Below are positions 1 through 33,766 of a stretch of 33,766 nucleotides of DNA, piece by piece. Where the stretch lies: positions 1 to 33,766 of IMG/VR virus record IMGVR_UViG_3300051397_000031, one strand, 5' to 3'. Numbering within the stretch: position 1 is the first letter of the stretch; the number at the start of each line of letters is the position of its first letter. Position numbers and translations under genes: made by a program. Source of the stretch: a virus. The notes under the pieces are model-generated. The model did no database searches. It was not told the DNA's origin and saw only the letters and a list, made by a program, of their open reading frames with translations.

Positions 1-127
1 ACTCTTCCTTCTCCCCAACCAGTCCCGCGACGTGTGCATTGGTGGTCTTGCGACCGTCCACGTAAACCGCGTTGCTCTCACCTTTCGTGCGCACGATCTC
101 GTGCGTTTTGTCGCCGATCTCGACCGT
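1..127. repeat. 127-base terminal overlap, copy 1
   Basis: These bases are identical to 33640-33766. Both copies lie within the coding sequence of the SbcC-like ATPase, and removing one copy joins the gene in frame. A repeat of exactly 127 bases inside a gene is what a de Bruijn assembler using k=127 leaves at the ends of a circular contig. A genuine direct terminal repeat is less likely. Confidence 0.9.
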
Positions 128-346
128 TAGTGCAACCTCCGCTTCTCTCTCCCCCTTTTTGAGGTACTCGTCGATTCCAATCGTCGATCCGCTCAGATTC
201 GAACCGTAGATCGCGAACACCACGGCTTCTGCAATCGAGGTTTTTCCTTGGAAGTTTTCCCCCTCGATTCGCGTGTCGTCGCTGAGATCGAAAACTTCGT
301 GGTCAAAGCACTTGAAATTTGTGCACTCCACCCGTTTGATTTTCAC
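1..346 (-). CDS. SbcC/Rad50-like ATPase, N-terminal part (continues at 33639-32429)
   Basis: This is the 5' part of the gene whose remainder is at 32429-33639. Start is GTG at 346, preceded by AAAGGAG about 8 nt upstream. The N-terminus (VKIKRVECTNFKCF) is the typical SbcC/RecF/Rad50 opening strand pair, followed by a P-loop GENFQGKTS at residues 29-37. Across the circular junction the full protein is 518 residues, about half a cellular SbcC. It is expected to be a DNA-end processing or recombination ATPase in the cytoplasm. It follows the XRE gene and overlaps bet by 4 nt, so it belongs to a recombination operon. No SbcD-type nuclease gene was found. Confidence 0.85.
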   Translation of the reverse strand, partial: MKIKRVECTNFKCFDHEVFDLSDDTRIEGENFQGKTSIAEAVVFAIYGSNLSGSTIGIDEYLKKGEREAEVALTVEIGDKTHEIVRTKGESNAVYVDGRKTTNAHVAGLVGEKEE

Positions 347-358
347 TGGAATTCTCCT

Positions 359-387
359 TTTGGACTCCGGTATCCGTGTGGTATACT
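359..387 (+). promoter_or_regulatory. candidate plus-strand promoter with extended -10
   Basis: On the plus strand TATACT (382-387) is preceded by TGG (379-381), giving GTGGTATACT. This is one base different from the GTGGTACACT core of three minus-strand promoters in this genome. The -35 is weak: TTGGAC at 360-365 with 16 nt spacing, or TTTGGA at 359-364 with 17. Expected start is near 394, about 20 nt before a plus-strand terminator. It points away from the SbcC-like gene and towards the antisense side of the XRE gene. Confidence 0.4.
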
Positions 388-414
388 CGGGTCGCGAATG
401 GTTTTTTTGGTTTG

Positions 415-440
415 CCCCCGCTCGGGGGTTTTTTCTTTTT
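415..440 (+). terminator. intrinsic terminator, plus strand
   Basis: CCCCC (415-419), loop GCTC, GGGGG (424-428), then TTTTTTCTTTTTT. On the minus strand the same hairpin is followed by CAAACC, so it would terminate only plus-strand RNA. No plus-strand gene precedes it. With the candidate promoter at 359-387 it would define an RNA of about 40 nt and stop antisense transcription before the XRE gene. Confidence 0.65.
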
Positions 441-466
441 TCTTGCGACCGCTCTTCTCTTCGATC

Positions 467-691
467 CTACTCGCTTCCAAATTCCCGGACCGAGTAGCGT
501 TTGGGTAAAAACAACTCGGAGAGACTGCCGCCGTACAGCATCGCCATCCGCTCTGCGCGCTCTGCCGTCACCTGGCTCTTTCCGGTTTCGATCTCGGAAA
601 GATGGCCCGCCGAAATTTCCAGGCACTTCGCGGCGTCCGAGAGGCTCAAACCCGTTTTTAGCCTCGCCACCCTCGCTGCGCTGATGACCAT
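467..691 (-). CDS. XRE-family helix-turn-helix repressor-like protein
   Basis: A 74-residue protein made almost only of an XRE/Cro-CI type HTH: RLKTGLSLSDAAKCLEIS, then GHLSEIETGKSQVTAERAERMA, with SHLSxIExGK-like recognition-helix residues. ATG at 691 follows AAAGGAGGT with good spacing. It lacks the C-terminal oligomerisation/cleavage domain of LexA-like CI proteins, so it is a Cro-sized regulator. It has its own promoter (732-760) and is the first gene of the operon that continues into the SbcC-like ATPase and bet. It probably controls early or lysogeny-related transcription. Operators were not identified. Whether it acts as repressor or Cro is inference. Confidence 0.85.
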   Translation of the reverse strand: MVISAARVARLKTGLSLSDAAKCLEISAGHLSEIETGKSQVTAERAERMAMLYGGSLSELFLPKRYSVREFGSE

Positions 692-731
692 TTGGTTTAC
701 CTCCTTTCACTACGTTTTTTCCTACAAGCAA

Positions 732-760
732 AGTGTACCACGGACCGCATTGGGAGTCAA
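732..760 (-). promoter_or_regulatory. promoter of the XRE operon
   Basis: Minus strand: TTGACT (760-755), 17 nt, TACACT (737-732), with TGG before the -10 (extended -10). It lies about 40 nt upstream of the XRE start codon. The sequence GTGGTACACTTTGCTTGTA is nearly identical to the endolysin promoter over 19 nt, and its core also occurs at the membrane-protein promoter at 13044. Confidence 0.8.
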
Positions 761-811
761 GCCTTTTCGAAAATCTTTTTTGTGATTTTTAACGAGTACG
801 GAGAAGGAAAC

Positions 812-848
812 AAAAAAATAGCGGGAACCCGAGTGATCCAGGTCCCCG
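812..848 (-). terminator. terminator at the end of the late/lysis operon
   Basis: Minus-strand RNA: CGGGGACC pairs with GGUUCCCG (8 bp, one G-U pair, loop of 11), then GCUAUUUUUUUG. It lies 55 nt after the stop of the holin-like gene and before the XRE promoter, so it separates late from early transcription on the circular map. The rest of 692-902 holds the XRE promoter and leader; no gene is seen there. Confidence 0.8.
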
Positions 849-902
849 AGCGGTTTTGCGTATATATAAGGAAGAAACACGTCTTTCGAAAACTGGCAAG
901 CG

Positions 903-1364
903 TCACGAGGTGGGTGCACCGGACTGGTACGCCGCCGCCGTCTGCGCCGCCTGAAACGTGGGGTCGACCGTGAGCGCGTTGTGCGCCGCCACCAGCTTTG
1001 CGTGTGCGCTTGCCACGGTGTCCTTCGTCACCCTGGCCCGGTCCACCGGATCGAGGGAATGCAGCACGTACGCAACCACGTTTTGGAGGTCCGGAGCGGT
1101 CAGCTGGACGACGTTTTTCCCCGCCGCTCCCGCGTACTGAAGGACGAGCTTGTCCACTGTCTGCGACAGCCGCGCGGCGTCCGACGCAAGGGGAGCCAGA
1201 GAGAAATTTTCCGCTGCGACGGTCGCCGCCTTGGCCTCCTGTTCGAGGGGAACCAGATTTTTGGGAACAAAGCGGCTCATGTGCCATTTGTGCCCGAACA
1301 CTCCAGCAAGCACCCCGGCGAGGATCACGCCCAGGTAAATCAAATCTTGAGCCGTGCTGTTCAT
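903..1364 (-). CDS. LLH-type holin-like membrane protein
   Basis: A 153-residue protein with one N-terminal membrane segment (about residues 7-24, LIYLGVILAGVLAGVFG) and a long hydrophilic, alanine-rich helical tail. This is the architecture of LLH-family phage holins. ATG at 1364 overlaps the endolysin stop as ATGA, so the two are translationally coupled. Position next to the endolysin and before the late terminator supports a lysis role: permeabilising the membrane so the endolysin reaches the wall. The family call rests on architecture and context, as holins vary greatly in sequence. Confidence 0.65.
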   Translation of the reverse strand: MNSTAQDLIYLGVILAGVLAGVFGHKWHMSRFVPKNLVPLEQEAKAATVAAENFSLAPLASDAARLSQTVDKLVLQYAGAAGKNVVQLTAPDLQNVVAYVLHSLDPVDRARVTKDTVASAHAKLVAAHNALTVDPTFQAAQTAAAYQSGAPTS

Positions 1365-2182
1365 TCCGATTTCAACTCCCCGGCCAGTTTTTCGATCTCT
1401 TCCACGGTGTCCACCTGTTTCGCGTCGAGGCCACGAGGCTGCTCCTCGGTCCCCGTCGGCCTTGCGCCCGGCGCGGAGGAGTCCGTCTGTGCAATCGCCT
1501 CCGCGTTCGCGGGTGTCAGACTTTGCAAGCTCCACCAGCTTACTCCTTCGATCCCCAGCTGGTCGCAGCGGGTGGAAAACGCTGCGATTTCATCGGGGGT
1601 AGCGGGCGAATAGCCTTGCCCGACCGGGAAGATCGGAAGATGATACCGTTCCAGCCCACGGAGGGATTCCGTAATCATCCAATCGGGGTTGACTTCCGCG
1701 TCCGCCCAGTAGACTTGGGGTGCAAGAAAATCCACCCAGCGCGAGAACGAAAGGTATGGAAACGTTCCGTGGTCGTCCGGGAGCGCAAAGGTCGTCAGTC
1801 CAACGGGGCGGGCTGGCGCTAGGGCGCGCAGGCGCAAGCCCATCTGGGCGGCGGCCGCGTCGGTGCCCGGCACCTCGAACTCCGATTCCGCGTCCACAAC
1901 CAGATAATCCGCCCCGCGCGACGCGCGGAGAATGACCTGAGCCTGAGCGGCGACGTTTTGCGGGTAGACGTACGCCCACGCCCCGACGACGAGTCCGGCT
2001 TCCTTGAGCGCGGGCAGCGACGCTTCAAACTGCTCCCAAGGGGTGGTCCCGTCCGCACACTTCACGAGCACCCCTCGCGCGCCGACGCGACGTGCGTGCT
2101 CGATCACCCCCTGCGGACCACCTGACGAGGTCACGTACCACACCCACACGTGCTTTCCGTGCAAAACCGCCAGATTTTTCAC
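1361..2182 (-). CDS. GH25-like endolysin (TIM-barrel lysozyme)
   Basis: A 273-residue protein. It resembles GH25-type TIM-barrel lysozymes: GVLVKCADG on an early strand, VVGAWAYVYP, an acidic strand end YLVVDAESEFE (about residues 93-103) matching the DxE catalytic pair, VDFLAPQVYW, and GVSWWSLQSL near the end. It should cleave the glycan strand of peptidoglycan. About 45 C-terminal residues are low complexity with no clear wall-binding domain, and there is no signal peptide, consistent with holin-dependent release. GTG at 2182 follows CAGGAGGG. It has its own promoter (2227-2255), unlike the upstream tail genes, and is coupled to the holin-like gene. Endolysin function is likely; exact glycosidic specificity is unproven. 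Confidence 0.75.
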   Translation of the reverse strand: MKNLAVLHGKHVWVWYVTSSGGPQGVIEHARRVGARGVLVKCADGTTPWEQFEASLPALKEAGLVVGAWAYVYPQNVAAQAQVILRASRGADYLVVDAESEFEVPGTDAAAAQMGLRLRALAPARPVGLTTFALPDDHGTFPYLSFSRWVDFLAPQVYWADAEVNPDWMITESLRGLERYHLPIFPVGQGYSPATPDEIAAFSTRCDQLGIEGVSWWSLQSLTPANAEAIAQTDSSAPGARPTGTEEQPRGLDAKQVDTVEEIEKLAGELKSE

Positions 2183-2226
2183 TCTCTTTCCCTCCTGTAG
2201 CTACCGAAGTTTTTCTGTACAAGCAC

Positions 2227-2255
2227 AGTGTACCACCAAACACTCGGATTGCGTA
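2227..2255 (-). promoter_or_regulatory. promoter of the endolysin-holin pair
   Basis: Minus strand: TACACT (2232-2227) with TGG before it. The weak -35 TACGCA (2255-2250) is at 17 nt. GTGGTACACTGTGCTTGTA matches the XRE promoter at 18 of 19 positions. A short inverted repeat TGCG/CGCA overlaps the -35 region and could be an operator. It lies in the 130-nt gap between the XhlA-like gene and the endolysin. Confidence 0.6.
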
Positions 2256-2312
2256 GTAACTTCGCAAATCTTTTTCTTTCTATTGAATAGCGCACGACAG
2301 CGTTTCGAAAGG

Positions 2313-2717
2313 TCAAGGCTTCGAACCGACGTACTCCAAGAGCCGCTGGATAAACCCGCCCGCGCCGACCAGCGCAAGGAACGTCGTTGCCCAGAGCAGC
2401 CACCATTGCGGCGCTCGGTTTCGCTGAAGATCGCGTCGCGCCTGCTCCCGTTCGGCTTCCTCGTTTCTCCGTCGCTCCTGTAAGTCGACGTACGCCTGAA
2501 GTTTCGCTGCGAGGTCGTCCGTCTTCTGGTTTCCCACGCTCACCAGCGTCTGTGTCGCGATCTGTCCCTCGCGGTGCAAGTCCATTCGGGTGCTGATTCG
2601 CTGGAGTTCCTCCTCCACCCGTTCCGTTCGCCTCACCACCTCCCCCAAGCGCACCTCCGCAGACATTCTCCAGCCCTCCAGGTCCTCCAGGCGACGTTCC
2701 ACGCGTGCCTGCTCCAT
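2313..2717 (-). CDS. XhlA-like membrane-anchored coiled-coil protein
   Basis: A 134-residue protein. Residues 1-95 are a charged coiled coil (ARVERRLEDLEGW, RTERVEEELQRISTRM, QERRRNEEAEREQARR). A single C-terminal membrane segment (about 105-125, WWLLWATTFLALVGAGGFIQ) is followed by a short tail. This matches the hemolysin XhlA architecture, which in PBSX-type phages works with holin and endolysin in lysis. ATG at 2717 follows GGGAGGGG. Position just ahead of the endolysin supports a lysis role. XhlA assignment is by architecture. Confidence 0.6.
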   Translation of the reverse strand: MEQARVERRLEDLEGWRMSAEVRLGEVVRRTERVEEELQRISTRMDLHREGQIATQTLVSVGNQKTDDLAAKLQAYVDLQERRRNEEAEREQARRDLQRNRAPQWWLLWATTFLALVGAGGFIQRLLEYVGSKP

Positions 2718-2746
2718 GTCGAACCCCTCCCTCGATGCGCAGGCGG

Positions 2747-3277
2747 TCAAACCACGCGGTCCACTCTCGTAGCGATCCACCAGTCCTCGGGGGAGACGTT
2801 TTTCCCCTTTTGCTCGACGCTCGAAGGCACCCACGAAGCGGCGCGACCGTACACCAAAAGGAGCGTGGAACAAATCTTTTTCGCTCGCTCCGTACGGTGC
2901 ACGAGCCACTCCGGCAGGTGAAGAACCGGACGCTTAAAAACCCATTCGCTCAGGTCCCGGAGGGCGTCATCGACGATCAGCCAGTTGTCGTAGTGCTCCC
3001 CCAAATCCTTTTTGCAGGCTTCTATTCCCCGGTCAATTTGCCCCGGCCGAATCGGCGGCCGAGTGGCCACCCACGCGCCGTCGTACACAATCGGCGCGAT
3101 TCGGACGCCCTGCGGGCTGACCGCCTCGATCTTGTTCTTTTCGTCAAGCGCAAGCGCGCAGTGATACACGATCCGCGGCTGCTCCCCGTCCTCGATCGTC
3201 GCGCCAAGGTCGATGAGCGCTTCTCCGGCGGTGCGCACGCGATGGTAAAAAAGGAAATCTCCGGTTTTGATTCGCAT
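2747..3277 (-). CDS. permuted papain-like (NlpC/P60/YiiX-type) hydrolase
   Basis: A 176-residue protein. The opening MRIKTGDFLFYHR, then RIVYHCALALDEKNKIEAVS with QGVRIAPI, matches the first half of permuted NlpC/P60 or YiiX hydrolases (GDhhh...Hhxhhh...hEA...GV), with the His in YHCALA as the likely catalytic base. A Cys in KKICSTLLLVYGRA near residue 145 fits the late Cys of the permuted fold (CSELV-like). ATG at 3277 follows AAAGGAGGTG. It lies between the last adhesin and the lysis genes. It may be a wall-degrading or amide/ester-cleaving enzyme; substrate is unknown. Confidence 0.6.
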   Translation of the reverse strand: MRIKTGDFLFYHRVRTAGEALIDLGATIEDGEQPRIVYHCALALDEKNKIEAVSPQGVRIAPIVYDGAWVATRPPIRPGQIDRGIEACKKDLGEHYDNWLIVDDALRDLSEWVFKRPVLHLPEWLVHRTERAKKICSTLLLVYGRAASWVPSSVEQKGKNVSPEDWWIATRVDRVV

Positions 3278-3303
3278 CGATTCACCTCCTTTGCCAACGA
3301 GAA

Positions 3304-4248
3304 TTAGCGCTGAAGGCCCGTGAAAAAGGCGTTGCTGTGACGCCAGGCCTGCTCGGGCGAAAACCCATGGGGGTACGCGGCGACCGCACCCATATTCCCA
3401 CAGAAAAAATCCCCGTCGTACACCGGGTTGAACCCGACCCCGACCGTGTGCGGAGAGGTGACCGTGCCGAAGTTCGCTACGCTGTTCTCTGCCTGCAGAG
3501 TTCCGTTCACGTAGATCGAGACCGTCGTGGTGCCGCCGGACACGGTCGCGGAGGCCAGAAGGTGGTAGACGCCTCCGGACAAAAGGAGGGGTTCGGTCGT
3601 GCACGACAGGTTATCGGAGGTCTGCCACGACCACATGACGCTGCCGTCTGTGATTCCGGTGCCTGTTCCCGACGGGCCGGAGGTGCCGGAGGTTCCGGCC
3701 GTTGTGCACACGTAGACATTCCCGTCGTGGCTCGCCTGGTCGCCGACCGCGTAAGCCGTCGAAGCCGACCACGGCGTGTACCCGTTTCCTACGATAAACG
3801 CGAGTTCCTGCGGGGCCATGCCCGTGGAGTTCCCTCCCGCGTTCGGAAGGTAAAACTCGAACCCCGACCGACTGGCCCCGCCCTGGTCCGTGTGCCCGTC
3901 CGCGATCAAACGCACGTTCGCTCCCGCGTACCCCCAGTACTCCGAGGACACGGTGCATTCGACCGCCAGTTCCGGGTAGGTCAGTTCCACGTTCGTCGCA
4001 ACCCTCGCCTGCGCGTTCGATTCGTACGGGAAGAGCGCGCAGTGCTCGTTGCCCACCTGCCCCACGGCTTCGAGCGGCGTTGTCGACTGCTGCAGGTTCG
4101 TCCCGTCGTTCCCGTTTCCGCTGAGGTCCCGGATCACCCCCCCCGTGAAGCTTGTGTCTGAAAATTCGTAGAAAAAAGCCGGTTGATCCGCGAGCACAAC
4201 TTCGCGATAGCTGCCCGCGCGCGCGGGGTAAAGGAGAGGCGTCGTCAT
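3304..4248 (-). CDS. LamG-like adhesin with inserted carbohydrate-binding-type module
   Basis: A 314-residue virion protein. The opening (VLADQPAFFYEFSD, IRDLSGNGNDG) and ending (NPVYDGDFFCGNMGAVAAYP, PEQAWRHSNAFF) are the two halves of a concanavalin A/LamG-like lectin. The middle (about residues 155-210) is a small aromatic module (WSASTAYAVGDQASHDGNVY, VCTTAGTSGTSGPSGTG, DGSVMW) like the CBM5/12-type modules in phage tail proteins. It probably binds glycans on the host surface. Its start overlaps the upstream gene by 4 nt, and it resembles the lectin part of the 7005-8258 protein. Confidence 0.6.
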   Translation of the reverse strand: MTTPLLYPARAGSYREVVLADQPAFFYEFSDTSFTGGVIRDLSGNGNDGTNLQQSTTPLEAVGQVGNEHCALFPYESNAQARVATNVELTYPELAVECTVSSEYWGYAGANVRLIADGHTDQGGASRSGFEFYLPNAGGNSTGMAPQELAFIVGNGYTPWSASTAYAVGDQASHDGNVYVCTTAGTSGTSGPSGTGTGITDGSVMWSWQTSDNLSCTTEPLLLSGGVYHLLASATVSGGTTTVSIYVNGTLQAENSVANFGTVTSPHTVGVGFNPVYDGDFFCGNMGAVAAYPHGFSPEQAWRHSNAFFTGLQR

Positions 4249-4739
4249 ACCGCGCGCACCTGCACGGTCACGTCACCCGCTGCGCCGGTCGTGGTCGTGT
4301 TGCCGATGACGCACAACGCAGGACCGTCGCCAAGAAGCCACCCCTGCACGAGATAGCTCGTCGTGCCGACTGGAGCCGTTAAAGTTGTGATCGCGGACGG
4401 TGTGAGCGTACCCGCGATCGTGATTTGGTCCTCCAGCAGGACTCCGAAGGACGTATTCAGCGCGGACGGAATCGAAATCGTCACGAGGTACAGGCTCGAT
4501 CCTTGGGGAAGCGCCGGAAGATCAAAGACGAGCGTGGCGTTCGTGTTCGCGTCGGTAGAAGCGGGAAACGATGCCGATTGCTCGCCGACGATCTGGTTTT
4601 GACCGACAAAAGACACCTGCGCCGCACCGTTTGCCCCCTGAACCGGCTCGTTCGTGCCCGTCTGCGGGTTAAAATACGAGGGAATCACGCGCTCCCTCAG
4701 GTCCGTCAGAGCGGGCACCAGATTGCTCCAGTTTTCCAT
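4245..4739 (-). CDS. tail/baseplate-associated protein of unknown function
   Basis: A 164-residue protein with no family I recognise. It is rich in Thr, Ser, Gly and Val and predicted mostly beta (ATLVFDLPALPQGSSLYLV, TISIPSALNTSFGVLLEDQI), like a small jelly-roll or cap domain. The N-terminus MENWSNLVPALTDLRER is helical and could be the docking part. It lies between the glycine-rich fibre and the LamG-like adhesin, overlapping the latter by 4 nt. It is probably a virion adhesin accessory or fibre-tip protein. Function is inferred only from position. Confidence 0.5.
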   Translation of the reverse strand: MENWSNLVPALTDLRERVIPSYFNPQTGTNEPVQGANGAAQVSFVGQNQIVGEQSASFPASTDANTNATLVFDLPALPQGSSLYLVTISIPSALNTSFGVLLEDQITIAGTLTPSAITTLTAPVGTTSYLVQGWLLGDGPALCVIGNTTTTGAAGDVTVQVRAV

Positions 4740-4779
4740 ATTTCCTCTCCTTCCCGTTACCGTTTTGAAAGTCTAGCCT

Positions 4780-5889
4780 TTACCAACTCATCCTAACGAT
4801 TCCGTTACCTCCGTTTCCTGCGCTGCCGGTTCCCTGGGCTCCTGCGCCCCCTCCGCCTGGCGTGCCCCCGTTCGGGGAACTGGTGTTCTCAAGACCTCCC
4901 GCGCCCCCCGTCAGCCCGGTCGAGAAGTAGCCAGGAGGGGAGGTCACGCCGACGCCTCCCGCCGAGGACGCGTCCCCGCCGTCGCCCGAGTCCGCGCCGC
5001 CGCCGCTGTACGCAATCAAGGTCGCGTTCCCGAGGCCGGGGGACGTCAGATATTGGAGCGCCCCGCCGGGGCCGCCCCCTGAGCTTGTGGACGAATCGGC
5101 TCCACCGCTTCCCCCTCCGGCGACGGCGCTATAGGAGCCCCACCCAATCGAAGAATTACCGCCGTTCGCACCTGCACCGTTGAGTCCCGCCGCGCCGCCA
5201 GCACCCCCGGCACCGACCAGGACGCTAGCGGACGAAAGCCCCGACACGTTGAGGAGGAGCGCTTGGTACGCGCCTCCCCCGCCCCCCCAACCGGAATAGG
5301 AATCGTAGGCACTTCCCCCACCTCCGCCGCCGCCGATCATCTCCACGAAGAGGCTGATCACGTTCTCGGGAATCGAAAACGTATACTCGCCTGGCGTCGA
5401 GTACGTGATGGTGCCGGAGGACGGGGTTACGTTCGGCGCGACCGTCCCCGCGACGTTGAAAAGGGTTACCCCGCTCAGAATGTTCCCGGGCACGAGCGCC
5501 GAGTCTCCGACCACCGTAATTGCCGTGTCGTAGATCCCCGCCGCGAGGGTTTGGTTCGACGTGGACGGCGTAACGGTCGGGCCGCTCCCGTTGTCCGCCA
5601 GCGCGCCGGTCTGCGCGATTCCCGAAGCGCTGGAAAAGGTCTGACCGCTGCGTACGTCTCCCGTCCCCGCCGTTCCCCCTACTGGTTCGACCGTGATCGC
5701 TCCCCCGGCGTACTCGCCGCTGCTGATCGCGGTCTGCGCGGAAACCGACGGGCTGAGGGAAAAACCGCTCACGATTGGAATTTGCCCGGAGATCGGCCCC
5801 GCTGCGCTGGTCGCGGTGTACCCCTGCAATAACTGTGCGCCGGTCGCGTTCCCGGACGCGCCGCCAATCTGATCGGCCAAAGTCTTCAC
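4780..5889 (-). CDS. tail fibre with glycine-rich C-terminal domain
   Basis: A 369-residue protein. Residues 1-165 contain fibre-like repeats (QTAISSGEYAGGAITVEPVG, NQTLAAGIYDTAITVVGD, LVPGNILSGVTLFNVAGTV), typical of phage and bacterial surface fibres. From about residue 165 (GEYTFSIPENVISLFVEMIG) it becomes a glycine-rich domain with many GGGGG and GGAGG runs, ending GGNGIVRMSW, the usual end of Gly-rich phage adhesins. Loops between Gly strands are the variable part in known polyglycine-sandwich receptor-binding proteins such as S16 gp38. It follows the collar fibre by 5 nt, so it is probably the receptor-binding tip. Confidence 0.7.
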   Translation of the reverse strand: MKTLADQIGGASGNATGAQLLQGYTATSAAGPISGQIPIVSGFSLSPSVSAQTAISSGEYAGGAITVEPVGGTAGTGDVRSGQTFSSASGIAQTGALADNGSGPTVTPSTSNQTLAAGIYDTAITVVGDSALVPGNILSGVTLFNVAGTVAPNVTPSSGTITYSTPGEYTFSIPENVISLFVEMIGGGGGGGSAYDSYSGWGGGGGAYQALLLNVSGLSSASVLVGAGGAGGAAGLNGAGANGGNSSIGWGSYSAVAGGGSGGADSSTSSGGGPGGALQYLTSPGLGNATLIAYSGGGADSGDGGDASSAGGVGVTSPPGYFSTGLTGGAGGLENTSSPNGGTPGGGGAGAQGTGSAGNGGNGIVRMSW

Positions 5890-5894
5890 CCCCC

Positions 5895-6992
5895 CTAGTA
5901 CTTGACGAGAACGGCCGAGTCCACGAACAGCTGGTTCGCCGTGCCCGCCGTTACGCTAAGCGTGATCGCCGCCGCCGTGGTCGCCCCGAAGAAAAACGAC
6001 ACCACGCTGTGACTCCCGGCCTCGACGGTCGCGTCGTCGAGAGCCGCAGGGGTATACGTCTGCGCCCCGCCAACGTCGTCGTACGCAAGTGTCACCGTGA
6101 CGCCTGCCGTCGAAGCCGTGGCCCTCAGATAAAGCTTTAGTTCGAACGGTCCGTAGGCGGTTGGCGTGAAAGAGAAAATCTGCTGGGCGGTCGTCCCCGT
6201 GATTTCCACTTCCTGTACGGAAACGACCGCTCCGGCGTTTCCAAGCTGGCTCAGCGGGACGTTCCCGTTTGCGTCCAGTGTCGCCACACCGTTTGCAGCG
6301 CCGAGCTCGGAAACCGACACGTAAGCGGTGCTCGGGACGTTCGCCGTGACGCTGGTTGCGCCTGCGACCGAGGTACTGATCTGGTACTGCGCGCTGTACG
6401 GTCCGTCTGCGTACGGCGGGTACGTATCCCCTGCGGTCTCGCCAGCGTTCGAGTACGCGTACAGGATTTCGCCCGCCTGCGGGTCCTGCGCCAGTAGGCC
6501 GATCTCGCACGTGTACGTCTGCGTGGTAAAGTTTGTGTTTTGCACCAGTCCGTACAGGTTCGCCGTCCCATTTGACGCGCTGATCGAGCTAATTTCAAAG
6601 TAGGTGATCGGGTCCAGCAAAGCCGCGAGGCTGACCAGGTTTTGCGTGACCGAAAGGGTGGTACCCGCCGTGTAGGAGGTGCTCGGCGTCCACGCGGCGA
6701 CGCTCACGCTCGTTGCGCCAGTGGCCGCCTGCGCGCTCGTGATCACCGTCTGCGCGGTCGAACCGGATCCGATCACGAGCGTGCTCCCTGCGGCAATCGC
6801 ACCGGAGAGCGCCGACACGGGTAGCGTCGTGTACGACGTCCCGGCCGTGAGCGCAACCGAGAGACTCGCCGACGCGGCGAAAAGGCCGTTTCCAATCTGA
6901 AACCGCGTGAAGGTGAGCGTGGCACCGGCCTGCACCTTCCCAAAAAGTGTGTTTCCGTAGTCCGTCAGAACCATGGGGGGGTAGGAAGCCAC
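5895..6992 (-). CDS. tail-collar fibre protein (DUF3751-like) with inserted beta domain
   Basis: A 365-residue protein. The N-terminus MASYPPMVLTDYGNTLFGKV, then FTRFQIGNGLF, and later ITYFEISSISASNGTANLYG, LVQNTNF, EIGLLAQDP form the conserved collar region of DUF3751-type fibres, which attaches to the baseplate. Residues 41-118 are an extra beta-rich domain found also in the gpJ-like and decoration proteins of this phage. The second half (from SELGAANGVATLDANGNVPL) is a fibre shaft/tip with a C-terminal beta domain. GTG start at 6992. It follows the DUF2612 protein, as in many myophages. Confidence 0.75.
   Translation of the reverse strand: MASYPPMVLTDYGNTLFGKVQAGATLTFTRFQIGNGLFAASASLSVALTAGTSYTTLPVSALSGAIAAGSTLVIGSGSTAQTVITSAQAATGATSVSVAAWTPSTSYTAGTTLSVTQNLVSLAALLDPITYFEISSISASNGTANLYGLVQNTNFTTQTYTCEIGLLAQDPQAGEILYAYSNAGETAGDTYPPYADGPYSAQYQISTSVAGATSVTANVPSTAYVSVSELGAANGVATLDANGNVPLSQLGNAGAVVSVQEVEITGTTAQQIFSFTPTAYGPFELKLYLRATASTAGVTVTLAYDDVGGAQTYTPAALDDATVEAGSHSVVSFFFGATTAAAITLSVTAGTANQLFVDSAVLVKY
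6639..6872 (-). repeat. shared beta domain, copy in tail-collar fibre
   Basis: Residues 41-118 of the collar fibre: LSVALTAGTSYTTLPVSALS, GAIAAGSTLVIGSGSTAQTV, ATGATSVSVAAW, TAGTTLSVTQ. The same pattern occurs at 8341-8586 and 21331-21561. The copies are diverged and are a protein-level repeat. Confidence 0.7.
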
Positions 6993-7004
6993 GGTCGATC
7001 CTCC

Positions 7005-8258
7005 TTATTCGGCGCTTGCCGCCTGATAGTGAGCCTGGATCCGTGCTGCGCTCAACGCGTGGCTGTAAATCGCGACCTCGTCGACTCTTCCGTCGAGCCA
7101 GCCACCCACCCACGACCGGTGCCCGATTCGCGTAAACGTACCCGCTGGCTGCCCGGCCGTGGTGCCGGTCGTGTCAAGTACACCGTTTACGTAAAGCGAC
7201 GACGTCCCGCCCGACACCACGACCACCACGTGCGTCCACGCGTTGAGGGGTACGGCGATGGTTCCGTGCACGTCCTGCCCTCCGGCGGGCCACCACCAGA
7301 TGTGGCCGTTGTCGTCAATCGCGAAACAGTACCCGTACGCGTTGCCCGTCTCGTTGCTCTCGATCACCGTCACCCCGGTTCCGCTTCCTGAAGCGGATTC
7401 GGAATCGGTCAGGGACCGCAGAAAAACCCACGCTTCAAGGGTGAGGTCGTCGTCTGATCCGAGCGCGACCAAAGCGCTCGTGGACACGTCGAGGTAGCCC
7501 GTTTCGCCGTCGAAAGACTCCGCAAGGTCCCCGTCCGACGTCGCGCCGGGCTGGGCCAGCGTGACACCGCCGACCACCGTGCCCGTGTTTCCCCCGGCGG
7601 TCGAGTCGTGAACGACGGTACCGGAAATTTCGTCCAGGCGGTAGTACGCGAGCGGGCTGTCGGACAGAATCGTTTGCACGTAAAAGCCGTTTGGCGCGCG
7701 GGTGCTCAGGTTCGCGACGACGAACTCCGTGACGAGCCCACCGAAGTACTCCGGAAGAGTGATCACGCTGCTGCCCACAATCGTCAGCCCGACGCCCGCC
7801 GGTTTCGGCACAAGGAGCCCCGCCGCCAGCAGGTCGGCGTAAATCGGGTCCGAGAGACCGGTTACCACCGCCTGAATTGTCATGTTCTGGTTGTCGATGA
7901 TCTGAAGCCCGACCGAGGGGAACACACTGTTCCAAATCCGGTACAGTCCAGGGGTTGTTCCGTCCCAACCGTTCGCTGCGATTTTGGCCTGGATATACGA
8001 GAGGTAGTGCGCGTCGTCCAAGACCGAAGAGCCCCCGGCGAGCGGAATCCCCACGTCTCGATTCGCTCCGACCAGCTGGCCGATCACGTCCAGTTGCGCG
8101 CCCACCGCGCCCGAGAGCGAAAAGGCACCGGGCATTCCGGTAAGCAGAAGCTGCGTGTCCTCCAGAAGCTGGAGCGTGCCGGTCAGCCACGCCAAAAAGT
8201 TCGGCTGCTGGCTGTACTCGGACGTGATCAAGGAAAGGTAGGTACTGAGTGCAGGCAC
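7005..8258 (-). CDS. DUF2612-type baseplate protein with C-terminal LamG lectin domain
   Basis: A 417-residue two-part protein. Residues 1-185 (LITSEYSQQPNFLAWLTGTL, GAVGAQLDVIGQLVGANRDV, DAHYLSYIQAKIAANGWDGT, NQNMTIQAVV) match DUF2612, which replaces gpI beside gpJ in many baseplates. Residues from about 195 (DSPLAYYRLDEISGTVVHDS, DDDLTLEAWVFLR, WTHVVVVVSGGTSSLYVNGV, DGRVDEVAIYSHALS) form a LamG/concanavalin A-like lectin. The baseplate anchor therefore also carries a host-surface binding domain. It starts 13 nt after gpJ. High confidence for both parts. Confidence 0.8.
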   Translation of the reverse strand: MPALSTYLSLITSEYSQQPNFLAWLTGTLQLLEDTQLLLTGMPGAFSLSGAVGAQLDVIGQLVGANRDVGIPLAGGSSVLDDAHYLSYIQAKIAANGWDGTTPGLYRIWNSVFPSVGLQIIDNQNMTIQAVVTGLSDPIYADLLAAGLLVPKPAGVGLTIVGSSVITLPEYFGGLVTEFVVANLSTRAPNGFYVQTILSDSPLAYYRLDEISGTVVHDSTAGGNTGTVVGGVTLAQPGATSDGDLAESFDGETGYLDVSTSALVALGSDDDLTLEAWVFLRSLTDSESASGSGTGVTVIESNETGNAYGYCFAIDDNGHIWWWPAGGQDVHGTIAVPLNAWTHVVVVVSGGTSSLYVNGVLDTTGTTAGQPAGTFTRIGHRSWVGGWLDGRVDEVAIYSHALSAARIQAHYQAASAE

Positions 8259-8271
8259 GGGTTCACCCCCC

Positions 8272-9675
8272 CTACGTGGTGGTGGTCACGGAAACGTACG
8301 ACGCGTTGCCCGCCGCGACCTGGTTGTACGCAATCGGGAGGTTCGACGCCGACTGCTGAAGCGAAACCACGGTGCCGACCGGGTAGTTGGCGTTCGACAC
8401 AAACGAGTCGACACTGATCGTCTGCGCCGAGGCGGACGCCGACGCGGAGGACGTGACCGCCTGCGTGGTCGAACCCGTTCCAAGGATCAGTGTCGCGCCC
8501 GAGTCGACGGGCTGCGCGAGCCCCGACACGGACAGGCTCGGATACGTCGTTCCCGCGACCAGCGCGGACGAGAGCGTTGCGCCGAGATGCACCGCCGCCG
8601 TAACGGACACGACCGCGAACGCTGGGCTGACGGGCGTCGGGTTCGCGCTGAGCGCCGCGCCCCAGAGGGCGGAGATGTACACGGGAGAGCCCACGACCGC
8701 AGCGTTCAAAAGGGAAGCGACCGCCTGCTGGATGGCCGTCGTCGTGTCCACCGTGTACCCGCTCAGGGGCTGGAGCGTGACCGTGACGTCGAGATAGACG
8801 TACTGCGCGAAGTCAAAGCCGATCTGCGTGGTGACACCGTACGGGTCCACGACCGGCACGACCGTGGTTCCGTTTGCGAGCACGCCGGGCACCTTCTGGG
8901 CCCAGATCGCCTGGGCCACCGCTTGCTGCGCAGGCGTCCCATCCACAACGACGGTAACCGAATTCGGGGGGAGCCCCAGCGCGTTCGCCGTCGACGCGTC
9001 GTTTTCGTAGACCACGAATCGAGTCACTCCGGGCACCGCCGCCACGGCGGACTCCAGCCCCACCAGCAGCCCTTGACTCGGCTGCGCGGTGCTGAGCGCC
9101 TGACGGGCTCGAAGCGCCGCGTCCGTCTCCGCGTTTTGCCCGACCGTTGCGCTGACGGTGTTCGTAACGGCCGCCCAGCCGAGCGTGGGCGTGACAATCG
9201 TAGTGATCGTCCCGGGTGGTGCGGAGATCGGCCCGGGCACCTGACATGTCGCCGTCACGGTCGCCGTGCCTGACGCGCCCAGAAGGGTAGGGCTCGGCAG
9301 CGACCAGTTGTTCCCGTTTACGTCCGCAACCACCGCGCCGACGAGCGTCAAATTCGCGCTGCCCGTCACGACGACCGGACAAGTGGACGGAATCGGGGGA
9401 AGGCGCGTCAGACCGTTTGCGCCCACGATCACGTCCAGCCCGGTGCCGGTCGCCGTGGCGGGGCCTCTTGAGTTAAACACCGCCTGCGCCAGCAGGTTCG
9501 TGTCGTTGATAATGGCCGACACCGCGCTGATCCATTGGTAATCCTGGCTGTCCGGCGATAGATAGATGTCGGCCCCGTAAATGGCCTGCGCGTTTGCCAC
9601 CAGCTGCCCCACGAGGTCCGTGTAGGTTGGAATCGTTAGACCGGACGACGTAATACTAGGCGGGGAGTACACCAC
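8272..9675 (-). CDS. baseplate J-like protein with inserted beta domain
   Basis: A 467-residue protein of the Mu gp47/P2 gpJ family: early QLVANAQAIYGADIYLSPDS, QDYQWISAVSAIINDTNLLA, ATATGTGLDVIVGANGLTR; middle GQNAETDAALRARQALST, LVGLESAVAAVPGVTRFVVY; later LDVTVTLQPLSGYTVDTTTA and GSPVYISALWGAALSANPTP. It forms the baseplate wedge with gp25 and the gpI-like protein. Residues 364-445 are an extra beta-rich domain shared with two other virion proteins. GTG at 9675 follows AGGAGGTGACC and overlaps gp25 by 20 nt. Confidence 0.85.
   Translation of the reverse strand: MVYSPPSITSSGLTIPTYTDLVGQLVANAQAIYGADIYLSPDSQDYQWISAVSAIINDTNLLAQAVFNSRGPATATGTGLDVIVGANGLTRLPPIPSTCPVVVTGSANLTLVGAVVADVNGNNWSLPSPTLLGASGTATVTATCQVPGPISAPPGTITTIVTPTLGWAAVTNTVSATVGQNAETDAALRARQALSTAQPSQGLLVGLESAVAAVPGVTRFVVYENDASTANALGLPPNSVTVVVDGTPAQQAVAQAIWAQKVPGVLANGTTVVPVVDPYGVTTQIGFDFAQYVYLDVTVTLQPLSGYTVDTTTAIQQAVASLLNAAVVGSPVYISALWGAALSANPTPVSPAFAVVSVTAAVHLGATLSSALVAGTTYPSLSVSGLAQPVDSGATLILGTGSTTQAVTSSASASASAQTISVDSFVSNANYPVGTVVSLQQSASNLPIAYNQVAAGNASYVSVTTTT
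8341..8586 (-). repeat. shared beta domain, copy in baseplate J-like protein
   Basis: Residues 364-445 of the gpJ-like protein: SSALVAGTTYPSLSVSGLAQ, GATLILGTGSTTQAVTSSAS, QTISVDSFVSNANYPVGTVV. It aligns with the domains at 6639-6872 and 21331-21561. It interrupts the usual C-terminal region of the J family. Confidence 0.7.
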
Positions 9676-10045
9676 CGAAGGTCACCTCCTGGAGCCCAAC
9701 GTTCCCGTACTCGGTCGTCAGCTGGCAGCTGGTGACCGTGTACGTACGCGTCGAGGGCGAGAAAACGGAAAGAAACGAGGCGATCCCCGTCACGCCCGGC
9801 ACGTCCAAGATCGCCGCTTGCACGATCAGGTCGACCGCGCGCTGGTTTTCCGGTGTCCCCGGAAGCCCGACGAGGGACTGGAAAAGCGGAAGCCCCAGAG
9901 ACGTGTCTTCCCACCACTCCCCCTGAAGGAGCCGAAGGCTCGTGTACACGGCCTGCGCGACCGCCGACGTCCCGGTGTAAAACCCGCTTCCCTGGGGACT
10001 CCCGAACGTGTAGTCGCCCGTCGGACTGAGCTTTCGGTAGATCAC
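9656..10045 (-). CDS. gp25-like baseplate wedge protein
   Basis: A 129-residue protein of the W/gp25 family, one of the most conserved parts of contractile injection baseplates. Seen: AVAQAVYTSLRLLQGEWWED, TSLGLPLFQSLVGLPG, ENQRAVDLIVQAAILDVPGV (the EPR-like core region), and a beta C-terminus. It seeds sheath assembly and forms the wedge with gpJ and gpI homologues. Starts ATG at 10045, 27 nt after the spike gene, and overlaps gpJ. Confidence 0.8.
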   Translation of the reverse strand: MIYRKLSPTGDYTFGSPQGSGFYTGTSAVAQAVYTSLRLLQGEWWEDTSLGLPLFQSLVGLPGTPENQRAVDLIVQAAILDVPGVTGIASFLSVFSPSTRTYTVTSCQLTTEYGNVGLQEVTFGGVLPA

Positions 10046-10072
10046 GGCCTCGCCTCCCCTCCGTTTGCTTTT

Positions 10073-10636
10073 TTATCCCAGGACGTTCCCGTTCGCCGTG
10101 ATCGTCCCGGGCGGTGCTGTTAGACTTATTCCGTCGGCGGACACGGACACGCACACCGTCCCGTCGTCGCTTCGCAGCTGCGCGGCGGAGGTATCGTAGT
10201 TTGGCAGCACGCGCGGCTGGCTCCACGGCCCAAGGATCGCGAAGCCGTCGCTTAGATCGTGCCGCCGCTTGTCCGGCTGCGTGTTGTGAACCCCGCCATT
10301 CTCGTACCAGCCGTCTACGCACGCGTCCGCGAACACGACCAAACACTCGTCCCCCGGCTGCACCGGCAGCGTGAGCGAGAACCCCCCCGCGCGCGGCACG
10401 ACAATCGGCACGTCGAGCAGAAGGGGAATATCGGCCCAGCGGAAGTTGAGGTTCGGCCCCACGATGCGCTCCTGAACCGCCAGCTGAACGGTCACCGTCT
10501 GGGTCTGCGCGTCGAACGACTGGACGACGCCCGGCAGGCAAACGCGCAGGTTGGTGGATACAACGTCCTGGATCACCCGGTACGTCTCGTCGAGTGCGCT
10601 CGGGAGAATCTCGTAGATCGTGAGTCCCTGTGCCAC
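10073..10636 (-). CDS. baseplate spike protein (gp138-N / gpV-like)
   Basis: A 187-residue protein. The N-terminal OB-fold part (NLRVCLPGVVQSFDAQTQTV, TVQLAVQERIV, ADIPLLLDVPIVVPRAGGFS, LTLPVQPGDECLVVFAD) matches gp138/gpV-type central spikes. The C-terminus (SDDGTVCVSVSADGISLTAP, PGTITANGNVLG) is a short beta-helix tip. It should trimerise under the hub and puncture the envelope. I chose GTG at 10636 because the hub stops at 10639. The ribosome binding site is weak, which fits coupling to the hub. Confidence 0.75.
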   Translation of the reverse strand: MAQGLTIYEILPSALDETYRVIQDVVSTNLRVCLPGVVQSFDAQTQTVTVQLAVQERIVGPNLNFRWADIPLLLDVPIVVPRAGGFSLTLPVQPGDECLVVFADACVDGWYENGGVHNTQPDKRRHDLSDGFAILGPWSQPRVLPNYDTSAAQLRSDDGTVCVSVSADGISLTAPPGTITANGNVLG

Positions 10637-10638
10637 GT

Positions 10639-12117
10639 TTACGCCCCCCAAACGTTTCCAGTTGCAGCGTCGACCATCCCTGGAATTCCGCCCGCCTGGC
10701 TGACCGTTGTGCAGGTCGTGTACCACTGCGTTCCACGGGTGTCACCGGTGTGTTCGACTCCCACGACGCGGTAAATTCCGTCGGCGTCTAGCGGCCGCTG
10801 CACCTGTCCGATCTGGAACGTCTGCGCTTGAATAAGAGCATTCTGGATGTGCACCAGCGTGTTGATCTGGATGGCAGGATTTAGAAGGCACTTGAAGGTC
10901 ACGCCGAGTCCGCTTTGAGCGGGCTGGCCGATCAGTCCGGAGCCGGGGGAGAGGTTGAGGATTTCCCCTTGCGGAGGATCGGACGCGGCGAGAAGATTGA
11001 CTTTTCCGTCGGCCGTGTGAAACGCGAGGTTGTTTCCCTGCGCGATCTGGCGCAGGTAGTCTCGCGTGAGCCCAAACACCGTCTTGCCCCTCGGCAGCTG
11101 CGACGTGCTCAACTGCGGGGAGATTTCCCCGAGCGGCGTGGGCACGCTCGCGCGGCTCGCGAGGTTCGTCACCAGGCTGCGAGCCGACTGCCCCTTCGAG
11201 ATCGAAAAGGCAACAAATCCCTGATTGATCATGCTATCGGAGGCCAGACAATTCAGCGTGAGCCGAAACGTCACGTTGTCCGACATGTCGCGGACCGGCT
11301 CGACCAGTTCCCCTCGAAAAATCACGCCGTACTGCGTGCCCTCGTACCCCGCTTCCACGACCACCTGCGCCCCGTAGTTCAGAATAAAATTCTCCGTCGC
11401 CGGGTTTAGGTTATAGATGACAACCGACGAAAAGGGCGGCGTTTGATTCACCACGGTCTGGACGTCGAAGGTACAGTGGAGGTCGGAGACGTCGAGGGCC
11501 ACCCCGGAAACGTCGCTCACCAGAATTCGGTAGCGGCGTCCGTACAGGACGTTCCCCGTCCGCTGGCTCCCCGCGACGACCGAGTAGTTCGTCGCCGGGA
11601 AGTCGACCTGGTTCGCAATTCCAGGAGGCGTACCGTTGTCGAGCGCGTACGACGTGGAGGGGTTGTACGTCAAACCCGTCGGTGCCGCGTAGCTCTGGCC
11701 GGTCACGGCACTGTAGGCCGCGTAGAGCGCGACGCCGTCTTGGTAGTGCCCGGCGTCCCACGGGCTCTGAATGATCGCGTTTAGCTCCGCCGACGCGCTC
11801 CCGGTTTGGACCGCCGCGCGAATCCCCGCGTAATTCGGGTCGGTGTTGATCAGCGTGGCGTACGCCTGCGCCCCCGCCGCCGGGGTCGGGAAGGCGAGAA
11901 AGCCGCCGGACGTCGTTCCGTTAGACAGTGCGTCGACCGCGGGATTTCCCGCCGTAAGTCCGGCGGGGTTATACCCGGGCCACGCGTAGGCGTTCCCCAG
12001 GCCTTCTTCCGCCTGCCACTGCGCCAGAACCACATCCACCTGAAGCCCCGTGGAATTTGCAGCCATTTGTGCAAGCTGCAGCACATACGGATCGATTGCA
12101 ACAGCCGTTTGAATCAC
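10639..12117 (-). CDS. baseplate hub protein with N-terminal lysozyme-like domain
   Basis: A 492-residue fusion. Residues 1-145 resemble a glucosaminidase/lytic transglycosylase-like fold: VLQLAQMAANSTGLQVDVVL followed by QWQAEEG (candidate catalytic Glu), YNPAGLTAG, GGFLAFPTPAAGAQAYA. Residues from about 185 are a gp27/gpD-like hub (YRILVSDVSGVALDVSDLHC, SSVVIYNLNPATENFILNYG, VVVEAGYEGTQYGVIFRGEL, QIAQGNNLAFHTADGKVNLL). The enzyme domain would cut the wall during DNA entry. GTG at 12117 overlaps the plug stop by 4 nt. Confidence 0.75.
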   Translation of the reverse strand: MIQTAVAIDPYVLQLAQMAANSTGLQVDVVLAQWQAEEGLGNAYAWPGYNPAGLTAGNPAVDALSNGTTSGGFLAFPTPAAGAQAYATLINTDPNYAGIRAAVQTGSASAELNAIIQSPWDAGHYQDGVALYAAYSAVTGQSYAAPTGLTYNPSTSYALDNGTPPGIANQVDFPATNYSVVAGSQRTGNVLYGRRYRILVSDVSGVALDVSDLHCTFDVQTVVNQTPPFSSVVIYNLNPATENFILNYGAQVVVEAGYEGTQYGVIFRGELVEPVRDMSDNVTFRLTLNCLASDSMINQGFVAFSISKGQSARSLVTNLASRASVPTPLGEISPQLSTSQLPRGKTVFGLTRDYLRQIAQGNNLAFHTADGKVNLLAASDPPQGEILNLSPGSGLIGQPAQSGLGVTFKCLLNPAIQINTLVHIQNALIQAQTFQIGQVQRPLDADGIYRVVGVEHTGDTRGTQWYTTCTTVSQAGGIPGMVDAATGNVWGA

Positions 12118-12494
12118 CCCCCCGCGTAGCCGACGTTGTCGGTCCACACGATCTGGTAGGTCGAGGTTGACGAGGGGGAAACCTGCGATCCGAGCGTCGC
12201 AAAGGTCGGGTTGTCGGCCAGTCCTCCTCCGTTTGGCACGACGTAGGCGCTACCGATTTGCAGGTACGCGTACGGCGCTAGAAGGTTGGCCGCCGGGTAC
12301 TGGCCCGTGAGGATCGGAACCCCGTCTAGGAGCAGCGTGCCCGTTCCGCTCTGGGTGACTCCCATCCACCAGTAGCCTCCCTGTTCGTTCCAGGTGAACT
12401 GAAACGACAGCGTAAGGTTTCCCGCGTCGACCGGCAGCGTGGCCGTGAACGACTGGTTTGCTCCGGCGGTCAGCGGCAGCAAGACGGCTGGCAT
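12114..12494 (-). CDS. baseplate plug protein (Pam3 gp18-like, DUF6983)
   Basis: A 126-residue beta protein. QSFTATLPVDAGNLTLSFQF, NEQGGYWWMGVTQSGTGTLL, LDGVPILTGQ, LLAPYAYLQIG and a C-terminal STYQIVWT match the phage baseplate plug family first described structurally in cyanophage Pam3. It should close the hub around the spike before contraction. ATG at 12494 follows CGAGGAGGTG, which lies immediately after the moron terminator, so expression from an upstream promoter requires read-through. Confidence 0.75.
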   Translation of the reverse strand: MPAVLLPLTAGANQSFTATLPVDAGNLTLSFQFTWNEQGGYWWMGVTQSGTGTLLLDGVPILTGQYPAANLLAPYAYLQIGSAYVVPNGGGLADNPTFATLGSQVSPSSTSTYQIVWTDNVGYAGG

Positions 12495-12510
12495 CGTCGC
12501 ACCTCCTCGA

Positions 12511-12541
12511 CAAAAGAAAAAAGCCACCCGCAGGTGACTTA
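12511..12541 (-). terminator. terminator of the membrane-protein moron
   Basis: Minus-strand RNA: AAGUCACC, loop UGCG, GGUGGCUU (8 bp with one G-U pair), then UUUUCUUUUG. The stem begins within the TAA stop codon of the moron gene. It is inside the tail/baseplate operon. Confidence 0.85.
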
Positions 12542-13021
12542 TTTGGATAGAAGCGACAAGATTCTCGAGTGTTCGGAGGAGGTGGTTCGAAAGTACGCCA
12601 CCGTCTGCACTCCGCGCACGGTCCCTGTCAGCGCCGTGAGCGACGCGTTCTTGCTTCGCCCGCCCACCAGTGCGCCCACCACCGCGCCGGGCGTTCCGAA
12701 AACGGCGTCTCCGATCACACCCCCCGCAACCGCTCCGAGTGGGCTGCGGCGGCTCTGTTGCACCCAGTCGCAGCTTGTCACGGCGAGTGCGACCGTGTTG
12801 ACCAGCAGCGTGCCCCCCGGTGCCGGATACACGCGCACAACGCCGGGCCCCACACCAGGCAACCCGGCGACGTAGGAAACCGGAATACTGCGCCGTTTCT
12901 GCTCGGGGGTCACCTGCGGTTTCTTCAACCATGAGGAAATTCGGTCGACCTCTCTGCTCACCAGGACGAGAAACCAGATTGCAAAAGACGAACCGAGAAC
13001 CAATACCCAAAAAATCTCCAC
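12539..13021 (-). CDS. membrane protein moron with glycine-zipper segment
   Basis: A 160-residue protein with no family I can name with confidence. Residues 3-21 (IFWVLVLGSSFAIWFLVLV) are a membrane segment or uncleaved signal anchor, then a basic stretch (LKKPQVTPEQKRR). A central beta region is followed by a glycine-zipper-like segment at 94-121 (PLGAVAGGVIGDAVFGTPGA), which in other families pairs helices in membranes. GTG at 13021 follows AAGGAG. It has its own promoter and terminator, splitting the Dit-like and plug genes. This is the classic layout of a moron, often expressed from a prophage for exclusion or host fitness. Function is unknown. Confidence 0.7.
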   Translation of the reverse strand: MEIFWVLVLGSSFAIWFLVLVSREVDRISSWLKKPQVTPEQKRRSIPVSYVAGLPGVGPGVVRVYPAPGGTLLVNTVALAVTSCDWVQQSRRSPLGAVAGGVIGDAVFGTPGAVVGALVGGRSKNASLTALTGTVRGVQTVAYFRTTSSEHSRILSLLSK

Positions 13022-13043
13022 TGTCTCACACTCCTTTTTGGAC

Positions 13044-13072
13044 AGTGTACCACTCTTTCGACGGTTTGAAAA
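13044..13072 (-). promoter_or_regulatory. promoter of the membrane-protein moron
   Basis: Minus strand: TTTTCA (13072-13067), 17 nt, TACACT (13049-13044) with TGG before the -10. The core GTGGTACACTGT is shared with the XRE and endolysin promoters. It fits entirely in the 56-nt gap between the Dit-like and moron genes. Confidence 0.7.
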
Positions 13073-13077
13073 TAGTT

Positions 13078-13659
13078 TTACCCGCCTACTCCGTTTAAAA
13101 GTTCGGAAAGCAACGACTGCTGCGGGGCCGTGACGGCTTTTGGCTGTTGCGTGCCTCGATGGGCGTTGTCCGTGACCGCCGGGTTCGCGCTGATTTGGAC
13201 GACTCCGACGGTCGCCACCAACACCTCTTGCAGGTCGACCGTGACGCGCAGACTGTGCGCCGTCGTATAGTCCTCCTGTGCCGTGAGCGTGGCTACGAGC
13301 ATATTCGGGTAGAGACCGAGCCGGGTGTATACCTGCACCGGGATACGCAGTTCCTGCAGCTGCTGGAGGACCTGCCAGGCGGTCACTGAGCGCGACGATC
13401 CACCGGCGAACTGTCCGGGGATAAAACTCCGGGCGGTGTCCGACACCCCGAGGTTCATGGACAACGTCCGTGGCTGCATGAACGCGTTGTCCGTCACGGA
13501 AGAACCCAGCTGAATGGGCGACGTGGTGATATCAAGCGTCGACGTGTGCGTGTTTTCGAGGTCCGCGTCGAAAAACCAACCCCCAATATTGGCCCGCGCG
13601 TACACCCAGCTTCGCACGTTCGGCGCGGTCAGGTCGACAATCGGGTTGTTGATGCTCAC
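13078..13659 (-). CDS. Dit-like tail/baseplate protein
   Basis: A 193-residue protein encoded directly after the tape measure, where myophages with DUF3383 sheaths usually have a Dit-like or gp53-like LysM baseplate protein. It has beta-rich segments (LENTHTSTLDITTSPIQLGS, ARSFIPGQFAGGSSRSVTAW, PVQVYTRLGLYPNMLVATLT, LRVTVDLQEVLVATVGVV) like the distal tail protein beta barrel, and a disordered C-terminal tail. It should link tail tube and hub. GTG at 13659 overlaps the tape-measure stop (GTGA). The role is from position and fold-like features. Confidence 0.6.
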   Translation of the reverse strand: MSINNPIVDLTAPNVRSWVYARANIGGWFFDADLENTHTSTLDITTSPIQLGSSVTDNAFMQPRTLSMNLGVSDTARSFIPGQFAGGSSRSVTAWQVLQQLQELRIPVQVYTRLGLYPNMLVATLTAQEDYTTAHSLRVTVDLQEVLVATVGVVQISANPAVTDNAHRGTQQPKAVTAPQQSLLSELLNGVGG

Positions 13660-15431
13660 CGAATCACCCCCTGCAGGTTGTGCAGGCCGCGGTTAAAGGT
13701 GCGGCTTACCGCGTCCGCAGTGGCCTGCGGGCTGCCCGTCCCATGAATGTGGTTGGTTTGTGAGAGATGGACATGCCGCGTCGACACGGTCGGCACCACG
13801 GGGTGCGCGTACGGGTAGACGCCTCCCGCTACTCCGGGCGAAGCGGGCAGCGACAGGTGGCCGACGTGCACGCCTGGAAGCAAATCCACGACGCTGATCA
13901 CGTCGTTGAGCGCGCTCACCATTCCACTGAGCACCGCCGAGGAAACACGTAGGATCGCGTTCCATGCGTCCACCCCGGCCGCCTTGAGGAGGAAAAACCC
14001 TTCAACGAGCGCCTGCAAGCCCTCTTGCGCCAGCCCGGTCAGGGCCGCCGCGAGAACCTCCACGTGACCGTTGATCCAGCCAAGCGCGTCTTGCGCCGCG
14101 TCCTGCACCTTCGTCCAGTTTTTCACGAGTTCCACGACGCCGAAAGTCAAAGCGGCGACGGCGGCGGCGACTGCGAGGACGATCAAAGCCACCGGGTTTG
14201 CGTCGAGCACCGCATCAAACGCGGCCATCACGACCGTGGCCGCCTTGGTGACCGCTTGCCACACGTCAACGGCCACGTCCCACGCATATAGGGACGCAAT
14301 CGCCGCCGTTTGGGCGAGGCTCCATAGCTTCTGCGCGAAAGTCACGGCCACGATGGCCGTCTTCACCGCGGCAAACACGCCCACCAAACCGAGCAGAACG
14401 CCTCCGAACGCGCCAAGCGCCGACTTCCCCCCGTGAAGGTAGGTTTCAAAGTCGTCGAACACCAAAATCAGCGCGGACAGGGCGAGAGTGAAGCCCACAA
14501 TGGGCGACGCCTTAAACGCCAACCCGATGACCGCACCAGCGGCGACCAAGGCCTTTACCCATCCGGGAAGGAAGTTGAGCACCTTTTGCAGGACGTTTAG
14601 GACGGCCCCGATCGCTTGCACCACGTAGATTCCTGCCTGCCAGAAAGAGGCAAGTACGGAAGCTACAACCTTGGTCCACGCGGGCATCTTTTTCACGACC
14701 ACGCTGTTCAGCTGGTTCAGCGCGCTCTGAACGTCGCTGATCGGTCCACCCAAATATTTTAAAAAGTAGTAACCGATCCATTGGAGGGCATAATAGGCTT
14801 CCAGCTGCAGCTGGGCAAACCCCAAAGAGAGGTTTTGAGCGGACTTAAGCACCGTGTCGTAATTGCCCGGGGTGGACATTTGAAGCGCGACGGCGTGAAG
14901 CTTCTCGTACTGCGCAAGAAGCGTCGGCGACAGGTACAGGTCGTTCAAACTTGCGCCGAGCACCTTCAGCGAGAGGGAGAAGGCGTAGGCCTGGCGCTGC
15001 GTCGTCCACATGCTTCTCGACAACATTTCCATCTGAATCTCCTGCTGGCCGAGGCCGTGCAGGAGGGAAACCGTAGCGTCCCCGACGGCCAACGCGAAGG
15101 AAGCGACAGCCACCGTCGCCTCCCCGAAGTACTTGCCCGCGTCCTCTGCGAACTTCTTAAGAACTCCCTTTTCGCCTGACTCTCCCTCGGACGGCCCATG
15201 GGCAGGCTTTTTCCCTCCGTGGACCACCTTGTGGACCGCCTCGCGCACCTTTTCGAGGACCTTTTCCAGACCGACGACGGACAGCGCCGCTTCCGCAACG
15301 CGTACCGATATGTGGTCGGCCATTTTCGACACGGCGGAGTCAATCTGGCTCGTGGTTCGCAAAAGCTGGTCGTACGACTTTTTGTCCACGGAGAATCCCA
15401 GCGAGACCAGGTGCTCATTCAGTTCTGCCAC
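13656..15431 (-). CDS. tail tape measure protein
   Basis: A 591-residue protein with the expected composition: helical N-terminus (LVSLGFSVDKKSYDQLLR, SQIDSAVSKMADHISVRVAE), amphipathic middle, hydrophobic segments (VLLGLVGVFAAVKTAIVAV, NPVALIVLAVAAAVAALTFG) and a C-terminus beginning VDAWNAILRVSSAVLSGMVS. It sets tail length and passes with DNA into the host membrane. At about 1.5 angstrom per residue it predicts a tail near 90 nm. I chose GTG at 15431 (AAGGGGGTG upstream) because it is 5 nt after the frameshifted chaperone stop; a longer in-frame opening to 15527 would overlap that gene. Confidence 0.85.
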   Translation of the reverse strand: MAELNEHLVSLGFSVDKKSYDQLLRTTSQIDSAVSKMADHISVRVAEAALSVVGLEKVLEKVREAVHKVVHGGKKPAHGPSEGESGEKGVLKKFAEDAGKYFGEATVAVASFALAVGDATVSLLHGLGQQEIQMEMLSRSMWTTQRQAYAFSLSLKVLGASLNDLYLSPTLLAQYEKLHAVALQMSTPGNYDTVLKSAQNLSLGFAQLQLEAYYALQWIGYYFLKYLGGPISDVQSALNQLNSVVVKKMPAWTKVVASVLASFWQAGIYVVQAIGAVLNVLQKVLNFLPGWVKALVAAGAVIGLAFKASPIVGFTLALSALILVFDDFETYLHGGKSALGAFGGVLLGLVGVFAAVKTAIVAVTFAQKLWSLAQTAAIASLYAWDVAVDVWQAVTKAATVVMAAFDAVLDANPVALIVLAVAAAVAALTFGVVELVKNWTKVQDAAQDALGWINGHVEVLAAALTGLAQEGLQALVEGFFLLKAAGVDAWNAILRVSSAVLSGMVSALNDVISVVDLLPGVHVGHLSLPASPGVAGGVYPYAHPVVPTVSTRHVHLSQTNHIHGTGSPQATADAVSRTFNRGLHNLQGVIR

Positions 15432-15435
15432 GTCT

Positions 15436-16043
15436 TCACCCCCTTGCCCGCTCCGCCCAGTCGTGTGCACGCCACTCGTTTTCGTACCGAACGCGCAGAA
15501 TCTCGTGCGCGTCCAGTAGGTCCGCAAAGGTAAACACGTCCGTCACCACGTCCCGGTGCGACCAAAACCCCGCCTGCACAGGCGCGTACAAAAACGCGTC
15601 CACATTCCTCAGCTGGACGAGCTCGTAGGGGACAGCGCGCCCAGAAGTTCCGTCAGGCCATGCTCGCCGAAAAAATCCGAGAGATTGAATACGAGCGCTT
15701 GGATCGTAAGCGCCAGCACGAGCGTCGCGTTCTCGTCCAAATCGAACACCGCGAAAGCGCCGGACGCATCGACCACCTTGGTCCAGCCCGCTGGTAGCCT
15801 CTCCTCGCACACGGCCAGGCACTTTTCCTGGAGATAGGAAAAGTCCTTTTCTTGCAGGCCCGCCGTCAACTTCCCGAGCATTTCCAGCATGGGTACCTCG
15901 GCCGGAGAGGCGCTGGCTCCCCCGAAAAGAGGAGCCAGCAACCCGCCAACCTTGAGTGCAAGGAAACTCCCGTCTTTCGCGCTAAACCGCCCGACGCGAA
16001 ACGCCCGGCCTTGAATCGTCACTTCTTTGTACGCCTCCGCCAC
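15436..16043 (-). CDS. tail assembly chaperone, long -1 frameshift product
   Basis: Slippage at T TTT TTC (15675-15669) moves ribosomes to the -1 frame after residue 125. It adds 77 residues (RRAWPDGTSGRAVPYELVQL, then RNVDAFLYAPVQAGFW, FTFADLLDAHEILRVRYEN) to give about 202 residues. This is the gpG/gpGT pattern of lambda-like and many myovirus tails, in which a small share of long product links chaperone to tape measure. The extension stops 5 nt before the tape-measure start, the expected arrangement. The added part has no own start with a ribosome binding site. Confidence 0.8.
15609..16043 (-). CDS. tail assembly chaperone, short form
   Basis: A 144-residue protein between tail tube and tape measure. 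It is mostly helical after a small beta N-terminus (EVTIQGRAFRVGRFSAKDGS, LQEKDFSYLQEKCLAVCEER, ATLVLALTIQALVFNLSDFF), like phage tail assembly chaperones. It is not a virion part; it coats the tape measure while the tube polymerises. The last 19 residues, after the slip site at codons 123-125, end in poly-Ser and look less constrained than the -1 frame extension. ATG start at 16043. Confidence 0.8.
   Translation of the reverse strand: MAEAYKEVTIQGRAFRVGRFSAKDGSFLALKVGGLLAPLFGGASASPAEVPMLEMLGKLTAGLQEKDFSYLQEKCLAVCEERLPAGWTKVVDASGAFAVFDLDENATLVLALTIQALVFNLSDFFGEHGLTELLGALSPTSSSS
15669..15675 (-). promoter_or_regulatory. programmed -1 frameshift site T TTT TTC
   Basis: The zero frame reads GAT TTT TTC at codons 123-125 of the tail chaperone. 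The heptamer fits X XXY YYZ exactly, with -1 re-pairing as TTT TTT. The -1 frame stays open for 77 codons and stops 5 nt before the tape measure. I did not find an obvious strong downstream stem by eye. Confidence 0.85.
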
Positions 16044-16055
16044 GGCTCACTCCCC

Positions 16056-16493
16056 CTAGACGTTTTCTTGGGTAATATTGGCTGCCATCAGCGTCCAGGT
16101 CAACTGCTGGCCTTGTTGCTGAAACGGCTTCTCGGCAATCTGCTGGAAGGAAACGCCCGTCGCGTTAATCAATTCCATCATCGACACGGAGCGGATCGTC
16201 ACCGCGAGTTGCGCCCACTGCGACGTGTCGGCCGTGATCAGGTAGTTGAACGCGCGTGTTAGCCACTGTTGGAACGCGCTTGTCTGCTGGATCGCTAGGG
16301 CAATCGTGCCATTTTGTCCCTCGATCTTGCTGACCATGATCGTGCCGTCGGCCGCGACGTCGTGGGCCGTCCGGTCCGTGCTCATCGTCACGGTCACGCT
16401 TCCCAAACCGGCGCCGCGCGCGGTATAGCGTCCCAACGAGGGGTGCGACACCACAAGAACCACGTCTGCGAAGCTGTAGGTTGTCGTTGCCAC
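16056..16493 (-). CDS. tail tube protein (DUF3277-like)
   Basis: A 145-residue beta protein that directly follows the sheath gene. TYSFADVVLVVSHPSLGRYT, GLGSVTVTMSTDRTAHDVAA, GTIMVSKIEGQNGTIALAIQ, TSAFQQWLTRAFNYLITA match the DUF3277 tube family found beside DUF3383 sheaths. It should polymerise in hexameric rings inside the sheath. ATG at 16493, with AGGGGGAGG upstream. Confidence 0.8.
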   Translation of the reverse strand: MATTTYSFADVVLVVSHPSLGRYTARGAGLGSVTVTMSTDRTAHDVAADGTIMVSKIEGQNGTIALAIQQTSAFQQWLTRAFNYLITADTSQWAQLAVTIRSVSMMELINATGVSFQQIAEKPFQQQGQQLTWTLMAANITQENV

Positions 16494-16506
16494 TTTTTCC
16501 TCCCCC

Positions 16507-17616
16507 TTACAGGCCCACGGTCAGCCCGATGACGGCGTGCTCAATCGCCCCGGCCAGTTTCACGCAGAGGTAGATGGCTGGCGCTTGACGTGCAGAAATC
16601 TGTGCAGCGGTCAGGCTGGACACCGGAGCCGCGACCACCACGTAGCCGTTTGGCAAATTCTGCCCCGTCTGAAGCGTCAAAACGGGGGCCGCGTTCCACG
16701 GTCCGGGGGCCAGGAGTCCTTGCGTCGCCGCCTGCGCGAGCACCGCGGTCAGGTCGTTCACGAGAATCGTCACGCCCGCGTCCGTCAGCGGAACCTGCGG
16801 CAGCGTTGTGAGCGCGTTCATGACGGCCGCCGCCGCGTCCGTCGCGATTGTGTCCAGAGCGAGCACCTGGTCAAACGGTGTACCGTTCGCGGTCTGGCCC
16901 TGCACGAGCAGGTCATACTCGCCGCCGTAGGACGTGTACACGTTTCCGTTCCAACCTAGGATCGCTTGTACTTGGGTGCCCGTGAGCGGTTCGGGGTTCA
17001 CTCCGACCAGGCTCTTGTACGCGAGCGTGAAGGCCGAGTTCGCCAGGCCGGTGTCGAGTCCGCTCGCCAGCCCGAGCGCGGCGGCTCCCGCATGCGCCGT
17101 CGTGCTGTAGATGCCCCACGTGCGGCTGTAGCCGCTTGACTGGAGCGTCGACATCAAGTTGGGAGTCGTGCCGCCCGAGATCGACGTATCCTGTGTGTCG
17201 TAGAAGAAAGTGGAAACGGGCGACGCCGTCTGGACGAAAGCGGCGACCGCCTCCACGTCCGCATCCGCCGCGCCGCACGCGTACACCCCGTACCAGTCGG
17301 CGTTGCTCGCGCGGCACGCCGTGACCGCTGTCGCAATCGACTCGGCAGCGGCCACGTTTTGCACCCCGACGACCAGGCTCGTGGCCGGGGTCGTCTGGCC
17401 GAAGTAAAGCTGCGCCGCCGCGTATTCCGGCTCGCTTCCGGTCCATCCGGCGGCCGCCATCTCTGCGGTGCTGTTGTACGTGACCGTGCGGGTCGCGACC
17501 GGTATCACCGTGGACGGGCCGACAATCAGGCCGACGTTCAGCGCCTGAGGGGACGGCGTAACGGGCGAAACCTGAACACTGACCTCGACGATGGAAGACA
17601 AAGGCATCGAAGGCAA
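16507..17616 (-). CDS. contractile tail sheath protein (DUF3383-like)
   Basis: A 369-residue sheath. The N-terminus SIVEVSVQVSPVTPSPQALN and VGLIVGPSTVIPV, the segment AAAQLYFGQTTPATSLVVGV, the domain with DWYGVYACGAADADVEAVAA, and the C-terminus ALDTIATDAAAAVMNALTTL, VPLTDAGVTILVNDL, GYVVVAAPVSSLTAAQISAR match DUF3383 tail sheaths. It marks the phage as a myovirus. It is shorter than many sheaths, fitting the single-insertion DUF3383 class. Next to the tube gene (13-nt gap). Confidence 0.85.
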   Translation of the reverse strand: MPSMPLSSIVEVSVQVSPVTPSPQALNVGLIVGPSTVIPVATRTVTYNSTAEMAAAGWTGSEPEYAAAQLYFGQTTPATSLVVGVQNVAAAESIATAVTACRASNADWYGVYACGAADADVEAVAAFVQTASPVSTFFYDTQDTSISGGTTPNLMSTLQSSGYSRTWGIYSTTAHAGAAALGLASGLDTGLANSAFTLAYKSLVGVNPEPLTGTQVQAILGWNGNVYTSYGGEYDLLVQGQTANGTPFDQVLALDTIATDAAAAVMNALTTLPQVPLTDAGVTILVNDLTAVLAQAATQGLLAPGPWNAAPVLTLQTGQNLPNGYVVVAAPVSSLTAAQISARQAPAIYLCVKLAGAIEHAVIGLTVGL

Positions 17617-17634
17617 CTAAAGTCACCTGCCCTT

Positions 17635-18168
17635 CTAGTTGGTCTGCGTGACGGAAATCGGCGCAGACTGGATGAGCGGAGTCGCGCTCTCGCGAACGAC
17701 AAGTTCGTAAAACCGCACCGCGAGATCGGATCGGTCCCACCACTCGCCCCCCCAAAGCTCGGGCATCCGGGAGGGCATCGGCACGTCCGTAATCAGCGCG
17801 AGGTTTTGCGCTGCGAGCGCCGTCGTCGCGGATCCGAGAAAAAACTGCGAGCGCACCAAATCCGCGTTGTCAAAGCTGTTTGGCCCGTAAAACGTGAGCC
17901 CCAGGCGAAAGGAGAAGGTGTAGGCGAGGCTCACAGTCGCGCTGCCCTCCTGTGGATCGGACCAGGTTTCTTCCAGCTGCTGCGTGTACGGGTCGGTCTC
18001 TGGCTGGATCAAGAGAAAAACGACATCGTAGCTGATGGGCCACGCGGGCGCGCCGTCTGTCGGCCACGCAGCGCGCACAGCGCCGGGGTCGGACGTGCCC
18101 AAAAAGTTGCTCACGAGCGCCTGAAAGAAGGTCTGCAGCTGTGCCAGAAGCAGCACCTGATCCGCCAC
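17635..18168 (-). CDS. neck/tail terminator protein (LIC_12616-like)
   Basis: A 177-residue protein just upstream of the sheath gene. Helical start (LLLAQLQTFFQALVSNFLG), then PISYDVVFLLIQPETDPYTQ and VSLAYTFSFRLGLTFYGPNS, and a C-terminal beta part RSDLAVRFYELVVRESATP. This resembles the phage neck terminator (gp12-like, LIC_12616) family that caps the tail tube and joins it to the head. Start is GTG at 18168. Assignment is by pattern and position. Confidence 0.6.
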   Translation of the reverse strand: MADQVLLLAQLQTFFQALVSNFLGTSDPGAVRAAWPTDGAPAWPISYDVVFLLIQPETDPYTQQLEETWSDPQEGSATVSLAYTFSFRLGLTFYGPNSFDNADLVRSQFFLGSATTALAAQNLALITDVPMPSRMPELWGGEWWDRSDLAVRFYELVVRESATPLIQSAPISVTQTN

Positions 18169-18190
18169 GTGCTCGTCCTCCCTTCTCCGT

Positions 18191-18553
18191 TCACCCGTTT
18201 ACGGTCGGGTCCATCTTCACTCCGAGCGCTTGGTAGAAACCGAACGCGGACCAGTCCAGCACCTGAGCGAGCCGGTACAGGTTTCCGTTCCAGAGAATCT
18301 CGTCCGAGGTGCCGGCGGCGTTCGTCAGAAAAAGCGGCGTCTGCGTGTGGATCAAAATCACGCCTCTCTGCCGGTCGCCCTCTGGGAGTTGATCCAGAGT
18401 GTCGCCAGACGCCGCCGTTACTACGGCGGTCGCGGGGATCTCGTCGGGCGGGTTGGGCGTCCAGACGCCTGCTACCCACGCGCCGCTTTGGCGGTAGATC
18501 GTGATCGGTTGCGAAAAGGCAGGCGACGTTAAGAGAGAACCCACCTGCATCAT
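18191..18553 (-). CDS. head-tail joining protein
   Basis: A 120-residue small beta protein (SQPITIYRQSGAWVAGVWTP, LPEGDRQRGVILIHTQTPLF, SDEILWNGNLYRLAQVLDWS, FGFYQALGVK). The pattern 'grw..G.w', a request for ATxVVTAASGD and 'W.gn.Y.v...dW..fGfy.a.gv' is typical of small head-closure/stopper proteins in myophage neck cassettes. The start overlaps the gp10-like gene by 4 nt. Stopper versus adaptor role cannot be decided from the sequence. Confidence 0.6.
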   Translation of the reverse strand: MMQVGSLLTSPAFSQPITIYRQSGAWVAGVWTPNPPDEIPATAVVTAASGDTLDQLPEGDRQRGVILIHTQTPLFLTNAAGTSDEILWNGNLYRLAQVLDWSAFGFYQALGVKMDPTVNG

Positions 18554-19119
18554 TTTTCCCTCACCACGTAGCGGATCGCCCGGCGCATCTCGCCGGTGTC
18601 GATCATGGGTCGGTCGCTTCCTTTCAGGTAGATCGTCACCGGCGAGTTGGGGGGCCAGTTGTTCTCCGGATTGACAAACCAGTCGAAAGCCGCCGTCTGC
18701 GCGGCCCTCCCCGCAGACTCAAGGGTGGGCATCGGGTCGCGGCCCTCTAGCGCATCGCGCACGGCCTGGGCGAAGTAGCGCGCAAGTTTCGGCTTTATGC
18801 TCGCCACGGCCGGTTTTAGCACAGGCCGAGGCGGAATAAACCAAAGAGGAGAGCCGCTCTCGTGGAGAGCCAGCTGGTGTGCCTCCGAGTAGGGGCTGCC
18901 TCCGCTTTCGTCCAGCGCCTTCGAGTCACGCGATTCGTGCCTTGGCACGCCCTTTTCGAGCTTCGCTAGCAGCTTCGCCTGCGTAGTCGGGCCCCGGCGG
19001 ACGTTTTGCGCAGCCGGAATTCCCACAAGCACGTCGGTCTGCGCAAGCTGTCCCAGGTACCGTTTCGCCGCCGCACTGAGCGGAGCCTTCTGCGTGTGAC
19101 GGACTACCACGTTGAACAC
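18550..19119 (-). CDS. HK97 gp10-like neck protein
   Basis: A 189-residue protein with a pattern common to gp10-like/minor tail completion proteins: DVLVGIPAAQNVRRG, EAHQLALHESGSPLWFIPPR (the 'A.ihE.G.....iPaRPfl' box), PKLARYFAQAVRDALEG, and the C-terminal IYLKGSDRPMIDTGEMRRAI (the 'PLidTG.mr.s' box). It should act at the head-tail junction. GTG at 19119. The two boxes make the family call fairly secure. Confidence 0.7.
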   Translation of the reverse strand: MFNVVVRHTQKAPLSAAAKRYLGQLAQTDVLVGIPAAQNVRRGPTTQAKLLAKLEKGVPRHESRDSKALDESGGSPYSEAHQLALHESGSPLWFIPPRPVLKPAVASIKPKLARYFAQAVRDALEGRDPMPTLESAGRAAQTAAFDWFVNPENNWPPNSPVTIYLKGSDRPMIDTGEMRRAIRYVVREK

Positions 19120-19137
19120 GAAACCCGCCTCCCGCTC

Positions 19138-19650
19138 CTAGGGCAAATAGCACCCGCCCATCCCGTAGAGCTTCGCCTCCGTGCGAAACGGCTGACCGAA
19201 CTTCGTAAGGTGGAACGCGCCCCACCCCTCGCCCGTCGGCGCTTCGCGACCGGATAAGTTCGTGTCGTACCCAACGTGCACGTCACCCACCGATTTGTCC
19301 GCCAAGACGCCCTCGGCCTTCCCCTGCTCCGCGACGACAGCCGCCACGCTGCCCGCCGGAACACTCGCCTGAAGCCAAAGCTCGCAATAGTGCGCCACGT
19401 ACAATCCCATCGCCGGAAGCCACGAACTGTGCCAACGCGCCTCCAAAAGGCAAGCGTTGGCTTGTGCGATAATCGCTTCCAGAACCGGGGTGGGGACGAT
19501 TTCGTTTCCGTTTACGTCAAGCCCAAACTGCGGGTAGAACGTCAGGAAATCCGAAACCGCGTACGGCGGGTTGGTTCCCCACCGGATGTTGGACGCCCCC
19601 CCAAAATTGTACAAACCGTTCGTGTCCGTCAGGGGCTGGTTGATGCTCAT
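19138..19650 (-). CDS. head-tail adaptor (DUF4054-like)
   Basis: A 170-residue helical protein: AVSDFLTFYPQFG, TPVLEAIIAQANACLLEARW, AMGLYVAHYCELWLQASV, then a beta tail TKFGQPFRTEAKLYGMGGCY with GGCYLP end. This matches DUF4054, a gp6-like connector adaptor placed after the capsid gene in phages with DUF2184 capsids. ATG at 19650. It should bind under the portal. Confidence 0.7.
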   Translation of the reverse strand: MSINQPLTDTNGLYNFGGASNIRWGTNPPYAVSDFLTFYPQFGLDVNGNEIVPTPVLEAIIAQANACLLEARWHSSWLPAMGLYVAHYCELWLQASVPAGSVAAVVAEQGKAEGVLADKSVGDVHVGYDTNLSGREAPTGEGWGAFHLTKFGQPFRTEAKLYGMGGCYLP

Positions 19651-19651
19651 T

Positions 19652-19921
19652 TTAGCTCGCCTCCTCGGACTCCTGCGTGCTGGTCACGCGGGTGCGCTTG
19701 GGTGCGGACGAGGACGCGAGGCTTTCCGCCATCGCTTTTTCAACCTCGGCGGACGACTGCGCTCCTGTGAGGATCGTGATTGAGCCGTCCTTCAGCCCCA
19801 GTTGGAAGAGGCGCGTTTGCTCCGCCCAGTCCGGCACGGAGGAAAAGGCGCGCGCGGTCACGGAGACCGACGTCTCGCCCGGCGCGTCAAACCGGTACGC
19901 TTTCGTGGAAAAGATTCGCAC
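19652..19921 (-). CDS. small protein after the major capsid gene, unknown
   Basis: An 89-residue protein of no family I recognise. Beta start (RIFSTKAYRFDAPGETSVSV, TARAFSSVPDWAEQTRLFQL) is followed by a helical acidic Ser-rich tail (AEVEKAMAESLASSSAPKR). GTG at 19921 after AAGGAAGGAAG. Small genes in this position often make capsid-associated or head-completion proteins, but nothing in the sequence proves this. Confidence 0.55.
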   Translation of the reverse strand: MRIFSTKAYRFDAPGETSVSVTARAFSSVPDWAEQTRLFQLGLKDGSITILTGAQSSAEVEKAMAESLASSSAPKRTRVTSTQESEEAS

Positions 19922-19948
19922 GATTTCTTCCTTCCTTCCAAACGGGGA

Positions 19949-20965
19949 TTAAATTCCGTCCATGTATACGACCGTCTGTGGAAACAACATCTTCAACTGC
20001 GACATCTGGCTGGCGTACGCGGTCAGGTACGCCATTTCCCGGACGTCGGGCTGGGTCAAAACGCGCGACAAGGGAACCGTAAGATCAAAGTTCACGCGGT
20101 CCTCGTCGTTGACATACGCCACCATGCGGTCGGTGCCGCCCGTTCCCGCTCCCGGCAACCAGAATCCCATCGGCACGATCGATAGGTCGACTCCCTGGCT
20201 GACGGCGAGGTTATTCGCGAGCACGTACTTCAGAATCGAAACGCTGCCCGCCGACGAGATCACGGTCGAGTTGATGTACGCGAACTGGGCCGCAGGAATC
20301 CCGATGTGGTTTGCGATTCCAGTGACGTCATATTCCGAATTTTGCCACGTTGTGTTGAGGACCGAGTTGATGTCCGCCAAAATCTCGTCCGGGGTTTTTG
20401 TCGCCCACGTCGAATAGCCGCTGGCTCCGTTCGGGGCCATCGTCGCGGTCACATTCGGGTTGTTCACGAGCCCCGTGACGCCCAGTTCAGGGACTCCCTG
20501 GTACACAAGGTAGTCGATCACCTTGTTGTAGTTCAGCCGTATTCCTTTATCGTACAGATCGTCCAAGCTTCTCCCAATCCCGGACAACTTCTGCTGGTCG
20601 ACAAAGGGTACTTTCAGAATATTTGCAAAGGTGAACACCTGCCAGACATCCTTGTTGACGGACGCCTGCATGATCGGGATGTTGTTGGTCTGGCCGCCAA
20701 TAAATCCCGCCGTTACGCCCCCCGCCGTCGCGTAGTCTACGAAGTATTGCGACGTGAATTCTACCCAGCCGCCGCCGGTCTTTGCCACTACGTCTCTCGG
20801 CCACGTGACCGATTGCAGCGGCTCCAGAAGGCGAGGATCGCGTTTCTCCAACTCGCCGTTGAGAAACGCCATCCCGGAGTTCACCGCGTCCTGCGTAATC
20901 GGCCCGGAGAACCCGAGTCCATCCAGGGTTAGTGTCCGTGCGTACGACAAATCTGGAAATGCCAT
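19949..20965 (-). CDS. major capsid protein (DUF2184)
   Basis: A 338-residue protein. AVNSGMAFLNGELEKRDPRL, LLEPLQSVTWPRDVVAKTGG, VNKDVWQVFTFANILKVPFV, DDLYDKGIRLNYNKVIDYLV, and GGTDRMVAYVNDEDRVNFDL match DUF2184 HK97-fold capsid proteins. ATG at 20965 follows AAGGAGGCG; the reading frame is open further upstream but that part overlaps the decoration gene. Positioned after protease and decoration protein, as expected. No separate N-terminal scaffold domain is evident. Confidence 0.85.
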   Translation of the reverse strand: MAFPDLSYARTLTLDGLGFSGPITQDAVNSGMAFLNGELEKRDPRLLEPLQSVTWPRDVVAKTGGGWVEFTSQYFVDYATAGGVTAGFIGGQTNNIPIMQASVNKDVWQVFTFANILKVPFVDQQKLSGIGRSLDDLYDKGIRLNYNKVIDYLVYQGVPELGVTGLVNNPNVTATMAPNGASGYSTWATKTPDEILADINSVLNTTWQNSEYDVTGIANHIGIPAAQFAYINSTVISSAGSVSILKYVLANNLAVSQGVDLSIVPMGFWLPGAGTGGTDRMVAYVNDEDRVNFDLTVPLSRVLTQPDVREMAYLTAYASQMSQLKMLFPQTVVYMDGI

Positions 20966-20979
20966 CCTACATCGCCTCC

Positions 20980-21756
20980 TTAGGGCCGATTGCGCGACAG
21001 GAGCGTGATCACGCCGTTGCCGTTCGCGTCGAGATATCCGGTCTGCCACTGCGCGTTTGAAACCAGAAACGAGTAGGCGGAATTCGTCGGGTCCGCTGCG
21101 GCTTCGAACCCGCTTACCACACCGTTCGGCACACCCGTGGGGTTCAGAACGGTCCGAATATAAACCGGCCCGCCCGCGATGGGCGTTCCGTAGTTGCAGG
21201 CGACCGTCACGCTTCCGAACTGAATCACATCGCACAGGGTGCCGGGAAGGTACGTGCCGCCCGTCGCCGGAAAGTAGGTCGTCGACTGCTGGACTTCGCG
21301 GCAGGCAATACCCGCAAACTGCGCGAAAACGTTCGTCGATTGAACCGACGTTCCCACCGCGTAGGCCGCGTTGGCTGTGAACGAAACCACGGGGATCGTC
21401 GTCGCGCCGACTTCCAGCGTCGCGCTCGCCGTGACCGTCTGGGCGGTCCCACCGATCAGGATTTGGGAACCTGCGAGAATCGGACCGGTGAGTGGCGCTA
21501 CGCTCAGCGACGTGTAGGTTGTCGAAGCGGCGAGGGCCGACGTGAGGCTGGTGACCGTCGAACCCAGCAAGGAATAGGTGTTATTGGGATTCAAGACAGC
21601 GGGCGCGCCAAACGGAATGGGCGACGTGTCCGACGCCTGCACCGCCCGGTCTGTAACGATATCCCCGGCTCCGGTCGTTGCCGCGACGTTGCCTGGGTAT
21701 CCCAGGTTCAGCTGTTTCCCGACGGCCGAGCCGCCAGACTGCAAAGGGAGCGCCAT
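20980..21756 (-). CDS. head decoration/cement-like protein with inserted beta domain
   Basis: A 258-residue protein between protease and capsid, where DUF2184 phages usually have a structural cement protein. The outer parts (GDIVTDRAVQASDTSPIPFG, PGTLCDVIQFGSVTVACNYG, PIAGGPVYIRTVLNPTG, SAYSFLVSNAQWQTGYLDAN) look like the small beta-barrel cement family. Residues 66-142 are an inserted beta-rich domain shared with the gpJ-like and collar-fibre proteins. ATG at 21756 follows AAAGGAGGG. Expected on the capsid surface. Confidence 0.65.
   Translation of the reverse strand: MALPLQSGGSAVGKQLNLGYPGNVAATTGAGDIVTDRAVQASDTSPIPFGAPAVLNPNNTYSLLGSTVTSLTSALAASTTYTSLSVAPLTGPILAGSQILIGGTAQTVTASATLEVGATTIPVVSFTANAAYAVGTSVQSTNVFAQFAGIACREVQQSTTYFPATGGTYLPGTLCDVIQFGSVTVACNYGTPIAGGPVYIRTVLNPTGVPNGVVSGFEAAADPTNSAYSFLVSNAQWQTGYLDANGNGVITLLSRNRP
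21331..21561 (-). repeat. shared beta domain, copy in head decoration protein
   Basis: Residues 66-142: TSLTSALAASTTYTSLSVAP, GPILAGSQILIGGTAQTVTA, GATTIPVVSFTANAAYAVGT. It aligns with the domains at 6639-6872 and 8341-8586, although those are in baseplate and fibre proteins. Confidence 0.7.
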
Positions 21757-21839
21757 TCTTCGTTACCCTCCTTTTGAACTCACAATCTCCGGATCGCAAG
21801 ACGTTTTGGGCTCGTTCGGTCGTGCGAAGGTTTCGATCT

Positions 21840-23426
21840 TTACACGCGATTCTGGTAGTGCGGGTTGCGTTTTTGCGCCCACTCGCGCCCCAAATCCGAG
21901 TAGTCCAGCGGCTTGGACCGATGCGCCGAGCCGTCCCGGACGCGCTGGCGCGCCGCCTGCTCAATCTGTGCGTAGGTGTTGGAGCGGCGAAGACTCGCCA
22001 GCGCCTTATCGGCAACTTTCTTTCGGGTCGCCGCGTCGGGGATCGCCGACAGCGACTGGCGCAGCACTTTGAGCGCGACCACCTGCGCCGCGCGGTCCAC
22101 GGTCGAGAGGCCCGAGCGCGGGCGCAGGTTCGGCGGCAAAACCACCCCTTCCTCGTCCGAGATCAGCGCCGGATCGATTGTGTGCGACTCCTCCTGGTTG
22201 CCCTCCCAGGGGTCCTCCAACTCTTCGATCACCTCGTCAAGCTCGTCTTCCGCCGTCTTCGGACCGAGCTTGTCCCGAAGGGACTGGAAAATATCCATCA
22301 TTTCGTCTATTTTCTTCTCAAGCGCGGAGATTCTCTCTGCGTCGTCGTCCTTGGTCGCCCTCATTTCCATCCCCTCCCTCTCGTGCGCGCGGGCTTCTTC
22401 CTCCGACTCGTCTTCCGTGCTCTCTTTGAGCATTGCGTCTACCGCGTCCACCAGTTCGTCCGGGTCCGCGTCCTGCGCCCAGTGCTTGAGACCGAGCGCG
22501 GCCAGCCAGCTGGTGACCGCCCCACGGCCCTTGACCGGCGGACGGCTTTTTGTCGTCGGCATGCGGTCGTTCCCCTTTCCTCTTTTTCGGTCGTCCGGCG
22601 TCACAATCCGGTCTCCCTCCAGCGAATAACCGCCGCCGTCCTGACGGTTGCACGCGTCGACGATCCGGCGGCCGATGATCTTCCACTCCTTCGCTGTGTA
22701 GCCCCCTTTCTCGCGCTCGCCGTCCTCGTTGTAGTAATCGACTGCGTCACGCGCGTGCGCGCCGTTGAGCGGGTACTTGTAGTTTACCGGGTCCGCGTAC
22801 TGCTCGCGGTCCGTCGGGTACCCAGGTGGCGGTGTGCGGTGCCCGCTTTTGGTCTCCTGAATTCCGTACTTTTTCACTGCTTCCAGATTGTCCATGTCGC
22901 GCGTTCGCTGATCCTGAATTCTCACACGCTCTCCCGCCCTCCCCTGATGGACCACCGCAACGTGGTTCCCGACAATCCCGCGCTGTACGTAGGTTCCGTC
23001 GTCCTGCGGCACGTAGTCGCACTCGTACCCCGCGCTCACCTCCCTTTTTCCGTCCCGGATTTCACGAATCAACGTCTCGTCGTAAATCACGAGATCGGCC
23101 AAAAGAAGGTCCGCGTCGTCGCCCGCGCCGCGCCGAACGTTTTGGGTCGAGCCCTTCACGTAAAGCCGCGCGTCCGTGGGCGAGACTCCGCGTGGCGGGT
23201 GATCGTCCGTTACCGGTTTACCCTCGAAACTTGCGATAGCCGCCGGGCTGAATACCTCGGCCGGGTCCCGGTACACGCGCACCCGTTCGTAGCCGTCGGC
23301 ACCGATTTCCTGGGGCAGGTAGTCGTACCACCCGGCGCGCGAGATCGGGACGTTGTGCGCGATCAAAAACCCCTCCGGCGTCGACGTCAAATTCGGAGAA
23401 AATCGTGATCCGTAGTACGCCCTCAC
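21840..23426 (-). CDS. DUF2213 prohead protease with scaffold-like C-terminus
   Basis: A 528-residue protein. Residues 1-170 (RFSPNLTSTPEGFLIAHNVP, FEGKPVTDDHPPRGVSPTDA, RDGKREVSAGYECDYVPQDD) match DUF2213, a likely HK97-type protease. His76 (TDDHPP) and Ser131 (EVSAGY) are the plausible catalytic pair by analogy. Residues about 205-265 (DPVNYKYPLNGAHARDAVDY, EWKIIGRRIVDACNR) are a DUF6582-like module. The rest is acidic coiled coil (AERISALEKKIDEMMDIFQS), as expected of scaffold. Protease and scaffold are therefore probably one polypeptide. Confidence 0.75.
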   Translation of the reverse strand: MRAYYGSRFSPNLTSTPEGFLIAHNVPISRAGWYDYLPQEIGADGYERVRVYRDPAEVFSPAAIASFEGKPVTDDHPPRGVSPTDARLYVKGSTQNVRRGAGDDADLLLADLVIYDETLIREIRDGKREVSAGYECDYVPQDDGTYVQRGIVGNHVAVVHQGRAGERVRIQDQRTRDMDNLEAVKKYGIQETKSGHRTPPPGYPTDREQYADPVNYKYPLNGAHARDAVDYYNEDGEREKGGYTAKEWKIIGRRIVDACNRQDGGGYSLEGDRIVTPDDRKRGKGNDRMPTTKSRPPVKGRGAVTSWLAALGLKHWAQDADPDELVDAVDAMLKESTEDESEEEARAHEREGMEMRATKDDDAERISALEKKIDEMMDIFQSLRDKLGPKTAEDELDEVIEELEDPWEGNQEESHTIDPALISDEEGVVLPPNLRPRSGLSTVDRAAQVVALKVLRQSLSAIPDAATRKKVADKALASLRRSNTYAQIEQAARQRVRDGSAHRSKPLDYSDLGREWAQKRNPHYQNRV

Positions 23427-23466
23427 ACCGTCCCCACCACCTTTCCGGATCGTTTGCGACGCGAAG

Positions 23467-24363
23467 TCATCCGCTCAGCCTCTGCGCAACGACGCTCGGG
23501 GTCCAGATTTCCTGGAACTGCGCCCGCGTGAGCCGCGTGATCGATCCGCTTCGGTACACCTTGCACGGCCACTCCACGTCGTCGAGTTCGAGCAGTCCGA
23601 TGGGCGCGCAGCGGCAGTTATAAATTCCCCCAGGCGCGTAGTGCCCAGCCGAGCGCTCGCCGACCAATTCTTCCGGACTGGGAGGATCGCGCCACGCCAC
23701 CAGAACCCCGGCCATCGACGCGTGACTTTTGCGCACCCGCTGGTCTTCCGACGTTCTCCACACGTACCAGCCCACCCCAAGCTGCTCGTCTCTCGCCCTC
23801 TCAATCGCCGTGTGCGTCTTGCTCGTCTCGGTCCGGGCGATCAGTCTCGCTTTCACCTCCGTGGTGTGGGGGTAAAGTTTCTGCAGTTCCTTTGCAATCT
23901 CGCTCGAACGCAGCCCTTCCACGGCTCGCGTCGCGATGTGCTCTGTGAACTGCCTCGCTACGTCGGTCGGCACCGACCGGATCGCCTCCGCGTTTCGGTG
24001 CACTTCCGAGTGGAACGCACCCTTTAGCGGGCCCTCAATTTCGCGTTTGAGCGCCTCGTAGATCAGACGGCTCCTACGTCCGCGCCCCTGGTCCTCGCGC
24101 CACGTCCACCCGTCGTTTCCGGAAATCCGCCCCACAATCCTCGTGGCCTCGGCCTCCGCGTAGCGAACGAACCACGGGTCGTTCGTCGCGGCCCTTAGGA
24201 GCCGGATGATCTCGCCCGGACTTTCTGCGTCCGCAATCAACTCTTCCAGGCGGTCGGTCACCCGTCGGATGGAGTTCCAGTACTCCCGCTCAATCTTTTT
24301 TCTCGGGTCCAGTCGGCCCAGGAGTCGCGAACGCGCTGGAGAACGCATTTTCGGCGAACGCAT
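23467..24363 (-). CDS. MuF / SPP1 gp7-like minor head protein
   Basis: A 298-residue protein. The C-terminal half has the MuF box: KARLIARTETSKTHTAIERA, YVWRTSEDQRVRKSHASMAG, and HYAPGGIYNCRCAPIGLLEL with the CxC. This family goes into procapsids with the portal and may be ejected with DNA. Start uncertain: I chose ATG at 24363, 12 nt after GGGGGAGG; the frame is open to 24411. The 5' end overlaps the portal gene by about 74 nt. Confidence 0.75.
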   Translation of the reverse strand: MRSPKMRSPARSRLLGRLDPRKKIEREYWNSIRRVTDRLEELIADAESPGEIIRLLRAATNDPWFVRYAEAEATRIVGRISGNDGWTWREDQGRGRRSRLIYEALKREIEGPLKGAFHSEVHRNAEAIRSVPTDVARQFTEHIATRAVEGLRSSEIAKELQKLYPHTTEVKARLIARTETSKTHTAIERARDEQLGVGWYVWRTSEDQRVRKSHASMAGVLVAWRDPPSPEELVGERSAGHYAPGGIYNCRCAPIGLLELDDVEWPCKVYRSGSITRLTRAQFQEIWTPSVVAQRLSG

Positions 24364-25861
24364 CGGACGGAATCGCCTCCCCCTGAGACGTGCTATCGTC
24401 TGCCCGGTCAATCTGCTCCTGCGTGATCGAGCCGAAAGTTCCAGTCGAGTCGGCCATCTGACGGAGTTCTTGGAGCGCGGTTTTCTGGGAGAAAATCCCC
24501 GCGTTCACGAGATTCACGATTGCAGCGGTCTTTTGCTCGACCAGATCGGCGATCTCTTTGTCGTCGGGCGTTCGAATTGGAGCATAGACGTAGTCCAAGT
24601 CGTCCGGTATCGCGCCGAGCTCGCTTACGCAAATCACGGGCAGCAGCTTATCGAGGACCGGGGACAGGTGCGCATCTTGGAACTGTCGTACCGTGTCGTA
24701 GTAGTTCGCCTCGTCCGATTCGCCCGTCGCGTCCATCCCCGCCGGGCTGCGACCGAACAGGCGCGTTACGGGAATTTGCGACGCGCCCGACAAGTCCATC
24801 ATAAAGCTTTCATAAATCTGGTTGAGACCGGCGAACCCGCCGAACTGGAACGTCTGAAACTCGTCTGTGCTTCCGAGAAGCTGAATGCCCTGGTTGGACG
24901 TCAACCAGTTCTGCGCCTGAACGACCTGGAGCATATCCTGCAGCGCCGCCTGGTCGCCGAGCGAAAGCATCTGCTGCAAGTCGGCGAGTTTGATCACGCG
25001 AAGGTTGGAAAGAAAGATCAGCTGAGCAATATTGTAAGACGTGTTGTCGCGCTTCTTTAGCTCCTCGTAGATAACCTCCACCTCGGACTCGCCCCAGTAG
25101 ACTTCTGCCAGTTGCTCCCAGTAGGGGAGACGTCGGCCGACGAATCGGAGCACGCGACTGTGATGGACGCGCAACACCTGCCCGGTCGTCAGCGTAACTT
25201 CGTAGTACCTCGGCAGACCAAACTCCACGTCGGCCGGGTCTTCCTCCAGTTCGGTCGACGGGTACGCCCCCACCCAACGATCCACAACGAGGATATTTTC
25301 GAGCGCACCCGGCGCAATCGTATCGTAGTCGAGCGGCTCTTCCAGAAGGTCTTCGTGCCCCCGGATCACAAGGAGTCCGAGCGCGCCGCCGTACAGGCGG
25401 CCCCACTTCAGCCCGTGCAGAATTTTTTCCTTGAATCGCTTGATCCGCCAGACGCGATTGATCCGGTCCAGCTGGTCCGGCGGCAGCTGCGTGCGCAGCT
25501 GAATCCAATTTCGCGTCGCGTCCTCCGGGATCGTGTCCACCACTCGGCGCACAATCCAGCTGTTGCGGTACAGCGAGTTGATCAGCTGGTAGTCGTTCGT
25601 CAAGCGCGTCAGCGGGTATTGCGTTCCCTCGGACAGGTTGGGTGTGCCGTACCCCAGCCGCGCCAAAGGGTTGGAAAAAACGTCCTGCGTAAGCAGACGA
25701 TTGACGAGCGCCTGCGCGGCTTTGTCCTGCGACAGGCCGGGTGGAATCTTACCGCGCTGCTTCTGAGCGACCGTAGCGCTCGTTGCGCTATTGCTGCTTG
25801 TTGCGCTCGCTGCGCCCGTGGGGGATCGACTCGTTTGCCGCCGGTTGCGCTTTCGTGCCAC
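24290..25861 (-). CDS. portal protein (DUF1073)
   Basis: A 523-residue protein of the DUF1073 portal family: NDYQLINSLYRNSWIVRRVV, DTIPEDATRNWIQLRTQLPP, ILHGLKWGRLYGGALGLLVI, VLRFVGRRLPYWEQ, ASQIPVTRLFGRSPAGMDAT, DEANYYDTVRQFQDAHLSPV. It forms the dodecameric DNA channel at the capsid vertex. The first 40 residues are Ser/Thr/Ala-rich and probably disordered. Databases sometimes name this family after the Acb1 anti-CBASS protein; nothing here shows such activity. It starts 12 nt after terL. Confidence 0.85.
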   Translation of the reverse strand: MARKRNRRQTSRSPTGAASATSSNSATSATVAQKQRGKIPPGLSQDKAAQALVNRLLTQDVFSNPLARLGYGTPNLSEGTQYPLTRLTNDYQLINSLYRNSWIVRRVVDTIPEDATRNWIQLRTQLPPDQLDRINRVWRIKRFKEKILHGLKWGRLYGGALGLLVIRGHEDLLEEPLDYDTIAPGALENILVVDRWVGAYPSTELEEDPADVEFGLPRYYEVTLTTGQVLRVHHSRVLRFVGRRLPYWEQLAEVYWGESEVEVIYEELKKRDNTSYNIAQLIFLSNLRVIKLADLQQMLSLGDQAALQDMLQVVQAQNWLTSNQGIQLLGSTDEFQTFQFGGFAGLNQIYESFMMDLSGASQIPVTRLFGRSPAGMDATGESDEANYYDTVRQFQDAHLSPVLDKLLPVICVSELGAIPDDLDYVYAPIRTPDDKEIADLVEQKTAAIVNLVNAGIFSQKTALQELRQMADSTGTFGSITQEQIDRADDSTSQGEAIPSDAFAENAFSSAFATPGPTGPEKKD

Positions 25862-25873
25862 TGCAAAGCCCCC

Positions 25874-27154
25874 TTACGCCGCGTTCAGCCGGCGCGGAAT
25901 TACGATCGTGTGACACAGGTACCGGAGCGCGTCCACCGCGTGATCCGACTGCTTGAGCGGCTGTTCGACTCCGCGCGCGAGCGCCTTTTCGTCCCAAACG
26001 TACCCGGTGATCTCACGGACCAGATTTGGGCAGCGGTCGCGATTCACGCGAAGCCGTCTTGTTGCCAGAAGCGTGCTGACCGTCCGAATCCCGTCGATCA
26101 CGTCGTTTTGCGCGTCTCGCGTGTGCATTCCCCGGTGCCGGAGCGCCACTTTGAACGACGCGGCAGACGGGTCCACCACGACGAATCGCACCGGCGCGCT
26201 GCCCGCGAAGTTCAGCAGGTCCTGCGCGTACTCGCTGTCTTCCTTCTGCCGCCCCGACTCGCGCCCGCTGTGATAATACTCGTCCACTACCCACAGCGTT
26301 TTCCCGTCGTCCCAGCAGTCGAGAAACACGGTCGCGTTTTGCGTCCCGTAGTCTACGCCTACGTAGCGCCGAGCAAACGTGAAGAGCCCGGGCGGCGTCT
26401 CACTGTCCGCATACGTGTGCGTCTCAAGGTCCCACTGGTCGAACACGCGCCCTTCGGCCGCAACCCAACGGCCCAGTATATACCGCTGGTAAAAAACTCC
26501 TGAATAGAGGCTTCGATAGCGTGCTCTCGTGTGTTCCGAAAGGCTCCAGTTATCTTCGAGGGTAAAGTGAAGGTGTAGCGCGTTTTTCTGCTCAATCTGG
26601 TCCAGCCATCCGGTTTTAAACCAGTGGTACGGACCGGCCGGGTTGCAGTTAAACCAGAACTTGGAATTCTCCACGCTGCAGCGCGCGGTTGCCTGATTGA
26701 CAAAGCTCTCCGGCTGCAAGGCCACCTCGTCGAAGAAAACGCCCGCGAGCGTCACGCCCTGAATCAGATCCTGGCTGCGCTCGTCCCGTCCGCCGAACAG
26801 GTAGAACTCGTTCGACCGGCCCCGGCGACGGATCGTCAGGCTGTTGTTCGCCCGTCGCTCGTCCACGCGGTAGCCGCGCGCGGCCAGCATTCGCCGAAGC
26901 GGCAGGATCACGTTCCTCCGAACGGTCGCAATCGTCTTTCCGCAAAACGCGAAGTTCTCGCCGTCGAAATTGGCGAGCGACCAAATGACGAAGGAGAGCG
27001 ACATCGCAAGCGTCTTGCCGCCGCGAACGGAGCCATCGCAAATCAGAGCGTCGCGGTCGCGGTGCGGACTGCTCGGAAGCCACCACGTCAAAACCTGCGT
27101 CTGCTTGGGTGAAAAGGGTCGGAATCGGAAGCTGTCTCTACGCGGGTTCGCCAC
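25874..27154 (-). CDS. terminase large subunit (PBSX-type)
   Basis: A 426-residue packaging motor with nuclease. Walker A-like GSVRGGKT follows ALICD, Walker B is VFFDEVA, the coupling region contains SKFWFNCNPAGPYHWF, and RNase H-type nuclease acidic residues are in RRYVGVDYGTQNATVF, FVVVDPSAASF and QSDHAVDALRYL. Start chosen at GTG 27154 after GGGGAGGACC, overlapping terS by 17 nt; the frame is open to 27217. It should cut concatemers or circles and pump DNA, probably in headful mode. Confidence 0.9.
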   Translation of the reverse strand: MANPRRDSFRFRPFSPKQTQVLTWWLPSSPHRDRDALICDGSVRGGKTLAMSLSFVIWSLANFDGENFAFCGKTIATVRRNVILPLRRMLAARGYRVDERRANNSLTIRRRGRSNEFYLFGGRDERSQDLIQGVTLAGVFFDEVALQPESFVNQATARCSVENSKFWFNCNPAGPYHWFKTGWLDQIEQKNALHLHFTLEDNWSLSEHTRARYRSLYSGVFYQRYILGRWVAAEGRVFDQWDLETHTYADSETPPGLFTFARRYVGVDYGTQNATVFLDCWDDGKTLWVVDEYYHSGRESGRQKEDSEYAQDLLNFAGSAPVRFVVVDPSAASFKVALRHRGMHTRDAQNDVIDGIRTVSTLLATRRLRVNRDRCPNLVREITGYVWDEKALARGVEQPLKQSDHAVDALRYLCHTIVIPRRLNAA

Positions 27155-27683
27155 CGTGGTCCTCCCCGTCGTCCCCGTCGTTCCCTTCGTGCCAGACCTC
27201 CTGCGCTTTGGCTTCAAGCGCTTCGAGGAACCCGTCTTCCTCGTCCGGCACCTCGCCGCCTCCGTTCAGCCGGGCTATCTCTGCCCGCAGCTTTTCCGCC
27301 TGGAGTTGCGCGATTTGCTTCTGGAGCACGGCCAATTCTTCGTCCTCTTCGATGGCCTTCCTTCTCCCCCAGCGCCGTGGGAACCTGCGCTCCAAGCGCC
27401 AAGCCGAGGCCTGCCAGCAATCCTTTGCTGCGTTTGAAATATTCTGAAGATCAGCCATTTCAGACTCTGCCATCGCTTTTTCTACTGCGTTCAGGAAAAC
27501 GCGGTAAATCCCCGTTTTTTGCTCGTTGCCCAAACGCAGCCACGCGTACACGCTCACCTTGCTCACACCCGCGTAAGCCGCTGCCGTTTCGAGATACCAA
27601 CTGGAGCGCACAGCTTCCACAATTTTCGCCTGAACCTCCGGCGTCAGCTTGTACGGGTTTGTCGTTCCTTTCGGGCGTGCCAC
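27138..27683 (-). CDS. terminase small subunit
   Basis: A 181-residue protein. The N-terminal HTH (KLTPEVQAKIVEAVRSSWYL, ETAAAYAGVSKVSVYAWLRL) resembles phage TerS DNA-recognition domains; it continues with AVEKAMAESEMADLQNISNA, KDCWQASAWRLERRFPRRWG, typical of PBSX-like TerS, then a coiled coil (ELAVLQKQIAQLQAEKLRAE) and acidic tail. GTG at 27683. It follows a terminator by about 25 nt, too short for an ordinary promoter between them. Confidence 0.85.
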   Translation of the reverse strand: MARPKGTTNPYKLTPEVQAKIVEAVRSSWYLETAAAYAGVSKVSVYAWLRLGNEQKTGIYRVFLNAVEKAMAESEMADLQNISNAAKDCWQASAWRLERRFPRRWGRRKAIEEDEELAVLQKQIAQLQAEKLRAEIARLNGGGEVPDEEDGFLEALEAKAQEVWHEGNDGDDGEDHGGEPA

Positions 27684-27710
27684 GTCCTCACCCCACTTTC
27701 CGCCGCGAAC

Positions 27711-27734
27711 GAAAAAGCGCCCCTTGAGAGGCGC
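27711..27734 (-). terminator. terminator between replication and packaging genes
   Basis: Minus-strand RNA: GCGCCUC, loop UCAA, GGGGCGC (7 bp with one G-U pair), then UUUUUCG. It lies just after the stop of the RusA-ArpU gene and 28 nt before the terS start, so late transcription must start inside the upstream gene or pass this hairpin. Confidence 0.75.
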
Positions 27735-27737
27735 GGA

Positions 27738-28721
27738 TTAGTCCGTGGGCGCAGGCGGACTGGGTTTCAAACCGCCCCTCGCGCGTGTGCGCCGACCGCC
27801 CATGATCGGATTATAGCACGTTTCCGGCCGCGCGCGCCCCGACTCTGTCCCACGCGCGCGATCCGCCTGGAGGCGGTCCATCGTCTCGATTCCATCGGCC
27901 AAATCCCGATAGAGTGTGGATCTCGACACGTACAGCAGCGCGCAAATCTTATCCCGCTGGACCTCGTCGCGAAAGTACAGCGTCAGCGCTTTGCGTGAGC
28001 GGTCATCTTCCAGCGCCCTGACGTCGCCCTCGATTTCGGCCAGTTCGTCCGTGACGTCCTGCAGCTTCACGCGCAGGAGGGCGAGTGACAGGTTCAGCTT
28101 TTCGGCCTGCGCGTCGACCTCGACCACGAGGCTTGCCACCTTGTCCCCGTGCCCTCCGCTGGGGCGCCGGTCCGCGTTGACCTCAGGTACACTGCGAAAG
28201 GCTCCGAGAATCCCCGAGGGAGAAAGCCGGTCGAGCAGGTGGGCCAGCCGCTCTTCCTGGCGCGCAATCTGTGACGCGAGACGGCTTTTCTGCTTGACCA
28301 ACCCGCTCCACCCCTGCAGAACGACGCGATAGCTCTCGCGTGGGGAAGGGTTCTCGAGCGGTTCGATCTCGATTTCCACGCGCGGTCTTTCCCGGTCCAC
28401 AAAGAAGTCCTGTTCCTGCACCAGCACCCAACGGTCGTCCGGGTACAGAACTCCCTCGAGCGCGTCAAGCAAAACCTTTTCGCGGTTGTGCGCGTCGCGT
28501 CGGGCGCGATCCGGCCACGCGTACCAGAGTCGCACGACGATCTTGCGCCCTGGCTCCGGCACAACCCACCCCGCCTCCTGCGCCCACTGTTTGGCGATCC
28601 AGCCCGCCTCCGCGAAGTACGACCGGGTTTCCTCCGTCCGGATTCGACGGTTGGTCGCCACGTTGCGATAGGCGGCGTTTACGCTCGGCGGCAGGGGTAG
28701 CACCAGGCGCTGCGTCATCAT
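27738..28721 (-). CDS. RusA-like Holliday junction resolvase fused to ArpU/RinA-like regulator
   Basis: A 327-residue protein with two parts. Residues 1-125 match RusA: LVLPLPPSVNAAYRN, RRDAHNREKVLLDALEGVLY, PDDRW, with acidic residues D76, D86 and D95/D96. Residues about 130-300 look like a phage late regulator of the ArpU/RinA/DUF1492 group: long helices, a central ALRVKLQDVTDELAEIEGDV and an HTH ALTLYFRDEVQRDKICALLY, VSRSTLYRDLADGIE, like sigma region 4. ATG at 28721 or 28718 follows GGAGGCG. No stop or start codon with ribosome binding site is visible between the parts. It precedes terS, the usual place of late regulators. Confidence 0.7.
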   Translation of the reverse strand: MMTQRLVLPLPPSVNAAYRNVATNRRIRTEETRSYFAEAGWIAKQWAQEAGWVVPEPGRKIVVRLWYAWPDRARRDAHNREKVLLDALEGVLYPDDRWVLVQEQDFFVDRERPRVEIEIEPLENPSPRESYRVVLQGWSGLVKQKSRLASQIARQEERLAHLLDRLSPSGILGAFRSVPEVNADRRPSGGHGDKVASLVVEVDAQAEKLNLSLALLRVKLQDVTDELAEIEGDVRALEDDRSRKALTLYFRDEVQRDKICALLYVSRSTLYRDLADGIETMDRLQADRARGTESGRARPETCYNPIMGGRRTRARGGLKPSPPAPTD

Positions 28722-29037
28722 TGTCCTTCGCCTCCAACTCTCGCGCCACCTTTGCCTCTGGGCCTCTGACTCGTGACTCATACCGGAAGTGTTTACAGTC
28801 CGGCGATAGCCACACGAGTCCTAAAGGGCGACCGTTAGCCACCTTGCGAGGATCAACGTCCCACACCGACTCGCAGTAGTGTTCCGTCGTCGGATGGTTA
28901 GCGCTGTGCATGGCGATTGCCGCTGGATCATGATCGATGGCCACGTCTACACTGCGGCCCACGGCCAACTCAATGCCGGTACTCGCTCCGCCGCCGCCAG
29001 CGAAGCAATCTACGATCCTCTCCTCCGGGGCGCTCAT
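28465..29037 (-). pseudogene. truncated cytosine-C5 DNA methyltransferase, N-terminal remnant
   Basis: The first 84 codons are a clear phage C5-methyltransferase start: motif I CFAGGGGASTG (residues 11-21), then VAIDHDPAAIAMHSANHPTT, and motif IV GLVWLSPDCKHF with the catalytic Cys81. Straight after KHF the similarity ends. The reading frame continues as arginine-rich sequence that overlaps the rusA gene in another frame to 28465. The ENV motif, target-recognition domain and later motifs are absent. ATG overlaps the loader stop as ATGA. I read it as a 3' deletion that joined the remnant to rusA; methylation activity is not expected. Confidence 0.65.
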
Positions 29038-29882
29038 TTGTCGCCCTCCAGCCGGTAATTCAGGCTGGACTTTTCGCCCGGTGCCGCGCGCAGGATCACG
29101 GTGTGGTCGCGCGCTCGCTCGAAGATTCGGCTGCCAATCCCCTCGTCGATCTCGCAGATCGCGTCAAAATCTCGCTCCGAGGATACGAGAATCGGCAGAA
29201 AGTTCAGGTAGCGGTAGTTCACCACGTCAAACAGAAACTCCAGCTGGAAATCTGTGGGTGCCCTTCGCCCCTTGAAGAGGTCGTCGACGTAGAGCACGTC
29301 CGCGCGCCGCATCGCCTCAAGCTTCACGCTGATCTTGTCCAAGTCCTCGCGAAGTTCGTTGCTCCCCTCCACCCACGGGAAGTAATGCACCGAGATTCCG
29401 CGCGCAAGCAGCCGATTCGCGGTCGCCGTCAGGAGATGCGTTTTCCCGCACCCAGGCGGCCCCAGAAGCGCGACGCTGTTGTGCGGTCCAAATCGGATCT
29501 CCGAAAAGCGCTCCACGTAGTCCAGCACCGCTGCGAGAGCGCCCCGCACGCATTGCGGCCGTTCCTCCGGTCGGAAGCTCTCGAACGTGAGCCGACCGAA
29601 ACCCTCCGTGAGGTGGGAAGACTTGAAAATTCGCGCCGCGCGCTTTCGCTGCGAGCAGTCCGGACACGGAATCGCCACCTCGTGGTGGTACGTCCGTCGC
29701 TCCCCGCTTGGCAGCGTCACGGCGACCGGCACTTTCGCGAGAACGAATTCCAAGTCCCGGCAAGTATCACAGTCCACGGGAGGCGGGACGGATCCAGCCG
29801 ATTTGTCCGCCCGTGATCGATTTCTTTGGGTCTCTCGGTTCCTCAGGCGCTCTGTCCAGGTACGGGCCTCGAATTTTTCCAC
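29034..29882 (-). CDS. DnaC-like replicative helicase loader (AAA+ ATPase)
   Basis: A 282-residue loader. An N-terminal zinc-binding pair of motifs (CDTC near 38 and CPDC near 72) is followed by HLTEGFGRLTFESFRPEE, Walker A LLGPPGCGKTHLLTATANRL, Walker B ADVLYVDDLF, and sensor region FLPILVSSERDFD with an arginine-rich GIGSRIFERARDHTVIL. It should load host DnaB-type helicase at the phage origin with the DnaD-domain initiator encoded just before it. GTG at 29882 follows GGGAGGTCG and overlaps the initiator by 116 nt. Confidence 0.85.
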   Translation of the reverse strand: MEKFEARTWTERLRNRETQRNRSRADKSAGSVPPPVDCDTCRDLEFVLAKVPVAVTLPSGERRTYHHEVAIPCPDCSQRKRAARIFKSSHLTEGFGRLTFESFRPEERPQCVRGALAAVLDYVERFSEIRFGPHNSVALLGPPGCGKTHLLTATANRLLARGISVHYFPWVEGSNELREDLDKISVKLEAMRRADVLYVDDLFKGRRAPTDFQLEFLFDVVNYRYLNFLPILVSSERDFDAICEIDEGIGSRIFERARDHTVILRAAPGEKSSLNYRLEGDK

Positions 29883-31029
29883 GACGTTCGACCTCCCTTC
29901 TCCGAAATTCTTCCTGCTCCAAGTCTGCTTGAGCGACGGTGTGGATTCCCTTTTCTCGCCAGGATCGCAGGATTGACACCGCGTAACGAATGTCTTTTCC
30001 TGCCAGTGCTGACTGTTCGATGGCCCGAAGCACCAGTTCGAGATCGAGCCCGTCATCTAGGGAAAAAAGGTGAAGTGTGGAAACTTGAAATTCCGTAGCG
30101 AAGCGGCCCGTCGCCCGTTCGATTGCGTTCTTGATTTGCACGAAGCCTTCTTCGTCACGCTCGAACGGCTGTGGGGGGATTTCTTCTCGCACGCGCGCGC
30201 GCTGCTGACGCAAGAGTACTTGAGTGCTTGTGTCTGAGTCTGTAGGGCTAGAACTTAAATCTCTAGCGCTAGTACTAGTAATTAAATTTTTATTAGTCGT
30301 GTTGTACTGCTGCTGCTGCTGGTGTACTTGAGTATTTAAATCTTTGTCTATTGCACTAGTACTTAAATCTTTAGTACCAGTACTAGTACTAGTACTTAAA
30401 TCTTTAGTACTAGAGATTAAGTACTCCTGCAGCAGCAGTTTATTACTAGTACTAGTACTTAAATCTTTATTTCTAGTACTAGTACTAGTACTTAAATCTT
30501 TAGTACTTAAAGAACTGTATGAAGAAACGGGACTTTCCCTCATGCCCGAAGTACTGTCCAACGTATTGTCCACCGTATTGTCCACCGTAACGTCCACCGT
30601 ACTGTCCACCGTAACGTCCACCGTATTGTCCACCGTAACGTCCGAAGTAACGTACGGTGTTGAGCCTACTTTCGGACGCTCGAAGGCGACGACGGAATAC
30701 GCAGCGGGGGTTCGTCCGGATCCGGCCCGGTAGGTGATTCGGCCTTTTTCCACCAGCTGTTTCCGCGCGCGGTCCAGTCCTGAGCGCGAGAGTCCCGTTA
30801 GAATTTCCAACGTCTGAGAGCTCGCGCTAAATTCCTCCTCACAGGAGGCGCAGGCCAACGCGAAAAGGGCGTACCATAGAGTCAGCTCCCCCGTCGACGG
30901 TTTGGCTCTTAAAGCCCAGTCACGAAAACCGCCGAACTCCTTCTCACAGTCCACGGAAATCCACCCTTCGAACTGTAATTTCACCTCGCGGAACAATCCG
31001 CCTGCCAACACAGGCGGATCACAGGACAC
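29767..31029 (-). CDS. DnaD-domain replication initiator with internal repeats
   Basis: A 420-residue protein. The N-terminal winged HTH (TLEILTGLSRSGLDRARKQL, VEKGRITYRAG; about residues 70-105) and a C-terminal DnaD-like domain (LELVLRAIEQSALAGKDIRY, AVSILRSWREKGIHT; about 335-370) mark a phage initiator. Residues 125-160 are a VDNT/VDVT tetrapeptide repeat and 175-261 are KDLSTSTS repeats with a Gln run. These match DNA repeats that look like iterons. GTG at 31029 is used, but its ribosome binding site is poor; GTG at 30984, after a hairpin, is an alternative. The gene precedes the loader and probably contains the origin it binds. Confidence 0.8.
   Translation of the reverse strand: MSCDPPVLAGGLFREVKLQFEGWISVDCEKEFGGFRDWALRAKPSTGELTLWYALFALACASCEEEFSASSQTLEILTGLSRSGLDRARKQLVEKGRITYRAGSGRTPAAYSVVAFERPKVGSTPYVTSDVTVDNTVDVTVDSTVDVTVDNTVDNTLDSTSGMRESPVSSYSSLSTKDLSTSTSTRNKDLSTSTSNKLLLQEYLISSTKDLSTSTSTGTKDLSTSAIDKDLNTQVHQQQQQYNTTNKNLITSTSARDLSSSPTDSDTSTQVLLRQQRARVREEIPPQPFERDEEGFVQIKNAIERATGRFATEFQVSTLHLFSLDDGLDLELVLRAIEQSALAGKDIRYAVSILRSWREKGIHTVAQADLEQEEFRRREVERRGKIRGPYLDRAPEEPRDPKKSITGGQIGWIRPASRGL
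30249..30506. repeat. six iteron-like 21-bp repeats, probable origin part 1
   Basis: Consensus TAGTACTTAAATCTTTAGTAC starts at 30249 (diverged), 30330 (diverged), 30357, 30390, 30453 and 30486. The four good copies share at least 16 contiguous bases, and two pairs are spaced 33 bp. The units are flanked by further CTAGTA repeats, are very AT-rich for this genome, and have self-complementary ends (AGTAC...GTACT). Runs CTGCTGCTGCTGCTG (30307-30321) and CAGCAGCAG (30430-30438) lie in opposite orientation. All spacings are multiples of 3, as the gene requires. Confidence 0.75.
30550..30657. repeat. nine tandem 12-bp repeats, probable origin part 2
   Basis: Nine contiguous units of CGTANNGTCCAC occupy 30550-30657. 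The middle seven are near identical, varying mainly at the two N positions (TT, AC, CT). They encode the VDNT/VDVT repeat. With the 21-bp array they form a two-part repeat region inside the initiator gene, as in the lambda O gene, where the initiator binds iterons beside an AT-rich unwinding region. Confidence 0.8.
30996..31019. promoter_or_regulatory. 9-bp perfect inverted repeat at the start of the initiator gene
   Basis: ATCCGCCTG, 6-nt loop, CAGGCGGAT. In the minus-strand mRNA the downstream arm can also pair with TCCGC a few bases further on (GCGGA, TTGT, TCCGC), so two hairpins exclude each other. It lies just after the HTH gene and between the two candidate initiator starts (31029 and 30984). 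Confidence 0.5.
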
Positions 31030-31041
31030 GCAGAACGACTA

Positions 31042-31248
31042 CTACGCTCCGCCACGCCACTGTCTGTCCTCCGCGCGGCGCAACGCATCGCCCACCTCTG
31101 TCACGTCGTACCGGAGTTGGCGGCCCACTTTGACCGCTGGAAGAATCCCCAGCCGCGTCCACCGCCGGATTGACTCGCAAGACACCCCGTACAACCGCCC
31201 AATTTCCCGCGCGTTTACACGCGGGCGCATCGTGTCGTTTTGGCTCAC
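31042..31248 (-). CDS. MerR/excisionase-type helix-turn-helix protein
   Basis: A 68-residue protein: VNAREIGRLYGVSCESIRRW, TRLGILPAVKVGRQLRYDVT, EVGDALRRAE is the winged HTH of MerR/AlpA/excisionase (HTH_17) proteins. GTG at 31248 follows AGGAGGTGAT, directly downstream of the strongest promoter in the genome. As no integrase is present, an excisionase role is doubtful; it is better seen as a regulator or replication accessory at the head of the replication operon. Confidence 0.75.
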   Translation of the reverse strand: MSQNDTMRPRVNAREIGRLYGVSCESIRRWTRLGILPAVKVGRQLRYDVTEVGDALRRAEDRQWRGGA

Positions 31249-31269
31249 AATCTATCACCTCCTGTCGAC

Positions 31270-31297
31270 ATTATAACATAGCTTCGAAGGCCTGCAA
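31270..31297 (-). promoter_or_regulatory. promoter of the replication operon
   Basis: Minus strand: TATAAT (31275-31270), perfect consensus, with TGT before it (extended -10). TTGCAG (31297-31292) is at 16 nt spacing. It lies 22 nt upstream of the HTH start. Partly complementary arms TAGCGAA and TTCGAAGCTA cover the spacer and may be an operator. It does not carry the GTGGTACACT core of the other promoters. Confidence 0.75.
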
Positions 31298-31331
31298 GCG
31301 TTCGCTAGAATAGTGCCGGTAAAAATTTCGA

Positions 31332-31574
31332 TTAAGCGCGCTTGCCGTGTTTTGAACGCACGAGGTGGGGATTCTTGACCTTTCCCAGCGCGGCAACCGC
31401 AGAAGCCGACTTGTACTTTGCGATCAACGCGCTGACCAACCTTCTCTGTGCTTCCAAACGCGCCCACATGGCGTTTCCTGCTTTTTCCTCCCAGTCTACC
31501 ACGTCAAACCAAGATTCGATCTCCTCCAGTTCTTCCAGCGCCTCGCGCAAGTCGTACGGCATGAGGGCTTGCAT
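31332..31574 (-). CDS. small protein after bet, unknown
   Basis: An 80-residue, mostly helical protein (LREALEELEEIESWFDVVDW, WARLEAQRRLVSALIAKYKS) with a basic C-terminus (LVRSKHGKRA). I recognise no family. Its ribosome binding site AGGAGG overlaps the bet stop codon, so it is coupled to bet and is the last gene before the replication promoter. It may be an accessory to recombination or replication. Confidence 0.6.
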   Translation of the reverse strand: MQALMPYDLREALEELEEIESWFDVVDWEEKAGNAMWARLEAQRRLVSALIAKYKSASAVAALGKVKNPHLVRSKHGKRA

Positions 31575-31586
31575 GTCGGTAACCTC

Positions 31587-32432
31587 CTAAAATGGGATTT
31601 CGTTCATTTCTTCTTCGGTCAAGTCGGAGCCGGTCATTTCCCTTTCCTGCTCAAGGAAGTAGTCGCGCAACTCCTCCAGAGCGCGTAGATTCAGTTTACG
31701 CGGATCGCCCACCCCGAACTTCGAGTGCGCGACTTCTCGAACGTCTTCCTTTGCCACCCCGAGCCGAATGACCACATCGATCAGTTCCTGGAAAACCTTC
31801 GCTTTTTCTGGGGTGCGTGTCTCCGGTTCGACCTTCGCGGCCACCCGCGCAGGAGACTCCGGGTGGGGTGCAGGGTCGACGTCAATTGCCACCACGCTGC
31901 CCATTTCCTCCACCGTCACCAGCCCGCTTAGGCCGAACTGCCGCTTCAAAACGAACGCCTCGGCGCATTTTTGGATCATCGCGCTCGGGTAGTTTTTCCA
32001 GACGCCTCTTCCCGTGTTGTACTCGCGGAAATCCGCGAAGCAAATCTGAGGACGGCGCGACTTGTGGTACGCGGCCGCCCACGCGCCGAGGATTTCCCCG
32101 CGTTTCGATCCAAACTTGTGGATGACTTGGTCGTGCTGTGCGTCCACGGAAAATTCGTCGTTCTCGCGTACCACAAAGCTCTTCAGCCCGTCGAACTCCG
32201 GGTCGGTCAACGCGATTTTCAGATAGCCGTCGCGGCTCGTCAGAACCGTCGGATTTCCGTCGTACTTCAAAAACCAGATTTCCTTTGCGAACGGATCGAG
32301 TCCGTACTTGCGCGCGAGCGAGAGGAACAGGGAAAGTTCGTCGTCGGTCGCCCCCTTGGCGACGGTTCGTTTGACGAGTGCCACCTGCTCGGCCGTGAAC
32401 CCGCTTGACGCTTGCAAGTTGTTTGCGCTCAC
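31587..32432 (-). CDS. bet: Bet/RecT-family single-strand annealing protein
   Basis: A 281-residue protein. AEQVALVKRTVAKGATDDEL, SLFLSLARKYGLDPFAKEIW, TVLTSRDGYLKIALTDPEFD, WAAAYHKSRRPQICFADFRE and NYPSAMIQKCAEAFVLKRQF are the conserved lambda Bet core. It should anneal single-stranded DNA in phage recombination. After a linker the protein ends EEEMNEIPF, like the acidic SSB C-terminal tail (DDDIPF). GTG at 32432 overlaps the ATPase stop by 4 nt. No Exo/RecE nuclease gene is adjacent; the SbcC-like ATPase takes that place. Confidence 0.85.
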   Translation of the reverse strand: MSANNLQASSGFTAEQVALVKRTVAKGATDDELSLFLSLARKYGLDPFAKEIWFLKYDGNPTVLTSRDGYLKIALTDPEFDGLKSFVVRENDEFSVDAQHDQVIHKFGSKRGEILGAWAAAYHKSRRPQICFADFREYNTGRGVWKNYPSAMIQKCAEAFVLKRQFGLSGLVTVEEMGSVVAIDVDPAPHPESPARVAAKVEPETRTPEKAKVFQELIDVVIRLGVAKEDVREVAHSKFGVGDPRKLNLRALEELRDYFLEQEREMTGSDLTEEEMNEIPF

Positions 32433-33766
32433 GAGCGCACCTCCTTTCCGTTTACCGTGAGCTTGGCACCCTTGACCACGTGTGACGTGATCACCTGCGT
32501 AGCGGCCGGGCGTGAATAATGCGTGACGCTCTCCGCGTTATCGATAAACACCGGCCAGTCGAAACCGCGCCCTTCGTTAATCAGATTCGCGATCTCGAGA
32601 TTCGCGCGCACGCGCTCCGAGTAGCTGAGCGTCCGGTACTCGCGGCCCTCGTAGAGAAGCTCAAACGTCGGCTTGATCTCCCCCGTCGAGGCCACCACTT
32701 GGAACAGCTGAATGGAAACCTTGTCCAGTCGTTTCTGAAGCTGCGCAATCTGAATCTGCGCCGCGCGCGCGCGGTATTGCGTCAGTGCTGCAAGTTTCCA
32801 CTTCGTCTCGGTCTCCTCTTGAACCGCGTCGTCCAGCCTGCGCTTCGCTTCGTCCAGCGCGGCCCGGTCCGCTTCTAGGCGTTTCAGTTCGGACTTTACC
32901 CCTGCGTTGTGCTGCTCCGCTTCGCGCTTTGCGATTTGCAATTCTGCGATCCGGGTTTCCAAGCACTTCTGCGCTTCTTTTTTTCGCTGGAGTTCCTTCT
33001 TCAAGTCCGGAACCTGGTCCGTCCACTTTTTCCTTTGTTCCGCTTCGATTTTCGCTCTCCTTTTCAACTCTTCGTTCGCCTTCGTGATCTCTTCCACGCG
33101 GTTTTCGTGGACACGAATCGCCTGTTCCACTGAATCCGCCGTGAACGGAGCCTTGCACGTTGGGCACTCGTCCCCCACTTGGTAGTGAAACTCCGGGGTC
33201 GCCTGCACCTTGTCCAGAAAGTCGACGTGTCGGCGGAACAGGTACGCATCGTACTTCGAGATAAACTCCAGCCGATCCTCGATTTCCTCGATCTCTTCTT
33301 CGTGTTCCCCGAAGTCGCGCTGCACGATCAAAAGGTCCAGTTCCTTTTCGCTGAAATGCCTGAAAACCGGGGGCTCCTTCGCTGCGAGCGGAGTCAGCAG
33401 TTCAATCTGGCCGCGCGCGCGCTGCTGCTCCTTTTGGGCGTCTCGGAGTTCCTCGCGCAGCACCTTCGCCCAGCCCTCCGGGTCACGCAGCGGCTCGTGC
33501 TGGAGCAGGATTTCCTCCGAAGGCGTCAGGCGTTCGAGAACCTCCTCCTTGGTCGGTTCCGGCACGAGTCCCACGATCAGGGCGCGTGCGTCGTCATTCC
33601 CGAGAGAGGCGAAGTAGCCGGGCGAGAAAACGGAGAGAAACTCTTCCTTCTCCCCAACCAGTCCCGCGACGTGTGCATTGGTGGTCTTGCGACCGTCCAC
33701 GTAAACCGCGTTGCTCTCACCTTTCGTGCGCACGATCTCGTGCGTTTTGTCGCCGATCTCGACCGT
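32429..33766 (-). CDS. SbcC/Rad50-like ATPase, C-terminal part (start at 346)
   Basis: The window end cuts this gene; bases 33640-33766 duplicate 1-127, and the start is GTG at 346. Numbered on the full 518-residue protein: coiled coil to about residue 265, a zinc-hook CPTC at 274-277 (DECPTCKAPF), returning coiled coil rich in Arg/Lys/Glu, ABC signature RTLSYSERVRANLEIANLIN near 450 and Walker B WPVFIDNAES near 480. It has all SbcC parts with short arms. GTGA overlap with bet shows coupling. It is likely to act with Bet in end processing or recombination, although no partner nuclease is visible. Confidence 0.85.
   Translation of the reverse strand, partial: TVEIGDKTHEIVRTKGESNAVYVDGRKTTNAHVAGLVGEKEEFLSVFSPGYFASLGNDDARALIVGLVPEPTKEEVLERLTPSEEILLQHEPLRDPEGWAKVLREELRDAQKEQQRARGQIELLTPLAAKEPPVFRHFSEKELDLLIVQRDFGEHEEEIEEIEDRLEFISKYDAYLFRRHVDFLDKVQATPEFHYQVGDECPTCKAPFTADSVEQAIRVHENRVEEITKANEELKRRAKIEAEQRKKWTDQVPDLKKELQRKKEAQKCLETRIAELQIAKREAEQHNAGVKSELKRLEADRAALDEAKRRLDDAVQEETETKWKLAALTQYRARAAQIQIAQLQKRLDKVSIQLFQVVASTGEIKPTFELLYEGREYRTLSYSERVRANLEIANLINEGRGFDWPVFIDNAESVTHYSRPAATQVITSHVVKGAKLTVNGKEVRS
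33640..33766. repeat. 127-base terminal overlap, copy 2
   Basis: Identical to 1-127; see the first copy. It should be counted once when the circular genome (33,639 bp) is annotated. Confidence 0.9.

Follow-up and report, generated by a model that had tools for sequence, protein, structure and literature searches.

A putative moron cassette between the dit and plug genes of an Alicyclobacillus-type phage and its possible role in phage exclusion

The question raised by this locus is why a gene for a small, predicted membrane protein stands between two baseplate genes, how it is expressed, and what it might do for the phage that carries it. The window, the whole stretch of 33,766 nucleotides of IMG/VR record IMGVR_UViG_3300051397_000031, is from a phage of Alicyclobacillus-type. 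The Dit-like baseplate gene (13078..13659, minus strand; PF21821, E 8.6e-28; phrog_817, E 2.8e-36) forms the upstream border of the cassette, and the Pam3 gp18-like plug gene (12114..12494, minus strand; PF22479, E 3.5e-13) forms the downstream border, with an ATG at 12494 supported as the start by translation. The operon continues into the baseplate hub gene (10639..12147, minus strand; PF22759 and phrog_196), the start of which is uncertain, as its reading frame overlaps plug. The genes dit, moron, plug, and hub thus stand in a contractile-tail operon, and the preliminary description was right that the moron splits the Dit-like and plug genes, the two Pfam matches lying on either side of it.

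The moron gene and its putative transcription signals

The moron gene (12539..13021, minus strand) starts with GTG, with a GGAG Shine-Dalgarno sequence 9 nt upstream, and, on the evidence of the reading frame, homologs, and an AlphaFold model, is predicted to encode a 160-aa membrane-anchored PH-like/glycine-zipper protein. The reading frame is taken as a genuine coding gene because a homolog on an Alicyclobacillus plasmid is 42% identical to residues 48-158 of the product. Foreign base composition, considered as a mark of a moron, fails in this case, the GC content of the gene (0.62; third-position GC, 0.72) being within the range of the window, in which the other genes have 0.58-0.67. The cargo genes at the dit/plug site in relatives are unlike it in being AT-rich (0.38-0.44).

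The gene is closed by an intrinsic terminator (12521..12540, minus strand), in which an 8-bp stem from 12540 to 12521 is followed by the T-run TTTTCTTTTG (-12.2 kcal/mol, z -3.6). The first base of the stem falls within the TAA stop codon (12541-12539), as had been noticed beforehand. Because the cassette puts a strong terminator in the middle of a structural operon, the question arises how late transcription gets past it.

Upstream of the gene, a promoter-like site was found at 13044..13072 (minus strand; TTTTCA-17-TACACT) with an extended -10 element (TGG TACACT), which agrees in position with the promoter proposed in the preliminary description. The two hexamers match 8 of 12 bases at 17-base spacing, a similarity at the level of the consensus only, and by themselves they are weak evidence because three sites of equal quality are present in the whole window against 1.2 expected by chance. 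Unlike the hexamers, the common 9-base core TGGTACACT is significant and not due to chance: exactly three copies are present in 33.8 kb (0.07 expected; none in 100 shuffles), all on the minus strand and each ahead of a gene, namely an HTH gene, a lysin-like gene, and the moron. The first copy (732..740) precedes the HTH gene (74 aa, 467-691) within a full site, TTGACT-17-TACACT, at 760-732, and the second, recovered by the core search (2227..2235), precedes the lysin-like gene 1361-2182. The claim that the moron promoter has the core of the repressor therefore stands as far as the 74-aa HTH gene is concerned, but a promoter confined to the repressor is rejected, for the lysin-like gene has the core as well. 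Use of the site as a promoter is a prediction.

Beyond the core, the HTH and lysin-like genes have a longer promoter stretch in common, GTGGTACACT-TGCTTGTA (728-760 and 2223-2236 of the window), which may be a common operator; the match of the moron promoter to either of them is shorter than this mutual stretch. A general host promoter motif was also considered and rejected, the 10-mer GTGGTACACT giving no excess over a reversed control in four genomes of the Alicyclobacillus family. On a contig of A. sendaiensis (L092-L094), the core TGCTATATT is common to the DUF4352 cargo and to a promoter-like site that points leftward beside the repressor gene (positions 13567 and 44382).

Positions 1-127 and 33640-33766 of the window are identical, and because the ends repeat for 127 bases the record is read as a closed molecule of 33,639 bp; a repeat of just this size could stem from the k-mer overlap of the assembly. 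The genome encodes an HTH protein of 74 aa and an excisionase-like protein of 68 aa, and a search of the closed genome for a tyrosine integrase or serine recombinase found neither; either a temperate or a virulent lifestyle would be compatible with these findings. Expression from a dormant phage, as first proposed, is thus not upheld, and early lytic expression is also possible. The gene might then serve a virulent phage for early lytic counter-defence or takeover, its own promoter allowing immediate expression, and both the failure to find an integrase in the closed genome and the independent promoter-like site would fit this; the explanation is nevertheless judged very improbable, as two homologs (L066 and L068) lie directly downstream of repressors, a position that points to lysogenic expression, and a related phage of A. 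macrosporangiidus sits in a genome contig of 188 kb. Elsewhere in the genome, a DNA methyltransferase frame (28465-29037) looks truncated, its similarity to methyltransferase families being confined to their first ~85 residues.

Occupation of the dit/plug site in relatives

A search with Dit gave 30 viral loci and 15 genome loci, including those of A. sendaiensis, A. macrosporangiidus, and A. suci. Among the 29 viral loci having both genes, dit and plug are adjacent in 27 (gap, -2 to 66 bp), and in the remaining two, L002 and L003, ~0.84-0.87 kb lies between them; among the genome loci with both genes, three are occupied (L033, L034, and L031, whose contig equals that of L002 in length) and 11 are empty. 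Presence of the gene at this site in all relatives, which would have spoken against a moron, is contradicted by these counts. In a phylogeny built from Dit, plug, and hub, the window groups with L045, an empty locus, with support of 0.99, and the Alicyclobacillus clade to which it belongs also holds L001 (empty), L002/L003, and L033/L034 (both pairs occupied). The site is therefore empty in the nearest relatives of the window both by sequence and by tree, and among the loci compared it is occupied in the Alicyclobacillus clade only.

Four related phages carry cargo at the site that is unrelated to the window gene. L002 and L034 have DUF4352 membrane proteins, and the cargo of L003 can be aligned to that of L002. 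L033 carries a predicted lipoprotein (start at 2792; LFGC lipobox identified by inspection of the sequence; sub-threshold match to DUF5105). In L002, L033, and L034 the cargo is closed by a terminator right before the ribosome-binding site of plug, and in L003 a similar stem and T-run is present in the alignment. The comparison of L033 with L034, two loci of one A. suci assembly, is the clearest: the flanks are ~89% identical, the match ends at 2673, or 46 bases short of the Dit stop codon, and homology resumes at 3957, inside the T-run of the terminator, with unrelated cargo between. Because the site in relatives is either empty or filled with unrelated genes, and because of this swap, the dit/plug junction is regarded as an exchangeable moron site; cargo exchange at a fixed position is what these loci represent. 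With its own terminator, and with homologs at moron or lysogeny-module positions of other prophages, the window gene is well supported by sequence comparison as a moron cassette between dit and plug, in agreement with the earlier proposal. Closely related baseplate loci in which the site between two fixed genes is empty or differently filled amount to a natural experiment. In a Bacillota MAG, a reverse-strand TM2-domain-like gene directly follows Dit (L044:4623-5000); plug was not found there.

The same comparison bears on whether the protein is a virion or tail-assembly component peculiar to this phage. The position within the baseplate operon would fit such a component, as would that of several homologs between tail chaperones and tape measure. 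The gene is missing, however, in near relatives in which Dit, plug, and hub are conserved, its product has a membrane anchor, it has its own terminator, and other homologs lie beside repressors or integrases far from tail genes. A structural role is thus disfavoured, and we give it the least weight of all the explanations considered.

Predicted fold, topology, and family of the moron protein

The N-terminal anchor and glycine-zipper segment of the 160-residue protein, both described beforehand, were recovered. Residues 3-21 form a single hydrophobic segment (mean Kyte-Doolittle value, 2.49), residues 2-32 are helical in both AlphaFold models, and the glycine zipper PF13488 matches residues 95-121 with an E value of 0.00097, under the Pfam cut-off. 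Membrane association is predicted from the AlphaFold model together with hydrophobicity and charge. No family was matched above cut-off in Pfam, in NCBIfam, or in PADLOC (0 families), and the protein gave no match to phages or to PDB sequences, nor did its short peptides to viral contigs and genome contigs.

Confidence in the AlphaFold model increased from a pLDDT of 44 without relatives to 74 with six relatives (7 sequences). The predicted strands (46-52, 60-67, 71-74, 77-87, 127-135, and 138-146), followed by a helix (148-158), make a PH-like arrangement, and the glycine zipper (91-123), between strands 4 and 5, is left unmodelled (pLDDT <50). The nearest PDB neighbours in a fold search were PH and PTB domains (top E, 0.022), the best single-domain match being the PH domain of Sin1 (3voq; probability 1.00, E 0.025, TMt 0.52). 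The search gave zero matches at E <= 0.001, and a bPH family was absent from the Pfam matches to the protein up to E 10. The fold is thus a prediction, and the same applies to the topology. Lys and Arg residues around the anchor number none before and four after it, and an excess on the C-terminal side was found in all five anchored family members. From this charge pattern the soluble domain is placed on the cytoplasmic side, and a single-pass protein with N-out/C-in orientation is predicted. With a cytoplasmic domain, interference with DNA entry or a subsequent step is more likely than interference with adsorption; the host-surface effect suggested in the preliminary description is therefore disfavoured by the predicted topology.

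A total of 400 Bacilli genomes were searched, and a homolog was identified on plasmid p1 of Alicyclobacillus sp. SO9 (E 2e-22) together with three weaker ones; the family is rare, being represented in five of the 400. Further members came from viral contigs and wider searches, among which L066 and L068 were found by profile search only (E 4e-10 and 1.6e-6), the assignment of L068 being weaker. The common pattern consists of short strands, RS-x-G-x-A-x-A-G, the glycine zipper, GGR, two strands, and a C-terminal helix. By sequence, the moron protein is a member of an unnamed, sparse family.

Apart from cases with a family search, the roles of the genes around the homologs were assigned by inspection of the translations. 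L066/L090 lies immediately behind a LexA-type repressor, L068/L091 directly follows an HTH repressor and precedes a serine recombinase, L070 lies between lysin and repressor, and L087 beside lysis genes and a recombinase, while L086 and the copy on the SO9 plasmid are beside integrases or recombinases. In L072-L074, L078, and L089 the homolog separates the tail chaperones from the tape measure, and in L072, L073, and L089 a terminator stands ahead of the tape measure; L078 was placed in this group by similarity and locus, without a gene list of its own. A position of this kind, with the tail chaperone on one side and the tape measure on the other, is also that of the moron gp15 in HK97. All the contexts examined belong to phages or other mobile elements, and the analysis brings out a family without a name, the members of which are found repeatedly near repressors and tail genes of Bacilli prophages.

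In two cases, L089 and L087, the next gene encodes a membrane-anchored Mrr nuclease (PF04471, E 2e-29 and 7e-18, respectively), with the nuclease predicted on the cytoplasmic side in both. This recurrent order, a PH-like glycine-zipper protein and then an anchored Mrr nuclease (L055:1384-2505 and L054:734-1821), is found in two different mobile contexts, and the pair is possibly an undescribed defence pair. The plasmid p1 of SO9 (NZ_CP066340.1, L065; 90 kb) carries a partial phage tail operon in which Dit is present and plug was not found, and the moron homolog lies ~35 kb from this operon.

Possible function in phage exclusion

The explanation that we prefer, and that we hold to be evenly poised between right and wrong, is that the moron protein is an accessory phage-exclusion protein at the inner face of the membrane, protecting the infected cell against competing phages. 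An extended -10 promoter, the gene, and a terminator would form a moron cassette inserted between dit and plug, from which the product would be made independently of the late operon. The protein would cross the membrane once, N-out/C-in, and a PH-like domain with a glycine-zipper hairpin inserted in it would be held at the cytoplasmic face of the host membrane, where it might hinder the genome entry of a second phage or the step right after. Superinfection exclusion, raised in the preliminary description, is thus plausible; we infer both this function and its target step from the analysis as a whole. Well-established Sie proteins, which are small, membrane-located, and able to stop DNA entry, include those of HK97 (gp15), Tuc2009 (Sie2009), TP-J34 (Ltp), and P22 (SieA) (PMC10883804, PMC3952083), and bacterial PH domains have been found in phage lysogeny modules (PMC2817789).

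The cassette resembles morons of the HK97 gp15 type in being one accessory membrane-protein gene of variable presence in a structural operon (Cumby et al. 2012, as cited in PMC10883804 and PMC6379469), with a terminator and a probable promoter of its own. The two are set apart by description, HK97 gp15 being YebO-like and the window protein predicted to be PH-like with a glycine zipper, at the dit/plug site. Ltp of TP-J34 and Sie2009 of Tuc2009 are membrane-associated accessory phage products, as is predicted for the window protein; Ltp is encoded in the lysogeny module, as are some homologs of the window family, and the L033 cargo at dit/plug is a predicted lipoprotein like Ltp. Ltp works, however, on the outer face, whereas the window protein is predicted on the inner face, and no common family was seen. 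Bacterial PH-like domains (PHb, PF08000; anchored DUF1200/DUF2244; PMC2817789) are similar in predicted fold, anchor, and cytoplasmic domain, and occur, like the window family, in phage lysogeny modules, but the window protein differs in having no Pfam bPH match and in the glycine zipper inserted after strand 4 and before strand 5.

A different step of defence is possible, with a probability clearly below that of entry exclusion: the protein could be a PH-like membrane sensor or adaptor that recruits or replaces a membrane nuclease, or a glycine-zipper disruptor of the membrane in abortive infection. The anchored, cytoplasmic Mrr nucleases that follow two family members point in the first direction, for which SNIPE is a precedent: this nuclease of the inner membrane cleaves phage DNA as it is injected, and some of its homologs have an N-terminal PH domain (PMC13190303). 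SNIPE is anchored with its domain on the cytoplasmic side and is conceptually near the PH-like and anchored Mrr pair of L054/L055. A membrane-depolarising glycine-zipper toxin, which has been described (PMC12744356), would agree with the second. SNIPE consists, however, of DUF4041 and GIY-YIG, and the window moron has no adjacent nuclease, its next gene being plug; most homologs likewise lack one.

Less probable again is a host-directed fitness or stress gene, that is, lysogenic conversion apart from phage defence. Bacterial PH proteins are tied to the stress response and to the transport of bacteriocins (PMC2817789, PMC8657885), and the plasmid of one homolog has arsenate reductase genes, but all the contexts examined are phages or mobile elements and the fast turnover of cargo is as expected of competition genes. 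Under the preferred exclusion reading, the candidate exclusion proteins pointed to are the glycine-zipper PH-like family, the DUF4352 membrane proteins, and one lipoprotein.

A wider proposal, which we put forward as speculative and rather doubtful, joins two statements: that the dit/plug junction is an exchange site for rotating membrane-located exclusion proteins, and that the moron is a stand-alone version of a two-gene system for the surveillance of entry that has yet to be described, a PH-like glycine-zipper protein with an anchored Mrr nuclease, spread by Bacilli prophages and plasmids. As for the glycine-zipper segment itself, the window protein is similar in it to Gly-zipper (PF13488) and C19orf12-like (PF20721) proteins, the matches being all under the gathering scores and the low-complexity segment alone being in common.
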